The notes beneath the pieces were generated by a model. The model did no database searches. It saw nothing but the letters and a program-made list of their open reading frames with translations, and was not told the DNA's origin. The position numbers and the translations under genes are program-made. Below are positions 1-64,000 of a DNA stretch of 64,000 nucleotides, piece after piece. Position 1 is the stretch's first letter; every line of letters starts with the position of its first letter. The DNA comes from Lachnospiraceae bacterium (lineage in GTDB: Bacteria > Bacillota > Clostridia > Lachnospirales > Lachnospiraceae), in the NCBI GenBank assembly GCA_029225065.1, contig JAQXVT010000079.1:1-64000 (forward strand), read 5' to 3'.

Positions 1-416
1 ATCGTCGCATCATCTGCTGCGCCGTCTACCAGCTGATCGATGTACGGAGCGAGGAACTCACTCTCATCTACCAGCAGATCTGCCTGAGAAAGATCCATGA
101 TGTTGACCGGATCAAGCCATACTGCATCCGGAAGATCCTCCGTTGCACCTGACAGCGCGGTCATCGTGATGTTCTCACGGCTCTGCGCATGGCCCTCGGT
201 CTGCACGATATCAAACGTAACACCTGCTGCAATATCCTGATGACGCTCTACCCATGCATCCATGTACTCTTTTAAGTACTGCGGCTGACCGGTTCCGTAG
301 ATGGTGATCGTACCTGCCGGATATACCGTTTCCTCTGCCTTTGCTGCAAATGCACCGCCGAACAGTCCCATTGTCATTGCTGCCGCCAGCAGTCCGCTGA
401 TCATTTTTCTTTTCAT
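1..416 (-). CDS. Extracellular solute-binding protein of a sugar-type ABC importer (N-terminal part)
   Basis: The gene runs off the left edge; only about 138 N-terminal residues are present. They begin with a classic secretion signal (MKRK, a hydrophobic stretch, then AAKAEE) and continue into a solute-binding fold (ITIYGTGQPQYL, later WLDPVNIMDLSQ). The ATG at 414-416 is preceded by a GGGAGG ribosome site at about 425-430. It follows the URO-D-like gene by 28 bp on the same strand, so the two are probably co-transcribed. There is no lipobox cysteine at the end of the signal, which is unusual for a Gram-positive binding protein. The ligand cannot be read from this fragment. Confidence 0.8.
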   Translation of the reverse strand, partial: MKRKMISGLLAAAMTMGLFGGAFAAKAEETVYPAGTITIYGTGQPQYLKEYMDAWVERHQDIAAGVTFDIVQTEGHAQSRENITMTALSGATEDLPDAVWLDPVNIMDLSQADLLVDESEFLAPYIDQLVDGAADDAT

Positions 417-444
417 TCTTCTTGTCCTCCCTTGGTTTTGATTT

Positions 445-1404
445 TTATATCTCTCTTGCAGCCTGCACCACTGCATTGATTCGTGAATATGGAATTTCCG
501 TCGGAAGCGTACAGTCCGCTCCCAGAATAAATTTCTTTTTGCCGTAGTCGGTAATGACTTTCTTTGCTGCCGCACGCAGCTCTTCTTCCGTACCGTCTAC
601 CATCACGCCGCTGCGGTTTGCCAGTCCTCCCATGACTGTCTTTCCGCCGAAGAGCTTCTTGCCCTCCTCCAGGCTGAAGTGGGTCTCATAAACGCCCCAG
701 TTTACCACGTCTGCCAGATCCGCATAACTCTCATAGCGGTCCATGTTCAGGCCGTCCTTACAGATATGAAGTACATTGACTGCACCGGCTTCTTTTGACG
801 CTTTCAGGATCTCTTTGTCAAATCCCTCGATCGCCTCTGCAAACTCCTCGTCAGTGAAGTAACGTCTCTCTCCGCCGAGTGCCGCATAGTAAATACCGTC
901 CAGGCCGAGCTTTTTGTAGCTCTCTGCCAGCTGGCACATACCCTCTGTGATACGCTTAAACGCATCCAGTACCGGAACCTTGTTCTCTCTTAGATGTGCA
1001 CAGATCCGCTCTCTTGTTCCCTCATATCCGTATCTTGCCTCGATCGGATGGATCGAAGATGCACAGATACCATGAAGGGTGCCAAGTGAAAATGCATCCG
1101 GGTCGGCCTTCTCAAGGATCTTCTCCGTGAGTTCCATCTGCTTCTGCATGAATCCGTCCTTCATTGAGTAGGAAGGAATCTTTTTCCAGTCTTCTGCCGT
1201 TCTGATCTCGCCAACGTCCGGAACAAGATTTTCATTCATGATCTTGATGATATCCGTATCCGTTTCTTTGAAAAAACGCAGGTGCGCTTCTACCGCAGCG
1301 TCACCGGATGCACACTCATGAGGGAAATGAAGGGAAAATCCGCATGGTACGTGATCTACCTCGTCTCCCCGAATTGCCGCAAATACTCTGTCTCTCTTTT
1401 TCAT
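445..1404 (-). CDS. Uroporphyrinogen decarboxylase (URO-D)/MtaA-like family protein
   Basis: 319 residues with the TIM-barrel pattern of the URO-D superfamily: the N-terminal KKRDRVFAAIRGDEVDHVPC block, a central GLDGIYYAALGG block and a C-terminal KKFILGADCTLPTEIP block. Clostridial members outside heme operons are usually corrinoid or other methyl-transfer enzymes, or are of unknown function, and no heme gene lies nearby. The short length compared with HemE (about 350 aa) and the companion binding protein downstream argue against heme synthesis. It probably handles a small imported compound, but that is inference. A promoter and a palindrome lie just upstream. Confidence 0.8.
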   Translation of the reverse strand: MKKRDRVFAAIRGDEVDHVPCGFSLHFPHECASGDAAVEAHLRFFKETDTDIIKIMNENLVPDVGEIRTAEDWKKIPSYSMKDGFMQKQMELTEKILEKADPDAFSLGTLHGICASSIHPIEARYGYEGTRERICAHLRENKVPVLDAFKRITEGMCQLAESYKKLGLDGIYYAALGGERRYFTDEEFAEAIEGFDKEILKASKEAGAVNVLHICKDGLNMDRYESYADLADVVNWGVYETHFSLEEGKKLFGGKTVMGGLANRSGVMVDGTEEELRAAAKKVITDYGKKKFILGADCTLPTEIPYSRINAVVQAAREI

Positions 1405-1528
1405 ACATAGTCCTCCGTTTTCTTCCTCATCTGGTTGCTGTAAAGCAGATCCACGGATCCGCCTCGCTTTTTTGTTTTAGGAACGCAGCTTCTTCTCAGC
1501 GTCCCGGTCGGAGTTTTCATACTTTTCC

Positions 1529-1571
1529 TACCAGATAGGTAGATTATATGACATCCGTCTGATTTTGTAAA
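1529..1571 (-). promoter_or_regulatory. Promoter and operator-like palindrome for the URO-D-like gene
   Basis: On the minus strand, -35 TTTACA (1566-1571) and -10 TATAAT (1543-1548) are 17 bp apart. A short inverted repeat, TACC-N5-GGTA (1529-1541), lies where transcription would start, a typical repressor position. Apart from the palindrome at 1639-1670 and the terminator and repeat near 1900-2017, I see no gene in 1405-2045. Confidence 0.55.
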
Positions 1572-1638
1572 GTCTTTTTTGCACATCAGAGATACTTCTT
1601 TTTTTCATCTCTGTAAAGTTATCTTTATTATTTTTTCT

Positions 1639-1670
1639 GTGATTACTTGTGATATTATCACAGTGATTAC
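1639..1670. promoter_or_regulatory. TGTGA-N5-TCACA palindrome flanked by direct repeats
   Basis: TGTGATATTATCACA (1648-1662) is a perfect palindrome around one central base. It is bordered on each side by the direct repeat GTGATTAC (1639-1646 and 1663-1670). It lies about 75 bp upstream of the URO-D promoter. The TGTGA/TCACA arms resemble CRP/FNR-family sites; which factor binds is unknown. Confidence 0.4.
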
Positions 1671-1895
1671 CAAGCGTCAACTGTTTTTGTGCAATTCTCC
1701 TTAATATACAGTTTTATCGTTTCATTTTTATACATTTTTCACAACTCCGATCTGTATATATTTACCAATTCCAAAGCTTTCTCCGGTCAAACGTTCCCAT
1801 TCTCTCAAACCATGTGCCTGCGCAAATCGAACATCCGCAATCTGCTTTCCCGAATAACTCTGCACCGGACACTCTGTCTGAATGCCATCCAGACA

Positions 1896-1938
1896 TCAAA
1901 AATGCCAGACACCGATCGTCTTCCGCCCGGCATCTGGC
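1896..1938 (-). terminator. Likely intrinsic terminator of the Ugp-like/HAD-PHP operon
   Basis: Read on the minus strand, GCCAGA pairs with TCTGGC across a GC-rich interior, and the stem is followed by ATTTTTG. It lies about 110 bp beyond the stop of the HAD-PHP gene, with the dispersed repeat in between. Confidence 0.5.
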
Positions 1939-1941
1939 TTA

Positions 1942-2017
1942 GAACCTGTTTGAAAAATCATTTACACAAACTACGGGATCATAAGGGATTCTCCCGTAAG
2001 CGGGCCATCCCTATGAT
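1942..2017. repeat. Short copy of a dispersed hairpin repeat (TGTTTGAAAAAT family)
   Basis: It starts with TGTTTGAAAAAT (1947-1958) and ends in a two-stage hairpin: outer stem ATCATAAGGGA (1978-1988) with TCCCTATGAT (2008-2017), inner stem CCCG with CGGG. The same 12-mer and the same nested hairpin layout (outer CTCATAAGG, inner CCCGC) recur at 63841-63998. The copy here is shorter and looks like an internally deleted form. Confidence 0.5.
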
Positions 2018-2045
2018 ATCGCCCGCTTCGCACCATATTCCTCCT

Positions 2046-4151
2046 TTATTCGGTTGAGACAGCACGCTCCTGGACATCTCCAAAGACAAGATATTCATGT
2101 TCTTTCTTCTCTCCTCTGGTAAACGGATTTGCATAAAAGACGAGGTCACCGTTTTCATCCTCCGCACCGAAGCGGACCCACACATACGGTGCCGTTCCAA
2201 GTACAAGCTCTCCCTCAAAGCATAGCCGCGATGCTCCTGTCTCTTCTGTCCTTTCCGGCTCCTGCGGCGCTTTTTTCTGCAGGGATTGCCAGGTTCCATT
2301 TATGAGCACATATGCGGTGATCCTGCGTTTTCTCCCCGTTCTGTATTCCATTTTATCCGGTATATATTCCCGTTCAATCCGGTGTTTCACATCTGCATCC
2401 ATTTCAACATCCCCGGCCGTTCTGTCTGGAATACGTTTTCGTCCAAAATTGTCTGTCTCTTCCTGCAGTTTTTTATCGCTTTCTGATGAAGCGCCTGTTT
2501 CTTCTGCTCCCATCTCATCTGTCATCTGGAGCCGATACCTGAGAAAGCAGACATTCTCCGGCAGCTGATCTCCAAAAATCCAGTTTCCGGAAATTTCCTT
2601 TTTCTCCCCATCATACAGTCTGCAGGAAAAATGAATGCCGCACCTGCGCGTTACGTATGCATGGCAGGATTTCAGTGCTTTCTGAACCTCCCCCGCTGAC
2701 CGCGTATTCAGATACAGCCACGTCGCCGGTTCCCCCGGCCTTGACGCATACGGGCTTTCCCCATATCGTTCTTCCTCTTTCAAATGCACATCGCTTCCTC
2801 CGACCGCGCAGATCCGGTATCCATCTGCCCACAAAAGATCCGAGAGCCGCGCTGCCATCCGGTTCGCCTGTGCCGCTCCCAGCCCTTCTTCATATGCAAG
2901 CGTCGGATTATTTTCAATTTCCAGACAGTCAAGCGACGCAAACGCAAGCTCCGGTATCTTCCAGCGCCACTTTGACAGATAGGGATGATTAAGGCTGAGC
3001 AGAAACGGCCCATACCCGAACAGATTCATATGGCCGCTTTCCGTCGTGATCTCCATGCCCGGAATTACCAGCGCAGACGACTTTGGCCAGCTCCTGTGCC
3101 AGTAATTGTGATCCGTAACCGCATAGTAATCCAGGCCCTGGCGCTCTGCCCGCAGGCTCATCTCTTCCGGTGTACTGTGACCGTCCGAGGCGGTCGTATG
3201 AATATGGAGATCACCCTTGTACCAGCGCGCCTCCTGCCGCTCTGATTTTTCGCAGGCAGTTTCTGAAGCTTTCTGCTCTCTGCAACGTTCGCTCACTGCG
3301 GACGCTTTCTGATTTTTCTCCCACAGCTTTCCTGCCATCCCTTCGATTTCTTCGCATCGGCTTTTTTCTTCCGCATCCTGCATATTTCTGAGCCCTCGCG
3401 CAATCTCCGCCACCGATTCCACACAGTACGTCGCCCGGTCAGAAGCTTCTTTTTCTTCTCCGGTCAGTACCAGACACGTATCGATCCCGGCATTTTCCCC
3501 GCACGCGATATCCGTGTACAGCCGGTCGCCGATCACCAGCGCCTCCTCCTTTTTGCAGCCAAACCGCTCCAGCGCGTACCGTGCCATCCCGGCATCCGGT
3601 TTGCCCAGATACTCCGGCCTTCGCCCGACCGCACGTGAAATCATCGCACAGATTGCCGCACAGTCCGGCACCATTCCAAATGCGCAGGGGCAGGCCGCAT
3701 CCGCATTCGTCGCATACCAGGGCACCCGTCTTTTCTCCAGTACCTCACACGTTGTCCGGACCTTGTCATACGTCAGTTCAAGATCATATGTGCTCAGCAC
3801 CGCTGCGATTCCATCCTCATCGCTTTCGGTCACCGCAAGCCCTTCCCTCCTGCACTCCGCAAGAAATGCCCGGGTTCCCTGTACATAAATCTTCTGACTG
3901 CCAAACTTCTGCTTCAGCTCATGGATCGCATACGTACCGGCCGTCAGAAATTCTTCTTTTTCTGTCTCAATCCCCCATGCCCGGAATTTTTCCTGATATT
4001 CCGCTGTCCCTCTGGAAGAATTATTCGTAAAAAAGCAGCAGCGGCCGCCCTGTCTGCGGATTTCCGCAATCAGGTCCGCCGCGCCCGGAAGCAGCTGTGT
4101 CCCGACGGCAAGTGTGCCGTCGATATCCATAATATACAGTTTCTTTTTCAT
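2046..4151 (-). CDS. HAD-IIA phosphatase fused to a PHP-domain (CehA/McbA-type) phosphoesterase
   Basis: 701 residues. The ATG at 4149-4151 is chosen because GGAGAG lies 5-10 bases upstream and the HAD domain begins there. Residues 1 to about 255 are a HAD-IIA (NagD/phosphoglycolate-phosphatase-like) domain: nucleophile motif DIDGTL (D9, D11), FFTNNSS, GKPDAGM and VIGDRLYTDIACGENAG. From about residue 300 comes a PHP metallo-domain: GDLHIHTTASDGH, VTDHN, PGMEITTESGH, GGSDVH. A variable Lys/Glu-rich region and a beta-rich tail (VWVRFGAEDENGDLVFYANPF) follow. It starts 8 bp after the last permease gene, so it belongs to the importer operon. Likely role: cleave an imported phosphodiester and remove the phosphate. 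The substrate is inferred from the UgpB-like binding protein. Confidence 0.85.
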   Translation of the reverse strand: MKKKLYIMDIDGTLAVGTQLLPGAADLIAEIRRQGGRCCFFTNNSSRGTAEYQEKFRAWGIETEKEEFLTAGTYAIHELKQKFGSQKIYVQGTRAFLAECRREGLAVTESDEDGIAAVLSTYDLELTYDKVRTTCEVLEKRRVPWYATNADAACPCAFGMVPDCAAICAMISRAVGRRPEYLGKPDAGMARYALERFGCKKEEALVIGDRLYTDIACGENAGIDTCLVLTGEEKEASDRATYCVESVAEIARGLRNMQDAEEKSRCEEIEGMAGKLWEKNQKASAVSERCREQKASETACEKSERQEARWYKGDLHIHTTASDGHSTPEEMSLRAERQGLDYYAVTDHNYWHRSWPKSSALVIPGMEITTESGHMNLFGYGPFLLSLNHPYLSKWRWKIPELAFASLDCLEIENNPTLAYEEGLGAAQANRMAARLSDLLWADGYRICAVGGSDVHLKEEERYGESPYASRPGEPATWLYLNTRSAGEVQKALKSCHAYVTRRCGIHFSCRLYDGEKKEISGNWIFGDQLPENVCFLRYRLQMTDEMGAEETGASSESDKKLQEETDNFGRKRIPDRTAGDVEMDADVKHRIEREYIPDKMEYRTGRKRRITAYVLINGTWQSLQKKAPQEPERTEETGASRLCFEGELVLGTAPYVWVRFGAEDENGDLVFYANPFTRGEKKEHEYLVFGDVQERAVSTE

Positions 4152-4159
4152 CTTCTCTC

Positions 4160-4981
4160 CTACTTGATCCCCGAATGCACAAAGCTCTCGATAAACTGCT
4201 TCTGAAATACGATAAACAGGATCAGAAGCGGCGCACATACAAGAAACGTCGCGGCGCTCACGTCGCTCCACTGCGCTCCGGTCTCAAACGACATCGCAAA
4301 CATCGCAAGCCCCAGAGACAGCGGACGTTTTCCGACCGAATCCGTCATAACAAGCGGCCAGAGAAAATTGTTCCACTGATAAGAAACCGAAATCATGCCA
4401 AATGAAACAAACGCCGGTTTTAAAAGCGGCACATACACATGCCAGAGCACCTGAAGAAACGAAGCGCCTTCCACTTTTGCCGCCTCCTCCAGCTCGATCG
4501 GGATCGTCTTGATCGTCTGGCGCACGATCAGTGTGCCCATTGCCGACGCAAAAAACGGAAGTGCGATACCGATTCTCGTATCATTTAACCCAAGTTTTAC
4601 CATCAGGCTGTAGTTTGGCAGGATCAGTACCTCCGGTGCAATCATCATCTGCGCCAAAAATACGACAAACAGTACGCGGCTTCCGTAAAAATCCAGCCTT
4701 GCAAACGCATATCCGGCCAGCGTCACAAGCACCAGCTGTACACCAAGCACCAGCACCGTGATCAGAAGCGTGTTGCCATAATACTGCAGAAACGGAACCG
4801 TTTCAAATACGTGGCGGATGTTGTCGAGTGTCGGAACAGCCACCGCAAACAGATCCAGTGCCTTTGATGTCGGCATAAATGCGGTCCGGATGACCCACAG
4901 AAGCGGAATCATGCAGAGCGCCAGCAGGATCCACATCACCGTCCGGTAAAAGAGCGTTCCAATTTTTACATTTTTAATCAT
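4160..4981 (-). CDS. ABC sugar/glycerol-phosphate importer permease (UgpE/MalG type)
   Basis: About 273 residues with six hydrophobic helices and the EAA loop that contacts the ATPase (PIELEEAAKVEGASFLQVLWHV is the region). The start at 4981 overlaps the upstream permease stop by 8 bp (ATGATTAA), suggesting coupled translation; an in-frame ATG at 5005 with a GGTGA site is an alternative. No ATPase gene is in the operon, so a shared MsmK/UgpC-type ATPase elsewhere must drive it, as is common in Firmicutes. Confidence 0.88.
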   Translation of the reverse strand: MIKNVKIGTLFYRTVMWILLALCMIPLLWVIRTAFMPTSKALDLFAVAVPTLDNIRHVFETVPFLQYYGNTLLITVLVLGVQLVLVTLAGYAFARLDFYGSRVLFVVFLAQMMIAPEVLILPNYSLMVKLGLNDTRIGIALPFFASAMGTLIVRQTIKTIPIELEEAAKVEGASFLQVLWHVYVPLLKPAFVSFGMISVSYQWNNFLWPLVMTDSVGKRPLSLGLAMFAMSFETGAQWSDVSAATFLVCAPLLILFIVFQKQFIESFVHSGIK

Positions 4982-5930
4982 GATAGTATGCCTTTCTGTC
5001 GTCATAGAAGAATTTCACCGCCGTAATTACAAGCAGTACGCCCACCAGAATCACCGTCATTGCGGATGCCTTTCCATTGTTCCAGTAATCGAAACCGGTC
5101 TGATAAATGTAAAAGAGCAGCATGTTCGTCGCATTTCCAGGGCCGCCTTTTGTCATGATGTAAAGGTGATCCACAGTCTTAAATGCACTGGTCAGTGCAA
5201 TGATAAAAACGTACATCGTCGTCGGCTTTAAGAGCGGCCAGGTGACCAGCCGGAATTTCTGAAAGCCGTCCGCACCGTCAAGTTCTGCCGCTTCAAATAC
5301 CTCTCTGGAAATTCCATTCAGCCCTGCAATGTAAAACAGCATCAGATAACCGGCCTGCTTCCAGATCAGCATGACGATGATCGCCCAGATTGCCGTTTTC
5401 CCGTTTGCAAGCAGCCGCCAGTTTGGGTTGATATATCCAAGCAGTCCGTAAATCGGAGTATAAATAAACATCCAGATATTTGCCGCTGCGACAAGCGGGA
5501 TAAACGTCGGATAGATAAATCCGATTCGCGTAATCGTTTTCCCCTTTTTCCCGAGTGAATGGGAAAAAGAGGCCATCAATACTCCAAGCCCAATGCTCGC
5601 AGGCACCGTCACGACTGCGATCAGCAGATTATTTCTCATACACTCCCAGAAAACCGGGTCCGCCGCCAGTCCTTTGTAATTGTCCAGTCCACAGAAAATG
5701 GGGGCGATCGTTGTCAGATCATCCTTATACAGACTGGAAATGGCACTCTGCACGATCGGATAAACCGTAAAAATACCAAGAAAAATAAGCGACGGAAGCA
5801 GCAAAAGCCACGCCCGGATGCTCGTTCTCCACTTTTTCTTTTTTGCCTTTTCTCTGATATGCTCCAGAGAAACCGTACTGCCCGCCGCACTCATCTGCGG
5901 ACGGATCAGCGCCTGTTCTGCTGTGCTCAT
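4974..5930 (-). CDS. ABC sugar/glycerol-phosphate importer permease (UgpA/MalF type)
   Basis: 318 residues. The ATG at 5928-5930 follows a strong GGGAGG site at 6-bp spacing; a longer reading frame to 6011 lacks a good site. It has a Lys-rich cytoplasmic N-terminus, six membrane helices beginning RAWLLLLPSLIFLGIFTVYP, and the EAA loop (VFEAAELDGADGFQKFRLVTWPLL). It is the second gene of the operon after the binding protein and pairs with the UgpE-type permease that overlaps its end. Confidence 0.9.
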   Translation of the reverse strand: MSTAEQALIRPQMSAAGSTVSLEHIREKAKKKKWRTSIRAWLLLLPSLIFLGIFTVYPIVQSAISSLYKDDLTTIAPIFCGLDNYKGLAADPVFWECMRNNLLIAVVTVPASIGLGVLMASFSHSLGKKGKTITRIGFIYPTFIPLVAAANIWMFIYTPIYGLLGYINPNWRLLANGKTAIWAIIVMLIWKQAGYLMLFYIAGLNGISREVFEAAELDGADGFQKFRLVTWPLLKPTTMYVFIIALTSAFKTVDHLYIMTKGGPGNATNMLLFYIYQTGFDYWNNGKASAMTVILVGVLLVITAVKFFYDDRKAYYHD

Positions 5931-6062
5931 AATAGCCTCCCTGTTTTTTACTTCAGGAAAGGGCTGTGGATGACTTCCTGTCATTTCGCAGCCCTTTTCT
6001 CTCATGATCAAAGCGGATATTCGGGGTCCGCTTCGCTACTTAATTCTGTTCTGCCGGTATCA

Positions 6063-7367
6063 TTACCGGTATGCCTGAAGAATTCCATCCGCGGTCTGCT
6101 GCGCCGTCGCAAGTGCGCTTTCCACATCCTGCTGACCGGTCATGACATAAGAGATCGCATCATCGATCGCTTTCTGCACCTCTGCCTGATTGTAGGTAGA
6201 GAGTTCGGCGTACCCATACTCCAGCTGGTCTCTCGCCACCAGGCAGTACGGGAAATCCTCTGCATACGTTTTCATCCGCTCGGTATCGTAAGCAGACGGA
6301 CGGGTTGCCACATATCCGGTATCGATACTCCACTGCGCCACGCGCTCATCATCTGTCATCCACTTGATAAAATCAAACGCTGCCTGCTGACGCTCCTCAG
6401 ATACACCCTTGAAAATATAGAAGTTACCGCCGCCGGTCGGTGAACCATAGGACTCATCTGCCGGAAGCATCGCAACACCGAAGTTGAAATCTGCGTTATT
6501 CTTGACATTCGTCAGGTTACCTGTGGTGTGATACATCATTGCCGTTTTTCCCTCCAGGAAATCAGACGGGGTGGTTGCCCATGCCACGATCCCCTCCGGC
6601 ATTGATCCGTCATCTGCCAGACTCTTCCAGAATTCCAGGCCCTTCGCCGTACGCTCGTCATCATAGTACGTCTCTGTACCGGTATCATTCATCAGGTTGA
6701 AACCATCCTGCTGGACACAGAAGGTCTGGAGCATCCAGTATGCGTATCCATCTGACGGAATCTGGATTCCGTACTGTGTCACCTGTCCGTTTTCTGTAAC
6801 AGTCAGCTTTTTCGCATCTTCTCTCAGCTCATCCCACGTTTTCGGCGGCTGCTCCGGATCCAGTCCTGCTGCCTCAAACGCATCTTTATTATAATAAAGA
6901 ACGATGGTGCTTCTCTGCCACGGAATCCCGTACGTCGTCTCTCCGTCGCGGCTGTTCATCATAAAGCCATCATAAAAGCCATTCAGCCATTCCTTATCTG
7001 CATCGGTTGTACAGAAGCTGTCGATATCTGCGATTGCATCCATCGATAACAGGGAGTACAGATCGATAGAAAACATGATCGCCAGATCCGGTGTATTGCC
7101 ACCCTTGATCGCTGCCTGTACTTTTGTTCTTGTATCTGCATAGCTTCCGGCATAAACCGGTGTTACCTTTACGTTCGGATTCTCCTCATGATACTCCTCG
7201 CAGAGTGCGTCGATCAGTGCATCCGGTCCGCCTCCGACTGATACCGGAAAATACATCGTCAACTCCATCACATCATCATTTGCTGCCTCTGCTGTTACTG
7301 CACCCGTTCCCATTACACCTGTCATCATCATTCCTGCCAGAGCGAACGCCATCACTTTTTTGAACAT
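6063..7367 (-). CDS. UgpB-like extracellular solute-binding protein
   Basis: 434 residues. The signal sequence (MFKKVMAFALAGMMM...TAEAAND) has no lipobox cysteine, so cleavage looks like signal peptidase I. The mature part resembles UgpB, the glycerol-3-phosphate/glycerophosphodiester binder: VLYYNKDAFEAAGLDPEQPP and KTWDEL closely match UgpB, and NFGVAMLPAD...GGGNFYIF also fits. The ATG follows TAAGGAGG. First gene of the importer operon. The ligand assignment rests on motif resemblance; a maltose-type sugar remains possible. Confidence 0.87.
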   Translation of the reverse strand: MFKKVMAFALAGMMMTGVMGTGAVTAEAANDDVMELTMYFPVSVGGGPDALIDALCEEYHEENPNVKVTPVYAGSYADTRTKVQAAIKGGNTPDLAIMFSIDLYSLLSMDAIADIDSFCTTDADKEWLNGFYDGFMMNSRDGETTYGIPWQRSTIVLYYNKDAFEAAGLDPEQPPKTWDELREDAKKLTVTENGQVTQYGIQIPSDGYAYWMLQTFCVQQDGFNLMNDTGTETYYDDERTAKGLEFWKSLADDGSMPEGIVAWATTPSDFLEGKTAMMYHTTGNLTNVKNNADFNFGVAMLPADESYGSPTGGGNFYIFKGVSEERQQAAFDFIKWMTDDERVAQWSIDTGYVATRPSAYDTERMKTYAEDFPYCLVARDQLEYGYAELSTYNQAEVQKAIDDAISYVMTGQQDVESALATAQQTADGILQAYR

Positions 7368-7510
7368 TCTTTTTCCTCCTTAATTTGCATCCCTTTTGGA
7401 TAAGATCAGTATAGAGGAAACAAAAACCCACAGCTATCATGTCCCGGTAAAAAATTGTAAAATAAGATCAAGAATGTAAAATAGAGAATTATTTTTTTCT
7501 TTGAACGTAA

Positions 7511-7538
7511 AAAGACCCCGGACACACGTCCAGGGTCT
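7511..7538 (-). terminator. Intrinsic terminator of the infC-rpmI-rplT operon
   Basis: On the minus strand, AGACCCTGGAC pairs with GTCCGGGGTCT across a GTGT loop and is followed by TTTT. It lies about 30 bp after the rplT stop. Confidence 0.85.
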
Positions 7539-7569
7539 GTAAAATTCTGTTTACTTTTGAATCGGTCAA

Positions 7570-7926
7570 TTAAGCAAGCTTTGTCTTTGCAAGCTCTACC
7601 AGAGATGCAAATCCAGCTGCATCGTTGACTGCCATGTCTGCCAGAACTTTTCTGTTCAGCTCTACGCCAGCCAGCTTCAGGCCGTACATAAATTTGCTGT
7701 AGGAAAGGCCGTTCAGACGAGCGCCTGCGTTGATACGAGCGATCCACAGCTGTCTGTACTGACGCTTCTTCTGCTTTCTTCCTGCATATGCGCTTGTAAG
7801 TGCACGCATTACAGACTGCTTTGCTACTCTGTACTGTTTGGATCTGGCTCCTCTGTAACCCTTAGCCAGCTTTAATACTCTGTTATGTTTTTTCTTAGCG
7901 TTTAAACCGCCTTTGATTCTTGCCAT
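7570..7926 (-). CDS. rplT: 50S ribosomal protein L20
   Basis: 118 residues of textbook L20: start [20 protein letters not shown], middle [22 protein letters not shown], and the C-terminal globular part with [15 protein letters not shown]20 binds 23S rRNA early in 50S assembly. In Firmicutes it also represses its own operon by binding the leader RNA upstream of infC, which is present here at 8779-9108. Last gene of the operon, preceded by GGAGG. Confidence 0.98.
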
Positions 7927-8031
7927 GTCCTGTTTTCCTCCTTAGATAATCCCATGTCTTTACACGTACGGCAGATATCTCCGCCTCAGACTGTCTCGAC
8001 CAGTCTCCAACTCTCCTGCTTCTGCTTCGAT

Positions 8032-8229
8032 TTACAGATACGGCAGGATCTTCTTCATGTTCTGAGCATTTGTAGCGTCTGTAATCGTAGACTGTCTCAG
8101 ATTTCTCTTTCTCTTGGTGGACTTCTTTGTTAAGATATGGCTCTTATAAGCTTTATTTCTCTTTAATAATCCTGTTCCTGTCTTTTTGAAACGTTTTGCA
8201 GCCGCTCTGCTGGTTTTCATTTTTGGCAT
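8032..8229 (-). CDS. rpmI: 50S ribosomal protein L35
   Basis: 65 residues, very basic, with the L35 pattern [20 protein letters not shown] and [16 protein letters not shown]. Middle gene of infC-rpmI-rplT, with GGAGG upstream of the ATG. It is 39 bp after infC and 105 bp before rplT. Confidence 0.98.
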
Positions 8230-8268
8230 CTTAAAGTTCCTCCTTGTATTTAGAATATCTGAATAACG

Positions 8269-8778
8269 TTATGAACGCTTTTCCATCAAAAACAGGGTGA
8301 GGCTTCTGCCTTCCTGCTTGATTGGCTTATCAATCACAGCCACATCTTCCAGAGATTTTGCGAAATCCTCAAGAATATGACGGCTGGCCTGCATATGTGC
8401 CATCTCACGTCCGCGGAAACGAAGGCTGATCTTTACCTTATTTCCCTTGGTGAGGAATTTGCGTGCACTGCTGATTTTGGTATTCAGGTCATTTACATCA
8501 ATATTCGGTGACAGCCGGACTTCCTTGATCTCTATCGTTTTCTGCTTTTTCTTTGCTTCTTTCTCTTTTCTGGCCAGCTCGTAACGATATTTTCCGTAGT
8601 CGATGATCTTGCATACCGGCGGCTTTGCTGTCGGGGCAATCTTTACAAGGTCAAGCTCTGCCTCTCTGGCAAGCTTCATCGCATCCCTGGCTGACATAAT
8701 ACCAAGCTGCTCTCCGTTTTCACCGATTAAGCGGACTTCGCGGTCCCTGATCTGTTCATTAATCATTAATTCGCTAAT
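8269..8778 (-). CDS. infC: Translation initiation factor IF-3, read from an AUU start
   Basis: 169 residues. Both IF-3 domains are present: N-domain MINEQIRDREVRLIGENG, a Lys-rich linker (ARKEKEAKKKQKT) and C-domain EVRLSPNIDVNDLNTKISSARKFL. The only Shine-Dalgarno, GGAGGTG (8785-8791), sits 7 bases before ATT at 8776-8778, whereas the next ATG (MINEQ) is 19 bases away and an upstream GTG overlaps the site itself. An AUU start is the known hallmark of infC, by which IF-3 represses its own translation in E. coli. Its leader also carries an attenuator. Confidence 0.93.
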   Translation of the reverse strand: MSELMINEQIRDREVRLIGENGEQLGIMSARDAMKLAREAELDLVKIAPTAKPPVCKIIDYGKYRYELARKEKEAKKKQKTIEIKEVRLSPNIDVNDLNTKISSARKFLTKGNKVKISLRFRGREMAHMQASRHILEDFAKSLEDVAVIDKPIKQEGRSLTLFLMEKRS

Positions 8779-9108
8779 GGTTCTGCACCTCCACACATTG
8801 ATATAAAACTCTGCTCCCTCCGACCCTCGCCGTGGAACACCCTGAATAGAAACATTAAAAAAGTGGATAACGCCTAGTCATCCACTTTCAATCATCACAT
8901 CTGACACATCAGAACTCTCCACAAAGCTACCGGGAACAAACTCTGAATTGATACTGCCTTCCGGCAAGCTAACTGCATCCATCGAACTGAATCTTCTGAT
9001 ATGCAATCCAGATAATAAACCTGATCTGTCATCTTCTATGAACCTCTGGTCACCATATTGCCTTGTGCCAGGGTGAGAGTGGACACTCTGCTTTCCTGTT
9101 TTATAACC
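8779..9108 (-). promoter_or_regulatory. L20-type autoregulatory leader of infC-rpmI-rplT
   Basis: About 330 nt of untranslated RNA lie between a strong promoter and infC, ending with a terminator-like hairpin about 80 nt before the start codon. The position upstream of infC-rpmI-rplT and the attenuator match the Firmicutes L20 leader, in which excess L20 binds and promotes termination. I have not folded the L20-binding pseudoknot; that part is inferred from family knowledge. Confidence 0.75.
8856..8888 (-). terminator. Attenuator hairpin in the infC leader
   Basis: On the minus strand, AAGTGGAT (8880-8887) pairs with ATCCACTT (8861-8868) over an 11-nt loop, followed by a T run. It stands inside the leader rather than after a gene, which is what a premature, regulated terminator would look like. 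Confidence 0.8.
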
Positions 9109-9114
9109 TGATTT

Positions 9115-9143
9115 AGTTTACTACATGGAATTGGGTTTGTCAA
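9115..9143 (-). promoter_or_regulatory. Promoter of the infC operon
   Basis: Consensus -35 TTGACA (9138-9143), 17-bp spacer, -10 TAAACT (9115-9120) on the minus strand. Transcription would begin near 9108. Confidence 0.8.
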
Positions 9144-9234
9144 TTACTTTTTTATAAAGTTTAGCAGTTTTTTACGCTTGCTTCAGCCCTTTCGCAATTG
9201 ATGCATTTGTCACCTCAAGTGTTCCATCCGGCTT

Positions 9235-10156
9235 TTACGCCAGTGACCCCATCGGATCCCACGGCTCCAGCAGGATTGGCTCGCTGTCATATGCCGCAAG
9301 TGCTTCTTCGGAAAGATACTTCCGGTTTACCACAATTTGGTACGTAAATTCATCAAACCAACGGTCACTCATAACGTAAAATCCATCTCTTCCAGCTTCT
9401 TCTCCCCAGCTGTTTTCCACTCTCCAGCTGTTTGGATTTCCTTTTTCATCCAGATTTACACCCTGGAGCACCATAGCGTGATCCATCAGGCTTTCCCGAT
9501 ATGTGAGGCGCTCTGCCTTAGTCATTGGAAATGACATATCAAACAAATCCTCCAGGTCATACAAATCGGTATCCATCATACCCTCACGGCAGGTGCTCTG
9601 CTCAGAGTCACAGCCAAACCAGACCGGTTCTTCGTCCTGCTGCTGACGGATGGCTGCTTTTTTCAACTCGTCAATCGGCAGGTTGACGTATTTTACAGGA
9701 CGTCCCTCGGTCACATTTCCAAGGCACTGCACTGTATAGCTTCTATAATAAGGCTTATTCTCTGTCGGTGCATTAATCACGCTGATGTACTCATTCAACG
9801 GAATTCCTATGTATTTTTTATAAAATTCCTGCGGTGTCAGATTGGTGTCACGATGAAATTCACCATTCTTATCGCGGTACTCAAAGTCAAACATCTTAGG
9901 TGGCCTGCCAAGGCAGATGCACAGCATTCGGTATACTTCAGAAAGCATCGCATCCTTCTGCGCGCGCAGCTGTTCTGTTGTTTCACCGGCACGCCAGGAC
10001 CGACGAAGGCGGCAGGGAGGCAGCTGCACGGTAATTCATTGCCGATTCATTTACCCCGTTTTTTGTCACCGCGTTCATTGCGGTTTTATAGCTGCGGTTT
10101 CCATCAAACTGTGCTTCGAACTGTTGCAGGTCTTCCTGCGAAATTTTGTTGTCCAT
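9235..10156 (-). pseudogene. pepC: Aminopeptidase C (bleomycin-hydrolase family), internally deleted
   Basis: The start is intact: ATG 10154-10156 behind GGGAGG, coding MDNKISQEDLQQF...YKTAMNAVTKNGVNESAMNYRAA, the PepC N-terminus. Near 10000-10030 the frame is lost and the sequence jumps to the late part of the enzyme (EQLRAQKDAMLSEVYRMLCI, FDFEYRDKNGEFHRD). Catalytic His (LMDHAMV) and Asn (VENSWGEE) remain, but the roughly 140-residue block holding the active-site Cys (SGRCW in the family) is absent. It cannot be an active peptidase. Intact PepC is about 440 aa. A sequencing artefact would not explain so large a missing block. Confidence 0.88.
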
Positions 10157-10415
10157 CCATTTATCCTCCCTTCAGGAATGTCTCGGCATTTTTGCTGCGA
10201 GATATGCGCCATGCAACGCATGACATATTTTCCTGCGCATCTCTGCAATCCTGCCGGAGACTACATCAGATGGGAAACTGAATCCTGCCACTGATATATT
10301 TTCGTAACTCACCGCCTATAGAGGCGGAAATCATTTCACATCTGATATAATTTTATTTCCAAAATAATAATCTCTTTCCCTTTGTAAAATGATCTGTACT
10401 GCTATTTTACCACTC

Positions 10416-10468
10416 AAAAACGGGATTTCACAGCTCTTTTTGCCGCGAAATCCCGTTTTCTTTTTTTC
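10416..10468. terminator. Bidirectional intrinsic terminator
   Basis: AACGGGATTTC pairs with GAAATCCCGTT over a 17-nt loop. A long T run follows in the plus direction and TTTTT follows in the minus direction. It can end the DUF1540 transcript. The remainder of 10157-10595 shows no gene I can support. Confidence 0.8.
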
Positions 10469-10595
10469 TGTTTGCCGCTGTTAAAAACAAGCTGATTTTT
10501 GCAGAACACCTTTGTGTATCCGTACACAAACTGCACCGGTGCAATGCGGTTTTTCTCAATCAGTCAGTCCCTGTCCGGCGGCTTCCGTTTTTTTC

Positions 10596-10916
10596 TTACT
10601 TTTCTTCAAATGTCACACACTCTGTCTCGTCGCAACGACATGCTGCCGCTCCCGCAATATCGACCTTCTCTGCATGGCAGACACAGTTCTGATTGTGCAT
10701 GCAGTTTGTCGCCTCGCAGCGAATATCAGACTGCGTACAGGTGCATCCGCTTTTCATCGTATTTTTGGCACTGTCTCCGCTTCTTCCCTGAAAGCTCTCA
10801 CAGCACGTATCCTGACATACCTGCGCATCTGCGCCGCCTACCTCAATCCTTCCTCTGCTGCAGTACATTGCATCGTTGTATACGCAGCTCTGCGCGGAAC
10901 AAACTAAACCCGGCAT
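10596..10916 (-). CDS. Cysteine-rich DUF1540 protein with two domains
   Basis: 106 residues with 15 cysteines, arranged as two similar modules: CSAQSCVYNDAMYCSRGRIEV...CCESF and CEATNCMHNQNCVCHAEKVDI...CVTFEE. This is the DUF1540 pattern, a small metal-binding-like domain common in Clostridia. The ATG follows a perfect AAAGGAGGT. Single-gene transcript with a terminator downstream. Function unknown; zinc or iron binding is inferred from the cysteines. Confidence 0.88.
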   Translation of the reverse strand: MPGLVCSAQSCVYNDAMYCSRGRIEVGGADAQVCQDTCCESFQGRSGDSAKNTMKSGCTCTQSDIRCEATNCMHNQNCVCHAEKVDIAGAAACRCDETECVTFEEK

Positions 10917-11089
10917 ATTCGTACCTCCTTTATTTTCTCTCCCGATAATTTCGAGAGAAACTTCAGATTTGCCGAACCGGCCGCTAGGACCGGCTCTGCT
11001 ACAGGAGATAGTGTGCGCAAAACACGCCCGGATTATGCATTCAGCTTTGAAACCATTGGGGACGAGAGCTGCAAAATCCGTCTCTGTGG

Positions 11090-11737
11090 TCAGAGAATTT
11101 TCTCAATAGGCGCTTTGATTCGGCTTGTGAAAAAGCGAACGACCAGGCCGGTCAGCAGCGCAGACAGAATCGTGCCCTCGCGCGTACCGACAATACTGCC
11201 TCCAAAGAAGATCAGCGACAAAAGAATGGCCAAAATGACACATGATACATCAAAGCCAATCTTCACATTGCCGAATTCGTGTCCTGTCGTATCTGAAATT
11301 GCTTTTACAAATGCTTCACCCGAATTCATAATAACATTGCCGATCACCGACAACGCAACGCCAAAGCCAAGAATAACCACACCGATCAGCACCATAAGCA
11401 GACGAACGGTATAGTGCGGCAACGGAATTACGCTGACAATCTTCATACCAATATCGGTAAACCAGCCAAACAGGAAGGATAATGGGATCTGAAGAAACTG
11501 AATCGGCTGAAATTTCTTTCGCAGAATGATAATCTGACCAAGAATCAGGATACAGTTCCAGATGATCAGCCAGTTTCCAAGCGTAAGCGCAGTCACCCGG
11601 CAGCTCATTACATTGGCAACAGATGAGATGGGCGAAACACCCAGTTCACCATGTTTCGTAAATGCAACGCCAATAGCGGAGAAAAACAATCCAACCACCA
11701 GCAACAGATATCGTTTTGCAGTTTCTTTCTTTGTCAA
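11090..11737 (-). CDS. YczE/YitT-like integral membrane protein
   Basis: 215 residues, about five hydrophobic helices, starting KRYLLLVVGLFFSAIGVAFTKHGELGVSPISSV. The LGxSP motif in the first loop and IGNVIMNSGEAFVKAISDTTGHEFGNVKIGFD are typical of the YczE/YitT-like (DUF6198) family of unknown function. The start overlaps the MarR stop by 4 bp (ATGA), so the pair is translationally coupled. A MarR partner suggests export or tolerance of a small molecule, which is inference. Confidence 0.8.
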   Translation of the reverse strand: MTKKETAKRYLLLVVGLFFSAIGVAFTKHGELGVSPISSVANVMSCRVTALTLGNWLIIWNCILILGQIIILRKKFQPIQFLQIPLSFLFGWFTDIGMKIVSVIPLPHYTVRLLMVLIGVVILGFGVALSVIGNVIMNSGEAFVKAISDTTGHEFGNVKIGFDVSCVILAILLSLIFFGGSIVGTREGTILSALLTGLVVRFFTSRIKAPIEKIL

Positions 11738-12165
11738 TTTGTTTCACTCTCTTTCTCTTCCATATTTTGTTTTACACGGGCGAGAAGATACAGCAGCTGC
11801 TCTGCCTCCGAATCCGAAATGCCGTTCAACGCAGCCTGCTCGATCTGCTTAAATTCCACAGCGACCTGTGTCGCCAGCATATGCCCATCCGGGGTAAGAT
11901 AAACGTACAGGCTGCGACGATTGCCGTTTTCCATGCGGCGTTCGACCAGTCCTGCCTTTTCCATACCGGAAAGCAGTGATGTCAGCGTCCCGGGTTCAAT
12001 ATGGCAGGCCGCGGCGATGTCTTTCTGCACCGAGCCATCATGTTCGCGCAGATAATCCAGCACCTTCGGTTGTCCGACTGTCAGTCCGGTATCGCGTAAG
12101 CGTCTCACGAGTGCTTTCTGAAACAGCAGATGCGTACTCATCAGCAAATGATGCAATGGTTCCAT
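11734..12165 (-). CDS. MarR-family transcriptional regulator
   Basis: 143 residues with the MarR winged helix: LTVGQPKVLDYLREHDGSVQKDIAAACHIEPGTLTSLLSGMEKAGLVERRMENGNRRSLYVYLT, with helical dimerisation arms at both ends. Start ATG after GAGGGAGGAAG. It is the first gene of a two-gene operon, and a perfect palindrome sits between its promoter and start, so autoregulation is likely. Confidence 0.93.
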   Translation of the reverse strand: MEPLHHLLMSTHLLFQKALVRRLRDTGLTVGQPKVLDYLREHDGSVQKDIAAACHIEPGTLTSLLSGMEKAGLVERRMENGNRRSLYVYLTPDGHMLATQVAVEFKQIEQAALNGISDSEAEQLLYLLARVKQNMEEKESETN

Positions 12166-12190
12166 GTACTTCCTCCCTCATTTGTAATAA

Positions 12191-12243
12191 TTCTAATAAT
12201 TAGAACGCAAACTATTATAGTACCGCTCTGCTTCCACTGTCAA
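12191..12243 (-). promoter_or_regulatory. MarR operon promoter and operator
   Basis: -35 TTGACA (12238-12243), 18-bp spacer, -10 TATAAT (12214-12219) on the minus strand. TTCTAATAATTAGAA (12191-12205) is a perfect 7-1-7 palindrome just downstream of the -10, covering the expected first transcribed bases. This is where an autoregulating MarR dimer usually binds. Confidence 0.72.
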
Positions 12244-12341
12244 GAGTGCTGCTCTGTCCATTGCAGGTATTCGGCTTTCTGAGCACTGTCCGTCTGCATT
12301 ATGTCCTACCTGCTTTTTATTTCGAATATGTCATCCACAAA

Positions 12342-13136
12342 TCAATTTTCGTCATCGCATTTCAGTAATTTGCGGTATATTATCAAATCTTTATCCTGAA
12401 ATACATCAAAAATAACTTTTTTTATTCTGGAATCCTGCTCCATAAACTGCTTTACTGTTCTGACTGCAATTTCCGCAGCTCTCTGCTGTGGAAATCGAAA
12501 TACACCGGTCGACAGACAACAAAATGCAATGGATTCCGCTCCGGTATCTGCTGCGAGTTTTAAGCACTCTTTATAACAGCTCGCCAGCAGCTCTTCATCC
12601 CTTTCGGTAACCTCCCACCGGATGATGGGACCCACCGTATGAAGAATATATTTGGCCGGAAGATTATAGCCTGACGTAATCTTTGCTTTACCCGTTTCTT
12701 CTTCATGCCCCTGCTGTGTCATAATTTCATTCATTTTAAGACGAAGCTCTACTCCGGCATACGTGTGAATAAAATTGTCAATACAGGCATGCATCGGGGA
12801 AAAACACCCCAGCATCTGCGCGTTACAGGCGTTGACGATAGCATCACATTTTAGCGTTGTGATATCTCCCTGCCAGATACAGAGCCGCGAGTCAGATGCT
12901 GCAGGCTTCAGCTGTGCTGCATCTGTAATACCACGTTCCCGGTTTCTCTCCTGAAGATATGCATCCTGTATTTTCAGAAATTCTGCACTGACCGGCTTCG
13001 GCAATCTGACATTCATCAATGAGCGAAGCAGATTTTCCTGTCCCTCTTTCTCCATCGGAATCCTCTGTTTTCGAAATCTGATTTCCTCTTTCAGAAGCGC
13101 GTCAATTAAATAGTTTCTTCTTTCGCTCTGCGTCAT
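12342..13136 (-). CDS. Zinc-type macrodomain ADP-ribosylhydrolase, SirTM partner
   Basis: 264 residues. The ATG at 13134-13136 follows GAGGG at 7 bp; this start lies 35 bp inside the SirTM gene, so the two are coupled. A helical N-terminal segment (to about 85) precedes a macrodomain: CDAIVNACNAQMLGCFSPMHACIDNFIH, then TSGYNLPAKYILHTVGP and FCCLSTGVFRFPQQRAAEIAV. The LGCxxPxHxCID signature carries the Cys/His zinc ligands of the macrodomain class found with SirTM. Such enzymes remove ADP-ribose that SirTM attaches to protein. Confidence 0.92.
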   Translation of the reverse strand: MTQSERRNYLIDALLKEEIRFRKQRIPMEKEGQENLLRSLMNVRLPKPVSAEFLKIQDAYLQERNRERGITDAAQLKPAASDSRLCIWQGDITTLKCDAIVNACNAQMLGCFSPMHACIDNFIHTYAGVELRLKMNEIMTQQGHEEETGKAKITSGYNLPAKYILHTVGPIIRWEVTERDEELLASCYKECLKLAADTGAESIAFCCLSTGVFRFPQQRAAEIAVRTVKQFMEQDSRIKKVIFDVFQDKDLIIYRKLLKCDDEN

Positions 13137-14076
13137 AAACAAGCCCTCTTATATCTCTGATTGCCTCTGCCATATCACCGCCGATACCGATAGCACGTTT
13201 GCCAAAGCACTCCGGGACTACGGCCTCATTCCTGTTCAGACGAATCAGACTGTAGGATAAATTGTCCCGAATTAGCTTTTCAAACGGAAAGCGGATAATG
13301 ATCGGGGTGTTAAATCCCACGCCTAACTCTAATAATACCGCATTCTTTCCTCTCAGGTGTTCAAGAAACTCTGCGTATCTGTCAGCTGCCTCGTGCCACT
13401 GTTCATCCTCAACAAAATAGTTATCGCATCTAAGATGCATCGCCATTTTTCCACCACACACCGGACAGCTTGGGACAAGCCTGGATGGAATCTGGCAGTT
13501 CTCTCTTGCAGTATCCATCCTTCGAAATAATTCTTCGGCATCATATGTCTTTGCATGACAGCCTCGCTGACACTGAATTCTGCCATAGTCCCCCTGGGTT
13601 GCAAATATTCTGTCAGAGTCAAATCCCGCTTTGTAAAACTGGTGATCTACATTGGTAGTAAGTACAAAGTACTCTTTCTCCTTAACCAGATCATATAATT
13701 GTGTATACAGAGGCAATGCCGGTGGATCAAATCGATTTATGAGCGCATGCTTTGACCAGTATCCCCACTTCGCCTCTTCAGATGGAAAAGGATAAAAGCC
13801 GGCCGCATACATATCCGTCATATACCGGCTTCCATATTTTTCTATAAATTCTGAAAAATGATCCGTAAACCGCTTTCCGCCGTACGTAAGTCCTGCAGCC
13901 GCCGAAGCACCGGCACCGGCTCCCAGAAGAATCGCATCTGCATTTTTTATAAGCTCTGCCGATTTTTTTATCTGGTCCTCATACGCATCCTTTTGAAATA
14001 TATAATCCTCAGCAGGGATTCCGCACAAGAACTGCTGCCAGTCGACATGGCCTTTCCTGATTCTCTTAAAGAACAT
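13102..14076 (-). CDS. SirTM, class M sirtuin (protein ADP-ribosyltransferase)
   Basis: 324 residues, starting MFFKRIRKG after GAGGTTGG. NAD-binding GAGAGASAAAGLTYGG lies at residues 52-67; VLTTNVDHQF and FATQGDYG are the class M forms of the sirtuin TQNID and catalytic motifs, with Gln in place of the usual His. Two Cys pairs (CQRGC and CPVCGG) form the zinc site, and ELGVGFNTPIIIRFPFE closes the fold. SirTM enzymes ADP-ribosylate rather than deacetylate. In Staphylococcus and Streptococcus the target is a lipoylated GcvH-like carrier; no GcvH-L or LplA lies here, so the target is open. Confidence 0.92.
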   Translation of the reverse strand: MFFKRIRKGHVDWQQFLCGIPAEDYIFQKDAYEDQIKKSAELIKNADAILLGAGAGASAAAGLTYGGKRFTDHFSEFIEKYGSRYMTDMYAAGFYPFPSEEAKWGYWSKHALINRFDPPALPLYTQLYDLVKEKEYFVLTTNVDHQFYKAGFDSDRIFATQGDYGRIQCQRGCHAKTYDAEELFRRMDTARENCQIPSRLVPSCPVCGGKMAMHLRCDNYFVEDEQWHEAADRYAEFLEHLRGKNAVLLELGVGFNTPIIIRFPFEKLIRDNLSYSLIRLNRNEAVVPECFGKRAIGIGGDMAEAIRDIRGLVYDAERKKKLFN

Positions 14077-14146
14077 ATCCAACCTCTTTTCTGAATACAA
14101 TGTTTCGGACCTATTTCTGTATAACAGTACCTCCACATTTTTCCAT

Positions 14147-14165
14147 TGTAATATTTATTATTACA
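14147..14165. promoter_or_regulatory. 19-bp operator 1 (TGTAAT-N7-ATTACA), SirTM promoter
   Basis: Perfect inverted repeat TGTAAT-N7-ATTACA, starting about 7 bases downstream of the predicted SirTM transcription start. Same half-sites and spacing as the copies at 14197 and 14761. Confidence 0.75.
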
Positions 14166-14178
14166 TCTATCAGTTGGC

Positions 14179-14207
14179 ACTTTAGCACGTTTTTATTGTA
14201 ATGTCAA
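14179..14207 (-). promoter_or_regulatory. SirTM-macrodomain operon promoter
   Basis: -35 TTGACA (14202-14207), 17-bp spacer, -10 TAAAGT (14179-14184) on the minus strand. The -35 box lies inside operator 2 and operator 1 lies just after the start site, so an occupied pair should block the promoter. Confidence 0.75.
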
Positions 14208-14215
14208 TAGTTACA
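14197..14215. promoter_or_regulatory. 19-bp operator 2 (TGTAAT-N7-GTTACA), over the SirTM -35 box
   Basis: TGTAAT-N7-GTTACA, one mismatch from a perfect inverted repeat. It covers the -35 hexamer of the SirTM promoter and also overlaps the last codons and stop of the Rrf2 gene. Confidence 0.72.
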
Positions 14216-14663
14216 TCTTTTTTTGTTTTTCCTCTTTTTCTATCCATTTTGCGACATCTTTTTTCACATCCGCCAGTGTCATCCCGGCAAGCTTCTCTTC
14301 CATTGCCTTTTGCACTTCCAATAACCGATTATCAAGAACATGATGAATATTCCTTCCTACCGGGCAATCCGGATTCGGCTTCTCATGAAAATGGAACAGT
14401 TCTTCATCCGGCGTACATTCTACTGCCCTGTATACATCGAGAAATGTGATCTCTTCCAGCGGCCTTCTTATAGTTACACCACCGGTTCCCCTGGAAACCT
14501 CAATTAATCCTGCTGCTTTTAACTGCTGCAATAATTTTCTTACAATAACCGGATTTGTACCGATACTGGCCGCCATGAAATCGCTCGTCATCTTCTGGTC
14601 TGAAAATGTGTCTACGCAGGCAAACATATGAATTGCCATTGTAAATCTACTTGAAATCTGCAT
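14211..14663 (-). CDS. Rrf2-family transcriptional regulator, YwnA type
   Basis: 150 residues, starting MQISSRFTMAIHMFA behind GGGGGAG. The winged helix reads MTSDFMAASIGTNPVIVRKLLQQLKAAGLIEVSRGTGGVTI, followed by a helical dimer arm. It lacks the three clustered cysteines of the Fe-S sensors (IscR, NsrR) and instead has the single Cys of the YwnA group (HEKPNPDCPVG), a candidate thiol sensor. It precedes SirTM on the same strand, and its own promoter and the SirTM promoter share the same operator, so it very likely controls both. Confidence 0.9.
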   Translation of the reverse strand: MQISSRFTMAIHMFACVDTFSDQKMTSDFMAASIGTNPVIVRKLLQQLKAAGLIEVSRGTGGVTIRRPLEEITFLDVYRAVECTPDEELFHFHEKPNPDCPVGRNIHHVLDNRLLEVQKAMEEKLAGMTLADVKKDVAKWIEKEEKQKKM

Positions 14664-14742
14664 ATTTTCTCCCCCTTTTCCATGAAACAATATCAGGATT
14701 AACCGTTAAAAAACAAAATATTTTTGACCCTAATCTTCCGAA

Positions 14743-14779
14743 ATTATATCAGCTTTCAGATGTAATTGCAATGATTACA
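14743..14779 (-). promoter_or_regulatory. Rrf2 promoter with operator 3
   Basis: -35 TTGCAA (14766-14771), 17-bp spacer, -10 TATAAT (14743-14748) on the minus strand. Operator 3, TGTAAT-N7-ATTACA (14761-14779), covers the whole -35 box. It also lies in the region shared with the divergent GGDEF gene. Confidence 0.75.
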
Positions 14780-14851
14780 CTTTTATATGAAGCGGATGCG
14801 ACTGTCCCTTTTACTTACTGCTGCGGTATACAGTATATTTGCAAAACCTTA

Positions 14852-14880
14852 TTGATACAAATGTCAAATTTTGTTATTGT
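14852..14880 (+). promoter_or_regulatory. Possible promoter of the diguanylate cyclase gene
   Basis: -35 TTGATA (14852-14857), 17 bp, -10 TATTGT (14875-14880) on the plus strand, about 60 bp before the chosen start. It is about 75 bp from operator 3, so control by the Rrf2 protein is possible but weaker than for the minus-strand promoters. Confidence 0.45.
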
Positions 14881-14938
14881 ATATAAGGAAAGAAGATACG
14901 TCTAACCGCAAAAATAAACTATGACAAAGGAAACCAGT

Positions 14939-16564
14939 ATGAACACAGAAAAAAAACTATGGCTCTCGCTGATTGCATTCAGTTTGTTTGCCATTCTATT
15001 CTCAACCTGGATTTTTCACCGGAGTACCATTCATGAGAATTTATCTTTTGACAATACCGTTGCACTTGAAACAACTGAGCTTTCAGAAAATGGCGTGAAA
15101 ACGGAAACGATCATTCTTCCGGATGAATTCCAGACCTCAAAATCGCTTCTGTTTGAAACTACACATACCATTGCGGAAATCTGGCTGGATGGTGAAAAAA
15201 TCTATCAGTACGGGAATGAGAAAGATGCGCCGAAGTTTATGAAATCACCCGGATCCTGCTGGCACATTGTGGATCTTCCCATGGACAGTGCCGGAAAAAG
15301 CCTCCAGATCAAAATCATTCCTGTGTATCCGGATTATTATGGAAATCCTGTCCGGCTTTTTGTCGGCACACGAGGGGATTGTATTCTGAAAATTCTCGGA
15401 AACAGCCTTGGAACAGTAATCATCAGCTGTGAAATTTTGTTTGCAGGACTCCTCAGTCTGGTCTTATATTTCGCATCCCTCAGAAAGAAAAAGGAAGACC
15501 GGCCAGAGGAAAAGACAGAGATTTTTCTGAATCTTGGAATTTTTTCTGTGCTGATCGCTCTGTGGTCATTAAAGCAGTGCAATTTTCTGCAATTTTTAAT
15601 TCCGGACGGAAGGACACTATATTTTGTAGATTTTTTTACATTTTACCTGTTCCCGGTACCGTTTAATTTTCTTTTATACGATATCTGCAAAAGTAAATAC
15701 CACAAAGGTGCCCTATACTTATCCGCCCTCTATCTGATAAATATGGCCGTGGCAGTTTTTCTTCAGTGCACAGGAATCGTGGACATCTTCCGGATTCTTC
15801 CATTCACGCACGTTCTTATGCTTGTCAATGCCATTTATACCGTAGTCCTGATTCATTATGAGTCAAGGGGTAAAAAAAATGAAGCGGCCGATAATTTCAG
15901 ATACCCAATGTATCTGATTATGTGCTTTGGAATTGCTGAACTTTTTACTTATTACATTCGGAAATTTCAGCAGACTTCCATCCTGCTCCCGCTCGGGACT
16001 ATGCTCTTTATTATTATGCTGATCTGGATTGAGGTCTCACAGTATTATGAGCACTATATTCAGAAACAAAAGCTGCTCTACCTGCAAAAAATAGCAAACA
16101 TGGATCTTCTTACGAAAGCCCAAAACAGAAATGCGTACGAAAACAGGATCAAAGATCTGGAGAACAAGAAAGAGGAGCTCCATGCAACGGGCGTTGTACT
16201 GTTAGATCTTGATAATCTCAAAGTAATTAATGATAATTTCGGACATGAAAAGGGCGATGAGGCGCTGAAGCTGTGCTACCAGTGTATCCGGCAGGCTTTT
16301 CAAAATGAAAAAAACTGTTTTCGGATCGGTGGAGATGAATTTGCATATCTCTATCGCAGCAATGAAAAAGATCAAATTCCGGACAGCATTGTGTTGTTGG
16401 ACAAGCTGCTGAAAGAAGCAGACAAACAGCACTCCTATTCACTCAGCATCTCTTCCGGATACGCCTTTTATTCAGCTGATACAGATATTAGTTTCAAAGA
16501 TATCGCAAGGCGCAGCGACGCCATGCTGTACCGCCAGAAGCGTCAGAAAAAATGTCGCTCATAA
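14939..16564 (+). CDS. Membrane diguanylate cyclase (7TM-DISM-like sensor plus GGDEF)
   Basis: 541 residues. The ATG at 14939 is preceded by AAAGGAAA; the in-frame ATG at 14921 has no site. An N-terminal helix is followed by an extracellular domain of about 150 residues, about seven hydrophobic helices (ILGNSLGTVIISCEILFAG to LGTMLFIIMLIWIEV), and a coupling helix (YYEHYIQKQKLLYLQ). The GGDEF domain has MDLLTKAQNRNAYENRI, LLDLDNLKVINDNFGHEKGD and the intact active site RIGGDEF. The RxxD product-inhibition site is absent (Q and K at those places). It should make cyclic di-GMP. Confidence 0.9.
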   Translation: MNTEKKLWLSLIAFSLFAILFSTWIFHRSTIHENLSFDNTVALETTELSENGVKTETIILPDEFQTSKSLLFETTHTIAEIWLDGEKIYQYGNEKDAPKFMKSPGSCWHIVDLPMDSAGKSLQIKIIPVYPDYYGNPVRLFVGTRGDCILKILGNSLGTVIISCEILFAGLLSLVLYFASLRKKKEDRPEEKTEIFLNLGIFSVLIALWSLKQCNFLQFLIPDGRTLYFVDFFTFYLFPVPFNFLLYDICKSKYHKGALYLSALYLINMAVAVFLQCTGIVDIFRILPFTHVLMLVNAIYTVVLIHYESRGKKNEAADNFRYPMYLIMCFGIAELFTYYIRKFQQTSILLPLGTMLFIIMLIWIEVSQYYEHYIQKQKLLYLQKIANMDLLTKAQNRNAYENRIKDLENKKEELHATGVVLLDLDNLKVINDNFGHEKGDEALKLCYQCIRQAFQNEKNCFRIGGDEFAYLYRSNEKDQIPDSIVLLDKLLKEADKQHSYSLSISSGYAFYSADTDISFKDIARRSDAMLYRQKRQKKCRS

Positions 16565-16593
16565 CAGCCTTTATTCGGAACTATCCCGCATGC

Positions 16594-16645
16594 AAAAAAC
16601 TCATCCGATCTCTTCATTTCAGAAATCGGATGAGTTTTTCTTTTT
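16594..16645. terminator. Bidirectional terminator between the convergent GGDEF and thrS genes
   Basis: AAAAACTCATCCGAT pairs with ATCGGATGAGTTTTT over a 15-nt loop, with T runs on the 3' side in both directions. Confidence 0.9.
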
Positions 16646-16678
16646 ACTCGCTAAAGCAGACCTTCAAATAACCGTTTT

Positions 16679-18622
16679 TTATTTCTCTTTCTTCTCTTCC
16701 TCTACGACAACGGTCTCGCGCAGTGCTCTTGTGCGGATCTCTTCTTTGATGCTGTCAAGGAAGGATGCAAGCTCAGTCTGGCCCTCGTCGCCTGCGAAGC
16801 GGCTGCGGACGGATACAAGGCCCTGCTCCTCTTCTTTTGCACCTACGATCAGCATGTACGGTACCTTCATCAGACGTGCATCGCGGATCTTGTAGCCAAT
16901 CTTCTCAGCTCTGGAATCAACGCTGGAACGAATGCCCTCATCGTTCAGCTTCGCATTTACCTGGTTTGCATAATCCAGATATTTGTCAGAAATCGGAAGT
17001 ACACGTACCTGTTCCGGTGACAGCCAGGTCGGGAATGCGCCTGCGAAATGCTCGATCAGGATTCCGATGAATCGCTCGATGGAACCGAATGCGACACGAT
17101 GGATCATGATCGGACGATGCTTCTCACCGTCTGCTCCGATGTACTCGCACTCAAAACGCTGCGGCAGCTGGAAGTCAAGCTGGATGGTACCACACTGCCA
17201 GGTACGTCCGATGGAATCCTCCAGATGGAAGTCGATCTTCGGTCCGTAGAATGCACCGTCGCCTTCGTTTACCACATAGTCGCGTCCAAGGTCATCGAGT
17301 GCTCCGCGCAGTGCGTCGGTTGCCATCTCCCAGTCCTCATCACTTCCCATGGAGTTCTCCGGACGGGTGGACAGCTCTACGTGATATTTGAATCCGAACA
17401 GCTGATATACCTCATCGATCAGCTTTGCAACGCCTTTGATCTCATCGCGGATCTGCTCCGGCATCATGAAGATGTGCGCGTCGTCCTGTGTAAAGCAGCG
17501 CACTCTCATCAGGCCGTGCAGCTGACCGGATTTCTCATGGCGGTGTACCAGACCAAGCTCGCCCATACGAAGCGGCAGGTCACGGTAGGAACGCGGCTCT
17601 GACTGGTATACGAGAATTCCGCCCGGACAGTTCATCGGCTTGATTGCAAAATCGGTATCGTCGATTACCGTGGTGTACATATTCTCTTTATAATGATCCC
17701 AGTGACCGGAGGTCTCCCACAGATGGCGGCTCAGCATGATCGGTGTGGAAATTTCTACGTAGCCTGCTTTTCTGTGGATCTCTCTCCAGTAATCAAGCAG
17801 TGTATTCTTCAGAATCATACCGTTCGGAAGGAAGAACGGGAATCCCGGTCCCTCATCGCGCAGCATAAACAGGCCGAGCTGCTTGCCGAGCTTTCTGTGA
17901 TCACGCTTCTTTGCCTCTTCCATTCTGGTAAGGTAAGCTTCCAGATCAGCCTTCTTTGTAAAGGAAGTGCCGTAGATTCTGGTCAGCATCTTATTCTTCT
18001 CGCTGCCTCTCCAGTAAGCGCCTGCAAGGCTGGTCAGCTTAAATGCCTTGACCGGCTTCGTGCTCATCAGGTGCGGGCCTGCACACAGGTCTACGAACTC
18101 ACCCTGCTGATAAAAGCTGATCTCTGCGTCCTCCGGCAGATCCTCAATCAGCTCCACCTTGTACGGCTCGTTTTTCTCCTTGAAATATGCGATTGCATCC
18201 TCTCTTGACTTTGTGAAACGGGTGATCGCAAGATCCTCTTTCACAATCTTCTTCATTTCTTTTTCGATCTTCTCGAGATCGTCTGCGGTCAGCGGAGTAT
18301 CGCTGTCCACGTCATAGTAGAAGCCGTCTGCGATGGACGGTCCGATTGCAAGTTTAATATTCGGATACAGACGCTTGATCGCCTGTGCCATGATATGGGA
18401 TGTTGTATGGCGGAATGCACCTGCTCCCTTCTCATCATCAAAGGTGAGAATATTCAGATGGCAGTCTTTATCGACAACAGTACGAAGGTCTACAACCTCT
18501 CCGCCTACTTCTCCTGCGGTTGCCACGCGTGCCAGTCCCTCACTGATATCTTTTGCGATCTCATATACGGACATCGGCTGTGCGTATTCTTTTGTTGATC
18601 CATCTTTCAATGTGATAATCAT
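16679..18622 (-). CDS. thrS: Threonyl-tRNA synthetase
   Basis: 647 residues, full length. Domains in order: TGS (MIITLKDGSTKEYAQPMSVYEIAKDISEGLA), editing domain with HTTSHIMAQAIKRLYP and CAGPHLMSTKPVKAFKL, class II catalytic core (motif 2 RMGELGLVHRHEKSGQLHGLMRVRCF region, motif 3 HRVAFGSIERFIGILIEH) and anticodon-binding domain (PEQVRVLPISDKYLDYA). It charges tRNA-Thr and edits Ser-tRNA. The ribosome site GGAGGAA is encoded inside the Glu-rich tail of the preceding small gene. Expression is controlled by the T-box leader at 18935-19226. Confidence 0.98.
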   Translation of the reverse strand: MIITLKDGSTKEYAQPMSVYEIAKDISEGLARVATAGEVGGEVVDLRTVVDKDCHLNILTFDDEKGAGAFRHTTSHIMAQAIKRLYPNIKLAIGPSIADGFYYDVDSDTPLTADDLEKIEKEMKKIVKEDLAITRFTKSREDAIAYFKEKNEPYKVELIEDLPEDAEISFYQQGEFVDLCAGPHLMSTKPVKAFKLTSLAGAYWRGSEKNKMLTRIYGTSFTKKADLEAYLTRMEEAKKRDHRKLGKQLGLFMLRDEGPGFPFFLPNGMILKNTLLDYWREIHRKAGYVEISTPIMLSRHLWETSGHWDHYKENMYTTVIDDTDFAIKPMNCPGGILVYQSEPRSYRDLPLRMGELGLVHRHEKSGQLHGLMRVRCFTQDDAHIFMMPEQIRDEIKGVAKLIDEVYQLFGFKYHVELSTRPENSMGSDEDWEMATDALRGALDDLGRDYVVNEGDGAFYGPKIDFHLEDSIGRTWQCGTIQLDFQLPQRFECEYIGADGEKHRPIMIHRVAFGSIERFIGILIEHFAGAFPTWLSPEQVRVLPISDKYLDYANQVNAKLNDEGIRSSVDSRAEKIGYKIRDARLMKVPYMLIVGAKEEEQGLVSVRSRFAGDEGQTELASFLDSIKEEIRTRALRETVVVEEEKKEK

Positions 18623-18625
18623 GAT

Positions 18626-18838
18626 TTATTCCTCCTCTTCTTCCTCATCGTAAAACTCATCCGGTACATCGTAAAATTTTCCGCCAAAGGTATTGTCGCA
18701 GAACCAGCGAATCCCTCCCTTTAGAGGTGAGGTCAGCCAGCCGACCAGAATCCCGGCAAGAAACACATCAGCCACCAGCAGAATTTTTTCTGATGGTGTC
18801 CAGCTGGCAAGCGCCAGTGCTTTCAGTTTTTCTTTCAT
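18626..18838 (-). CDS. Small membrane protein with a poly-glutamate tail, between the T-box and thrS
   Basis: 70 residues, starting MKEKLKALALASWTPSEKIL after AAAGGAG. One membrane helix (KILLVADVFLAGILVGWLTSP) is followed by a short loop and an acidic tail ending DEFYDEEEEEE. The GAG/GAA codons of that tail form the Shine-Dalgarno sequence of thrS, whose ATG is 3 bases after this stop, so translation is probably coupled. It is downstream of the T-box terminator and would be induced by uncharged tRNA-Thr. I do not recognise the family. Confidence 0.7.
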   Translation of the reverse strand: MKEKLKALALASWTPSEKILLVADVFLAGILVGWLTSPLKGGIRWFCDNTFGGKFYDVPDEFYDEEEEEE

Positions 18839-18934
18839 AAAGGATGCTCCTTTCTGTCTTAACAGATATCTCAGGCCGCACAGCGAAAAATCAGCATTCA
18901 CCATTTTCTTTCGCCATCTGCGCTGATCTGCCAA

Positions 18935-19226
18935 ACAAAAACCGCCCCCGCAGCCTTTTTACAGACTGCAGGGGCGGGTAAATTCAGTTACTCGCGGTTC
19001 CACCCTGATTTCAGGTGCGATGACGCTTCCGACTGATACAGATTCTGCCGCCTGAAAAATCAACGCTCACCACTTCATTTGACGATAACGGGGTCACCGG
19101 ACCGGATTGGGGTCACTCCGAGTTAGTTTTCAAATGGTTCCGCATAAGGACTTTCCAGCTGCTGTCCTCTCTCTGGATGCTTCCGCATTTTACTCTTCTC
19201 ATCTGCGTGTTTGCTTTCTGAAATCT
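18935..19226 (-). promoter_or_regulatory. T-box riboswitch, threonine type
   Basis: The minus strand carries the T-box consensus AGGGTGGAACCGCG (18993-19006) and then a terminator, CCGCCCCTGCAG with CTGCGGGGGCGG and TTTTT (18935-18980). Upstream lies about 200 nt of Stem I sequence; a GTGACC at 19111-19116 is a plausible specifier (ACC, Thr). The UGGA bulge would pair with a tRNA ending U-CCA, consistent with Firmicutes tRNA-Thr. Uncharged tRNA-Thr should stabilise the antiterminator and turn on the small gene and thrS. Confidence 0.93.
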
Positions 19227-19232
19227 TTAACC

Positions 19233-19260
19233 AGTATACCATTTTAAAGGCGTTTGTCAA
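19233..19260 (-). promoter_or_regulatory. Promoter of the thrS T-box transcript
   Basis: -35 TTGACA (19255-19260), 16-bp spacer, -10 TATACT (19233-19238) on the minus strand. Confidence 0.8.
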
Positions 19261-19289
19261 CCACCAAAATTTGCGGTGTTTTTCTGTTT

Positions 19290-20339
19290 TCACCACAGCA
19301 GCTCCTGCTCTCTCACAAACACTTCAAACCGTGGCAGAGAAAAAGAAATTTTTCCGTACTCTCTTGTATCAATGATTCCCTTTCGCTTCAATCGGTCGCG
19401 ATATACCGAAAACATGCTGGAGGTCATTTCGAGTTTTTCCCGCAGACTTTTTACGGGCGTTGCTCCGTCCTCTTTTGCAAGTGTATTCAAAACATTCTTG
19501 TCCGTTTCTGAGAGTTCGGACCAGATTTTGCTGTATACGTACTCATCCAGATACTGATCGTACTCCGGCAGAATCTCCTCCAGTGTTTTTTTCTCCCGTT
19601 CCTGCCAGTACAGATAACCAAGCACCTGAAAAGCAAACGGATATCCTTTCGTCAACAGACTCATTTCTGTCGCCTTTTCAAAATCAAGCAAAAAAATTTC
19701 CGCATATTGTTTTCGAATGGCGGTTAGATTCAAGGGTTCCAGTATAATTTTAGGCGCACGGTACAGAAATGTAAGCTCCTTATGATTCTCCAGTTCATAG
19801 ATATTTTCGTACAATCCAGTCATCAGAAGATAGATCGGCGCTTCCAGTCGCATGAATATCTGAAATGAACTCGCAAAAATACGAATGTACTCGGAATTTG
19901 TCACCTCGTCGATTGTAATGAGCAGTTTTTTGCCCATTTTTTTGATCTCACTTAACATAATTTCAAGTACATTTTCAATATCTGTCACAGGCGCTGCATT
20001 TTCTATTGAAACACCCAGACCAAATGCTGAAAAATCCAGCTTTGCATGTAAAAATTTTGCATGCAGCTCCGGAATACTGTAAATTTTAGCTGCAAGGCTC
20101 TGCAGAATATCCCGCATCGGATTCAGCTCAATTACAATCCAGTCTGGTTTTTCACGCATTTCCATTGCTATATTTGTCAGCATTACCGTCTTTCCCGATC
20201 CCCGCACACCGGTAATCATAAAAAACTGGTTCGTCGGATTTTTTTCCTGAAAAGCTGTCAGAATCTGATTGGTCTGCGCGAGACGTGAAATGTACTGGAC
20301 TGGTTTTTTGCCAAACGATAAAGTAAACGGATTCCCCAC
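19290..20339 (-). CDS. Archaeal-type AAA ATPase with C-terminal winged helix
   Basis: 349 residues, GTG start behind GGAGGAGG. Walker A is FMITGVRGSGKTVML (about residues 40-54), Walker B is LLITIDE, followed by sensor-like IYLLMTGLYENI. A C-terminal winged helix (LSETDKNVLNTLAKEDGATPVKSLREKLEMTSSMFSVYRDRLKRKGII) suggests DNA binding. This layout belongs to the STAND/archaeal ATPase-like group often left uncharacterised in Firmicutes. It is monocistronic, and its promoter region holds four copies of a 10-bp repeat, suggesting self-regulation. Function unknown. Confidence 0.8.
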   Translation of the reverse strand: MGNPFTLSFGKKPVQYISRLAQTNQILTAFQEKNPTNQFFMITGVRGSGKTVMLTNIAMEMREKPDWIVIELNPMRDILQSLAAKIYSIPELHAKFLHAKLDFSAFGLGVSIENAAPVTDIENVLEIMLSEIKKMGKKLLITIDEVTNSEYIRIFASSFQIFMRLEAPIYLLMTGLYENIYELENHKELTFLYRAPKIILEPLNLTAIRKQYAEIFLLDFEKATEMSLLTKGYPFAFQVLGYLYWQEREKKTLEEILPEYDQYLDEYVYSKIWSELSETDKNVLNTLAKEDGATPVKSLREKLEMTSSMFSVYRDRLKRKGIIDTREYGKISFSLPRFEVFVREQELLW

Positions 20340-20400
20340 GCTGCCTCCTCCTTTCGTTTTCTGTCTGATCTTATATAAGTGTTTATATCCTTTCTGTTTT

Positions 20401-20450
20401 TATATAACTTTATATAACTTTTCTATATTATATAACTTTATATAACTTTT
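20401..20450. repeat. Four TATATAACTT decamers upstream of the AAA ATPase gene
   Basis: TATATAACTT occurs at 20401, 20411, 20429 and 20439, as two tandem pairs separated by 8 bp. The pairs form an exact 22-bp direct repeat. Steps of 10 bp put paired copies on the same face of the helix. The repeats lie 62-111 bp before the GTG start and include the only TATAAT-like -10 candidate there. Confidence 0.75.
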
Positions 20451-20469
20451 TACAACAGACGATTTTCTG

Positions 20470-20520
20470 TAAAATGAAAAGCAGGAGATGCCACTGCTTC
20501 ATTCAGCGGTATCTCCTGCC
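20470..20520 (-). terminator. Intrinsic terminator of nadE
   Basis: On the minus strand, GCAGGAGATACCGCTG pairs imperfectly with CAGTGGCATCTCCTGC and is followed by TTTTCATTTT. It begins about 20 bp after the nadE stop. Confidence 0.82.
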
Positions 20521-20538
20521 CTTGTCTGTTTCTAATGA

Positions 20539-22467
20539 TCAGTTTTCTGTGTGTGTCCCCTGCAGCTTCTCCAGATCATTCATCCACACATTTCGGCTCG
20601 CGTCGCTCGGCATGCGCAGGTCGCCGCGCGGGGAGACTGCCACGCTTCCGACCTTCGGGCCGTCCGGCAGGCAGGAGCGCTTGAACTGCTGCGCAAAGAA
20701 GCGGCGGTAAAATGTCGTAAGCCATTTGAGGATTGTCTCCGGATCGTAGACACCACGAAATGCATAGCAGGCTACGCGGTAAATTTTTGACGGAGCATAG
20801 CCGAAACGCATCACGTAATACAGGAAGAAATCGTGCAGCTCATACGGGCCTACGAGATCCTCGGTCTTCTGGGAAATCTTTCCGTTTTCCGGCGGCAGAA
20901 GCTCCGGGCTGACCGGTGTGTCGAGCACGTCGTAGAGAATCGCGCTGATTTTTTCGTCGCCGCACGTATCCGCATAGTAACGGACGAGATGGCGCACCAG
21001 TGTCTTCGGCACGGAACAGTTGACGCCGTACATCGACATATGATCGCCGTTGTAGGTTGCCCAGCCGAGCGCCAGCTCCGACATGTCACCGGTACCGATC
21101 AGAAGGCCGCCCTTTTTGTTCGCCATATCCATCAGGATCTGCGTGCGCTCGCGCGCCTGACTGTTCTCGTACGTCACGTCATGAATGCTGCTGTCGTGTC
21201 CGATGTCCTTAAAATGCTGATTGACCGCCGGACGAATATCCACCTCGAGAAGCTCTGCGCCAAGTCCTCTGGTCAGCTCGCAGGCATTCTGGTACGTGCG
21301 GTCGGTTGTGCCAAAACCCGGCATCGTCACTGCCGTGATCGCGCTGCGCTCCATGTCAAGCAAATCGCAGGTCTTTGCCATCACGAGCAGCGCCAGCGTA
21401 GAATCAAGTCCTCCGGAAATCCCTACCACGATGTGCTTGCTTCCTGTGTGCTCCATACGCTTTTTCAGTCCCATGGCCTGCATCATCAGGATCTCTTCGC
21501 ATCGTTTCTCACGATCTGCCTTTCCGGACGGAACGAACGGAGCCGGATCAAACACGCGCGTCAGATTTGTGCGGCACGGACTCAGATGAAACGCGGTCTT
21601 TTCATAGCCCTCCGTATTCGTCTCAAACGTCGTCATGCGGCGGCGCTCCGCGATCAGGCGGTGAATGTCCAGCTCGGAATAGATTGCCTCATGGCCAAAG
21701 CGCTTTGACTCCTCCAGCACGCGGCCGTTTTCCGCAATCAGGTTGTGGCCGCCAAAAATAAGATCCTGCGTCGACTCGCCCTCCCCGGCGCTCGTATAAA
21801 TGTAACCGCACAGAAGTCTTGCGGACTGGGAGGAGACCAGCATCCGGCGGTACTCGCCCTTTCCGGTCGCCTCATCACTCGCAGAAAGGTTCACGATCAC
21901 CGTCGCGCCTGCAAGCGCATGGTTTACGCTTGGCGGGTTTGGTGTCCACAGATCCTCACACAGCTCGGCTGCTATGGTAAGTCCTTCCATCTCCTTGCAG
22001 CAGAACAGCTGATTCATGCCAAACGGAACCGGCACGCCGTTTACCTCGACCCAGTCAACCTCCGGCGATCCTGCCGTAAAGTGGCGCTGCTCATAAAATT
22101 CATTGTAGTTGGGCAGATAACGCTTCGGCACCAGTCCGAGCAATCGGCCGTTGCAGATCGCTGCCGCAACGTTATAAAGCTTCCCGTCCTTTTCCCAGGG
22201 AAGTCCAACAAAGATCAGCGCCTCTTTTTCTCTGGAATGCATCATGATATGGTACAGCTCATGCTTTGCCTCCTTAAGAAGCGCCTCCTGCCAGAAGAGA
22301 TCGGCACACGTATAACCGGTGATGCAAAGCTCCGGAAATACCATGAGCTTCGCTCCCTCCTTCCATGCCTCGTCGATCATCAAACAGATCTTCGCCGCAT
22401 TGTAATCACAGTCTGCCACACGGATCTTCGGTGTGAGCGCCGCCACTTTTATAAATCCATCTTTCAT
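20539..22467 (-). CDS. nadE: Glutamine-dependent NAD+ synthetase
   Basis: 642 residues with both halves. The N-terminal nitrilase-type glutaminase has the Glu-Lys-Cys set in FPELCITGYTC, LVPKRYLPNYNEFYE and AAELCEDLW. The C-terminal ATP-pyrophosphatase synthetase has GISGGLDSTLALLV, GFGTTDRTYQNA and LIGTGDMSELALGWATYNGDHMS. It makes NAD+ from deamido-NAD+ with glutamine nitrogen. ATG after AAAGGAAG. It follows hslO by 155 bp on the same strand. Confidence 0.97.
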   Translation of the reverse strand: MKDGFIKVAALTPKIRVADCDYNAAKICLMIDEAWKEGAKLMVFPELCITGYTCADLFWQEALLKEAKHELYHIMMHSREKEALIFVGLPWEKDGKLYNVAAAICNGRLLGLVPKRYLPNYNEFYEQRHFTAGSPEVDWVEVNGVPVPFGMNQLFCCKEMEGLTIAAELCEDLWTPNPPSVNHALAGATVIVNLSASDEATGKGEYRRMLVSSQSARLLCGYIYTSAGEGESTQDLIFGGHNLIAENGRVLEESKRFGHEAIYSELDIHRLIAERRRMTTFETNTEGYEKTAFHLSPCRTNLTRVFDPAPFVPSGKADREKRCEEILMMQAMGLKKRMEHTGSKHIVVGISGGLDSTLALLVMAKTCDLLDMERSAITAVTMPGFGTTDRTYQNACELTRGLGAELLEVDIRPAVNQHFKDIGHDSSIHDVTYENSQARERTQILMDMANKKGGLLIGTGDMSELALGWATYNGDHMSMYGVNCSVPKTLVRHLVRYYADTCGDEKISAILYDVLDTPVSPELLPPENGKISQKTEDLVGPYELHDFFLYYVMRFGYAPSKIYRVACYAFRGVYDPETILKWLTTFYRRFFAQQFKRSCLPDGPKVGSVAVSPRGDLRMPSDASRNVWMNDLEKLQGTHTEN

Positions 22468-22622
22468 TGTTCTTCCTTTCTGCAGAGGTTATCCGCCGCT
22501 TTCGCCTGCCGTTATTCTCCTGGCGTGCTTCTTATTCCTGTTTCATGCACAACCGGATACATCACATTTTCTATGCTTATCTGCTGTTTTCCTGCTCTGT
22601 AAAACATATATTCCAGATATAT

Positions 22623-23501
22623 TTATCTGCTGCTTCTCTTCAGCAGTCCCTTCAGCTCGTCCACTGTCACCTGATACTTCTTATTGCAGAACTGACAGCC
22701 GACCTCAATCGGCTCGCCGTCATCAATCATCTCCTGCAGATCCTTTTTTCCGATGCTGATCAGTGCCTTCTCGATCCGCTCACGCGAACAGTTGCAGTGA
22801 TATTTCGTCGGAAGCGTATCATTGATCTCCAGCCCAAACTCTCCGAGCAGCTCTTCGAGAATCTGTTCCGGCGTCATACCGTCATCGAGCATGCTCGTAA
22901 CGCTTTTCACCTCGGAAAGTTTTGCCTCCAGGCGGTCAATCACCTCATCCGAGGTGAACGGCATCAGCTGGATAATAAATCCGCCTGCCTGACGCACCGT
23001 GTTTCCCTTATCCATCAGCACGCCGACTCCTACGGAAGACGGCACCTGCTCCGACGTTGCAAAATAATACGTCAGATCATCTCCGATCTCGCCGGTCTGC
23101 AGCTCGCACTGTCCGACGTACGGCTCCTTCATTCCCATATCCCGGATCACGTTCAGAATACCGGCACCGACTGCGCCGCCGACATCCAGCTTGCCCTTCT
23201 CATTTGCATGAATGAGCACCTCCGGATTATTGACGTATCCTTTTACATTCGCCGCAGAATCCGCAGTTACGGTAATTCCGCCAAGCGGTCCGCTTCCTTT
23301 CACCTGCAGTGTCAGGAGATCCTTCTCTCCCTTCATCATCGCACCCATCATTGCGCCTGCCGTCAGAAGTCTGCCAAGCGCCGCCGTCGCCACCGGGCTG
23401 GTGTTGTGGTACTGTCTCGCCAGCTCCACAATTTCTTTTGTTGTCGCCGCAAAGGCACGGATCTGAGAATCCGCCGCGGTCGCTCTTACGATATAATCCA
23501 T
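22623..23501 (-). CDS. hslO: Redox-regulated chaperone Hsp33
   Basis: 292 residues, starting MDYIVRATAADSQIRAFA behind AGGAGG. Typical Hsp33 blocks are LGRLLTAGAMMGAMMKGEKDLLTLQVKGSGPLGGI and the C-terminal zinc switch YHCNCSRERIEKAL...VGCQFCNKKY (CxC plus CxxC). Oxidation releases zinc and activates holdase function in the cytosol. A perfect 8+8 palindrome lies upstream (23547-23570). Confidence 0.96.
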   Translation of the reverse strand: MDYIVRATAADSQIRAFAATTKEIVELARQYHNTSPVATAALGRLLTAGAMMGAMMKGEKDLLTLQVKGSGPLGGITVTADSAANVKGYVNNPEVLIHANEKGKLDVGGAVGAGILNVIRDMGMKEPYVGQCELQTGEIGDDLTYYFATSEQVPSSVGVGVLMDKGNTVRQAGGFIIQLMPFTSDEVIDRLEAKLSEVKSVTSMLDDGMTPEQILEELLGEFGLEINDTLPTKYHCNCSRERIEKALISIGKKDLQEMIDDGEPIEVGCQFCNKKYQVTVDELKGLLKRSSR

Positions 23502-23546
23502 TTTTGTCCTCCTGTTGTTTCCGCTCATGAACGTAATTATTTCACA

Positions 23547-23570
23547 ATCACTTCGCACACCTGAAGTGAT
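23547..23570. promoter_or_regulatory. Perfect inverted repeat upstream of hslO
   Basis: ATCACTTC-N8-GAAGTGAT, all eight bases matching, 45 bp before the hslO ATG. It could be an operator or a 5' RNA hairpin. I cannot place a clear promoter beside it. Confidence 0.5.
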
Positions 23571-23643
23571 AAAATGCTTATTCGTGTCCAATATAATCCG
23601 TTATTTATTCTGCATTTCATCAATGCAGCATAACCGCTTACAC

Positions 23644-24498
23644 TTACAGTATGTGCATCATCCCCAGCAAAATTCCCGCAAACACACCGCTCACATAAAG
23701 CACGCCTGTCAGAATCAGGCTCTCTCTGCGGTTCTGGTTTTCACGGAACAGTACAAGCAGTCCCGTTCCGGCTCCGCACAAAAGTCCGGAAAAGAGTGCG
23801 CCACTTCCGAGAAAGCCGCTGATATAAAGCTGCGTGATCAGTACCGATGCAGCGCAGTTCGGAATCATGCCCACAAGCGCCGATGCAGCTTCCTCAAGTC
23901 CCGGCACTGCCAGAAATGACTGCGTCACACCGCGCTCCTGCAGATATTCCATTCCAAAACCGAGCACCACAGAAATCACGAACAGAAAGACCGTGATCTG
24001 CGCCGTGTGGTTCAGCGCTGAGCGGAAAATTCCATGCTCCGAGCAGTGGCAGTGCTCATGCTCACACATTTCCTGTGTCTCCGGGATCTCCCGTTTCATG
24101 CCAAGGGCATACTCGGCCACAAGATCGACCAGCAGTCCGACCACGATACCAGTCGCGGCCTTTGCCGCCAGCACCTTTACGATCATCATCGCCGGAAGTC
24201 CCTCTGAAAGCATGATCGGCAGCATCTCATCGGAAGTCGAAAGAAATACGGCGATCAGCGTACCAGGCGTCACGATACCGCCCGCAAACAGTCCGGCGGC
24301 CGCCGCGGAAAATCCGCACTGGGGGATGATGCCGATCAGTCCGCCAAGCACCGGGCCTGCCTTTCCGGCCCGATAAATCCAGTTCTTTGTCTTTTGGCTC
24401 ATCCTGTGCTCCGTGTATTCCACGGCAAGATAAGATAAAAACAAAAACGGCAGAATTTTTACGCAGTCAAGGGCTGCGTCCCATAAGATCTCTGTCAT
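23644..24498 (-). CDS. Putative manganese transporter/arsenic-efflux-like permease
   Basis: 284 residues, about eight to ten hydrophobic helices. Two internally related halves carry GLIGIIPQCGFSAAAAGLFAGG and LVGMIPNCAASVLITQLYISG, the paired signature of the putative manganese-transporter/arsenic-efflux-like family. The central loop is rich in Cys and His (MCEHEHCHCSEHG), suiting metal handling. The start at 24498 (MTEILWD) matches relatives; ATG 24522 is an alternative and neither has a strong ribosome site. No yybP-ykoY motif was recognised upstream. Substrate unproven. Confidence 0.75.
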   Translation of the reverse strand: MTEILWDAALDCVKILPFLFLSYLAVEYTEHRMSQKTKNWIYRAGKAGPVLGGLIGIIPQCGFSAAAAGLFAGGIVTPGTLIAVFLSTSDEMLPIMLSEGLPAMMIVKVLAAKAATGIVVGLLVDLVAEYALGMKREIPETQEMCEHEHCHCSEHGIFRSALNHTAQITVFLFVISVVLGFGMEYLQERGVTQSFLAVPGLEEAASALVGMIPNCAASVLITQLYISGFLGSGALFSGLLCGAGTGLLVLFRENQNRRESLILTGVLYVSGVFAGILLGMMHIL

Positions 24499-24623
24499 TT
24501 TCGTCACTTTCCCTTTCATCATTCACTGCGAACATCCGCCAGTCAAAACAGATCTTCACACTCAAATCTTATAACTATAATCAGAAGCCTCGCATATCTG
24601 TTCCTGATATCTGCCTGATCCTG

Positions 24624-25637
24624 TCAGTTCACCGTATACGGCTGAGCCTCGATTGCCCGGCTCATCAGTTCCGTGCGCTCCTGCGCCGTCATTTTTGCCA
24701 GCACTGCATTGATCTGATTTTTCAGCTCCGCATTGCCTTTTTTTACAGAAATGGCAACGTTCACTTCCTCATCTGCCATCTCAAAATCGTCGTCCGTACC
24801 GGAAAAATCAAGGATCTTCAGACCCGGATATTCCGCACACGCTGCGAGCGCGGTCGGCTCATCGGTCACGACAATGTCGTACTCCTCTTTGCCAAGGCCG
24901 TCAAACATCGCCTTTACATCAGCTGTCGCCGCCTTGATCTTTGCATCCTCGATCTGGTTCAGACATTCGTCATACCAGACCGTATTCTCCTGTGATGTAC
25001 AGGATGCCCCTGCCAGATCGGACAATGTCTGCGCATCCGCATAATCGCCATCTTCCCTCGTCACCGCTACAATCGATGCCCGGTAATATGGCTGTGTAAA
25101 GTCCACATAGGAAAGTCGGTCATCGGTCACGGACTGGCCTGCAATCGCGCAGTCCACCGTACCGGACACAACGGCAGGTACCAGAGCATCCCAGTTGAAC
25201 TTCAGGATTTCTAGCTGCCAGCCGTACGTCTCGCAGATCTTCTGTGCCACCAGCACGTCATACCCAAATGCATAGCTGTCCTCATAATGAATCGGAACCG
25301 CTCCGTTTTCTGCGGTATTCTGCTCCCAGTTGTACGGCGCAAAATCGCACTCCATCGCTACAGTCAGAATCTGAGAAGCCGGGGGCTTTCCAGCCGGTGT
25401 CCACTCTTCGGTCTCGCCGGCCTTTCCGGATGTGCCGGATGCGGTGGTCTTATTTTCTGTTTCTTTTTGTATCCGTGATTGCTCTGTCTCCAATTCTTTT
25501 TCTCCTAAAAGAAGCGTTTCAGACAAAACACCCTTTTGATTGTCTGCTTCTGCCTCATGTGCTGCTGCGCCGCACGGCAAAAACAGGCACACGGCTGCAC
25601 ATGTGATTGCAGAAATGCGATTTATCGCACGATACAT
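24624..25637 (-). CDS. Amino-acid-type extracellular binding protein, without permease or ATPase
   Basis: 337 residues. The N-terminal signal ends FLPC-GAAAHEAE, an atypical lipobox, followed by a disordered Glu/Thr-rich stretch to about residue 85. The family 3 binding domain reads VAMECDFAPYNWEQN, FGYDVLVAQKICETYGWQLEI, VDCAIAGQSVTDDRLSYVDFTQPYY and ends with VKKGNAELKNQINAVLAKM. That pattern suits polar amino acids. No permease or ATPase gene is adjacent, so it either serves a transporter elsewhere or acts as a sensor. ATG after GGAGGAT. Confidence 0.85.
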   Translation of the reverse strand: MYRAINRISAITCAAVCLFLPCGAAAHEAEADNQKGVLSETLLLGEKELETEQSRIQKETENKTTASGTSGKAGETEEWTPAGKPPASQILTVAMECDFAPYNWEQNTAENGAVPIHYEDSYAFGYDVLVAQKICETYGWQLEILKFNWDALVPAVVSGTVDCAIAGQSVTDDRLSYVDFTQPYYRASIVAVTREDGDYADAQTLSDLAGASCTSQENTVWYDECLNQIEDAKIKAATADVKAMFDGLGKEEYDIVVTDEPTALAACAEYPGLKILDFSGTDDDFEMADEEVNVAISVKKGNAELKNQINAVLAKMTAQERTELMSRAIEAQPYTVN

Positions 25638-25661
25638 TCCAGATCCTCCTTTTTCATTTTG

Positions 25662-25822
25662 TGTACTCTCGGAATCTTTTTGTGCTTGATTTTGTGAGAA
25701 GATTTTTTGTCAGGTGTACACAAATTTCTGAGGCGTACACGGTGTGTACGTTGATGAAATTTGTGTGCGACTGGCAGAAAACCGGCCGCAAAAGCAAGTG
25801 CAGGAAAGACTCCGGGCGTACA
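25662..25822. repeat. Long palindromic repeat (copy A, 161 bp)
   Basis: The whole stretch is an imperfect palindrome from TGTACTCTCGGAATC to GACTCCGGGCGTACA, with inner arms around GTGTACACAAATTTC and GAAATTTGTGTGCG. It shares TCTTTTTGTGCTTGATTTTG with copy C (39372-39428) and the ends with copy B (28971-29012). It ends 3 bp from the lrgB stop codon. No coding sequence; it looks like a MITE or palindromic-unit element. Confidence 0.72.
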
Positions 25823-25825
25823 TCT

Positions 25826-26518
25826 TTACCACAGCCCCGCAAACACCGACGCTCCAAGTACGGTCAAAAGTCCTGCCACCGCAATCGAAAGGCTGCTCAT
25901 CGCGCCCTCGATCTCGCCAAGCTCCATTGCCTTGGCGGTTCCGATTGCATGGGAGGCACTTCCAAGCGCCACACCTTTTGCGATCGGCTCCTCAATGCGG
26001 AAAATACGGAATACATGCTCGCCGATCACATTTCCGAGAATACCGGTCACGATGATGACCGCAACGGTGATTGTCACAATACCGCCAAGTTCCTCGGAAA
26101 CGCCCATGCCGATCGCCGTCGTGATTGACTTCGGAAGCAGGGTTACATACTCCTCATGGCTGAATCCGAAGACAACCGCAAGCGCCAGAATCGAGATCAG
26201 GCTTGTGAGCACGCCGGAAATCAGGCCCGCCATAATCGCTTTTACATTGTTTTTCAGAAGCTCCAGCTGCTCGTACAGCGGAACTGCCAGACACACGGTT
26301 GCCGGAGTCAGCAGATAGCTCAAAAGGTCTGCTCCGTTTGCATAGCTCTGATAATCGATATGGAAAACGGCCAGAATCACGATCACCACCGCGATGGAGA
26401 TCAGAAGCGGATTAAAAATGGCCAGTTTAAATTTCTTTTTCAGAAGCATTCCCAGTTCATAAGCAAGGATGCTCACCATCACTCCGAAAAATACGGAATT
26501 TGTAATCATTTCTTTCAT
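25826..26518 (-). CDS. lrgB: LrgB/CidB-family membrane protein
   Basis: 230 residues, mostly membrane helices, with the LrgB signature [27 protein letters not shown] and [25 protein letters not shown], then [19 protein letters not shown]-like [27 protein letters not shown]. It works with the LrgA-type protein encoded just upstream (4-bp overlap) in modulating murein hydrolase activity and overflow-metabolite transport. No LytSR-type regulator is adjacent. Confidence 0.93.
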
Positions 26519-26877
26519 TTTTTGTCGCCGCCTTTCTCATGTCTGATCACAAACTGCGTGACGCGGCCGGAAACGGCCATGACAAGTACCGTCGAAACGG
26601 CGGTCACAATGATCAGCTTCCAGAAAATGGGACTGATCTTGTTCCAGGATTCCGTCAGCCCTACGGCAGCCGGAATAAACATCAGCGGCATTACTTCCAC
26701 CAGAAATTTTGCCGTATCCTTTACCGAATCAAGCGGAATGATATGCAGCACGAGTCCCAGAAGCATCAGGACCAGTCCGTAAATACTTGCCGGAACCGGC
26801 AGCGGAAGCAGAGCCCGAAGCGCCTCGCCTGCAAATGAGACGGTGATGATAATGGCAAACTGTTTTATGTACTTCAT
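26515..26877 (-). CDS. lrgA: LrgA/CidA-family holin-like protein
   Basis: 120 residues, four helices, with the family core LPLPVPASIYGLVLMLLGLVLHIIPLDSVKDTAKFLVEVMPLMFIPAAVGL. ATG after TTTGGAGGAG. It overlaps the lrgB start by 4 bp and forms a two-gene operon with it. Confidence 0.93.
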   Translation of the reverse strand: MKYIKQFAIIITVSFAGEALRALLPLPVPASIYGLVLMLLGLVLHIIPLDSVKDTAKFLVEVMPLMFIPAAVGLTESWNKISPIFWKLIIVTAVSTVLVMAVSGRVTQFVIRHEKGGDKK

Positions 26878-27034
26878 AAATCTCCTCCAAAGTCCGTTCT
26901 TTTTCTGTCAGTCTTTCTCCCCGTCAGGTCAGGGTGGATATCTGCGCATCTTATAAAACGAGTCCCAGAATTTCGTTTTCTGCGCCATGTCCCTGCATTC
27001 TTCCGGATATGATATCAATCGGACTTTATAACAC

Positions 27035-27072
27035 AGGCGCAAAACAGAAATTCTCCGCTTTGCGCCTTTTTT
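27035..27072 (+). terminator. Terminator-like hairpin in plus orientation
   Basis: AGGCGCAAA pairs with TTTGCGCCT over 15 nt, followed by TTTTTT on the plus strand. No plus-strand gene ends here. On the minus strand it lies about 110 bp after the argS stop but has no T run on that side. Confidence 0.5.
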
Positions 27073-27176
27073 CTATATGTTTTCTGCTGCTGTCCAAAAT
27101 TTTCTCATTTTTAAAGAATCCATCCTCAGATTCATTTTCAGATACAGCAGCGTCACTCTCATTCTCACCGCCCGGC

Positions 27177-28943
27177 TTACATTCTCTCCGGTGCAGAAAA
27201 TCCGAGCAGATCGATGCTCGTCTCGAGAACCTCGCGCGTCAGATCCAGAAGCTCGATGTAGCTTCTCTGACGGTCTGCGTTTTCTTCCGCGAGAATCTTC
27301 GTCTCGTGATAGAAATGATTGAAATCATTTGCCAGTTCATAGATAAATGCGCAGATCTTGTGCGGTGCAAGTTCCTCATATGCCTGCTCTACCGTGCTGC
27401 TGAAGTTCGTCAGCGCCAGCATCAGTTCCTTCTCACTTGCTCCTGCCGGTGCAAGAAGATGGCCTTTTTCAACTGTTCCGCCGTTTGCACGGTACTTATT
27501 CAGGATCGACTTAATCCGGACGATCGTGTACAGAATGTACGGACCGGTATTTCCCTCAAAGGAAGTAAATTTGTCCAGATCGAACACGTAATCTTTGGAT
27601 GCCTGGTTGGAAAGGTCTCCATATTTGATTGCAGAAAGGCCGACCAGCTTTGCCGTCTCGCGTGCCTCTGCCTCATCTACTTCATGATTCTCGGTGATCT
27701 TATGGAACATTTCCTCATTGATATCCGCGATCAGGTGCTCCAGACGCATGACGCCGCCCTCTCTTGTCTTAAACGGCTTTCCGTCCTTTCCGTTCATCGT
27801 ACCGAAACCGAGGAATTTCAGCCCGGTCTCCACTTTTACAAGGCCGGTCTTGCGTGCACAGCGGAATACCTGGATGAAATGCATCTCCTGACGCTTGTCC
27901 ACCACGTACACGATCTCGTCCGGATCGAACAGCTTGCGGCGCTCGATGATGGTCGCAAGGTCGGTTGTCGTATACAGAGCCGCTCCGTCGGATTTGAGGA
28001 TGATGCACGGCGGCACCTCCTTCGTGTCCGTCTCCTCTGCGATATCTACGATCAGCGCGCCCTGATCCAGGTATGCATAGCCTTCTTCTTTCATTTTTTC
28101 TACCATATCCGGTATGTACGGCTGTGCATCGGACTCTTTTTTCCACAGGTCAAACTCTACGTTCAGATTTCCGTAGTTTTTCTTCAGGTCAGCGATCGAG
28201 ACATTTAAAATGTGCTGCCACAGTGCACGGTAGCCGCGGACACCATTTTGCAGTTTCGCAGTCGCATCCAGTGCAGCCTTGCGAAACTCCTCGTCCACCT
28301 TCGATTTTCCGCTTGCGGTCGGATAAATTTCCTCCAGCTCAGAGATCGTAAACGGAGCCTCTGCCGGATACTCTCCCTCATACGTATCATCAAAGTAAAC
28401 GAGATCCGGCTGGCGCTCCTTTACCTCCGTGATAATCAGTCCCATCTGAAGACCCCAGTCTCCAAGATGCACATCGCCGATCACCTTATGTCCGACGAAA
28501 CGGCCGATCCGTTTGATGCTCTCGCCGATGATCGCGGAACGCAGATGTCCGACGTGCAGCGGCTTCGCCACGTTTGCTCCGCCGTAATCGATCACAATCG
28601 TCTTCGGATTGGTTGTCTTTTCTACGGACAGATTTTCATCCGCCTGCATTTCTTTTAAATAGTCTGCGAGGTAATCGCCGGAAATCCGGATATTGATAAA
28701 TCCCGGATTTACCGCTGCCACCTCAGCAAAAAGCGGGCTTTCCTGCAGCTTTGCAACCACGTCGTTTGCGATCATGATCGGCGCTTTTTTGTATTTTTTC
28801 GCACCGGCCATCGCGCCGTTGCACTGAAATTCGCACAGATCCGGCCGGTTAGAAATGCCGACCTTTCCATAGGAAGCGTCGTACCCGCAGGATTCAAACG
28901 CATTCATCACTTCCTGACTGATCAGGTCCAGAACTTTTTTCAT
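27177..28943 (-). CDS. argS: Arginyl-tRNA synthetase
   Basis: 588 residues. ANVAKPLHVGHLRSAIIGE is the class I HIGH region. The Arg-N-terminal domain, WKKESDAQPYIPD, the FGTMNGKDGKPFKTREGG loop that replaces KMSKS, and the C-terminal DALR-type helical domain (ELANDFNHFYHETKILAE) are all present. It charges tRNA-Arg. ATG after AAGGTGG. A hairpin repeat and a long leader without T-box consensus lie upstream. Confidence 0.97.
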   Translation of the reverse strand: MKKVLDLISQEVMNAFESCGYDASYGKVGISNRPDLCEFQCNGAMAGAKKYKKAPIMIANDVVAKLQESPLFAEVAAVNPGFINIRISGDYLADYLKEMQADENLSVEKTTNPKTIVIDYGGANVAKPLHVGHLRSAIIGESIKRIGRFVGHKVIGDVHLGDWGLQMGLIITEVKERQPDLVYFDDTYEGEYPAEAPFTISELEEIYPTASGKSKVDEEFRKAALDATAKLQNGVRGYRALWQHILNVSIADLKKNYGNLNVEFDLWKKESDAQPYIPDMVEKMKEEGYAYLDQGALIVDIAEETDTKEVPPCIILKSDGAALYTTTDLATIIERRKLFDPDEIVYVVDKRQEMHFIQVFRCARKTGLVKVETGLKFLGFGTMNGKDGKPFKTREGGVMRLEHLIADINEEMFHKITENHEVDEAEARETAKLVGLSAIKYGDLSNQASKDYVFDLDKFTSFEGNTGPYILYTIVRIKSILNKYRANGGTVEKGHLLAPAGASEKELMLALTNFSSTVEQAYEELAPHKICAFIYELANDFNHFYHETKILAEENADRQRSYIELLDLTREVLETSIDLLGFSAPERM

Positions 28944-28970
28944 ATTTGCTATCCACCTTTTTTTCTCTTA

Positions 28971-29012
28971 TGTACGCCCGGAATCTTTTTTGTAAAAAAC
29001 TCCGGGAATACA
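28971..29012. repeat. Short hairpin copy B of the palindromic repeat
   Basis: 42 bp, TGTACGCCCGGAATCTTTTT...AAACTCCGGGAATACA, an almost complete hairpin. It has the outer ends of copy A without the interior. It sits 27 bp before the argS ATG, inside the presumed leader. Confidence 0.6.
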
Positions 29013-29261
29013 TCTTATCGTTACTTTGTCACTTTTTTATACGACACACGTTTCCGCAGCGATCCCGGACCGGCCCTTTCATCTGGCGCAGGTAAACCTG
29101 GCAAACATTGCCTCTGCGTTCGCTGCTTACCTGTAAACACAGTCATCTCACTTATCTGCGATTCTGTGCTGCTGCCAGCCGTCTTCTATTATATACGTAC
29201 CGTCGGCAGCCCCGCGCGTGTCAATACTGTAGTATAACACACACCTCCGAAGGGCTGTCAA
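29013..29261 (-). promoter_or_regulatory. argS upstream region: possible promoter and long leader
   Basis: A TTGACA (29256-29261) and TATACT (29231-29236) are 19 bp apart on the minus strand. That would give a leader of nearly 290 nt with several GC-rich inverted segments (for example GGTAAGCAGCGAACGC with a downstream GGTTTACC). I find no T-box AGGGTGG-ACCGCG motif. The rest of the gap, 29262-29447, shows nothing I can name. Confidence 0.4.
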
Positions 29262-29447
29262 TAGCAGAAGAAACAAAATAGAAGGGCTGGGGCGGATTTC
29301 TTTGTACAACTGTGTGAGAATCGGAAAATATCAAGACGGCTATGCGCGATCTGCTTTGACTGACAACTTCACGTCAAGTAACGGAACCAAAGCCTTGTCG
29401 CAAAATTTACTCTCCGTTTTTATCCAAATGAGAGCCGGCAATCTATC

Positions 29448-30005
29448 TCACTGAATAAAATCCAATCTTACAAGAAGCCACACGACCACCATCGCCAGCG
29501 GCAGCACACATAAATCCACCGCCGCATAATACCCAATCACACAAGAGATGTCTCGAAATCCAACCGCCACAAGAAACGAGACACAGATCCCGGCCGCAAG
29601 CGGAAGATACCGGCGGTTATCACTTTTTTCTTCTCTCTCACCAAACAGCCAGAGCCAGACGGCGGTGCTGATGCGCTTCATCAGGCAAAGCAGAACCACG
29701 GAAAGCGCAAGACAGAATATTGCCAGAAACAGAATCCATATCACATGCACGATTGAGGATATAGAAAATGCAAGCGCAACCTCCTTCAGATGCCTCACCC
29801 CAATTTCCCACGCCAGCCGCCAGAATACCGCCATACTGGTCATCCCATACAAAAAAGCCAGGCTGTATAAGACTGCGTACCGCGGATGCTGATGGAGGCT
29901 TTTCGCACACAGGCAGGGAAACGCGCCTTGCAAAGTCCTCTTTTTTAAAATCATTTTCTCCGAGATGAAAGCTTTTGCCGTTTCGCTGAACACTGATTTC
30001 TTCAT
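29448..30005 (-). CDS. Hypothetical membrane protein
   Basis: 185 residues, starting MKKSVFSETAKAFISEK, with an AGGAGAGGCGG stretch just upstream. A 50-residue cytoplasmic-like start is followed by about four hydrophobic helices (YAVLYSLAFLYGMTSMAVFW, ISSIVHVIWILFLAIFCLALSVVLLCLM, YLPLAAGICVSFLVAV, AAVDLCVLPLAMVVVWLLV). I do not recognise the family. A second frame through the 5' part (start 30024) is open for 128 codons, but the hydrophobic periodicity favours this one. Confidence 0.55.
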   Translation of the reverse strand: MKKSVFSETAKAFISEKMILKKRTLQGAFPCLCAKSLHQHPRYAVLYSLAFLYGMTSMAVFWRLAWEIGVRHLKEVALAFSISSIVHVIWILFLAIFCLALSVVLLCLMKRISTAVWLWLFGEREEKSDNRRYLPLAAGICVSFLVAVGFRDISCVIGYYAAVDLCVLPLAMVVVWLLVRLDFIQ

Positions 30006-30183
30006 AGCCCGCCTCTCCTGCCATTTTCCCGTTTTCTGTGACTTTTGCTGTTTGTCACATTCTATTTCTTACTATATCTTTTTTCGCCTCCGTTATGCAT
30101 TCATTCTGTTTTCCAATAAAAAAATCCGTTTCCGCTGCGGTTTTTCCCGTCTAATTAACGTTTTTGGGATCATGTCCGAAAAA

Positions 30184-32469
30184 TCAAAAAGGATATTTCA
30201 CCCGAATGCTCCGCACCGGTTTTACCTTCACTGACCGCAGCTTTGCCACGGCTTCCTCCAGCTGTTCCACTCTCCCCGCCATGGTCGATGAGACATCCAC
30301 TTTCACATTCTTCTTACGTGGCGTGATATAAATCACCGCTTCCGTTCCCATTTCAGGCTCCAGTACTTCCTTAAGCCCCACCTCCCAGATCGCTCCATTG
30401 CAGAAATTGTCGGAAATCAAAACACCGTCACAAAACAGATGTCCGACATCGCCGTTGTAATCGATACGCAGCACGGCGTCCTTGCAATCCCCGTACTCTT
30501 CCGGAAGCTCGAGCTGAAATCTGCCACATCCGCATTCTGTCGTCTCAAGTTCTTTTTCCTGCAGGGACTCCTGCCAGTCTATCTGAATGCCTTCAAACAG
30601 CCCTTCCTTAAGTTTTGAAAACGTAACCTGTTTTTCTTGTTCAATCCGTATTTTTTCGCCTGCCTGCGCCGGGTAAAACAGAAGTGTTGTCTGATTGCTT
30701 CCATCCGACGGGCTTTCTATTTCCAGATCCGTTCCATTCCACACCAGAGGACTGCTGCAAAGCACTGCCGTTTTCGTTCCATCTTTTTCGATTTCATAAA
30801 ACATCAGGCTCTGCTTTCTTGTCAGCGTCACAATTCTCGCGTTTTCGCCGACCGCAAAAAAGCTCATCTCGCCGGACGGAACCTCGGTAATCTCATTTTC
30901 CCACACATATTTCGGGCTCATGCCATCCGGTATAAAGAAGAAAAAGGTGGTACGATCCTTTTCCCGAATGACCGACAGCGGCTGCGCGGCTGCATAGAGC
31001 AGCCTTCTTCCGCCAATTTCCATGCCAAACGGAAGAATCACTTCCTCCCCTGCTGCAATCGAAAGATCTTCCATATGAATCTCTTCGTTTTCCAGCTGCA
31101 GCGTAAGGTTCTCATGCTTCTTATCCTGACATTTACAGTGATCCTGATAGTTGTTGATAAATACATAGCCGGATGTTCCGTCTGTGCGGACAGCATAGCG
31201 AAGAGCCTCCGTATCCTCCGGCCTTATTTTCTGAGAATTTTCCGGCAGCACCGTCACCATATCGCAAAGCTGCTCCTGAAAATTTTTGATAAAGGAATGC
31301 AGCGCACGAAGGCGGTGATAGCTTGGGCGCACCTGTCCATATTCCCCAATCGGAGCCTGATAATCATAGGAAATCTTCGGACACTGGCACTCATTTAAAT
31401 ACGGCGTTTTCTCTCCCCTCGGATTGCTCCCGCCGCGGTACATATAATAGCCAAGGAAGTTGCACCCTCCCGCCATTTTGATGTTTGCCATCGCATCTAT
31501 GCTTTCATAGTCCAGCTGAAAACGGTAATTATAATATACCTGCATGCCGCCGCCCATTTCGCAGCAGGCGTATGGCAGGCTTTCCGGCTCATAGCACGGA
31601 GCGAAATTATAGGTTTCCGGAACCGCATTATTGTGATTGTCGCGATAAATGTATTCCTCCGTTGCCGGATGCTCCCCTTTGTAATCATAAAAAATCCATG
31701 GCTGGAACGCATATCCGCCCCAGAGCGGAAGCATCTCATCCAATGCCGCGGCTGCGCCGCCCCAGCCGGTGCAGGTGTAAAATGGAGTAATGATGCCTTC
31801 TTCCTCTGCCATTTTTTTCAGCATCCGCATATAAGCTGCCCCATCGCTTCCGGCAGGAACCCATTCGTTTGTAACTCCCGTTGTCATTTCCCACGGAGAA
31901 GAGGAATGCATGTATTCATTCTCGATCTGTGCTCCTATGATCGGACCTCCATCCTTAAAGTAAAGGCCCTCAAACTGATGTGCATACTGGTGATACAATC
32001 TTCTGGTATACGATAACCAGCCTTCGCTTAAGGTTCGCACCTCAAATGGCTTGCCGTACATCCAGTCCGGGATTCCGCCGTTTCGCACTTCACCGTGATC
32101 ATACGGCCCGATCCGGACAATCACGTACATTCCATGCTTTTTGCATAATTCAATAAACTTCCGGACGTTTCGATTTCCATCGAACCGAAACTTCCCCTCG
32201 ATTTCCTCATGATGATTCCAGAAGCAATAAGCCGAAACAATATTCAGGCCACCCATTTTCATTTTCAGGATAGTATCCTCCCACTGGCTTTCCTGCACTC
32301 TGGAATAATGGCACTCTCCTGAGATTCCAAAAAATGGTTTTCCATTTACGGTCAGGTAATAACTGGTAAATGCCATCTCATTGCCGACAGGGTCCCGTCC
32401 GCAGAATTTTTCCGAAAGCTTCTTCACTGCCTGTTTTCTCGGATTTTTCAGATTAATGATATTGTCCAT
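30184..32469 (-). CDS. Glycoside hydrolase family 35 beta-galactosidase-like enzyme
   Basis: 761 residues, no signal peptide, so probably cytoplasmic. The GH35 barrel shows ISGECHYSRVQESQWEDTI, GLNIVSAYCFWNHHEE, IVRIGPYDHGEVRNGGIPDWM and GGPIIGAQIENEY, the last with the acid/base Glu (about residue 185). YACCEMGGGMQVYYNYR carries the likely nucleophile. Beta domains follow to the C-terminus. ATG behind GAGGAGG. It is longer than minimal GH35 enzymes (about 600 aa). It should release galactose from galactosides; the exact glycan is unknown. A TTGCA-N4-TGCAA palindrome lies 33 bp upstream. Confidence 0.9.
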   Translation of the reverse strand: MDNIINLKNPRKQAVKKLSEKFCGRDPVGNEMAFTSYYLTVNGKPFFGISGECHYSRVQESQWEDTILKMKMGGLNIVSAYCFWNHHEEIEGKFRFDGNRNVRKFIELCKKHGMYVIVRIGPYDHGEVRNGGIPDWMYGKPFEVRTLSEGWLSYTRRLYHQYAHQFEGLYFKDGGPIIGAQIENEYMHSSSPWEMTTGVTNEWVPAGSDGAAYMRMLKKMAEEEGIITPFYTCTGWGGAAAALDEMLPLWGGYAFQPWIFYDYKGEHPATEEYIYRDNHNNAVPETYNFAPCYEPESLPYACCEMGGGMQVYYNYRFQLDYESIDAMANIKMAGGCNFLGYYMYRGGSNPRGEKTPYLNECQCPKISYDYQAPIGEYGQVRPSYHRLRALHSFIKNFQEQLCDMVTVLPENSQKIRPEDTEALRYAVRTDGTSGYVFINNYQDHCKCQDKKHENLTLQLENEEIHMEDLSIAAGEEVILPFGMEIGGRRLLYAAAQPLSVIREKDRTTFFFFIPDGMSPKYVWENEITEVPSGEMSFFAVGENARIVTLTRKQSLMFYEIEKDGTKTAVLCSSPLVWNGTDLEIESPSDGSNQTTLLFYPAQAGEKIRIEQEKQVTFSKLKEGLFEGIQIDWQESLQEKELETTECGCGRFQLELPEEYGDCKDAVLRIDYNGDVGHLFCDGVLISDNFCNGAIWEVGLKEVLEPEMGTEAVIYITPRKKNVKVDVSSTMAGRVEQLEEAVAKLRSVKVKPVRSIRVKYPF

Positions 32470-32501
32470 TCGTTCCTCCTCAAAGTCACCCTTATAATAG
32501 T

Positions 32502-32515
32502 TTGCACATTTGCAA
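32502..32515. promoter_or_regulatory. Operator-like palindrome before the GH35 gene
   Basis: TTGCACATTTGCAA: five-base arms TTGCA/TGCAA around four bases. It sits next to a TATTAT (-10-like, 32494-32499, minus strand). I find no matching -35. The binding factor is unknown; the neighbouring GntR is a candidate only by position. Confidence 0.35.
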
Positions 32516-32603
32516 TCCGTTTTCGCTGTTTATAGACTTATTATAATTCCCACCCGGATTGTCCGCATTACCAAATATCGCCTTTTTTTGGGAAAAATTG
32601 CCA

Positions 32604-32642
32604 TAAAAAAGGAAAGATACCCCTTTCGGAATATCCTTTCCC
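32604..32642 (-). terminator. Intrinsic terminator after the GntR gene
   Basis: On the minus strand, GGAAAGGATA pairs with TATCTTTCC over a 12-nt loop and is followed by TTTTTTATGG. It separates the GntR gene from GH35. Confidence 0.82.
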
Positions 32643-32649
32643 TATCTCT

Positions 32650-33318
32650 TCACTTATGCTGCAGCTGCTGAATAATATAATCTCTCTGCCGCTCGATATG
32701 GCTGTTCGTCACGCGCAGTGCACGGTCCGCATCCCGCTCGATCAGCCCCTTCAAAATCTCCTCATGCTCCTTTACGAGCAGGCTGTGGGACTGCCGGTCC
32801 TTCAAATACTCCATGCGGTAGCGGTACATCTGCTCGCGCAGGTTGTTGAGGATCTGCACGAGGCGGCGGTTGCCGGTTGCCTCATAGATCGCATCATGAA
32901 ATGCCATATCTGCCTGTGCGCAGGCTGCCACATCGTCTCCGTACAGCGTCTTGCAGAATTCTGCGGAGCGCCGCTTGATCTCCTCCAGCTGCTCCTCCGT
33001 GATGCGCTTGCACGCGATCTTCACCGCCAGCTCCTCAAGCGCCATCCGCACCTCGAGCACATCCTCCAGATCCTGCACTGTGATTTCCGCCACGATTGCG
33101 CCCTTGCGCGGAATCATCAGCACCAGGCCCTCCAGTTCCAGCTTCCGGATTGCCTCGCGCACCGGTGTCCGGCTCACGCCAAGCTTCTGCGCCAGATGGA
33201 TCTCCATCAGACGCTCACCCGGCTTTAATTCTCCTCTTAAAATTGCCTGGCGCAGTGTCTGAAACACGACATCGCGCAGCGGCAGATACTCGTTCATCTC
33301 CAGTTCAAAATCAGCCAC
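32650..33318 (-). CDS. GntR-family regulator with FCD domain
   Basis: 222 residues, GTG start after CGGAGG. The N-terminal winged helix is LRDVVFQTLRQAILRGELKPGERLMEIHLAQKLGVSRTPVREAIRKLELEGLV, the FadR-subfamily form. The C-terminal FCD ligand domain has ADMAFHDAIYEATGNRRLVQ and VKEHEEILKGLIERDADRAL with its metal-binding His residues. It is 70 bp after ispE on the same strand, an arrangement I associate with Clostridia. Ligand unknown. Confidence 0.92.
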   Translation of the reverse strand: MADFELEMNEYLPLRDVVFQTLRQAILRGELKPGERLMEIHLAQKLGVSRTPVREAIRKLELEGLVLMIPRKGAIVAEITVQDLEDVLEVRMALEELAVKIACKRITEEQLEEIKRRSAEFCKTLYGDDVAACAQADMAFHDAIYEATGNRRLVQILNNLREQMYRYRMEYLKDRQSHSLLVKEHEEILKGLIERDADRALRVTNSHIERQRDYIIQQLQHK

Positions 33319-33388
33319 TTCCTATACCTCCGCCCGTATATTTTCCGCTTCAAGCTGTGCGCTCCAAACGGCCTCATTGTATTGTTTA

Positions 33389-34270
33389 TTACTCCTGCTC
33401 TTTCCTGTTATGGAAAAACTTCGTCAGGTACACTTCCCGCGCGATACTTCCACTTCTTAAGCGCATATACGCCTGCTTCGCCTTTTCCCGGTCATCAAAC
33501 AGTCCGAACACAGTCGGGCCGCTTCCGCTCATCATCGCATTCACTGCGCCGCATTTCTTCATGCAGTCCTTGATCTCCTCGATCACCGGATACGCCGGAA
33601 TCGTGACGGTCTCGAGCACGTTCCCCATTTTTTCGGCCATCGCGTAAAAATCGCCGTTACGGATCGCCTCCACCTGTCCGTCGATATCCGGATGGTACGA
33701 AAGCTCATTTGCTTTCAGGTTTCCGTAGACGAACGCCGTCGACACGTGTATCTTCGGCTTTGCGATCACCACGGTGCAGTCCGGCGCTTTCGGAAGCGGG
33801 GTCAGCTGCTCTCCGATTCCCTCTGCGAGCGCCGTGCCGCGCAGCAGACAATATGGAATATCCGCACCGAGTTTCACGCCGCGCTCCTGCAGTTCTTCCA
33901 GGGTAAGTCCAAGATGAAACAGCCGGTTCACGCCGATCAGAACCGCTGCCGCATCTGAGCTGCCGCCCGCAAGTCCGGCCGCCACCGGAATGTATTTCTT
34001 CAGGTCGATTGCCACTCCCTGCGTGATGTCAAACTCCTTCATCAGAAGGTCCGCCGCCTTATAAACAAGATTTTCCGGACCGGTCGGAAGGTAGCCAAGG
34101 TTCACACTCAGACGGATGCCCGGCTTTTGCGTCTGCCGGATACAGATCTGATCATACAGATAAATACTCTGCATAATCATCCGCAGATCGTGATATCCAT
34201 CCTCTCTCTTCCTTAGCACATCCAGTCCGAGATTTATTTTTGCCATTGCTTTCAGCTTCAGTTCTTTCAT
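33389..34270 (-). CDS. ispE: 4-diphosphocytidyl-2-C-methyl-D-erythritol kinase
   Basis: 293 residues, starting MKELKLKAMAKINLGLDV after TAGGAG; a longer frame to 34312 has no ribosome site. GHMP kinase motifs: AKINLGLDVLRKREDGYHDL, PVAAGLAGGSSDAAAVLIG (ATP loop) and MMSGSGPTVFGLF. It performs the ATP-dependent step of the MEP isoprenoid pathway. It lies between the SipL-like gene and the GntR gene. Confidence 0.95.
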   Translation of the reverse strand: MKELKLKAMAKINLGLDVLRKREDGYHDLRMIMQSIYLYDQICIRQTQKPGIRLSVNLGYLPTGPENLVYKAADLLMKEFDITQGVAIDLKKYIPVAAGLAGGSSDAAAVLIGVNRLFHLGLTLEELQERGVKLGADIPYCLLRGTALAEGIGEQLTPLPKAPDCTVVIAKPKIHVSTAFVYGNLKANELSYHPDIDGQVEAIRNGDFYAMAEKMGNVLETVTIPAYPVIEEIKDCMKKCGAVNAMMSGSGPTVFGLFDDREKAKQAYMRLRSGSIAREVYLTKFFHNRKEQE

Positions 34271-34334
34271 GTTTGTACTCCTATATTGTACTTCGATGCA
34301 CTTTGTATACAATTTACTCTATTTTACTCTGATT

Positions 34335-35915
34335 TTATGCTTCTGTCAATGAACAGCCACTGATATTTTTCATCAAAATCAGCCGGTCTCCCTTTTTAAT
34401 TTCCTCACTCTCCAGCTGATTCATTTTCACGATCTGAGCCGGTGTCAGGAAGTAGCTGCGCGCGATTTTCCACAGGGTATCGCCCTCCTGCACAATGTAT
34501 CCGGTAATGCCCGGCACCGCGGCCAGTTCTTCCGGATCGTAATCCTCCTCCTCGATCTCACAGATACACGTCTGCTTCTTCGGACGGATCACCAGCAGAT
34601 CGAGATTCGCCGTAAATTTCACCTCGATCTCCTCGCTGTCCGCCATTGTCGCCGAGAGCTGATCAAGCGCAGTCCGAAGCGTAAAGCGGCAGTCTGCATC
34701 GATGCCCGGCACCTCCGCAAAATGCGTAAACGGCAGCACACCGTCCAGCACCGCAAACGGCATGGAATCCTCCGCCGAAATATACAGAATCGACACCGGC
34801 ACCGCCCCTTCGATCCGGATTCCATCCTTTTCAATCTCGGTCTTGTCGATCTTCACACTGCCGCTCGCATGACAGATCTGCAGAATCCGCGGCTTCGTGC
34901 CCTGAATGCGGATCTTGCCGGAGGCTTTGCATCTCGACGCGTTTTTCATCAGAAGACTTTCATACAATTCCTCCGATACCGCCGGAATCAGTTTTTTCTG
35001 CGGCGAATAGACATCCTCCAGAATGTCCGCCTCCTCATTCTGATAAAGACGGATCTCCAGTTCCAGCACGCCCTCCATATGAAGCAGGCGCAGTTCCCCG
35101 TCCGTGTCCTCCCGCGCCTGCAGCTCCACCTGCGCGAGCGACACTTCGATATCCGGTATCATCTCCTCACTGCAGCCGCCGCACTCAAGTTCCCCCTCAA
35201 ACGGCAGTACCTGCTCGTTCCACTGCATACTCCCCGTCTCATCGTCCCCGCGATACAGGACAAACAGAAACAATTTTCCCTGCACCGCCAGCTTTTCCTG
35301 ACGCTGTACTGCCCGGCAGCTGCGCAGCTGAATATTCTCCCACAGAATTTCACGGATATTCGGCTTGCCGGAAGGGATCATCGTCTCTTCTTTTAAACGC
35401 AGGATATCCTTTTTCTGCACCTCGATCTGCATCATCTCCAGCTTCCGGCGCTGCTTCATCACCAGCACATCGCTTCGGATGTCCGCCGCCGCAGACATAT
35501 CATAAATTTCCTCCACAGAAGCCTCAAAGTTCAGCACCGCTCGCACCGAAAGCTTTCTGGAATTGATAAGCGCCACGGTCACATCCTCTGCCGTGCACGA
35601 CAGACGCACTGCCTCACCCTGCTCCAGTCCCTCCATCGCAATCCGCTCATCGACCGGCAGCTTCGTATCCAGCCGGTGAAGCTGCCGGTCCTTCGTGTCA
35701 TCCATATACAGGATGCTCACTTCCAGAAACCCGGCCGTGACCACTCTTCCGTTCTCCGCGCGCGTCTGCTCCACCACAATGCGCTCTTTGCTCTGGATGA
35801 TCTGTTCCACATCCGGTTTGACATCCGGAACATTAAAATCCTCCTCAAGCGTCACCGGAAGCCCCGCCTGTTTTCCCTGTCTGCACATGTGAATATTTTT
35901 CATCAGAAGCTCCAT
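34335..35915 (-). CDS. DUF3794/SPOCS and LysM protein, SipL-like spore coat morphogen
   Basis: 526 residues, starting MELLMKNIHMCRQGKQA after AAAGGAG. Repeated DUF3794 (SPOCS) beta domains (VTLEEDFNVPDVKPDVEQII; CHASGSVKIDKTEIEKDGIRIEG) are followed by a LysM domain at the C-terminus (YIVQEGDTLWKIARSYFLTPAQIVKMNQLES). This is the layout of SipL, which binds SpoIVA on the forespore in Clostridioides, where it is also a neighbour of ispE. It implies the organism can, or recently could, sporulate. No signal peptide. Confidence 0.88.
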   Translation of the reverse strand: MELLMKNIHMCRQGKQAGLPVTLEEDFNVPDVKPDVEQIIQSKERIVVEQTRAENGRVVTAGFLEVSILYMDDTKDRQLHRLDTKLPVDERIAMEGLEQGEAVRLSCTAEDVTVALINSRKLSVRAVLNFEASVEEIYDMSAAADIRSDVLVMKQRRKLEMMQIEVQKKDILRLKEETMIPSGKPNIREILWENIQLRSCRAVQRQEKLAVQGKLFLFVLYRGDDETGSMQWNEQVLPFEGELECGGCSEEMIPDIEVSLAQVELQAREDTDGELRLLHMEGVLELEIRLYQNEEADILEDVYSPQKKLIPAVSEELYESLLMKNASRCKASGKIRIQGTKPRILQICHASGSVKIDKTEIEKDGIRIEGAVPVSILYISAEDSMPFAVLDGVLPFTHFAEVPGIDADCRFTLRTALDQLSATMADSEEIEVKFTANLDLLVIRPKKQTCICEIEEEDYDPEELAAVPGITGYIVQEGDTLWKIARSYFLTPAQIVKMNQLESEEIKKGDRLILMKNISGCSLTEA

Positions 35916-36025
35916 ACCATACACTCCTTTCCAGGTCATACCGCCTGCACTCCAATTGCTGCCAAAATGAACGTCCGAAACTGCTGTTTCGCCGCCCCCA
36001 AATTATTCAGGTGTGAATCATCTCC

Positions 36026-36433
36026 TCAGTCAATCTCCACATTTTTTTCCGTCCGCTCCGTCTTTGCCACCAGATACGGATACGACGGCTCCTCCGAAAG
36101 TCCCTCCGCGCGCTCCGGACCGATCAGCTGTGTCAGGAAATACAGGTTCTCCTCATCCTCACTGCACTCCGTGACTGAAATGCTGTAGCCGCCGGTTTTC
36201 TGCTCCCCGTATCCGCGGATCAGATACAGCTCCTCCCCGTCCTGATACGTCATCCGTATCTCCCGTTCCTTATTTTTTTCCAGAATCTCCAAAAGCTCCT
36301 GCGGCACCTCCGCCGCCGGCACTACGGTAAATTTCACAGCTGCCCGTTCTCCCGAAACAGGCTCCGAAGTACCGCAGCCGCACAGCGTAAGAAGAAGCAG
36401 CAGACACAAAAGCCAGCGCGTTCCTTTTTTCAT
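36026..36433 (-). CDS. PrcB-domain lipoprotein
   Basis: 135 residues. Signal LLCLLLLLTLCGC-G ends in a real lipobox cysteine. The mature part has the PrcB C-terminal pattern (LYLIRGYGEQKTGGYSISV then LYFLTQLIGP and YPYLVAKTERTEKNVEI). PrcB is the regulatory subunit of a surface protease complex in spirochaetes; its role in Clostridia is not established. The start at 36433 gives the proper signal sequence. It is upstream of the SipL-like gene, 110 bp away. Confidence 0.8.
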   Translation of the reverse strand: MKKGTRWLLCLLLLLTLCGCGTSEPVSGERAAVKFTVVPAAEVPQELLEILEKNKEREIRMTYQDGEELYLIRGYGEQKTGGYSISVTECSEDEENLYFLTQLIGPERAEGLSEEPSYPYLVAKTERTEKNVEID

Positions 36434-36511
36434 TGATGTTCCTGCCCCTGTGCTTTCTATTATGATTATTAGCGCCGTCCCAAAAAAATACCAAATTCTC
36501 AAAGTTTTTTA

Positions 36512-36540
36512 TTGTTTTCTTTGTGGAAATTAGCTATAAT
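36512..36540 (+). promoter_or_regulatory. malQ promoter
   Basis: -35 TTGTTT (36512-36517), 17 bp, -10 TATAAT (36535-36540) on the plus strand. Confidence 0.65.
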
Positions 36541-36577
36541 TAGCAAAGTGACCTATTACTGATAAAGGAGATACCTT

Positions 36578-38152
36578 ATGAATACCAAACTTGCACAAAC
36601 AGAACCGGAGCAGATCAAAAAAGAAGAGCCGGTACGCATGTCGGGCATCCTGGTCCATCCGACCTCCTTCCCATCCCCGTACGGCATCGGCGATCTCGGC
36701 CCGGGTGCTTACGATTTCATTGATTTCCTTGCCGAGTCCGGTCAGACGCTGTGGCAGGTGCTGCCGCTTGGACCGACTGGCTTCGGCGATTCCCCGTATC
36801 AGGGCTTTTCCGCATTCGCAGGACAGCCGCTGATCATCAGCCCGGATCTGCTGATCAAGGCAAATCTGCTGACCAGACAGGACATCGAGGAGGAAGGCCC
36901 TCAGAACTTTGACCCGCGCAAGGTCGATTACGGCCCGGCGATTGAGTTTAAGACAAAGCTTCTGAAAAAGGCATGGAAATCTTTCAAACACACGCCAGAC
37001 AAGACCATGCTCGAGGAATTCGAGCTGTTTTGCAAAGAGGAGAGCTACTGGCTCGACGACTATACACTTTTCATGGCATGTAAAGACTACCATGAAGGCC
37101 GCTGCTGGCTCGACTGGGAAAAAGACATCTTAAATCCGACCGACAAGACGAAGAAAGCATACACGGAAAAGCTGGAAAAAGAGATCGGTTACTATCGCTT
37201 CATCCAGTTTATTTTCCAGAAGCAGTGGATTGCGCTGCGCGACTATGCGCATGAAAAAGGAATCCAGATCATCGGCGATATCCCGATTTTCGTGGCACTC
37301 GACAGCACTGACGTCTGGGCAAACAAAAAGCTGTTCCAGCTCGACACGAAGGGCTACCCGACCAGCGTAGCCGGAGTACCGCCAGATTATTTCAGCGAAA
37401 CCGGACAGCTCTGGGGCAACCCGCTCTACGACTGGGATTACCACAAAACGACCGGTTATAAATGGTGGATCGACCGCATCCGCCGCCAGCTGACACTGAC
37501 TGACTACCTGCGGATCGACCATTTCCGCGGCTTTGAGGCATACTGGTCCGTTCCGGCTAAAGAAGAGACCGCCATCAACGGTAAATGGGTCAAGGGTCCG
37601 TGTGAGGATCTCTTCCATGCCATCGAAAAAGCGCTCGGCAGCAATCTTCCGATCTTCGCCGAGGATCTCGGCATCATCACACCGGAGGTAGAGCAGCTGC
37701 GCGACAGCCTCGGCTTCCCTGGCATGAAGGTGCTTCAGTTCGGCTTCGGCGATATGAACGACAAAAATTATGTGCCGCATTTCTACACGAACCCGAACTG
37801 CATCTGCTACACGGGTACGCATGACAATGACACGACGATGGGCTGGTACGCACAGCAGCCGGAGGTCATCCGTGACCGCATCCGCCGCTACGGAAACACC
37901 GACGGAAACATGGTCAGCCTTGATTTCATCCGCTTCTGCATGGCTTCTATCGCCAAATATGCGATCTTCCCGATTCAGGATCTCTGCCTGATGGGAAGTG
38001 ATGCGCGTATGAACACACCGGGAGTAGCCGCTGCCAACTGGGAATTCCGCTACGTAAAAGAAGACCTCACACCAGACCGCAAGAACTGGCTGTTAAAGAC
38101 AACAAAGCTCTTTGGCCGCTGTCCGCTTGGTCCGGAAGATTATACGGTCTGA
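36578..38152 (+). CDS. malQ: 4-alpha-glucanotransferase (amylomaltase)
   Basis: 524 residues of GH77: RMSGILVHPTSFPSPYGIGDLGPGAYDFIDFL, LTDYLRIDHFRGFEAYWSVP (nucleophile Asp), PIFAEDLGIITPEV (acid/base Glu) and CYTGTHDNDTTMGWY. ATG after AAAGGAG. It moves maltosyl units between glucans in glycogen or maltodextrin metabolism. glgC and glgD lie 2.4-5 kb away on the other strand; no glgA, glgB or glgP is in the window. Confidence 0.97.
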   Translation: MNTKLAQTEPEQIKKEEPVRMSGILVHPTSFPSPYGIGDLGPGAYDFIDFLAESGQTLWQVLPLGPTGFGDSPYQGFSAFAGQPLIISPDLLIKANLLTRQDIEEEGPQNFDPRKVDYGPAIEFKTKLLKKAWKSFKHTPDKTMLEEFELFCKEESYWLDDYTLFMACKDYHEGRCWLDWEKDILNPTDKTKKAYTEKLEKEIGYYRFIQFIFQKQWIALRDYAHEKGIQIIGDIPIFVALDSTDVWANKKLFQLDTKGYPTSVAGVPPDYFSETGQLWGNPLYDWDYHKTTGYKWWIDRIRRQLTLTDYLRIDHFRGFEAYWSVPAKEETAINGKWVKGPCEDLFHAIEKALGSNLPIFAEDLGIITPEVEQLRDSLGFPGMKVLQFGFGDMNDKNYVPHFYTNPNCICYTGTHDNDTTMGWYAQQPEVIRDRIRRYGNTDGNMVSLDFIRFCMASIAKYAIFPIQDLCLMGSDARMNTPGVAAANWEFRYVKEDLTPDRKNWLLKTTKLFGRCPLGPEDYTV

Positions 38153-38174
38153 CAAACAGTAAACGGAGGGCTTT

Positions 38175-38906
38175 ATGATTCGTGTTTTTCTGATCGCAGT
38201 TTTTCTGATCGTATTTTTTCTCCTCTCGATTCCGGTCTTTCTGATCGAATGGATCATCGGAAAATTCAATCCGCGTGCGCGCGATATCAGCTCGCTGCGG
38301 ATTGTCCAGGGGGCATTTAAAATCGTAATTTTCCTCTCCGGCGTAAAGCTTACCGTGATCGGTGAGGAGAACGTTCCAAAGGATCAACCGGTGCTCTACA
38401 TCGGCAACCATCGCAGCTACTTCGATATTGTGCTCACCTACGCACGCTGCCCGGATCTGACCGGATACGTTGCCAAAAAAGAGATGCTGAAAGTTCCATT
38501 CTTATCGCGCTGGATGAAATTTCTCTACTGTCTTTTTCTTGACCGCACCGATATCAAGGCAGGTCTGAAAACGATTCTCACCGCGATTGATTATGTAAAA
38601 AACGGCATCTCAATCATGATCTTCCCGGAAGGCACCCGCGGCAGAGGCTGCTCCGAGCTGGAGCTGCTCCCGTTCCATGAAGGTTCCTTCAAGATCGCGA
38701 CAAAAACCGGCTGCCCGATCATCCCGGTCTGCATCAACCATTCATCCGAGATTTTCGAGGATCACATGCCGCGCATCACGCCGACTTCTGTTACAATTGA
38801 ATATGGAAAGCCGATTTATCCAAAAGAGCTTTCCAAGGAGGAGCAGAAATTTATCGGAAAATATGTGCGTGAGATTATGTTAGATACCTTAAAAAAGAAC
38901 GAGTAA
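38175..38906 (+). CDS. plsC: 1-acyl-sn-glycerol-3-phosphate acyltransferase
   Basis: 243 residues. An N-terminal membrane helix (VFLIAVFLIVFFLLSIPVFL) is followed by the acyltransferase blocks GNHRSYFDIVLTYA (NHX4D), FLDRTDIKAG, MIFPEGTRGR and PIIPVCINHSSEIFE. It makes phosphatidic acid from lysophosphatidic acid at the membrane. ATG after ACGGAGG, 22 bp after malQ, so probably co-transcribed. Confidence 0.93.
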   Translation: MIRVFLIAVFLIVFFLLSIPVFLIEWIIGKFNPRARDISSLRIVQGAFKIVIFLSGVKLTVIGEENVPKDQPVLYIGNHRSYFDIVLTYARCPDLTGYVAKKEMLKVPFLSRWMKFLYCLFLDRTDIKAGLKTILTAIDYVKNGISIMIFPEGTRGRGCSELELLPFHEGSFKIATKTGCPIIPVCINHSSEIFEDHMPRITPTSVTIEYGKPIYPKELSKEEQKFIGKYVREIMLDTLKKNE

Positions 38907-38911
38907 AAAGC

Positions 38912-38959
38912 AAAGGCGTTGTACACAAGACCAGTTTTGTGTACAGCGCCTTTTTCATT
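38912..38959 (+). terminator. Intrinsic terminator after plsC
   Basis: AAGGCGTTGTACACAA pairs with TTGTGTACAGCGCCTT over 6-8 nt and is followed by TTTTT. Confidence 0.88.
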
Positions 38960-38988
38960 TTCTTATTATTACGGAGTTTCCATGATGC

Positions 38989-39273
38989 CTAACCTGTGAT
39001 GTCTTCTCCCTCCGGAAGGTTTGCCGCTTTCCCATACGCCTCCAGAATCGTATTCTGAATGACTTCCCGTGTCTGGGAATTGATTGGATGCGCGATATCG
39101 CGGTACTCGCCGTCTGCCGTCTTGCGGCTTGGCATCGCAATAAAAAGCCCCTTCTCGCCTTCTATCACCTTAATATCATGCACCACAAACGCCTCATCCA
39201 ATGTGATGGATACGACTGCTTTCATTTTTCCATCCTTCGCAACTTTCCTAACTCTAACGTCGGTTATTGTCAT
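38989..39273 (-). CDS. spoVG: Septation/regulatory protein SpoVG
   Basis: 94 residues: [49 protein letters not shown] and [18 protein letters not shown] are nearly invariant SpoVG sequence. SpoVG binds nucleic acid and affects sporulation, division and surface genes. ATG after GGGGGA. It is on the same strand as glgD, 158 bp after it, with hairpin repeat copy C in between. Confidence 0.97.
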
Positions 39274-39371
39274 ACATCTGTCCCCCGTGGTTCTTTTTTC
39301 TACAGTAATCTTTTCTCTTTCCGGAACGCGGCAGCCATTGGCCGCCGCATCCCTCCCCCCGTTTTCCCCCG

Positions 39372-39428
39372 ATATACGATGGAAGTCTTTTTGTGCTTGA
39401 TTTTGCAGGAAAGACTTCTATCGTACAT
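39372..39428. repeat. Hairpin copy C of the palindromic repeat
   Basis: ATACGATGGAAGTC at one end pairs with GACTTCTATCGTA at the other. The interior, TCTTTTTGTGCTTGATTTTG then GCAGGAAAGACT, is shared with copy A. It ends 3 bp from the glgD stop and could serve as its RNA 3' end. Confidence 0.68.
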
Positions 39429-39431
39429 CCA

Positions 39432-40550
39432 TCATAAAACGTATCTCTCGTTTGATTCCAGTACGATCCGGATGCCATCCTCTCCCACATAGCGGGAATT
39501 TGCGCGGATGGTGTCGCGGCTCTCCACGATACAGTTTTCAAGGTATACATTATCCCCAAGATATACGTCATTCAAAACAATGGAATTCTTTATGACGCAG
39601 TTTTCACCGACAAAAACTTTTTTGAAGATTACAGAATTCTCCACATAGCCATTTACAATCGTGCCGTTTGCAATCAGGCTGTTTTTCACCTCACAGCCCG
39701 GATTGTACTTCGCCGGCGGATTATCATCAACCTTTGAATGAACATCCGGATACTCGCGGAAGAAGTAATCCCTCACTTCCCGCTTCAGGAAATCCATATT
39801 TGTCTGATAATAGGACTCCACCGATGCGATATTGCTCCAGTAGCTGTCCAGATGATAACCGTAAATACGCTTGACATCCTTGTAACGGATGAGTACATCC
39901 CTCACAAAGTCATGTCTTCCTTCCTCGATCGATTTCTCGATCAGCTCGATCAGCTGACGTCTGCGGATGACGTAAATACCGCAGGAGATCGTATGCGATG
40001 CTGCCGCCATCGGCTTCTCATCAAACTGTACAATCCGGTTGTCGCTGTTCATTTTTAAGATACCAAATCTTGTCAGATCCTCCGTCGCCGGAACTTCTTT
40101 ACATACCACGGTGATATCCGCTTTTTTCGCGATGTGGTACTCAAGCACCTTTGCATAATCCAGCTTGTAAACGCAGTCGCCCGACGCAATCACCACGTAA
40201 GGCTCATGACACTGCTTCAGGAAATCCAGGTTCTGATGGATCGCATCGGCCGTGCCGCGGTACCAGAAGTCATTGTCCGAGGTGACCATCGGCGGAAATA
40301 CGAACAGTCCGCCCTGTTTTCTTCCGAAATCCCACCACTTCGAGGAACTCAAGTGCTGGTTTAACGATCTGGAATTGTACTGGGTCAGCACTGCCACTTT
40401 CTGAATCCCGGAATTGGACATGCTGCTCAGTGCAAAATCAATGCTTCGAAAGCTTCCTGCGATCGGCATTGCCGCGATCGCGCGCTTGTTGGAAAGCTCT
40501 TTCATCCGGTAGCTGTTGCCGCCGGCCAGAATCATACCTACCGCTCTCAT
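39432..40550 (-). CDS. glgD: GlgD, glucose-1-phosphate adenylyltransferase-like subunit
   Basis: 372 residues. The nucleotidyltransferase domain ([44 protein letters not shown]) is degenerate compared with GlgC, and a left-handed beta-helix follows ([30 protein letters not shown]). In Firmicutes, GlgD is the partner that raises the activity of catalytic GlgC for ADP-glucose synthesis. It overlaps the glgC stop by 4 bp. Confidence 0.95.
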
Positions 40551-41821
40551 TCCACGTCACCTGCCTTATCTAAGATCTCGCCGCCTGCAAGCAGACCGTC
40601 CGGATAATCCTCCGGCACCGTCACGCCTGTGACCGCCGTGTTTTTTCCGATCTTCACATCCGGCGGTACAACCGCCTTCTCACCGATCACGGTAAGACCG
40701 AAGGAATAGATTGCCGGTTTTACTTTATTCGGTACTTCCTCACCGACGCCAAGCTGAGCATGCTCACCAATCTCTGCCTGCTCGGCAATGATCGCCTTGT
40801 CGATCACTGCGCCCGCATGAATCACCGCATTCTGCATGATGATGGAATCGCGCACCACTGCGCCTTCCTCAATCACAACACCACAGCCGATGATGGAATT
40901 GTGCACCTCACCGTAAATCTCCGTACCATCACCGATCAGACAACGGTCAAGCACAGCATCCTCGGAAATATACTGCGGCGGAAGAATATCATTTTTCGTG
41001 TAAATTTTCCAGAACTCCTCGTACAGGTTAAACTCCGGAATGATATCGATCAGCTCCATATTTGCTTCCCAGTAGGAACCGAGTGTTCCGACGTCCTTCC
41101 AGTAGCCGTTGTACTCGTAGGCAACAAGCCGCTCACCCTTCTCATGACAGTATGGAATGACATGCTTGCCGAAGTCGCAGTTGCTCTGCTCGGAAAGTGC
41201 CACGAGCGCCTCCTTGAGCGCCTTCCAGCTGAATATGTAGATACCCATTGACGCGAGGTTGCTCTTCGGATGCTCCGGCTTTTCCTGGAACTCCGTGATG
41301 CGGCCGTTTCCGTCCGTTACCACGATACCGAAACGGCTTGCCTCTTCCTGCGGCACCGGCATCACGGCGATGCTCACGTCCGCATTGTGCGCCTTGTGGT
41401 AATCCAGCATGACCTCGTAATCCATCTTATAGATATGGTCACCGGAGAGAATCAGCACATAGTCCGGATTGAAGGACTCCATATATGCCAGATTCTGGTA
41501 AATGGCATTTGCAGTACCGGTGTACCACTCGGTCTTTCCTACCTTCTCATAAGGCGGAAGCACCGTAACACCGCCGACATTTTTATCCAGATCCCACGGA
41601 ATGCCGATTCCGATATGTGTATTCAGGCGAAGCGGCTGATACTGCGTCAGCACACCGACGGTATCGATTCCGGAATTGATGCAGTTGCTCAGCGGAAAAT
41701 CGATGATCCGGTATTTGCCGCCGAACGCAACCGCCGGTTTGGCCACCTTCGAAGTCAGAACGCCAAGCCGGCTTCCCTGGCCCCCTGCCAGAAGCATTGC
41801 TATCATTTCTTTCTTTATCAC
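40547..41821 (-). CDS. glgC: Glucose-1-phosphate adenylyltransferase
   Basis: 424 residues, GTG start with GAGGTGA at 4-7 bp. The catalytic motif [54 protein letters not shown] and [21 protein letters not shown] are intact, with a beta-helix C-terminus. It makes ADP-glucose for glycogen and forms a heteromer with GlgD. Later glycogen genes are not in the window. Confidence 0.97.
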
Positions 41822-41953
41822 ATAATCACCTCTTTAACTCATTCTCAAGCAGCCGGTTGTACAAAAACTTAACTTAGCCATGCTGCCCCTGCACAGCCTC
41901 CGACCGCAAAATCACTGTGATTCTGATCCCTGAACAGGTCAACCGGCAAAGCG

Positions 41954-41980
41954 TCTCTTTGCAAAGCATCTCTTTGCAAA
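41954..41980. repeat. Tandem TCTCTTTGCAAA repeat upstream of glgC
   Basis: TCTCTTTGCAAA at 41954-41965 and again at 41969-41980, 15 bp apart, each containing the short palindrome TTTGCAAA. It lies between the glgC promoter and its start codon. Possible operator or RNA structure. Confidence 0.4.
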
Positions 41981-42017
41981 CCGTTTTAACCTCCGAATAC
42001 GAATCACGATTTTAAGT

Positions 42018-42046
42018 ATTATATCACATGTCCTGTGAATAGTGAA
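42018..42046 (-). promoter_or_regulatory. glgCD promoter
   Basis: -35-like TTCACT (42041-42046), 17 bp, -10 TATAAT (42018-42023) on the minus strand, giving a leader of about 190 nt before glgC. Otherwise the divergent gap 41822-42429 holds only the tandem repeat and the murC promoter. Confidence 0.5.
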
Positions 42047-42309
42047 CATTTTTTACAATTTTTTCTTCTCTTTTGGTCTCTTTTTACTATAAATAGCTCA
42101 ACTCACTGAATTTGTCGAAAATTAGCGCTATCATTTATGCGTGATTATCTTCTTAAAATCCCTATATTTTTGTGAATTTTTACCATTTTCTTTTCCCGTT
42201 TCTGTGCATCAGGACGGAAAAACGCTTGTATTTGAGCTGTTCTTTTTACCATTCTGCACGAAGAGCACTTGACTCCAGCGCACGTAATTCTTCTACTTAT
42301 ATAATATGG

Positions 42310-42338
42310 TTGGCAATTTTCCCTCAGAAGTGTATAAT
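42310..42338 (+). promoter_or_regulatory. murC promoter
   Basis: -35 TTGGCA (42310-42315), 17 bp, -10 TATAAT (42333-42338) on the plus strand, about 90 bp before the murC ATG. Confidence 0.7.
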
Positions 42339-42429
42339 GAGAACGAAAATCAGTAATCCCGACATCATTATTTATTCCATAACCGGCTGCCCTGCAGCTT
42401 CGGTTAAATCTATTAAAGGAGAACTTCAA

Positions 42430-43806
42430 ATGTATCAGATAAAATATGACCAGCCTGTACATATTCATTTCATCGGAATCGGCGGTATCAGCATGAGCGG
42501 CCTTGCTGCCGTCCTGCTGCGCCGCGGCTTTACCGTATCCGGCTCGGACGCGCGCCAGTCGGAGCTGACACGATGGCTGACCAACCTCGGCGCCACGATC
42601 CACTATCCGCAGACAGCTGCAAACATCACGGACGACATCGATGTCGTTGTCTATACAGCAGCCATTCATCCGGACAACCCGGAATTTGCAGCTGTAAAAG
42701 CAAAAAATATCCCAATGCTGACCCGCGCTGAGCTGCTCGGAGAGCTTATGACGAACTACGAGATGCCGATCGCTGTCTCCGGTACACACGGAAAGACAAC
42801 GACAACCTCCATGCTCTCCCACATTCTGATGCACGCAGACATGGACCCGACGATCTCGGTCGGCGGCATCCTGCCTTCGATTGGTGGAAACGTGCGCATC
42901 GGTCACTCCGAAAACTTCATCACGGAGGCCTGTGAATATACCAACAGCTTCCTCTCACTGTATCCCAAGATTGCCATCATCCTGAATATTGATGCAGACC
43001 ACCTCGACTTTTTCAAGGATCTCGATGACATCCGCCACTCCTTCCATCTGTTCGCAAAACGGCTGCCGGAGGATGGCACCCTGATTCTGAATGCTGAAAT
43101 CCCAAGCCTCTCCGACATCACGAAAGACCTGAACTGCCGTGTCATCACCTTCGGTGTCGGAAACGGTGACTACCAGGCTGCAAACGTGACCTATGATTCG
43201 ATCGGCTGCGGCAGCTTTGATCTGCTCAGGGACGGCAAGCTGATCGGCCGTTTCTCCCTTGCTGTTCCGGGCGAGCACAATGTAGCAAATGCAGTTTCTG
43301 CACTGGCTGCCGGTGATCTGCTCGGCATCGCCGCTGACGTGATGGCAGAAGGACTGCTCAGCTTCCACGGCACCGACCGCCGCTTCCAGAAAAAGGGTGA
43401 AATCGGCGGTGTGACAATCATCGATGATTACGCGCACCATCCTACCGAGATCAAAGCAACGCTGCAGGCAGCGCGGAAGATCCCGGCGAAAAACCTCTGG
43501 TGTGTCTTCCAGCCGCATACCTATACCCGTACCAAAGCGCTGCTCGATGAGTTCGTGGAGGCTCTCTCCCACGCGGACAAGATCGTCCTCGCTGACATTT
43601 ATGCGGCAAGAGAGACCGACACGCTCGGCATCAGCTCTGATGACATCCGCAAAAAACTGGAAGCAATGGGAAAAGAGGCCTACTATTTCCCGACTTTCGA
43701 CGAAATTGAAAATTTTCTTCTTGAACACTGTATCCCCGGAGACCTGTTGATAACTATGGGAGCCGGAGACGTAGTAAAAATAGGCGAAAACCTGCTTGGC
43801 ATGTAG
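42430..43806 (+). CDS. murC: UDP-N-acetylmuramate--L-alanine ligase
   Basis: 458 residues. ATG 42430 follows AAAGGAG; the frame is open upstream to 42172 but that part lies before and across the promoter. Mur ligase motifs: HFIGIGGISMSGLAAVL, the ATP loop AVSGTHGKTTTTSML, ILNIDADHLDFFKD, DDYAHHPTEIKATL and VFQPHTYTRTKALLDEF. It adds L-Ala to UDP-MurNAc in the cytosol. Its terminator is at 43816-43868. Confidence 0.97.
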   Translation: MYQIKYDQPVHIHFIGIGGISMSGLAAVLLRRGFTVSGSDARQSELTRWLTNLGATIHYPQTAANITDDIDVVVYTAAIHPDNPEFAAVKAKNIPMLTRAELLGELMTNYEMPIAVSGTHGKTTTTSMLSHILMHADMDPTISVGGILPSIGGNVRIGHSENFITEACEYTNSFLSLYPKIAIILNIDADHLDFFKDLDDIRHSFHLFAKRLPEDGTLILNAEIPSLSDITKDLNCRVITFGVGNGDYQAANVTYDSIGCGSFDLLRDGKLIGRFSLAVPGEHNVANAVSALAAGDLLGIAADVMAEGLLSFHGTDRRFQKKGEIGGVTIIDDYAHHPTEIKATLQAARKIPAKNLWCVFQPHTYTRTKALLDEFVEALSHADKIVLADIYAARETDTLGISSDDIRKKLEAMGKEAYYFPTFDEIENFLLEHCIPGDLLITMGAGDVVKIGENLLGM

Positions 43807-43978
43807 TTATCCACACTATCCACACGGTTATGCACATTTTTCATGCACATCCGTGTGGATTTTTTTGTGGACATCGTGATTTACATAACATTCCTCATAA
43901 TTCGCTGTTTTTCATGGTATTTCGCAGATGCGATCTGTTATTGTCAACCACTTATCCACACTGTCCACATTATCCACA
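43807..43978 (+). promoter_or_regulatory. Cluster of DnaA boxes upstream of dnaD
   Basis: Perfect TTATCCACA at 43807-43815, 43952-43960 and 43970-43978, and the accepted variant TTATGCACA at 43828-43836, all in the same orientation. Two weaker copies (CTATCCACA, CTGTCCACA) sit between them. Four good boxes in 172 bp is far above chance. The first falls directly after the murC stop; the cluster ends 100 bp before dnaD. Confidence 0.75.
43816..43868 (+). terminator. Intrinsic terminator of murC
   Basis: ATCCACACGG pairs with CCGTGTGGAT, with the T run TTTTTTT right after the stem. It is interleaved with the DnaA boxes, so occupied boxes could affect readthrough. Confidence 0.75.
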
Positions 43979-44078
43979 AAAAGGGGATGGGTGGGCGCTG
44001 CCAAAGTTTTGCCTGTTCTATTTTTACAATAGTTATGTTATGATATGACTACTAAATATAAAGAGAGTTGAACCCACT

Positions 44079-45332
44079 ATGAAAATTTACACAGATACCC
44101 CCGAGGGCGTCACGGTCGTAAAAAATGCGTTCATTGACCAGTATATGCCGCAGGCAAACGGGGAATTTGTCAAAGTATATTTATACCTGCTCCGGTGCGC
44201 CAACACCGGGCGCGACCTGTCTTTATCCTCCATCGCCGACGCGCTGGAGCACACGGACAAGGACATTCAGCGCGCGCTTTCCTACTGGGAGAAGCAGGAT
44301 CTGATCCACATCAAGGCAGCCCCCGGCGGTGTGATCCATTCGATCACATTTTCGGATCTGCCCTCCGCCTCGGACGAGCCGGAGATGCGAGGTACTTCCT
44401 TTTCGGATGCATCCGCGGCAGATACAAGCCGGGCATCCGGCAGCTGTCCTGAACAGGCTGCAATTTCCGGCTCAGTTACCACTTATTACGCACTGGAAAA
44501 CAGCCGTGCAGCACGAACCGGAGAAGTCACTGGCTTAGGCACTCCCTCCGGTGACAGCCAGCGTGGCACCTCTTCCGCTAGATTATCCGGCACTCCCGCA
44601 GCCTCCTCCAGAGACAGTCAGGGATCCGGCGTTTCTGCCGGAAATTCTTCTGCCCCAAGCCGCGACCGCATTGCCGCGCTTGCCGGTCAGAAGGACGTCC
44701 GTCAGATCTTTTTTGTTGCAGAGCAGTATCTGAAGCGTCCTCTGACCTCCGCGGAACAGGAAGATTTCGTCTACTATTACGACACCTTAAAGTTTTCCTC
44801 CGACCTGATCATCTACCTGCTGGAATACTGCATTTCAAAGGGTTCGTTCAGCCGCCATTATATGCGGAAGGTCGCGCTTGGCTGGGCAGAATCCGGTGTC
44901 ACTACGGTCACCCAGGCCAAACAGGAATCAAATCTTTACAACAAAAATTATTTCACGATTCTGAATACCTTTGGCATCAAGGGCCGCAGTCCGGCCGGAC
45001 CGGAGATCGAGATCATGTCGCGCTGGTTCAATGAATACGACTTCACGCTCGACATCATCGTCGAGGCCTGCAACCGCACGATCCGCCAGATCCATCAGCC
45101 AAGCTTTGAGTACGCAAACAAGATTCTGCGCCAGTGGAACAAAAACGGCGTTTCCTCGCTCGATGATGTGAAACGGCTCGACCAGATCCGCACGGAGGAA
45201 CAGCAGCGCCGCGCAGAACAGAAAAAAACAGACGCACAGCCTGCAAAGTCCTCCGGCAACCGCTTCAATAACTTTACACAGCGTGAGTACGATTACAGCC
45301 AGCTGGAGAAACAGCTGCTGGACCATTCATAA
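44079..45332 (+). CDS. dnaD: DnaD-domain replication initiation/primosome protein
   Basis: 417 residues. The N-terminal winged-helix domain is VVKNAFIDQYMPQANGEFVKVYLYLLRCANTGRDLSLSSIADALEHTDKDIQRALSYWEKQDLI. A Ser/Ala-rich low-complexity linker (about residues 95-205) precedes two DnaD/DnaB C-terminal domains (FFVAEQYLKRPLTSAEQEDFVYYYDTL and MSRWFNEYDFTLDIIVEACNRTIRQIHQPSFEYANKIL). It should load helicase together with the DnaI-like protein encoded 9 bp downstream. Confidence 0.9.
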   Translation: MKIYTDTPEGVTVVKNAFIDQYMPQANGEFVKVYLYLLRCANTGRDLSLSSIADALEHTDKDIQRALSYWEKQDLIHIKAAPGGVIHSITFSDLPSASDEPEMRGTSFSDASAADTSRASGSCPEQAAISGSVTTYYALENSRAARTGEVTGLGTPSGDSQRGTSSARLSGTPAASSRDSQGSGVSAGNSSAPSRDRIAALAGQKDVRQIFFVAEQYLKRPLTSAEQEDFVYYYDTLKFSSDLIIYLLEYCISKGSFSRHYMRKVALGWAESGVTTVTQAKQESNLYNKNYFTILNTFGIKGRSPAGPEIEIMSRWFNEYDFTLDIIVEACNRTIRQIHQPSFEYANKILRQWNKNGVSSLDDVKRLDQIRTEEQQRRAEQKKTDAQPAKSSGNRFNNFTQREYDYSQLEKQLLDHS

Positions 45333-45341
45333 GGAGTAACC

Positions 45342-46385
45342 ATGGGACTGACCAACACACAATACGACACGATCATGCGCGATTATCAGCGGCAGCAGGC
45401 CAGGGATCACGATGAGCATGCCAGAAGACAGGCAGAGATCTATGAAAAGATTCCGGAATTTGCGCAGATTGACGCGCAGATTGCCGCTGCAAGCACGGCC
45501 TGCGCGAGACGGATGCTGCTGGACGGAGGTGCCGCTTCATCTGCGTCCGAAAAAAACGCCGCTGGTGAAAACAGCAGTGTCCTCCACCAGCTTCGTCAGA
45601 CGATCGACCAGTTATCTGCCAAGCGTGCCGCTCTTTTGCAGGCAGCCGGTTTTCCGGCCGATTACCTCGAGCCCGTCTACCGCTGCCCGGACTGTCGCGA
45701 CACCGGCTACATCGGCAGCGAGAAATGCCACTGCTTCCGTCAGGCCATCATTGACCTGCTCTACATGCAGTCCAACCTGCGCGAGACGTTAAAATCCGAA
45801 AACTTTTCCGCCTTCTCGCTCGACTACTACCCGGATCTTGTGCCGGATGCCCTCACCGGACTGACCGCAAGACAGACCGCCGAACATGCACTGAAGGCAA
45901 GCCTTGATTTTGTCCGGAATTTTGACCATGAGTTTGAGAATCTCTTTCTCTACGGCGATACCGGTCTTGGAAAAACGTTTCTCTCGCACTGCATCGCGAA
46001 GGAACTGATTGAGAGCACTCATTCCGTCATCTATTTTTCGGCATTCCGCCTCTTTGAGCTTTTTGCGGACAGTACCTTTGGACGCACGGATTCCGCCTCT
46101 CAGCAGGAACTGGAACAGCACATTTTCGAATGCGACCTTCTGATCATCGACGACCTCGGCACGGAGCTGGTCAATTCTTTCGTCTCCTCTCAGCTCTTCC
46201 TCGTCTTAAACGAGCGGATCCTGAGACGGAAAAGTACGCTGATTTCAACGAATCTCTCGCTTGGCACCTTCGCCGATACATACTCCGAGCGGATCTTTTC
46301 CCGCATCTCCAGCACCTACACGATGCTGCGGCTGATCGGGGATGATATTCGTATTCAGAAAAAATTATCAGCTGGCAGGGCTTGA
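45342..46385 (+). CDS. DnaI/DnaC-like helicase loader ATPase
   Basis: 347 residues, ATG behind AAGGAG. The N-terminal helical and Cys4 zinc part (CPDCRDTGYIGSEKCHC) resembles DnaI. The AAA+ core has Walker A LYGDTGLGKTFLSHCIAKEL, Walker B CDLLIIDDLGTE, and FSRISSTYTMLRLIGDDIR as sensor/arginine-finger region. Coupled to dnaD, it should deliver the replicative helicase in the cytoplasm. IstB-type transposon helpers are similar but lack the zinc domain. Confidence 0.9.
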   Translation: MGLTNTQYDTIMRDYQRQQARDHDEHARRQAEIYEKIPEFAQIDAQIAAASTACARRMLLDGGAASSASEKNAAGENSSVLHQLRQTIDQLSAKRAALLQAAGFPADYLEPVYRCPDCRDTGYIGSEKCHCFRQAIIDLLYMQSNLRETLKSENFSAFSLDYYPDLVPDALTGLTARQTAEHALKASLDFVRNFDHEFENLFLYGDTGLGKTFLSHCIAKELIESTHSVIYFSAFRLFELFADSTFGRTDSASQQELEQHIFECDLLIIDDLGTELVNSFVSSQLFLVLNERILRRKSTLISTNLSLGTFADTYSERIFSRISSTYTMLRLIGDDIRIQKKLSAGRA

Positions 46386-46524
46386 CCGTTCATTTTTTTA
46401 TGGTAGAATGAAAGCGCAGCAACTGCGAATTTTGCAACTTACTCACCCATACACACAGATACCGCATCTTTCGGGCACATCCCGGCAGACGCTGTATCCG
46501 CTACTTTTGGAGGATTATTATACT

Positions 46525-47703
46525 ATGGAATTCCAATCTGGCTATGAACGCAATGTGGAGACAATTCCGGTCGGAGAGCTTGGTATCATCGCACTGAACA
46601 GCTGCGAAGCACTCGGCAAAAAAATTGATGCACACATCGTCAAATGGCGAAAAGAACGCGAACACGAACATCTCGGCACACCGGAGCTTCGCACCTATGC
46701 AAGAGACTCCTACCTGATCGATGCCAGCGTACCGCGTTTCGGTTCAGGCGAGGCAAAGGGTATCATCAATGATACCGTCCGCGGAGATGACCTGTACCTG
46801 CTGGTTGACGTCTGCAACTACAGCCTGACCTACTCTCTGTTCGGCCACACCAACCACATGTCCCCGGATGATCACTTCCAGGATCTGAAACGTATCATCG
46901 CCGCAGTAGGAGGAAAGGCAAGACGAATCAACGTTATCATGCCGTTCCTCTATGAGAGCCGTCAGCACAAGCGCAACGGCCGTGAATCCTTGGACTGTGC
47001 ACTGGCACTGCAGGAGCTTGCATCGATGGGTGTCGATAATATCATCACCTTCGACGCACATGACCCGCGTGTACAGAACGCGATTCCGCTCCACGGTTTT
47101 GAGACAATCCAGCCGGTCTACCAGTTCATCAAAGGTCTGTTCCGCGCCGCTCCTGATCTGAAGCGTGACCCGGAGCATCTGATGATTATCAGCCCGGACG
47201 AGGGTGCTGCCAGCCGTGCAATTTACATGGCAAACATTCTCGGTGTAGATATGGGTATGTTCTATAAAAGACGTGACTACGCGCACATCGTAAACGGCGC
47301 AAACCCGATCGTTGCACACGAATTCCTCGGCTCTGACTTAAGCGGTAAGGACGTCGTAATCATCGACGATATGATCTCCTCCGGAGACAGCATGATCGAT
47401 GTTGCACGCGAGCTGAAAAAGCGCAAGGCCGAACGAATCTTCATCTGCGCGACCTTCGGTCTGTTCACAAACGGCCTCGAGCGTTTTGACCGCGCCTATG
47501 AGGAGGGTCTCTTCTACTCCATGCTGACCACCAACCTCATCTATCAGCCGCCGCAGCTTCTTGAGAAGCCGTACTACACCAGCTGCGATTTAAGCAAGTA
47601 CATCGCGCTCGTGATCGATACCTTAAACCATGACGGTTCCATCAGCGACCTGCTGAACCCGTCTGATCGTATCAACAACTTCCTGGCAAAGCATCAGAAC
47701 TAA
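46525..47703 (+). CDS. prs: Ribose-phosphate pyrophosphokinase, long divergent form
   Basis: 392 residues from the ATG at 46525, which follows TTTTGGAGG; the frame is open to 46342 but without a site. PRPP-synthetase hallmarks: FDAHDPRVQNAI, KRRDYAHIV (flexible loop) and DVVIIDDMISSGDSMIDVA (PRPP loop). It is about 75 residues longer than the usual 315-aa enzyme, mostly from an N-terminal extension and an insert (LGTPELRTYARDSYLIDASVPRF). It supplies PRPP for nucleotides, His, Trp and NAD. Confidence 0.9.
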   Translation: MEFQSGYERNVETIPVGELGIIALNSCEALGKKIDAHIVKWRKEREHEHLGTPELRTYARDSYLIDASVPRFGSGEAKGIINDTVRGDDLYLLVDVCNYSLTYSLFGHTNHMSPDDHFQDLKRIIAAVGGKARRINVIMPFLYESRQHKRNGRESLDCALALQELASMGVDNIITFDAHDPRVQNAIPLHGFETIQPVYQFIKGLFRAAPDLKRDPEHLMIISPDEGAASRAIYMANILGVDMGMFYKRRDYAHIVNGANPIVAHEFLGSDLSGKDVVIIDDMISSGDSMIDVARELKKRKAERIFICATFGLFTNGLERFDRAYEEGLFYSMLTTNLIYQPPQLLEKPYYTSCDLSKYIALVIDTLNHDGSISDLLNPSDRINNFLAKHQN

Positions 47704-47712
47704 TAAACACCG

Positions 47713-47753
47713 ACGAAATGTGCCGCATTTTGGAGGTTGGTTCTGAACAGTTA
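47713..47753. repeat. Partial copy of the TGTTCAGAGCCA repeat
   Basis: The segment around GCATTTTGGAGG and GGTTCTGAACAGTTAC matches the right end of the 138-bp element at 58927-59064 (GCATTTTGGAGG, GGCTCTGAACAATAAC) at most positions. It follows the prs stop by 9 bp. Only this end is present. Confidence 0.55.
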
Positions 47754-47760
47754 CTATAAC

Positions 47761-47799
47761 AAAAAAATCGTCGGTTTATTTTTGGGCCGACGATTTTTT
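47761..47799. terminator. Bidirectional terminator between prs and the aldolase gene
   Basis: AAAAAAATCGTCGG pairs with CCGACGATTTTTTT over 12 nt, serving both converging transcripts. Confidence 0.88.
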
Positions 47800-47853
47800 G
47801 TATGCATTTATTATTGTTTTTGAAATTTTATCTGACGCAAAGCGGCAGCATTT

Positions 47854-48540
47854 CTATTCTGGAATAAAATCCGATACCTGTTTTTCTCCGAAGGTCTCTT
47901 TCCATGCTTTTCGGAATCCTTCCATGGAAGCATCTGTAGACGCATGTGCAATCAGCAGATCAAACATTTCCGGTGTGATTGTCACCGCCTGGCATCCTAC
48001 CGTTGCAAGACGCCGAATCTGATCTGCCGTGCGGAAGCTTGCACCAAGTACCTTACACGGATAACCGCCATTCTCAAATGCGATCACCATCTCTTCTACC
48101 GCAGATACTCCATCACATCCAATATTGTCGATATGTGAAATGTACGGTGCCACGAAATCTGCGCCTGCCTTTGCTGCTAGCAGCGCCTGTGTCATGGAAT
48201 GAACAACCGTCACGCATACACAGATTCCCTCTGCCTTGCAAAGCCGTACCGCCTTGTAGCCTTCCTTCACTGCCGGAAGCTTCACAACCAGATGCTCGCC
48301 GTAGTAAGATTTCAGCTTCTTCGCCTGTGCCAGCATATCCTCTGCCTTTTCTGCTGTTACCTGAAAAAATACTTTCACATCATTTTTCTCTACGAACTCA
48401 CGATACTGCGGAATCAGTTCCTGCACTTTTCCGGCTTCCTTTGTCAGGATTTTTGGATTTGTTGTGAACCCGTCGATCGGATAATATTCCGCTACTTTTT
48501 TTACGCTCTCAAGATCTGCGATGTCTACATAAAATTCCAC
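47854..48540 (-). CDS. Fructose-6-phosphate aldolase/transaldolase-like enzyme
   Basis: 228 residues. GTG at 48538-48540 lies 8 bp after GGAGG and gives the family start MEFYVDIADLESVKKVAEYYPIDGFTTNPKIL. The Schiff-base lysine is in HLVVKLPAVKEGYKAV; ADFVAPYISHIDNIGCDG and KVLGASFRTADQI complete the small FSA/TalC-type barrel. Last gene of the importer/AnmK-like operon, so it likely cleaves the phosphorylated product of that pathway. Whether it has F6P aldolase, transaldolase or another aldol activity cannot be told here. Confidence 0.87.
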   Translation of the reverse strand: MEFYVDIADLESVKKVAEYYPIDGFTTNPKILTKEAGKVQELIPQYREFVEKNDVKVFFQVTAEKAEDMLAQAKKLKSYYGEHLVVKLPAVKEGYKAVRLCKAEGICVCVTVVHSMTQALLAAKAGADFVAPYISHIDNIGCDGVSAVEEMVIAFENGGYPCKVLGASFRTADQIRRLATVGCQAVTITPEMFDLLIAHASTDASMEGFRKAWKETFGEKQVSDFIPE

Positions 48541-48686
48541 TTCTGTTTCCTCCAATCCACAGTCTGTGTTTTCACGACGGCAGATATCTCTAATATTCTT
48601 TGGTCGTGACTTGCTTCACGGCAGTGGGGAAACTGGTTTTTCTTTCTCCGCCACTGCCGTTCTTTTTTCCTGCCTTTAAACTTTCT

Positions 48687-49625
48687 TTATTTTGCTTTCT
48701 TTGTTCTTGTATCCATCAGTACCGACACAACAATGATTACACCCTTGATGACCTGCTGCCAGTAGGAATTTACATCGATCAGTGTCATACCATTTACCAG
48801 AACCGTCAGAAGAAGTACGCCAACGATCGTTCCGGAAATCTTACCCTTGCCGCCTGCCATGGAGGTACCGCCGACAACCGCTGCTGTAATACAGTCCATC
48901 TCAAAGCTCTGTCCTGCGGACGGCTGTCCAGAACCGAGACGGGCTGCAACGATGATACCTGCTACAGAAGTCAGAACGCCCATGAATACGTATACAAGAA
49001 TCTTGACCTTGTCAACATTCAAACCTGACCACTTACTGGTTTCTGCATTTCCTCCTACTGCGTAAACATAACGTCCAAAGCGTGTCTTATTCATAATAAA
49101 TGAACCGATGATAATGCAGATAATCATAATGATAACCGGAATTGGAACTACGCCAAGATAACCAGTACCAAGTGCGGTAAATTTTTTATCCATGACAGAA
49201 ATTGGATCGCCGCCTGTGATAATATAGCCCAGTGCACGAAGAATTGTCATACTGGCCAGTGTTGCGATAAAGCCCGGCAGTTTTCCTTTTGCGCAGAGCA
49301 CGCCATTGAATAATCCAACCAGCACACCACTCAAGATTGCTGCTGCAAATGCCAGCACAATGTTTCCGGTGCTCTTGTAAACTGCCGCTGCAATCATACC
49401 GCTCGCCGCGATCAGTGAACCTGCCGAAAGATCAATTTCTCCAATGATGATCACCATCGTCATGCCGACGGATGCGATTGCGGTGTACGACGCCTGTCTT
49501 ACTACGTTCATGAGGTTGTTCATGGTCAGGAAGTTCGGTGACATAATTGCCCATACAATGCACATCACAATCAAAATAATCACAAGAACCATCTGACGGA
49601 ACGTATCAAATTTAATCTTTTTCAT
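48687..49625 (-). CDS. Ribose-type ABC importer permease
   Basis: 312 residues, about ten helices, of the RbsC family: NVVRQASYTAIASVGMTMVIIIGEIDLSAGSLIA and GGNAETSKWSGLNVDKVKILVYVFMG, AVVGGTSMAGGKGKISGTIVG. ATG after GGAG. It pairs with the RbsA-like ATPase just upstream. Confidence 0.93.
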   Translation of the reverse strand: MKKIKFDTFRQMVLVIILIVMCIVWAIMSPNFLTMNNLMNVVRQASYTAIASVGMTMVIIIGEIDLSAGSLIAASGMIAAAVYKSTGNIVLAFAAAILSGVLVGLFNGVLCAKGKLPGFIATLASMTILRALGYIITGGDPISVMDKKFTALGTGYLGVVPIPVIIMIICIIIGSFIMNKTRFGRYVYAVGGNAETSKWSGLNVDKVKILVYVFMGVLTSVAGIIVAARLGSGQPSAGQSFEMDCITAAVVGGTSMAGGKGKISGTIVGVLLLTVLVNGMTLIDVNSYWQQVIKGVIIVVSVLMDTRTKKAK

Positions 49626-49658
49626 CTCTTTGCTCCATTTCGTTCTTCAAAAATTACT

Positions 49659-51170
49659 TTAGTTTTCTATACCGATTGCCGCATTCATGATTGTTGCCTG
49701 CGTCGCCTCGCTGACAGACATTTCGCCTGTCACGCTGCCTTCATGCATAACAATAACCCGATCGCTGACCTTTTGAATCTCTGCCATTTCAGATGAGATC
49801 ATGATGATACTCATTCCCTCCTCTGTCAGCTTTCTCATAATTGCATAAATTTCACTTTTTGCTCCGATATCAATACCACGAGTCGGCTCATCCATGATCA
49901 GAACTTTCGGATTCATCGCCATCCACTTTGCGATAACAACCTTCTGCTGATTTCCGCCGCTTAAATTTTTGACCTCTTCCTCTTCACTGGCAAGTGCAAT
50001 GCTCAGATCCTGGATATAAGTACCTGTGATATTGCTGATATCTTTTTTATTTAGAACAGGGCTCTTGAATGTTCCAAGTTTAGGAAGGAGCATATTATCC
50101 TTTACGCTCATTCCCAAAATCAGCCCCAAATCTTTTCGATCCTCCGGAACAAGCCCGATTCCTGCCTTGATCGCATCCAGTGGACATGTAATTTTTACTT
50201 CCTTTCCGTCCACCAGTACCTTGCCATCACCAATCGGATTAATGCCGAAGATTACTCTGCTAAGTTCCGTTCTTCCTGCTCCGACCAGTCCGAACATGCC
50301 AAGGATCTCGCCTCTGTACAGCTTCAGATTTACCGGAGTAGAATTTTTATATACTTTTACATTCTGAACTTCAAGAGCTACCTCATTGCTGCCAGCCTTT
50401 TCAACTCTCTTTGGCACATTCTCCTGAAGTTCACGTCCAATCATCATTTTGATGATCTGATCCTCTTGAAAATCTTTTCGTTCTACTGTGTCGATATACG
50501 TACCATCGCGGAATACCGTAATCCGATCTGCCAGCCGAAATACCTCTTCCATTCTGTGAGAAATATATACGATACTGATATGATTTCGTTTTAATTCCTC
50601 AATAATTGAGAATAATGTTTCAGACTCTCTGTCGGTAAGGCTGGCTGTCGGTTCATCCAGAATAATAATCCGTGCATCGAAGGAAAGGCACTTCGCAATC
50701 TCGAGCAGCTGCTTGAAACCAACGCTCAAATCGCTTACTTTCGATTTCGGATCCACGTCCAGATGTACTTTGTTCAACCACTGCTTCGCATCTGCATACA
50801 TTTTTTTCTTATCAATGCAGTGTTTGCCGTCTATCGGTTCTCTTCCAAGAAAAATATTTTCTGCAATGTCCATGTTATCCAGAAGATTAAATTCCTGGAA
50901 TACCATGCTGATACCTAAATGCTGTGCCTGAAGCGGTGTCTTAATCTCCACCTCTTTCAGACTTCCATCCTCGCCTGCCAGTTTTATTGTACCGCTGTCC
51001 TTACTATAAACACCCGTCAGAATTTTCATAAGAGTGGATTTTCCCGCACCATTCTCTCCCATAAGAGCATGCAGCTCACCTTCTCTTAAGTCAAGATGTA
51101 CATCATTCAGCGCTTTAATTCCAGCAAACGATTTCACAATATTATCCATCTCAACAATAGTTCTGTTCAC
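49659..51170 (-). CDS. Ribose-type sugar ABC importer ATPase (two nucleotide-binding domains)
   Basis: 503 residues, GTG start after GAGGT. Domain 1 has Walker A GENGAGKSTLMKILTG, signature LSVGFKQLLEIAK (degenerate) and IILDEPTASLTD. Domain 2 has GLVGAGRTELSRVIFG in place of a strict Walker A, signature LSGGNQQKVVIAKWM and LIMDEPTRGIDIG. This is the RbsA/MglA pattern, energising uptake with the permease and binding protein of the same operon. Confidence 0.94.
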   Translation of the reverse strand: MNRTIVEMDNIVKSFAGIKALNDVHLDLREGELHALMGENGAGKSTLMKILTGVYSKDSGTIKLAGEDGSLKEVEIKTPLQAQHLGISMVFQEFNLLDNMDIAENIFLGREPIDGKHCIDKKKMYADAKQWLNKVHLDVDPKSKVSDLSVGFKQLLEIAKCLSFDARIIILDEPTASLTDRESETLFSIIEELKRNHISIVYISHRMEEVFRLADRITVFRDGTYIDTVERKDFQEDQIIKMMIGRELQENVPKRVEKAGSNEVALEVQNVKVYKNSTPVNLKLYRGEILGMFGLVGAGRTELSRVIFGINPIGDGKVLVDGKEVKITCPLDAIKAGIGLVPEDRKDLGLILGMSVKDNMLLPKLGTFKSPVLNKKDISNITGTYIQDLSIALASEEEEVKNLSGGNQQKVVIAKWMAMNPKVLIMDEPTRGIDIGAKSEIYAIMRKLTEEGMSIIMISSEMAEIQKVSDRVIVMHEGSVTGEMSVSEATQATIMNAAIGIEN

Positions 51171-51216
51171 TTTTTCTACCTCATTTCAGAGAAGAGTGAC
51201 GCTGATTATCCTTTTT

Positions 51217-51252
51217 TGTATTCCGTATCTCCATAGAGAGATACGGAATACA
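51217..51252. repeat. Perfect 15-bp inverted repeat between importer genes
   Basis: TGTATTCCGTATCTC (51217-51231) and GAGATACGGAATACA (51238-51252), 6-bp loop. On the minus-strand mRNA it follows the binding-protein gene, where a stable hairpin would protect that message and give more binding protein than ATPase. Its TGTA...TACA ends recall palindromic copies A-C. Confidence 0.6.
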
Positions 51253-51356
51253 TCAATTTCTATGACATCCTCTTCCTTATTTCCAGATTGCCGCATGTCA
51301 TGCAGTCTTCCATAGCCAAACGGGCTTTCCATCCTGCTTTTCTATGAACCAATTTT

Positions 51357-52382
51357 TTATTCGTTGTATGCAGCCTCTCGCTCAATGTAGTAATCGATAT
51401 TGTCTGCTGTCATATACTCACAGTCAAGCTGAATCACCGGCTCTACTTCCTCGCCATTGTAAACCTTGATTGCATCCTGTACAGACATGTAGCCCATCTG
51501 ATAAGGATTCTGTGCTACTCCGTAGGCAAGGAAGCCGTTCTTGATTCCATTCATAACATCTTCTGTAGAGTCAACGCCTGTTACGATGATTCCCTGATCG
51601 GAAAGTCCTGCAGACTGGATCGCACTTGCAATACCCATTGCTGAGTTCTCATTGATTCCTACAAATGCCTGAATATCAGAGTGTGCCTGAAGTACTGTCT
51701 CTGCTGCTTCCAGTGCATCGGTTCTCTCGATTGCGCCGAGCTGCTCCGCTACAATCTCGATATTGGTGTTGTCCTTAATGTAGCTCTCAAAGCCTTCCTG
51801 TCTATCTTTCAGAGAAGATACAGACGGATCAATCAGAATCGCCATCTTTCCTTCTCCTCCAAGCTCCTCATCCAATTTTTTCGCAAGCAGTTCACCAATC
51901 TTCTTGTTGTCCGATGCTACATGATAGGTCGGTTCTGCACCGGAAATGCTGATATCCATTGAAAATACACTTACACCTGCACCGATTGCATCCTGCACTG
52001 CAACAGAAACGCCCTCAGAATCATACGGATTTACCAGAAGAGAGGTGATGCCGCTTGTTGTCAGGTTCTCAATCTGTGTTACCTGCTTCTCAAGAGAGCT
52101 GTCTGCAGACTGAATAGAAATCTTCTCGATACCGTAGTCCGCACATGCATCTTCGATACCTTTCTGCATTGCCTTAAAGAACGGATGCACGTTCTGTCCA
52201 AAGGAAACGCCGATTGACATACCGTCTACCTTATATGCAGACATATCTTCGTCTTTATATGCGTCCGGATTTTCTGCTGCCGCCTCTGTTGCTGCCTCTG
52301 TTGCTTCCTCTGCATATGCCATTCCTGAAATCATGCTAACTGCAAGTGCTGCGCTCATAGCTGCCACGATCATTTTTTTCAT
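51357..52382 (-). CDS. Ribose-type sugar-binding protein
   Basis: 341 residues. The signal (MKKMIVAAMSAALAVSMISGMAYAEE) has no lipobox Cys and is followed by an Ala/Glu/Thr-rich spacer. The RbsB-type fold: IGVSFGQNVHPFFKAMQKGIEDACADYGI, LLVNPYDSEGVSVAVQDAIGAGVSVFSMDI, VASDNKKIGELLAKKL and GIIVTGVDSTEDVMNGIKNG. It captures the sugar for the operon's importer. Compared with RbsB (about 295 aa) it is longer at the N-terminus. Confidence 0.92.
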   Translation of the reverse strand: MKKMIVAAMSAALAVSMISGMAYAEEATEAATEAAAENPDAYKDEDMSAYKVDGMSIGVSFGQNVHPFFKAMQKGIEDACADYGIEKISIQSADSSLEKQVTQIENLTTSGITSLLVNPYDSEGVSVAVQDAIGAGVSVFSMDISISGAEPTYHVASDNKKIGELLAKKLDEELGGEGKMAILIDPSVSSLKDRQEGFESYIKDNTNIEIVAEQLGAIERTDALEAAETVLQAHSDIQAFVGINENSAMGIASAIQSAGLSDQGIIVTGVDSTEDVMNGIKNGFLAYGVAQNPYQMGYMSVQDAIKVYNGEEVEPVIQLDCEYMTADNIDYYIEREAAYNE

Positions 52383-52476
52383 TGTAAAGCCCCCGCTTTC
52401 TTATTTTTTGTTGTTGGTATTTTACGTTCCGCTCCTGCATGATGCAGTACGGGATCTTTTGCTTTTTCCCCTTTAA

Positions 52477-53709
52477 TCAGTCGATCAGACTCTTATCAAT
52501 ATTTCTCGGTGCAAGTGCAATTTTTCCAAGAATTGCATACTGCGATGCATGACCGGCTGCCGGAATATTTCCCGGAATATGATGCATTGTTGAATAAGCA
52601 AGTGTCGCAAATTTCACAGCCTCTTTATATGCTGGCGGAACACCGATGTCTGCGGATGTAGTCAGCTTGATGTTCTGCGGAATCCGTTTCTGAATCTCGC
52701 GCATAATTGTAGGATTCCTGACTCCTCCGCCACTTGCATACAGATATTCGGTCTGATCAATCAGTTCCTTCGGAATATTGTCGATCATCGATCTTGCTAC
52801 TGCCGCACCGGTGAATGCGTCTGCCGTTGCAATGATATCCTCCTTCGGCAGGTAGCTGAATTTTGCAAGTACGCTGTCAATGTATTCCGGACTGTAATCT
52901 GCAATCCATCCTGATCTCGGAACCGGACGATCAAAGAACGGATGATGCATGAAGAAGTCAAGAAGTCCTTCGTCTACTTTTCCGCTTGCGCCGATCTCGC
53001 CATCCTTATCGTAATCCTTTCCGTATAGCTTCTTTGTCATATAGTTGGAAATTACGTTACCTGGGCCAGTATCGAAGCCGAACATCTGTCTTCTGTCCTT
53101 GCATGCCAGGTGCAGATTTGCGATACCACCGATGTTCAGCGTCATTGCCGGATGATTTTCCTTGCGGAAAAGAATGAAATCAAGATAAGGCATCAGCGGA
53201 GCTGCACTTCCGCCAAAGGTATGATCAGCTGCGCGGAAATGTGTCACGGTATCGATATTTAACAGGTTTGCAATTACAGAAGTATTTCCCATCTGAAGAC
53301 CTGCCGGATATGCCTTGGACAGCCATCTGCCTACCCAGTCGTCCTTCTGCTCATCGGTCATCTCGTCAATCGCTTTATGATCCGGCTGCTCCTGATAAAT
53401 CGTCTGCGTATCAAGACCAAGTACATAAATATCCTCTGACTTGATATTATTCTCTTCCATAAACTGTCTCGCCTTTGATGCAAACACCGCTCCGCAAAGG
53501 TAATCCAGTCTGTTCAATCCGACCATATCTACCTTGTTTACAAAGGAATCACGTACGATAGATGCAACCTCTTCCGGCCACTCATAGGAACCTCCTGCAA
53601 TAAACTTCGGAGCAGTTGGGAATCCGTCCGGATCCATGTTGATCTCACACAGAACAACGTCAATGCCATCGAATGAAGAACCGCTGTTCATACCTAAAAC
53701 AAGTGCCAT
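52477..53709 (-). CDS. AnmK-family kinase, divergent (anhydro-sugar kinase-like)
   Basis: 410 residues, ATG behind AAAGGAGG. The ASKHA fold of anhydro-N-acetylmuramic acid kinase is visible: phosphate loop GMNSGSSFDGIDVVL (standard GTMSGTSLDGVD), FRAADHTFGGSAAPLMP (standard DVAAGGQGAPL, with the catalytic Asp kept), TLNIGGIANLHL, FGFDTGPGN and LYASGGGVRNPTIM. The changes cluster at substrate-facing motifs. AnmK opens the 1,6-anhydro ring while phosphorylating. Here it leads an operon with a ribose-type importer and an FSA-like aldolase, without MurQ, so the substrate is probably not anhydroMurNAc. Confidence 0.85.
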   Translation of the reverse strand: MALVLGMNSGSSFDGIDVVLCEINMDPDGFPTAPKFIAGGSYEWPEEVASIVRDSFVNKVDMVGLNRLDYLCGAVFASKARQFMEENNIKSEDIYVLGLDTQTIYQEQPDHKAIDEMTDEQKDDWVGRWLSKAYPAGLQMGNTSVIANLLNIDTVTHFRAADHTFGGSAAPLMPYLDFILFRKENHPAMTLNIGGIANLHLACKDRRQMFGFDTGPGNVISNYMTKKLYGKDYDKDGEIGASGKVDEGLLDFFMHHPFFDRPVPRSGWIADYSPEYIDSVLAKFSYLPKEDIIATADAFTGAAVARSMIDNIPKELIDQTEYLYASGGGVRNPTIMREIQKRIPQNIKLTTSADIGVPPAYKEAVKFATLAYSTMHHIPGNIPAAGHASQYAILGKIALAPRNIDKSLID

Positions 53710-53758
53710 AGAAATTATCCTCCTTTAATTTTCTTTATATAATTCTCACTTTTTTGTG

Positions 53759-53807
53759 AGAACGTTTTCTTTAATTGGATAATACTACAGCTTTCATTTT
53801 ATGTCAA
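53759..53807 (-). promoter_or_regulatory. AnmK-operon promoter and LacI operator
   Basis: -35 TTGACA (53802-53807), 17 bp, -10 TATTAT (53779-53784) on the minus strand. AGAACGTTTTCT (53759-53770), a palindrome around the central CG typical of LacI-family sites, covers about +2 to +13. It is also beside a TTCTCAC/GTGAGAA hairpin (53743-53762). Confidence 0.75.
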
Positions 53808-53942
53808 CATTTTTCTACATAATCGTGTTTTTTACTATTTTATGTTGTCTTTTTTTGTCGAATCTGAACAAAAACTTTCTCTGCCAAAGATCTGGTTAGA
53901 TTCACGCATCTATATAGTGATGTTATTTTCCAAAAATAGGGC

Positions 53943-53952
53943 GAACGTTTTC
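53943..53952. promoter_or_regulatory. Second GAACGTTTTC operator-like site
   Basis: Identical decamer to the core of the promoter operator, about 185 bp further upstream. A LacI-type tetramer or dimer pair could loop between them. It is otherwise in a non-coding stretch between the operon promoter and the lacI-type gene. Confidence 0.45.
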
Positions 53953-54011
53953 ATTCATCTGTTAAAACCATTCAATATAGGTATTCTATGGATTGATACA
54001 TCATCTGCATC

Positions 54012-54047
54012 AAAAAAAAGAACGCTGTCATTTGCTGACAACGTTCT
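54012..54047 (-). terminator. Intrinsic terminator of the LacI-type gene
   Basis: On the minus strand, GAACGTTGTCA pairs with TGACAGCGTTC and is followed by TTTTTTTT, about 23 bp after the stop codon. Confidence 0.87.
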
Positions 54048-54069
54048 CTCTGTTTTCTTTTATTGCCTT

Positions 54070-55110
54070 TCAGTACGTCTTATTAATCCGGCACGACGCT
54101 CTTTTCACAAGCGTTTGATTCAGGGTAATCGTCAGTTCCTCCTGATGTGGATTGTCTGACTCGATCTGCTCGATCAGGCTCGCCACTGCCAACTCCCCCA
54201 TCTTCCTGCACGGCTGCCGCACAGATGTCATTTTCATGTAGATATTGTGTTCTTCATCATCCCAAGTCACGACCGATATCTGCTCTGGAAAACTCATTTT
54301 TCTCTCATCCAGTACATTCAAAAATTCCCCGACAATCGAGTTGTTAAACACAATAACAGCTGTGATCCGATGATAATCCAGCAAAATATCGATCTTTTTC
54401 TTTGTCTCCGCCGCTTTCTGCCAATCAACCGTGATGCACATTCCGTCATGACTGATTCCAGCCTCGCGAAGCGCTGCCCGATAGCCCTCTTCTCGTTCAC
54501 GGACTGTATTTGAAACCGCTTTTTCTCTCTCTGAGCCAATTGTCGCAATCCCATCATGCCCAAGCCCGATCAGATACTTTGTCACAGTATACGCCATTGC
54601 ATAATTATCTGTGAGAACGGACGTAAATGGAAAGCCATTGATCTTCCGGTCAAACGTCACAATCGGAAATTTTTCAAACACGGTCTTCACGTATTTCGTC
54701 GGTATTTCTTTTCGATCGGTAAAGGTCGATGCAAGCAAGATTCCGTCCACCTGTTTGGAGGCCAGCATCTCAAGGCATTCCAGCTCCCGTTCCCGCTTCT
54801 CATTGGAATTACAGATCAGAACTGCATAGCCCTTTTCCCGCGCCTTCTGCTCAATCGCAGCTACGATTGCGCCAAAAAAGTTGTTCTGAATATCTGCCAC
54901 CACCACAGCGATTGTCTTTGTGCTGTGGCTTCGCATGCTCTGTGCCAGCTTGTTCGGAATATAATGCAGCTCTTCCGCTGCCGCGAGCACCTTCTGCTTC
55001 GTCTCATCTGATATTTTTCCATAATTTCCGAGCGCCCGCCCTGCCGACGCCACGGAAACCCCTGCCTTTTTTGCTACATCTTTGATTGTTGCCTGATTTT
55101 CTCTCCCCAT
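54070..55110 (-). CDS. LacI-family transcriptional regulator
   Basis: 346 residues. The N-terminal helix-turn-helix ATIKDVAKKAGVSVASAGRALGNYGKISDETKQKVLAAAEELHYIPNKLAQSMR includes the hinge helix, followed by a periplasmic-binding-like sensor (IAVVVADIQNNFFGAIVAAIEQKA; VVTWDDEEHN; MTSVRQPCRKMGELAVASLIE). It sits directly upstream of the AnmK-like operon on the same strand, separated by a terminator, and GAACGTTTTC sites occur at that promoter. It is most likely the local sugar-responsive repressor. Confidence 0.93.
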   Translation of the reverse strand: MGRENQATIKDVAKKAGVSVASAGRALGNYGKISDETKQKVLAAAEELHYIPNKLAQSMRSHSTKTIAVVVADIQNNFFGAIVAAIEQKAREKGYAVLICNSNEKRERELECLEMLASKQVDGILLASTFTDRKEIPTKYVKTVFEKFPIVTFDRKINGFPFTSVLTDNYAMAYTVTKYLIGLGHDGIATIGSEREKAVSNTVREREEGYRAALREAGISHDGMCITVDWQKAAETKKKIDILLDYHRITAVIVFNNSIVGEFLNVLDERKMSFPEQISVVTWDDEEHNIYMKMTSVRQPCRKMGELAVASLIEQIESDNPHQEELTITLNQTLVKRASCRINKTY

Positions 55111-55410
55111 AGTCCCGCCTGTTTATCTCTTTGTTTTTTCTTTCATTTTTGCGCTGCTGCGGCGTGCCATACTCTGCTTTTCTGCCTATTCTCTTCTTAA
55201 CCAAATCGCAAATCGGATTGTAAATGTCCAAATTGACTGACCTGACAGAGCACTGATATTCTTTTATATCGCATCGCCAAAGTAGAAGTTTTGTTGCTTT
55301 TTCCTATTATACGCAGAAAATCGGGCGTTTTGCAACTCTTCTGTCTCATTTTGTATAAAAAAGAATCCTCCGCGCGAAGCCTTTTTATTTCACTGACCGC
55401 GATTTTCCAT
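55111..55410. other. Non-coding gap upstream of the LacI-type gene
   Basis: 300 bp between the lacI-type start and the gldA-remnant terminator. It should hold the regulator's promoter, but I see no convincing -35/-10 pair, no repeat and no supported reading frame. Confidence 0.4.
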
Positions 55411-55444
55411 AAAAAACGGCAGATGACCGTTTTTTCATCTGCCG
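55411..55444 (-). terminator. Intrinsic terminator after the gldA remnant
   Basis: On the minus strand, CGGCAGATG pairs with CATCTGCCG and is followed by TTTTTT, 14 bp beyond the remnant's stop. Confidence 0.87.
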
Positions 55445-55457
55445 CAGTGTATGTTTT

Positions 55458-55757
55458 TTATTCCTCGCCGAGGTAATATCTTCCGTATGCATCAGCTGCC
55501 TTCAGTGCTGCAGCCACGCTCTCCGGCGTTACCTCAAACGGCATATTGTAGAGTGTGTCGTTCTCAGCGCATGCAGCCTTCGCTACTGCCATGATCTGCT
55601 TAAAGCTCTCCTCAATCTCTGCGCCAATCCGCTTATAGCCGCCCTTACTGATGAGAATCAGCGCCTTTTTTCCGTATGCCTGTGCATAAGTTCCAAGCTT
55701 CTTCATTTCTCCCGCACCCTGAATGTATTTGGACGGGCTGATCAGTATTCTTGCTAT
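55458..55757 (-). pseudogene. gldA: Glycerol dehydrogenase remnant, ends fused after a large deletion
   Basis: The N-terminal part, ARILISPSKYIQGAGEMKKLG then YGKKALILISKGGYKRIGAEIEESFK, is the start of GldA. It runs in frame straight into the GldA C-terminus, AKAACAENDTLYNMPFEVTPESVAAALKAADAYGRYYL. About 280 residues, with the NAD and metal sites, are missing. The original start, 8 bp after GGAG, now reads ATA (55755-55757); the first ATG is internal (55704-55706). The terminator is kept. Non-functional as a dehydrogenase. Confidence 0.85.
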
Positions 55758-55956
55758 TTCCGGTTCTCCTTTCGTACACTGCCGCCGTCCATCTCAATAC
55801 CTCCCCGTTTGTTTTGGACAGTTTTTCCAGATTGTGTCTCCGCAGCACAACAAGCTGAAAGCAGGCCTCTATATTGTTATTTTTTTACAAGTGCGGTTTA
55901 ACACATCGTTTTCTTTCTGTCCAGAGGGGCAATCGGGATTTATTTTCAGTATACTT

Positions 55957-56757
55957 TTACAGTTTGAATGTCTCCATGTCATCCGGAATAAACAGATTTC
56001 CGTGATATACCGCACTGCCCTCCCGGCCGTACAGCTCCTTCCGCTGTGCGATCGTGTCATCCTCGGTGTGATACAGAATCAGATTTTTTACATGCAGTCG
56101 CTCTGCAAGCTCGCAGGCGTCTTTTACGGTCGAGTGGTGCTTTTCATACGGCTGATATTTGTCTGCCTGAGAATAAAGGCAGAATGCCTCGTGCAGCAGC
56201 CAGGTGCTGTCTTTTACGTACGCTTCGTCCGCCTCGTTGTACGGCTCGTCACCGCAGCAGGTCAGCTTTTCTCCGTCACCGAGCTGCATTGTAAATCCAA
56301 ACTGTTTTGCTTTTGTTGAATGAATATCGAAAAACGTCGTTTCATGCCCAAGGATTTCTTTCCTGTCTCCGTCCTTCACCTCGATCAGATGCAGCTTCTC
56401 ATCCAGAAATCTGGCATGCTTTCCCGGAAGCAGCGTCTTTGTCAGATCGCGCAAAAGAGTGATGAGTTCGCCGTGCGCGTACAGTGTCACGTCGTGTGTG
56501 ATCACTCCTTTTGTCATCTTCTGGCAGATCATCCGCATCACCCACAGGATTCCGAAAAGATGGTCCATGTGCTTGTGTGTCACAAAAATCGTGCGGATGT
56601 CATTTAAGGAAACGTCGGCCTCCTCCAACCGCGAAAGAATCGTATTTCCCCCGCCTCCGTCCACTAAAAAGCAGTCTTCGCCCTCCCGCAGGACAAAGCA
56701 GGTGTTGTATATTTTCGTCACGGCAGCGTTGCCGGTGCCAAGGATTGTAAGGTTCAT
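55957..56757 (-). CDS. Metallo-beta-lactamase-fold hydrolase, RNase Z-like group
   Basis: 266 residues, starting MNLTILGTGNAAVTKIYNTCFVL after AGGAGG. Metal-site motifs: FVTHKHMDHLFG (HxHxDH), then a late His in YEKHHSTVKDACELAERL and LILYHTEDD. The LGTGNA start and short length fit the RNase Z/ElaC-like hydrolases, but the exosite arm is not evident. Substrate unknown. It is 34 bp downstream of the HEPN remnant on the same strand. Confidence 0.83.
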   Translation of the reverse strand: MNLTILGTGNAAVTKIYNTCFVLREGEDCFLVDGGGGNTILSRLEEADVSLNDIRTIFVTHKHMDHLFGILWVMRMICQKMTKGVITHDVTLYAHGELITLLRDLTKTLLPGKHARFLDEKLHLIEVKDGDRKEILGHETTFFDIHSTKAKQFGFTMQLGDGEKLTCCGDEPYNEADEAYVKDSTWLLHEAFCLYSQADKYQPYEKHHSTVKDACELAERLHVKNLILYHTEDDTIAQRKELYGREGSAVYHGNLFIPDDMETFKL

Positions 56758-56791
56758 GGTGTGTCCTCCTGTGTGTTGTGTCCTCTCTTGA

Positions 56792-57088
56792 TTATTCTTT
56801 TTCACTTTCGTCAGAAAATAAATAATTTTCGGCAAATTTCAGCAGTCTTTCTGCCGTCTCTATCTTCTGTGCTGTTACGTCTTTCGATGCAATATAGAAG
56901 GTGTCATAATCACCTGCATGACGTATTTCTTCTGCCTTTACAATTTTACGTTCTAACTCGCGAGGGAAAATTTCCGGTTGAACGAAATTTTTATTAAAAT
57001 ATCTCAATGTATCTTTATGACGTTTAAATACAATTCCTTCTTTTGCAAGAACTGCGCCTATCGTATGAAAATGCTATAGTATGCTCTG
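56792..57088 (-). pseudogene. HEPN-domain toxin remnant (MNT/HEPN module)
   Basis: Two reading frames together give a HEPN protein: NRAYYSIF in one frame, then after a one-base slip in AAAA (57068-57071) HTIGAVLAKEGIVFKRHKDTLRYFNKNFVQPEIF and AEEIRHAGDYDTFYIASKDVTAQKIETAERLLKF. The first roughly 30 residues and the start codon are gone, deleted together with the end of the MNT gene. Family members (HepT-like) are about 130 aa. Not expected to make an active RNase. Confidence 0.8.
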
Positions 57089-57408
57089 TTATTTGCCCCG
57101 CTGTACGTTTGCATAAAATGGATAAGCCTCCGCCCATTTTTCAAAATGCTGTTTGTTTTTACAACCGGCATCATCCAAATATCATAATCTACATTATACT
57201 CAAAGCCCAGTTCGGAAAGCTGATCCGCGTATGCATCCATCTCTGCAGCAGTCAGGTCTACCAACAACATAATATCAACATCTGACTGGTCATTATAATC
57301 ACCGCGTGCATCGGAACCATACAAAATTACTTTTTTCAGGTGTGTTCCATATATTTTGCGTATTTCCTGTAAATATTTTATCAGTAAAGTCTGAATTATC
57401 TGCGGCAT
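57089..57408 (-). pseudogene. MNT-type nucleotidyltransferase antitoxin remnant
   Basis: Residues 1 to about 83 are good MNT sequence: VILYGSDARGDYNDQSDVDIMLLV (GSxARG and DxD) up to DYDIWMMPVV. A slip in the A run at the KT codons then moves the true frame: KNKQHFEKWAEAYPFYANVQRG reads in the next frame and ends in TAA at 57089. The original frame instead continues into HEPN sequence. MntA-like proteins normally inactivate HepT by AMPylation. The catalytic part may still be made, but the module is broken. Confidence 0.78.
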
Positions 57409-57527
57409 ATCTCATCTCTCCTTTCCGTTTTTCTGCTCTCAGTATACTTTCAAACCTGCCATACCTCAACCAAAAGCTTTTCCTGTTAATTAATTCATAT
57501 TCTCTGAAGGAGATCTGCCTGATTCAG

Positions 57528-58511
57528 TTAAATTGTAATCAGACCCCGCGTCTCCGGCCCGTCCGCCCGCAGGTCACACTCGCGGAACAGGCGATCTACC
57601 TCGCAAAGGTATTCACTCACTTTTGAAGCCTTGCGGATCTTTTTTCCGATCTTCTCGCTGTGCTCAAAATTCTGGAGCATGTAGCTCCAAAGCTCCTTCA
57701 TGTGGAACACGGCATTGCGGTCTTCGCCGAAAATTTCACGGTACTGAGCGAAGATCTCTGCGTGAAACTCGTAAAGGAGCTTCTTTTCTGATTCCAGATC
57801 GCGACCTGCAGCGCTTTTCAGCCGCCCAATCAGCCCCGTATCCGCAATCACACCTCGTCCAAGCATCACCCGTTCCGTGTCCGGATATGCCGCACGAAAC
57901 GCTTCATAATCCCGCGCCGTCAGCAGATTTCCATTATAACAGACCGGCGCACGACTTGCTTTTTCCAGCTGTGCATAAATGTCAAGATGCGGTTCCCCTT
58001 TGTAGAATTCTTCCCGCGTGCGCGGGTGAATAATCAACTCAGATAACGGATACTGATTGTAGATCTCCAGCAGGCGAAAACCTTCCTCCGGGTCTTTCAT
58101 ACCAATCCTTGTTTTAAGTGAAATCCGTACCTCATTTTCCGAAAATATACGGTCCAGAAATTGATCCAATTCCTCCGGATACGCAAGAAATCCGGCGCCT
58201 TTTTTTCGCGCTGTGACCGTGCCGGACGGACATCCAAGATTCAGATTGACCTCCTGATACCCATATGACTGCAGCTCCTGCACCGCCTCGTGAAACCGGT
58301 CGGCATCGTTTGTCATAATCTGCGGCACCAGATCTTTCACATAATTATTTTCCGGCAGGATATCCCGCAGCTCCTTTTTGCCCAGCGGGTGTTTCTGGTT
58401 CGGCACAATAAACGGCGTAAAATAGCGATCCGCCCCCGGGAAATACTTTTCCAGCGCATTTCGGTAAATGTATCCAGTGACACCCTCAAGCGGGGCAACG
58501 TAAAATTTCAT
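57528..58511 (-). CDS. dus: tRNA-dihydrouridine synthase
   Basis: 327 residues. MKFYVAPLEGVTGYIYRNAL is the FMN barrel start, NLNLGCPSGTVTARKKGAGFLAYPE carries the catalytic Cys, then RISLKTRIGMKDPEEGFRLLEIYN, LIIHPRTREEFYKG and VCYNGNLLTARDYEAF, VMLGRGVIADTGLIGRLK. The C-terminal helical tRNA-binding part is intact. It reduces uridines in the tRNA D-loop using NADPH. ATG after CAGGAG. Confidence 0.92.
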   Translation of the reverse strand: MKFYVAPLEGVTGYIYRNALEKYFPGADRYFTPFIVPNQKHPLGKKELRDILPENNYVKDLVPQIMTNDADRFHEAVQELQSYGYQEVNLNLGCPSGTVTARKKGAGFLAYPEELDQFLDRIFSENEVRISLKTRIGMKDPEEGFRLLEIYNQYPLSELIIHPRTREEFYKGEPHLDIYAQLEKASRAPVCYNGNLLTARDYEAFRAAYPDTERVMLGRGVIADTGLIGRLKSAAGRDLESEKKLLYEFHAEIFAQYREIFGEDRNAVFHMKELWSYMLQNFEHSEKIGKKIRKASKVSEYLCEVDRLFRECDLRADGPETRGLITI

Positions 58512-58580
58512 TGTTTTTCTCCTGTTTTTCTTTATTTAACTGAGTCAGGCAAGGCAAGCTTACTTATGATCCTACAAGCA

Positions 58581-58645
58581 GCAAAGCGGATTGCGAATAT
58601 CTGCTTTGATTCGAATAGCGAAGCGGACTATGAATATCCACTTTG
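58581..58645. repeat. Two tandem 28-bp hairpin repeats
   Basis: Copies at 58581-58608 and 58618-58645, 37 bp apart, share GAATATC and the arms AGCGGA and CTTTG; each can fold (AAAGCGGA with TCTGCTTT in the first). The 415-bp gap 58512-58926 otherwise shows only the terminator near 58825. Confidence 0.55.
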
Positions 58646-58824
58646 CCCGCAGAACGCATCACCATTCTGTGCACTCTGCCTCTCGTATTGTACAGGTATT
58701 TATCTTAAAACACAATGCTGATTTTGTGCTATTCCTTCTATACAGCCCTCCCCTTTGCAAACGCGCTGTAAAATTCTGCCGTAAAGCAGCCAGGTGGAAT
58801 CTGCTTTAACGATCCTCATTCACA

Positions 58825-58867
58825 CAAAGAGGGCCCGCTGATCGATTTCTGACCAGCCAGGCCCTCT
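58825..58867 (-). terminator. Probable terminator of the FGGY kinase transcript
   Basis: On the minus strand, AGAGGGCC and GGCCCTCT form a strong stem with a partly paired interior; the following TTTGTGTG is only weakly T-rich. The palindromic element at 58927-59064 lies between it and the gene. Confidence 0.5.
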
Positions 58868-58926
58868 CTCTTCCGCAAAGCAAACCGTAAGTCCACCCTG
58901 CTCCTGGTATTATTTTGACTTATTTG

Positions 58927-59064
58927 TAACTGTTCAGAGCCAAGCAGGATTTCATAAAATAGCTGTAAAATGCTTGCATTTTTAAAGCCATTTTTGAAAT
59001 TTCATTTGCTCTGCAAAGCCGGACGATATGCGCAGCATTTTGGAGGCTGGCTCTGAACAATAAC
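58927..59064. repeat. 138-bp palindromic element with TGTTCAGAGCCA/TGGCTCTGAACA ends
   Basis: Terminal inverted repeats TGTTCAGAGCCA (58931-58942) and TGGCTCTGAACA enclose a long imperfect hairpin (ATTTCATAAAATAGC with GCCATTTTTGAAAT). No coding frame. Its right end abuts the FGGY kinase stop with 2 bp between. A partial copy lies after prs (47713-47753). It looks like a MITE-type element. Confidence 0.7.
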
Positions 59065-59066
59065 GA

Positions 59067-60668
59067 CTATTTCAGTGATTCCACTGCTGCCTTCTCGATC
59101 GGCAGTCCCTCTTTGTAGCGCTCGATAAATGCGTCAAATCCTGCCACATCCTCTGCTTTTGGCTGCATCTCAAGGCCTTCGCTTCCTGCGAATACCTGAT
59201 CTGCCAGGAACTGATCGAGCGTCTCGCCGTCTTTCTTATTTACCATGTAGGAAGCAAGAAGTGCGATGCCCCATGCGCCGCCCTCACCTGCGGTCTCCAT
59301 AACGGATACCGGAGAATTGAGTGCTGCTGCCAGGATGCCCTGGCCTACTCCCTTGGTCTTGAACAGACCGCCGTGGCCGTAGATCTTGTCGATTTTCACA
59401 TCCTCGTTCTTCAGGAGGATGTCAAAACCAACCTTCAGTGCACCGAGTGCGGTAAACAGGTTGACGCGCATGAAGTTTGCAAGATTAAATTTGCTGTCCG
59501 GTTTTCTCGCGAAGAGCGGACGGCCCTCGTTGAAGCCTGTGATGTGCTCGCCGGAGAAATAGTTGTATGCCAGGAGTCCGCCACAGTCTGCGTCGCCCTC
59601 AAGCGCCTTGTTGTAAAGTGTGCCGAACAGCTTGCCCATGTCGACTTCCACGCCGAATGCTTCTGCAAACTCTTTGAAAATGTTTACCCATGCGTTCAGG
59701 TCGGAGGTACAGTTGTTGCAGTGTACCATTGCCACCTGATGTCCTGCCGGTGTCGTTACGATATCGATTGCGTCGTACGGCTTGGACAGGTCTTTTTCCA
59801 GAACGATCATACCAAATACGGAAGTACCTGCGGATACGTTTCCGGTGCGTACTGCCACGCTGTTCGTCGCTGCCATACCGGTGCCTGCATCACCTTCCGG
59901 CGGGCAAACCGGGATGCCTGCCTGCAGCTTGCCGGATACGTCGAGCTTCTTCGCACCCTCTGCAGTCAGTGTTCCTGCATTTTCGCCTGCTACCAGTACC
60001 TTCGGGAAGATCTCGGAAAGCTTCCAGCCAAATCCCTTCGGTGCTACCAGCTCATCAAATTTCTTTACCATCTCTGCGTTGTAATCTTTTGTCGCAGTAT
60101 CGATCGGGAACATACCGGATGCCTCGCCGACGCCTGCCACCTTCTCACCGGTCAGCTGCCAGTGAATGTACTCTGCCAGTGTCGATACGAATGCGATGTC
60201 CTTTACGTGCTCCTCGCCGTTTAAGATCGCCTGATACAGATGTGCGATCGTCCATCTCTGCGGAATGTGGAACTGGAACAGCTCGGTCAGCTCCTCGGAT
60301 GCCTGCTCTGTGATTGTATTTCTCCAGGTACGGAACGGCACCATCAGCTCACCTGCTGCATTGAACGGCATGTAGCCGTGCATCATGGCGCTGAAACCGA
60401 TGCCTGCCAGAGAGGTTACTTCCACTCCATATTTTGCCTTTACATCTTCTGTCATATCACGGTAGCAGTCCTGCAGTCCGTTCCAGATTGCATCCAGGCT
60501 GTACGTCCAGATTCCGTCTACCAGCTGATTTTCCCACTCGTGGCTTCCTGAAGCGATCGGTGCATTCTTCTCATCCACCAGTACCGCTTTGATTCGTGTG
60601 GAACCAAACTCGATACCAAGTACGGCCTTGCCGCTCTCGATCGTATTTTTTGTTGCTTCTACTCCCAT
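59067..60668 (-). CDS. FGGY-family pentulose kinase (ribulokinase or xylulokinase type)
   Basis: 533 residues. FGGY/ASKHA motifs: [18 protein letters not shown] (phosphate loop), [60 protein letters not shown] and [22 protein letters not shown] (adenosine site). Lachnospiraceae homologues I know of accompany araA/araD-type genes, so L-ribulose is a plausible substrate, but no isomerase or epimerase is in the window. ATG behind TAGGAGG. Confidence 0.85.
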
Positions 60669-60821
60669 GTTCTGATCCTCCTATCAACTTCACGTGCCTT
60701 TTCTGCGTTCACGTAAAACCATTATAGCATTCTTTCCTAAACGACGCCACTCATTTTTCCAAAACCTGTGCACATTATCTAACAAAGGAGCCTTCACATC
60801 TGAAGTGAATCAGACAAGTCC

Positions 60822-63710
60822 CTATAAGGTCTTCTTTCCCAGCCGCACGTCCTCCATCAGACCGCTCATCTCTTTATCCAGATGGTCAAACAGATAATTT
60901 TTCCCTTCTGCCCTCTTTTCCGTATACTGCTCCCGGATTTCTCTGCGCATCGCCGCGATCTCCTCTTCCAGGTCATGCGCCGACATTCTTCTGCCGCCCT
61001 GGCCTAAAATGATGACCTGCTCCAGTGCATCGGAGGTCGCAACCGTGACATTGTATTTTCTTCCGATTGCATGGACCGTTTTCTCGATGTACTGGTCCGC
61101 TGTCTCCGCTTCCTTCGTGTAGACCACATAAATATTGTGATATTTCTGCACGCTTCCCTGTCCGCCCTCCACGCGGTATGCGTCAAAGACGAGGATGAGG
61201 TTCATTTTTTTGTAACCCTGATAGTTGCTCAGAATGTCCATCAGCTTTGTGCGCGCAGATTCCACATTGACTTTTGCCAGCTCGTTTAATTCCTCCCAGG
61301 AAAAAATGATGTTGTAGCCGTCAACCAGAAGATATTCGTCGCGCACCTCCTGCTTTTTCGCAGGTGATCCCGAAGCCGATTCACTGTAATCGACGCGGCG
61401 GCTCTTTTTCCAGCCGCTTTTTTCCCGTTTGATCGGCCCGTAGGTACGGGTAAAAATTTCTTCCAGCTCGTCGTTTGTGATCGTCAGGTTCGAACGGTCG
61501 TAGCGGCTTGTCGGCCCGGCCGGGACGTCGGTGCGAGGGGACGTCTTACGAACACCGCCTGTTCCTCTCAAACCGGAGCCATCCATTTCAGCATTACTCG
61601 CTACCTGAGCAGAAAGCCGGAATCCTCCTGTCACAGTTTCCGTTTTTTCGGCTCCGTTCCGAAACGATCCATTGCCATCTTCATATCCATTTCCGACCAT
61701 TCTCTGATGATCAGCATCCCTTTTCTCCCTGAGCACTCCGCTCGTATCCAGATGCGCGTACTCCGGCACCAGATCCCAGTCAACCACAAAACCTGCTCCA
61801 TGGGTACAGAAAACAGATCCGGTCGGATTATCCAGGTCACCCTCGGGATCGTAGCCGCGCGCTTCGATCACTTCCTCCGCATTGTGGCACGTCTGATAAC
61901 TGCTGACGCTGCATGTCATCCGCCCTTTTCCCTTTGTGTAGGAAATCAGTTCTGTCTGGTATCCCCGCATCGTCACGACCGGAGCCGTTCCGGTCAGGAC
62001 GGCTGTCTCTCCCTCGATTTCCATCGGTGAAAAGCTTCCGTACATTTTCTGGATATCCGTCATCGCGCGGCCCGCACAGGCCAGCGGAAGCTCCAGCCGA
62101 AACTCATAGACCGGCTCCAGCAGGACATTTTTCGCGCTTCGCAGGCCCTGACGCAACGCACGGTACGTCGCCTGACGGAAATCTCCGCCCTCGGTGTGCT
62201 TCTGATGCGCCCGCCCTGCAATCAGCGTGATCTTCATATCGGTGATTTCCGATCCGGTCAGCACGCCGACGTGCTGCTTTTCCGCCAGATGGGTCAGAAT
62301 CAGTCTCTGCCAGTTGCGGTCCAGCACATCCTCACTGCACGCTGTCTCAAACTGCAGACCACTGCCCGGCTCACCCGGTTCCATCAGAAGGTGTACCTCC
62401 GCGTAATGGCGCAGCGGTTCAAAATGACCGATTCCGATTACCGGCTCTGCGATCGTCTCCTTGTAGACGATATTGCCTGCGCCAAACTCGACCACAATGC
62501 CAAACCGCTCAAAAATCATATGCTTTAACACCTCTGTCTGCACTTCTCCCATCAGCTGCGCATAGATTTCTCCGAGCTGCTCATTCCACGTGATATGCAG
62601 CTCCGGCTCTTCCTCCTCAAGCTGCAAGAGCTTCCGGTATGTCTGGTGTACATCGCAGTCCTCCGGAATCCGAATCTGATACGAAAGCACCGGCTCCAGC
62701 ACCGGAAGATACACGCCGCGTTCCTCACCAAGCCCTTCACCCGCCTTCGTATGATTCAGTCCGGTTACGGCGCATACCATACCGGCCTGTACTTCACTTA
62801 CTGCCTGAAAATTTCCACCGGAACAGATTCGAATCTGATTGACCTTCTCTTCCCACACATCCTCTCCGTCACCGCCGCGCAGCACTGCCTTCACCTTCAG
62901 GCTGCCACCTGTGATCTTCATATGCGTCAGACGATTGCCCTGCTCGTCACGCGAAATCTTGTAGACCCGCGCCGCAAATCCCTCCGGATAACTTTTCTGC
63001 ACGCTGTATACACGCAAGGCATCCAGCAGCTCCTGCACCCCCTGAAGCTTAAGCGCCGAGCCAAAATAGCAGGGGAACACCTTTCGCTGCGCGATCAGGC
63101 GCGCTGCGTCCTCCCGTTCGATCCTGCCATCCTCCAGATAACGCTCCAACAGTGTTTCATCGCAAAGCGCGAGCGCCTCCGCCGTCTCCGGATCTGAAAG
63201 TGGATCGTCCGCCGCCGAAAAATCAACACAGTGCTCGTCCAGCTTTTTCTGCAGCTCCTCAAGCAGCCGTGCCCGGTGGGTCCCCGGCTGATCCATCTTG
63301 TTGATAAAAAGAAACGTCGGAATTTCGTATTTTTTCAGCAGCCGCCACAGTGTCTCCACGTGGCTCTGCACACCATCCGCTCCGCTTATGAGCAGCACGG
63401 CGTAGTCTAATATCTGCAGCGTCCGCTCCATCTCCGCCGAAAAATCTACATGTCCAGGCGTGTCCACCAGTGTCATTTCCATATCCCCAAGCACTACCTC
63501 CGCCTGCTTGGAAAAAATCGTGATGCCGCGTGAGCGCTCCATCGCAAAATTGTCAAGAAACGCATCCTGATGATCCACACGCCCCAGCTTTCGTATTCCG
63601 CCGGTCAGATAAAGAATCGCCTCCGCAAGCGTCGTTTTTCCGGCGTCGACGTGGGCCAGTAGTGCGGTGCAGATGTGCTTTTGTATTTTATCGTTTTCCT
63701 GTGTATTCAT
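60822..63710 (-). CDS. TetM/EF-G-like ribosomal GTPase fused to a Rae1/YacP-type NYN ribonuclease domain
   Basis: 962 residues, ATG after GAAGGGA. Residues 1 to about 660 follow the Tet(M)/Tet(W) plan: G1 AHVDAGKTT (19-27), RGITIFSKQ, DTPGHVDFSAEMERTL, NKMDQPG, domains II-IV, and a domain V ending near RGYQTELISYTKGKGRMTCSV. A Gly/Ser/Arg-rich linker of roughly 80 residues and NDELEEIFTRTYGPIKR follow. From residue 792 there is a NYN domain: YLLVDGYNIIF (D797), LILVFDAYRV (D843), AETADQYIEKT (D872) and VATSDALEQ (D894), closely like B. subtilis Rae1 (YacP), the ribosome-A-site mRNA endonuclease. It need not confer tetracycline resistance. Confidence 0.92.
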   Translation of the reverse strand: MNTQENDKIQKHICTALLAHVDAGKTTLAEAILYLTGGIRKLGRVDHQDAFLDNFAMERSRGITIFSKQAEVVLGDMEMTLVDTPGHVDFSAEMERTLQILDYAVLLISGADGVQSHVETLWRLLKKYEIPTFLFINKMDQPGTHRARLLEELQKKLDEHCVDFSAADDPLSDPETAEALALCDETLLERYLEDGRIEREDAARLIAQRKVFPCYFGSALKLQGVQELLDALRVYSVQKSYPEGFAARVYKISRDEQGNRLTHMKITGGSLKVKAVLRGGDGEDVWEEKVNQIRICSGGNFQAVSEVQAGMVCAVTGLNHTKAGEGLGEERGVYLPVLEPVLSYQIRIPEDCDVHQTYRKLLQLEEEEPELHITWNEQLGEIYAQLMGEVQTEVLKHMIFERFGIVVEFGAGNIVYKETIAEPVIGIGHFEPLRHYAEVHLLMEPGEPGSGLQFETACSEDVLDRNWQRLILTHLAEKQHVGVLTGSEITDMKITLIAGRAHQKHTEGGDFRQATYRALRQGLRSAKNVLLEPVYEFRLELPLACAGRAMTDIQKMYGSFSPMEIEGETAVLTGTAPVVTMRGYQTELISYTKGKGRMTCSVSSYQTCHNAEEVIEARGYDPEGDLDNPTGSVFCTHGAGFVVDWDLVPEYAHLDTSGVLREKRDADHQRMVGNGYEDGNGSFRNGAEKTETVTGGFRLSAQVASNAEMDGSGLRGTGGVRKTSPRTDVPAGPTSRYDRSNLTITNDELEEIFTRTYGPIKREKSGWKKSRRVDYSESASGSPAKKQEVRDEYLLVDGYNIIFSWEELNELAKVNVESARTKLMDILSNYQGYKKMNLILVFDAYRVEGGQGSVQKYHNIYVVYTKEAETADQYIEKTVHAIGRKYNVTVATSDALEQVIILGQGGRRMSAHDLEEEIAAMRREIREQYTEKRAEGKNYLFDHLDKEMSGLMEDVRLGKKTL

Positions 63711-63840
63711 AAATTAATCCCTTCTGTAACGATTTGTATTCAGCCGATCAAGCATACTCATCCATACTCTGTTTCACTGTTTGCCCCGGTTAATTTCACA
63801 AATATCGTTTTCTCTTCATCAAAACATTTCGCCTAGAGCG

Positions 63841-63998
63841 TGTTTGAAAAATGTTTTCTGCAAGATGTGCGTCACAATTTGTGGGAGATTTCGTCTAAGT
63901 GAGGGCGGCGTAGCGGGCTACGTCAACCGAATGAATGCAAAATATACCGCAAAGTATCTCATAAGGCGGAACCCGCTTGCGGGAGGATTCCTTATGAG
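63841..63998. repeat. Long copy of the TGTTTGAAAAAT hairpin repeat
   Basis: It begins TGTTTGAAAAAT (63841-63852), carries an inner GTAGC/GCTAC hairpin, and ends in a nested hairpin: CTCATAAGG (63958-63966) with CCTTATGAG (63990-63998), inside it CCCGC with GCGGG. It matches the layout of 1942-2017. No reading frame is apparent. The remaining 63711-63840 shows no gene; it should hold the promoter of the GTPase-NYN gene. Confidence 0.6.
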
Positions 63999-64000
63999 CC

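Follow-up and report, generated by a model that had tools for sequence, protein, structure and literature searches.

A translational GTPase fused to a Rae1-like nuclease domain looks like a core protein of the Lachnospiraceae

The window, the whole stretch of 64,000 nucleotides analysed, carries on its minus strand a gene consisting of a single open frame of 962 aa, with the ATG at 63710 and the stop ending at 60822; frame 1 of the plus strand at the same coordinates is interrupted by stops. The first-pass annotation, which gave no strand, held that a GTPase and a Rae1-like NYN domain are joined here in one 962-residue protein, and the intact frame and the Pfam domains of both halves bear this out. 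The gene is laid out as follows.

60822..63710, minus strand: GTPase-NYN fusion gene, 962 aa (single open frame; Pfam domains of both halves)
63012..63680, minus strand: G domain, residues 11-233, with intact G1 (HVDAGKTT), G3 (DTPGH) and G4 (NKMD) (Pfam GTP_EFTU, E 1.7e-49)
62730..62978, minus strand: domain II, residues 245-327 (Pfam EF-G_D2; AlphaFold2 model)
62481..62696, minus strand: domain III, residues 339-410 (Pfam EFG_III, 25.7 bits, slightly below the cut-off of 27)
62130..62474, minus strand: domain IV, residues 413-527 (Pfam EFG_IV)
62175..62216, minus strand: domain IV loop III, residues 499-512, GRAHQKHTEGGDFR, which differs from the compared Tet and EF-G rows (alignment; conservation)
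61881..62126, minus strand: domain V, residues 529-610 (Pfam EFG_C)
61746..61859, minus strand: extension, residues 618-655, of the SVFCxHGAGFxVxW type (alignment)
61353..61679, minus strand: disordered linker, residues 678-786 (pLDDT below 50 at 678-746 and 755-786)
61440..61472, minus strand: short conserved helix within the linker, residues 747-757, ELxxIFxRTYG (model; conservation)
60843..61331, minus strand: NYN_YacP/Rae1-like nuclease domain, residues 794-956, with D797, D843, D872 and D894 (Pfam; 5mq9 alignment)

The Pfam matches covering residues 11-610 and the match of the model with 3j9y indicate an EF-G/Tet-like five-domain fold. Searches with the whole model in Foldseek and VIA-align returned lists occupied by GTPases of EF-G type and their relatives, and the assignment of the NYN domain thus rests on sequence, namely the alignment with 5mq9. 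Both domains lay in one frame at 76 of the 80 top loci of a genome scan (the best 80 of 588), two of the other four being cut by contig ends and two having the halves in separate frames. A fusion of two genes through sequencing error was rejected, given one frame here and in these 76 relatives.

The NYN half matched the NYN_YacP profile of Pfam at 178.4 bits against a cut-off of 24.6, and about 150 of its residues aligned with the B. subtilis YacP/Rae1 chain 5mq9 (E 4e-26). Counted on this alignment, D797, D843, D872 and D894, which we take to be the catalytic acids of Rae1/YacP NYN nucleases, correspond to D7, D53, D81 and D104 of 5mq9, in agreement with the earlier statement that all four acidic residues are kept in a domain close to B. 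subtilis Rae1. The fusion thus has a homologous NYN domain and four acids in common with Rae1/YacP of Bacillus subtilis (5mq8, 5mq9), whereas the B. subtilis protein is free (solved chain of 181 residues) and the domain here is the C-terminal part of a GTPase. Across 19 free YacP of Clostridia, most of the invariant residues were retained in the fusion; positions 803, 817, 908, 913 and 952, which are fixed in the free YacP of Clostridia, were changed or relaxed, and at 803 the same held for free YacP proteins of Lachnospiraceae. A passage of PMC6613710 describes Rae1 as an endoribonuclease that cuts mRNA in the ribosomal A site, and a passage of PMC10100781 proposes that it enters stalled ribosomes. 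We infer that the NYN domain of the fusion may act as a translation-dependent A-site mRNA nuclease.

The GTPase half had been called TetM/EF-G-like, a wording that the five-domain fold supports, and TetM-type, a wording that does not hold for its domain IV loops; it scored 425.5 bits against a cut-off of 775 with the ribosomal protection equivalog of NCBIfam, NF012153 (tet_protect). This was the top NCBIfam profile for the GTPase; the EF-G equivalog TIGR00484 gave 293.1 bits, likewise below its cut-off of 659.4. Identity of the GTPase to the plasmid Tet(O), Tet(S), Tet(Q) and Tet(36)-like proteins was 26-31%. Three loops at the tip of domain IV displace the drug in Tet proteins, according to a section of PMC4342817. 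In our alignment, loop III of the window's protein reads AHQKHTEGGD (group pattern AHxKHTEGGDFRQ, without SPVSTP) and loop I of the fused group reads GHFEPLRHYAEV. Loop III contained SPVSTP in 7 of the 10 Tet-like rows, including annotated tet(Q), tet(S) and tet(36)-like, and read SYHxVDSSE(M/L)AF in the EF-G rows. The YYSPVSTP loop was missing from the otr(A)-like row too, so protection proteins do not all carry it. Furthermore, H502 aligned with the tip histidine of EF-G (H573 of T. thermophilus), and the SVFC-type C-terminal stretch, common to most unfused relatives of the GTPase, was not seen in the compared Tet-like or EF-G rows.

In a quick GTPase tree of 78 rows, in which annotated genes made up only 4 of the 10 Tet-like rows, the fused GTPases formed one group (support 76) nested in a clade (support 100) that also holds unfused relatives some 650 aa long, and this clade was separate from the Tet-like and EF-G rows, the joining forks being weak (support 52). 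The Tet ribosomal protection proteins (TetM, TetO, TetS, TetQ) thus have the five-domain EF-G-like fold in common with the fusion but differ in their domain IV tips, in a profile cut-off that the fusion does not reach and in their branch of the tree, whereas EF-G and EF-G2 share the fold, the GTPase motifs and the tip histidine with the fusion, which stays below the EF-G profile cut-off. Beyond the fusion, the window's genome encodes other translational GTPases, among them frames of 709 and 699 aa that we take to be EF-G and EF-G2, plus several that are shorter. Judged by the tests run (profile, domain IV tips and tree), this GTPase falls outside the typical tetracycline-protection proteins.

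Unfused relatives of the GTPase were also found. The GTPase was present at more than 700 bits in only 2 of 38 Clostridia with free YacP, and an unfused GTPase occurred in 3 of the 20 Clostridia without YacP that were tested. Among Lachnospiraceae, the GTPase was absent from all 15 tested genomes without YacP, while 14 genomes with short YacP frames were tested, of which nine had an unfused GTPase at E 1e-60 or lower, two resembled contig-cut fusions and three, two of them less than 90% complete, lacked a GTPase at E 1e-60. One of the nine (G068) has a Tet-like GTPase (32%) that grouped with the Tet-like rows, and the other eight GTPases belong to the same clade as the fused ones, where none joins the fused group and most sit on long branches. 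The idea that the unfused GTPases may be the other half of a split fusion was given no weight as evidence; eight lie apart from the fused group and that of G068 is Tet-like. The existence of unfused relatives, some of them in genomes without any YacP, suggests that this GTPase is able to serve a function by itself. In most rows of the unfused relatives, the domain IV tips and the extension of SVFC type are as in the fusion. A plasmid relative of Ligilactobacillus salivarius, WP_283475094 (of the type of about 650 aa), is annotated as Tet family and belongs to the same clade as the fused GTPases, but has no NYN domain and deviates in loop III (ASNVHTVGGD).

The draw of Lachnospiraceae comprised 299 genomes of 298 genera, of which 264 had an NYN_YacP domain and 35 had none. 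The domain lay in an open frame of at least 700 aa in 242 of the 299 (242 of the 264 YacP-bearing genomes), and the other 22 had it in a shorter frame, truncated in some cases by the end of a contig. For 34 of the long frames the search, which reads through stops, reports stop codons within the profile match. Where the frame was extracted at stop-containing places of this kind in the draws of Lachnospiraceae and of Clostridia (G282, G306, G338, G381 and G326), it held the NYN domain in five of five cases. The absence of a free YacP from genomes with both domains, a check put forward in the first-pass annotation, was confirmed as far as the draw goes: the window's genome has exactly one NYN_YacP match, namely the fusion, and no clear case of a fusion together with a complete free YacP in one genome was found among the 299. 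Two NYN matches occurred in six of the 299 genomes. The two matches look like pieces in G130 and G173 and, by appearance, are a duplicate in G154; the second match is below the cut-off in G076 and G278; and a 139-aa piece at a contig end in G039 is the sole possible co-occurrence of the fusion with a free YacP.

A draw of 128 Clostridia at least 90% complete contained 46 genomes with a frame of at least 700 aa, 38 with a free YacP (168-213 aa), one unclear case and 43 without a match. In a draw of 109 genomes of the phylum, 67 had a match, and an above-cut-off frame of at least 877 aa was found in seven, nearly all others being short. Carriers of the fusion include Agathobacter rectalis, in which it is annotated as TetM/TetW/TetO/TetS family, Monoglobus pectinilyticus and, among the best 80 of 588 loci, Butyrivibrio, Anaerovorax, Fusibacter, Intestinimonas and Herbinix. 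The fusion looks like a core gene of Lachnospiraceae.

The former place of the nuclease gene was examined through the neighbours of yacP, which we take to be cysS, mrnC and rlmB; the genes were identified by comparison with the neighbours at one reference locus, and the naming of mrnC is backed by a Pfam match. In Lachnospiraceae with a free YacP, yacP lay directly behind mrnC-rlmB in 9 of the 11 genomes read, with cysS visible upstream in seven, and in Clostridia it lay directly behind rlmB in 15 of 19. Whereas the free YacP of Clostridia is mostly found behind rlmB, the old slot is empty in genomes with the fusion: cysS-mrnC-rlmB was present without yacP in all four fused Lachnospiraceae read (G000, G152, G102 and G185). 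In G316, a fused genome of another family, cysS-mrnC was present and the stretch read contained neither rlmB nor yacP. Given the empty slot and the presence of the fusion, the nuclease has left its old operon and is now the tail of a GTPase in Lachnospiraceae, in which the fusion replaces free Rae1. In the NYN tree, the 11 free YacP of Lachnospiraceae formed a single clade among the fused ones. That they arose by splitting of the fusion was rejected because 9 of the 11 lie directly behind rlmB, and most of them are thus the old free gene. In G059 and G217, the free yacP lies outside the rlmB slot, and G059 has cysS-mrnC-rlmB with an empty slot.

No conserved gene neighbourhood was found, the commonest neighbour family occurring at 15 of 116 fused loci, and conserved operon partners were rejected, there being none across the 116. 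In the window's strain, an inserted repeat fills the gap between the gene and a promoter-like site with 12 of 12 matches. A promoter-like site with at least 11 of 12 matches was present at 8 of 105 other loci, 0.8 being expected from shuffles, and six of these eight sites lay 33-87 bases from the ATG; on these distances, a conserved 5' leader or attenuator was rejected.

Conservation was assessed in 117 fused proteins, namely that of the window, 40 from broader genome draws and 76 from the best 80 of 588 loci; because the scan used the best 80, which are the most similar ones, the counts lean to close relatives. In this set, with its 76 proteins from the best 80 of 588, the four NYN acids were kept in all 117 proteins, H502 in 114 and a loose linker-helix motif in 94, the stretch 656-791 measured 59-143 aa (median 77), and the median identities were 0.587 for the GTPase and 0.565 for the NYN domain. 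The P-loop, DTPGH and NKxD positions were kept in all covering rows of the 117 proteins examined, bar single substitutions at 87 and 137. E748 and I752 of the linker helix were present in 74 and 75 of 77 rows, respectively, and the extension residues S632, F634, C635, G638 and W645 were invariant in 77 rows. The distances of the two halves correlated (Spearman 0.61 across the 117 proteins; as high in 0 of 499 permutations), as expected from joint inheritance. To judge from their motifs, both halves look active.

The first-pass annotation was not aware of a described example of such a fusion, a view that does not stand, as Atkinson et al. 2015 (PMC4342817) noted, in the part of the paper dealing with them, that Tet proteins of ten clostridial species carry an added NYN domain resembling YacP, for which they suggested a role in antibiotic resistance. 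That part of the paper is a single remark, which is silent on the replacement of free YacP, on core status and on the domain IV tips. The window's protein very probably belongs to these Tet-NYN fusions, having the same architecture and coming from the same bacterial group. In the literature searched, which did not extend to Leroy 2017 and Condon 2018 on Rae1, the latter of which deals with Rae1 distribution and could mention the fusion, neither a second paper joining the GTPase and the NYN domain nor a report of ribosome binding or RNA cleavage by the fused protein was found. Within that scope, this kind of fusion is described but uncharacterised. The description of Rae1, in 2017, reportedly postdates the remark by Atkinson and colleagues.

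Considering these results, we tentatively propose, with slightly less than even confidence, that the fusion is a core housekeeping factor of Lachnospiraceae and many other Clostridia in which Rae1 has a built-in ribosome-entry GTPase, with a hand-over from one half to the other on the ribosome. The GTPase in its GTP form would bind the factor site of the ribosome, where domain IV would enter the A site or test or clear it, a step suggested by the five-domain EF-G/TetM fold and the intact GTPase motifs. GTP hydrolysis would then swing the GTPase out of the A site, and the nuclease, tied by the linker, would move in and, by analogy with Rae1, cut the mRNA in or beside the A site of a paused ribosome, leaving the ribosome to standard rescue. 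Ribosome binding, the cleavage site, the order of events and the trigger are what we infer. Domain IV of EF-G and Tet proteins occupies the ribosomal A site, and domain IV and the Rae1 domain should not fit together in one A site. The two modules would therefore have to act in sequence, on different ribosomes or elsewhere on the mRNA, a constraint that the delivery picture of the first-pass annotation overlooks. The hand-over is the most economical reading and would account for the stability of the fusion across the family, for the integrity of both halves and for the loss of the free nuclease; the data themselves show the single protein, the intact motifs, the empty old slot, the near-exclusive fusion in the family and the correlated halves. 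With more reserve, we consider it possible that the protein is a GTP-gated A-site nuclease in which hydrolysis times mRNA cleavage, and a general replacement of Rae1 in Lachnospiraceae and many Clostridia.

Several observations point the other way: the two modules both want the A site; no conserved neighbourhood points to a rescue role; an unfused relative of the GTPase is present in 8 of the 14 Lachnospiraceae with short YacP frames and in 3 of the 20 Clostridia without YacP; three free-YacP Lachnospiraceae have no GTPase at E 1e-60; and the five positions fixed in free YacP (803, 817, 908, 913 and 952) are altered or relaxed in the fusion. The main rival of the hand-over is that the halves are tethered and independent, the GTPase having an EF-G-like job of its own, such as moving or removing stuck tRNA, and Rae1 acting as in Bacillus, so that the fusion would only provide co-expression and keep the nuclease near ribosomes, with no delivery coupled to GTP. 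A disordered linker varying from 59 to 143 aa, the unfused relatives both in genomes without YacP and beside free YacP, and the tip histidine of EF-G kept as H502 in 114 of 117, a hint of translocase-like activity, are consistent with such a division of labour, which we nevertheless consider somewhat unlikely, as the long frame in 242 of the 264 YacP-bearing Lachnospiraceae suggests more than co-expression and both the correlated evolution of the halves and the conserved linker helix argue against it.

Protection of ribosomes in the manner of tetracycline-resistance proteins, supplemented by an RNase step, is what the remark in PMC4342817 suggests, but it appears improbable. The fold is that of Tet proteins, tet_protect is the best NCBIfam profile, public annotation places the protein of Agathobacter rectalis in the TetM/TetW/TetO/TetS family and the otr(A)-like row also does without the YYSPVSTP loop; however, the score is 425.5 bits against a cut-off of 775, domain IV lacks the SPVSTP that 7 of 10 Tet-like rows have, the tree separates the fusion from all 10 of those rows, albeit with weak support at its deepest forks, and presence in 242 of 299 Lachnospiraceae genomes is unlike patchy acquired resistance. 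A recently acquired resistance gene was likewise set aside on the distribution and the domain IV loops, and the earlier suggestion that the gene serves rescue or quality control and not drug resistance fits the same 242 of 299 genomes. It is equally doubtful that the NYN half matures or degrades rRNA or tRNA while the GTPase serves as a checkpoint of ribosome assembly or ribosome state: maturation of rRNA and tRNA by NYN domains has been proposed in a passage of PMC4342817, and the old neighbours of yacP include mrnC (23S maturation) and rlmB (23S methylation), as parts of PMC8266666 and PMC6613710 have it, but Rae1, the closest solved relative, is an A-site mRNA endonuclease in the account of PMC6613710. 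We consider it very improbable that one half is vestigial, a dead GTPase or a dead nuclease that only binds, because the G motifs and the NYN acids are kept in essentially all 117 proteins, 76 of them from the best 80 of 588, despite median identities of 0.587 and 0.565.

What is new here is that the fusion is core in Lachnospiraceae, replaces free Rae1 and fails the tests for a typical Tet protein, which is a warning that an apparent core translation factor can carry a tetracycline-resistance annotation in public records. To our knowledge, no translational GTPase has so far been shown to be a nuclease. Cutting of mRNA on paused ribosomes by the fusion, if true, would suggest a route of Rae1 into the A site. 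Lachnospiraceae are among the main gut bacteria, and the nuclease domain is fused in about four in five of the 299 genomes of the family; if the protein cuts mRNA on paused ribosomes, the fusion would be the main version in Lachnospiraceae of a little-understood quality-control step.

GTPases that belong to the same clade as the fused GTPases and carry no NYN domain were found in other genomes, one of them on a 214-kb plasmid of Ligilactobacillus salivarius:
L175:2998-4917, unfused GTPase relative
This relative shared 48% identity with the GTPase half of the fusion, was annotated as a TetM/TetW/TetO/TetS family protein, and lay near an rpsN (S14) gene. Furthermore, genome G401 encoded a free YacP along with two unfused copies of the GTPase family of the fusion (L162 and L171; 647 and 655 aa). 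In two other relatives (L294:6096-8652 and L274:20-2464), the GTPase and the NYN domain were encoded in separate frames, which overlapped in L294; this separation may reflect a sequencing error, disruption of the gene or a genuine arrangement as two genes.

Downstream of the fusion gene, beyond an intervening kinase-like gene, the window contains a gene that we take, by resemblance of its sequence, to be a tRNA-dihydrouridine synthase; a similar gene was located within 400 bases downstream of the fusion in three of the 116 fused loci elsewhere.
Window 57528-58511, same strand as the fusion gene, tRNA-dihydrouridine synthase-like gene
L098:6544-7479, similar gene elsewhere

Upstream, at a distance of approximately 125 bases, the fusion gene is preceded by a 217-bp stretch (63835-64000 in the window, running on to 64051 of the contig), which separates the gene from a promoter-like site with 12/12 matches just beyond the window edge (approximately 64082-64110). 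The ends of this stretch were inverted, as judged by eye, and 52 places in the same genome matched it in whole or in part. The stretch resembles a mobile repeat of small size.

The linker of the fusion is disordered except for a short, conserved helix:
Window 61440-61472, ELxxIFxRTYG helix
A loose form of this motif was present in 94 of the 117 fused proteins, and the helix might dock onto the ribosome or onto one of the two modules of the fusion.
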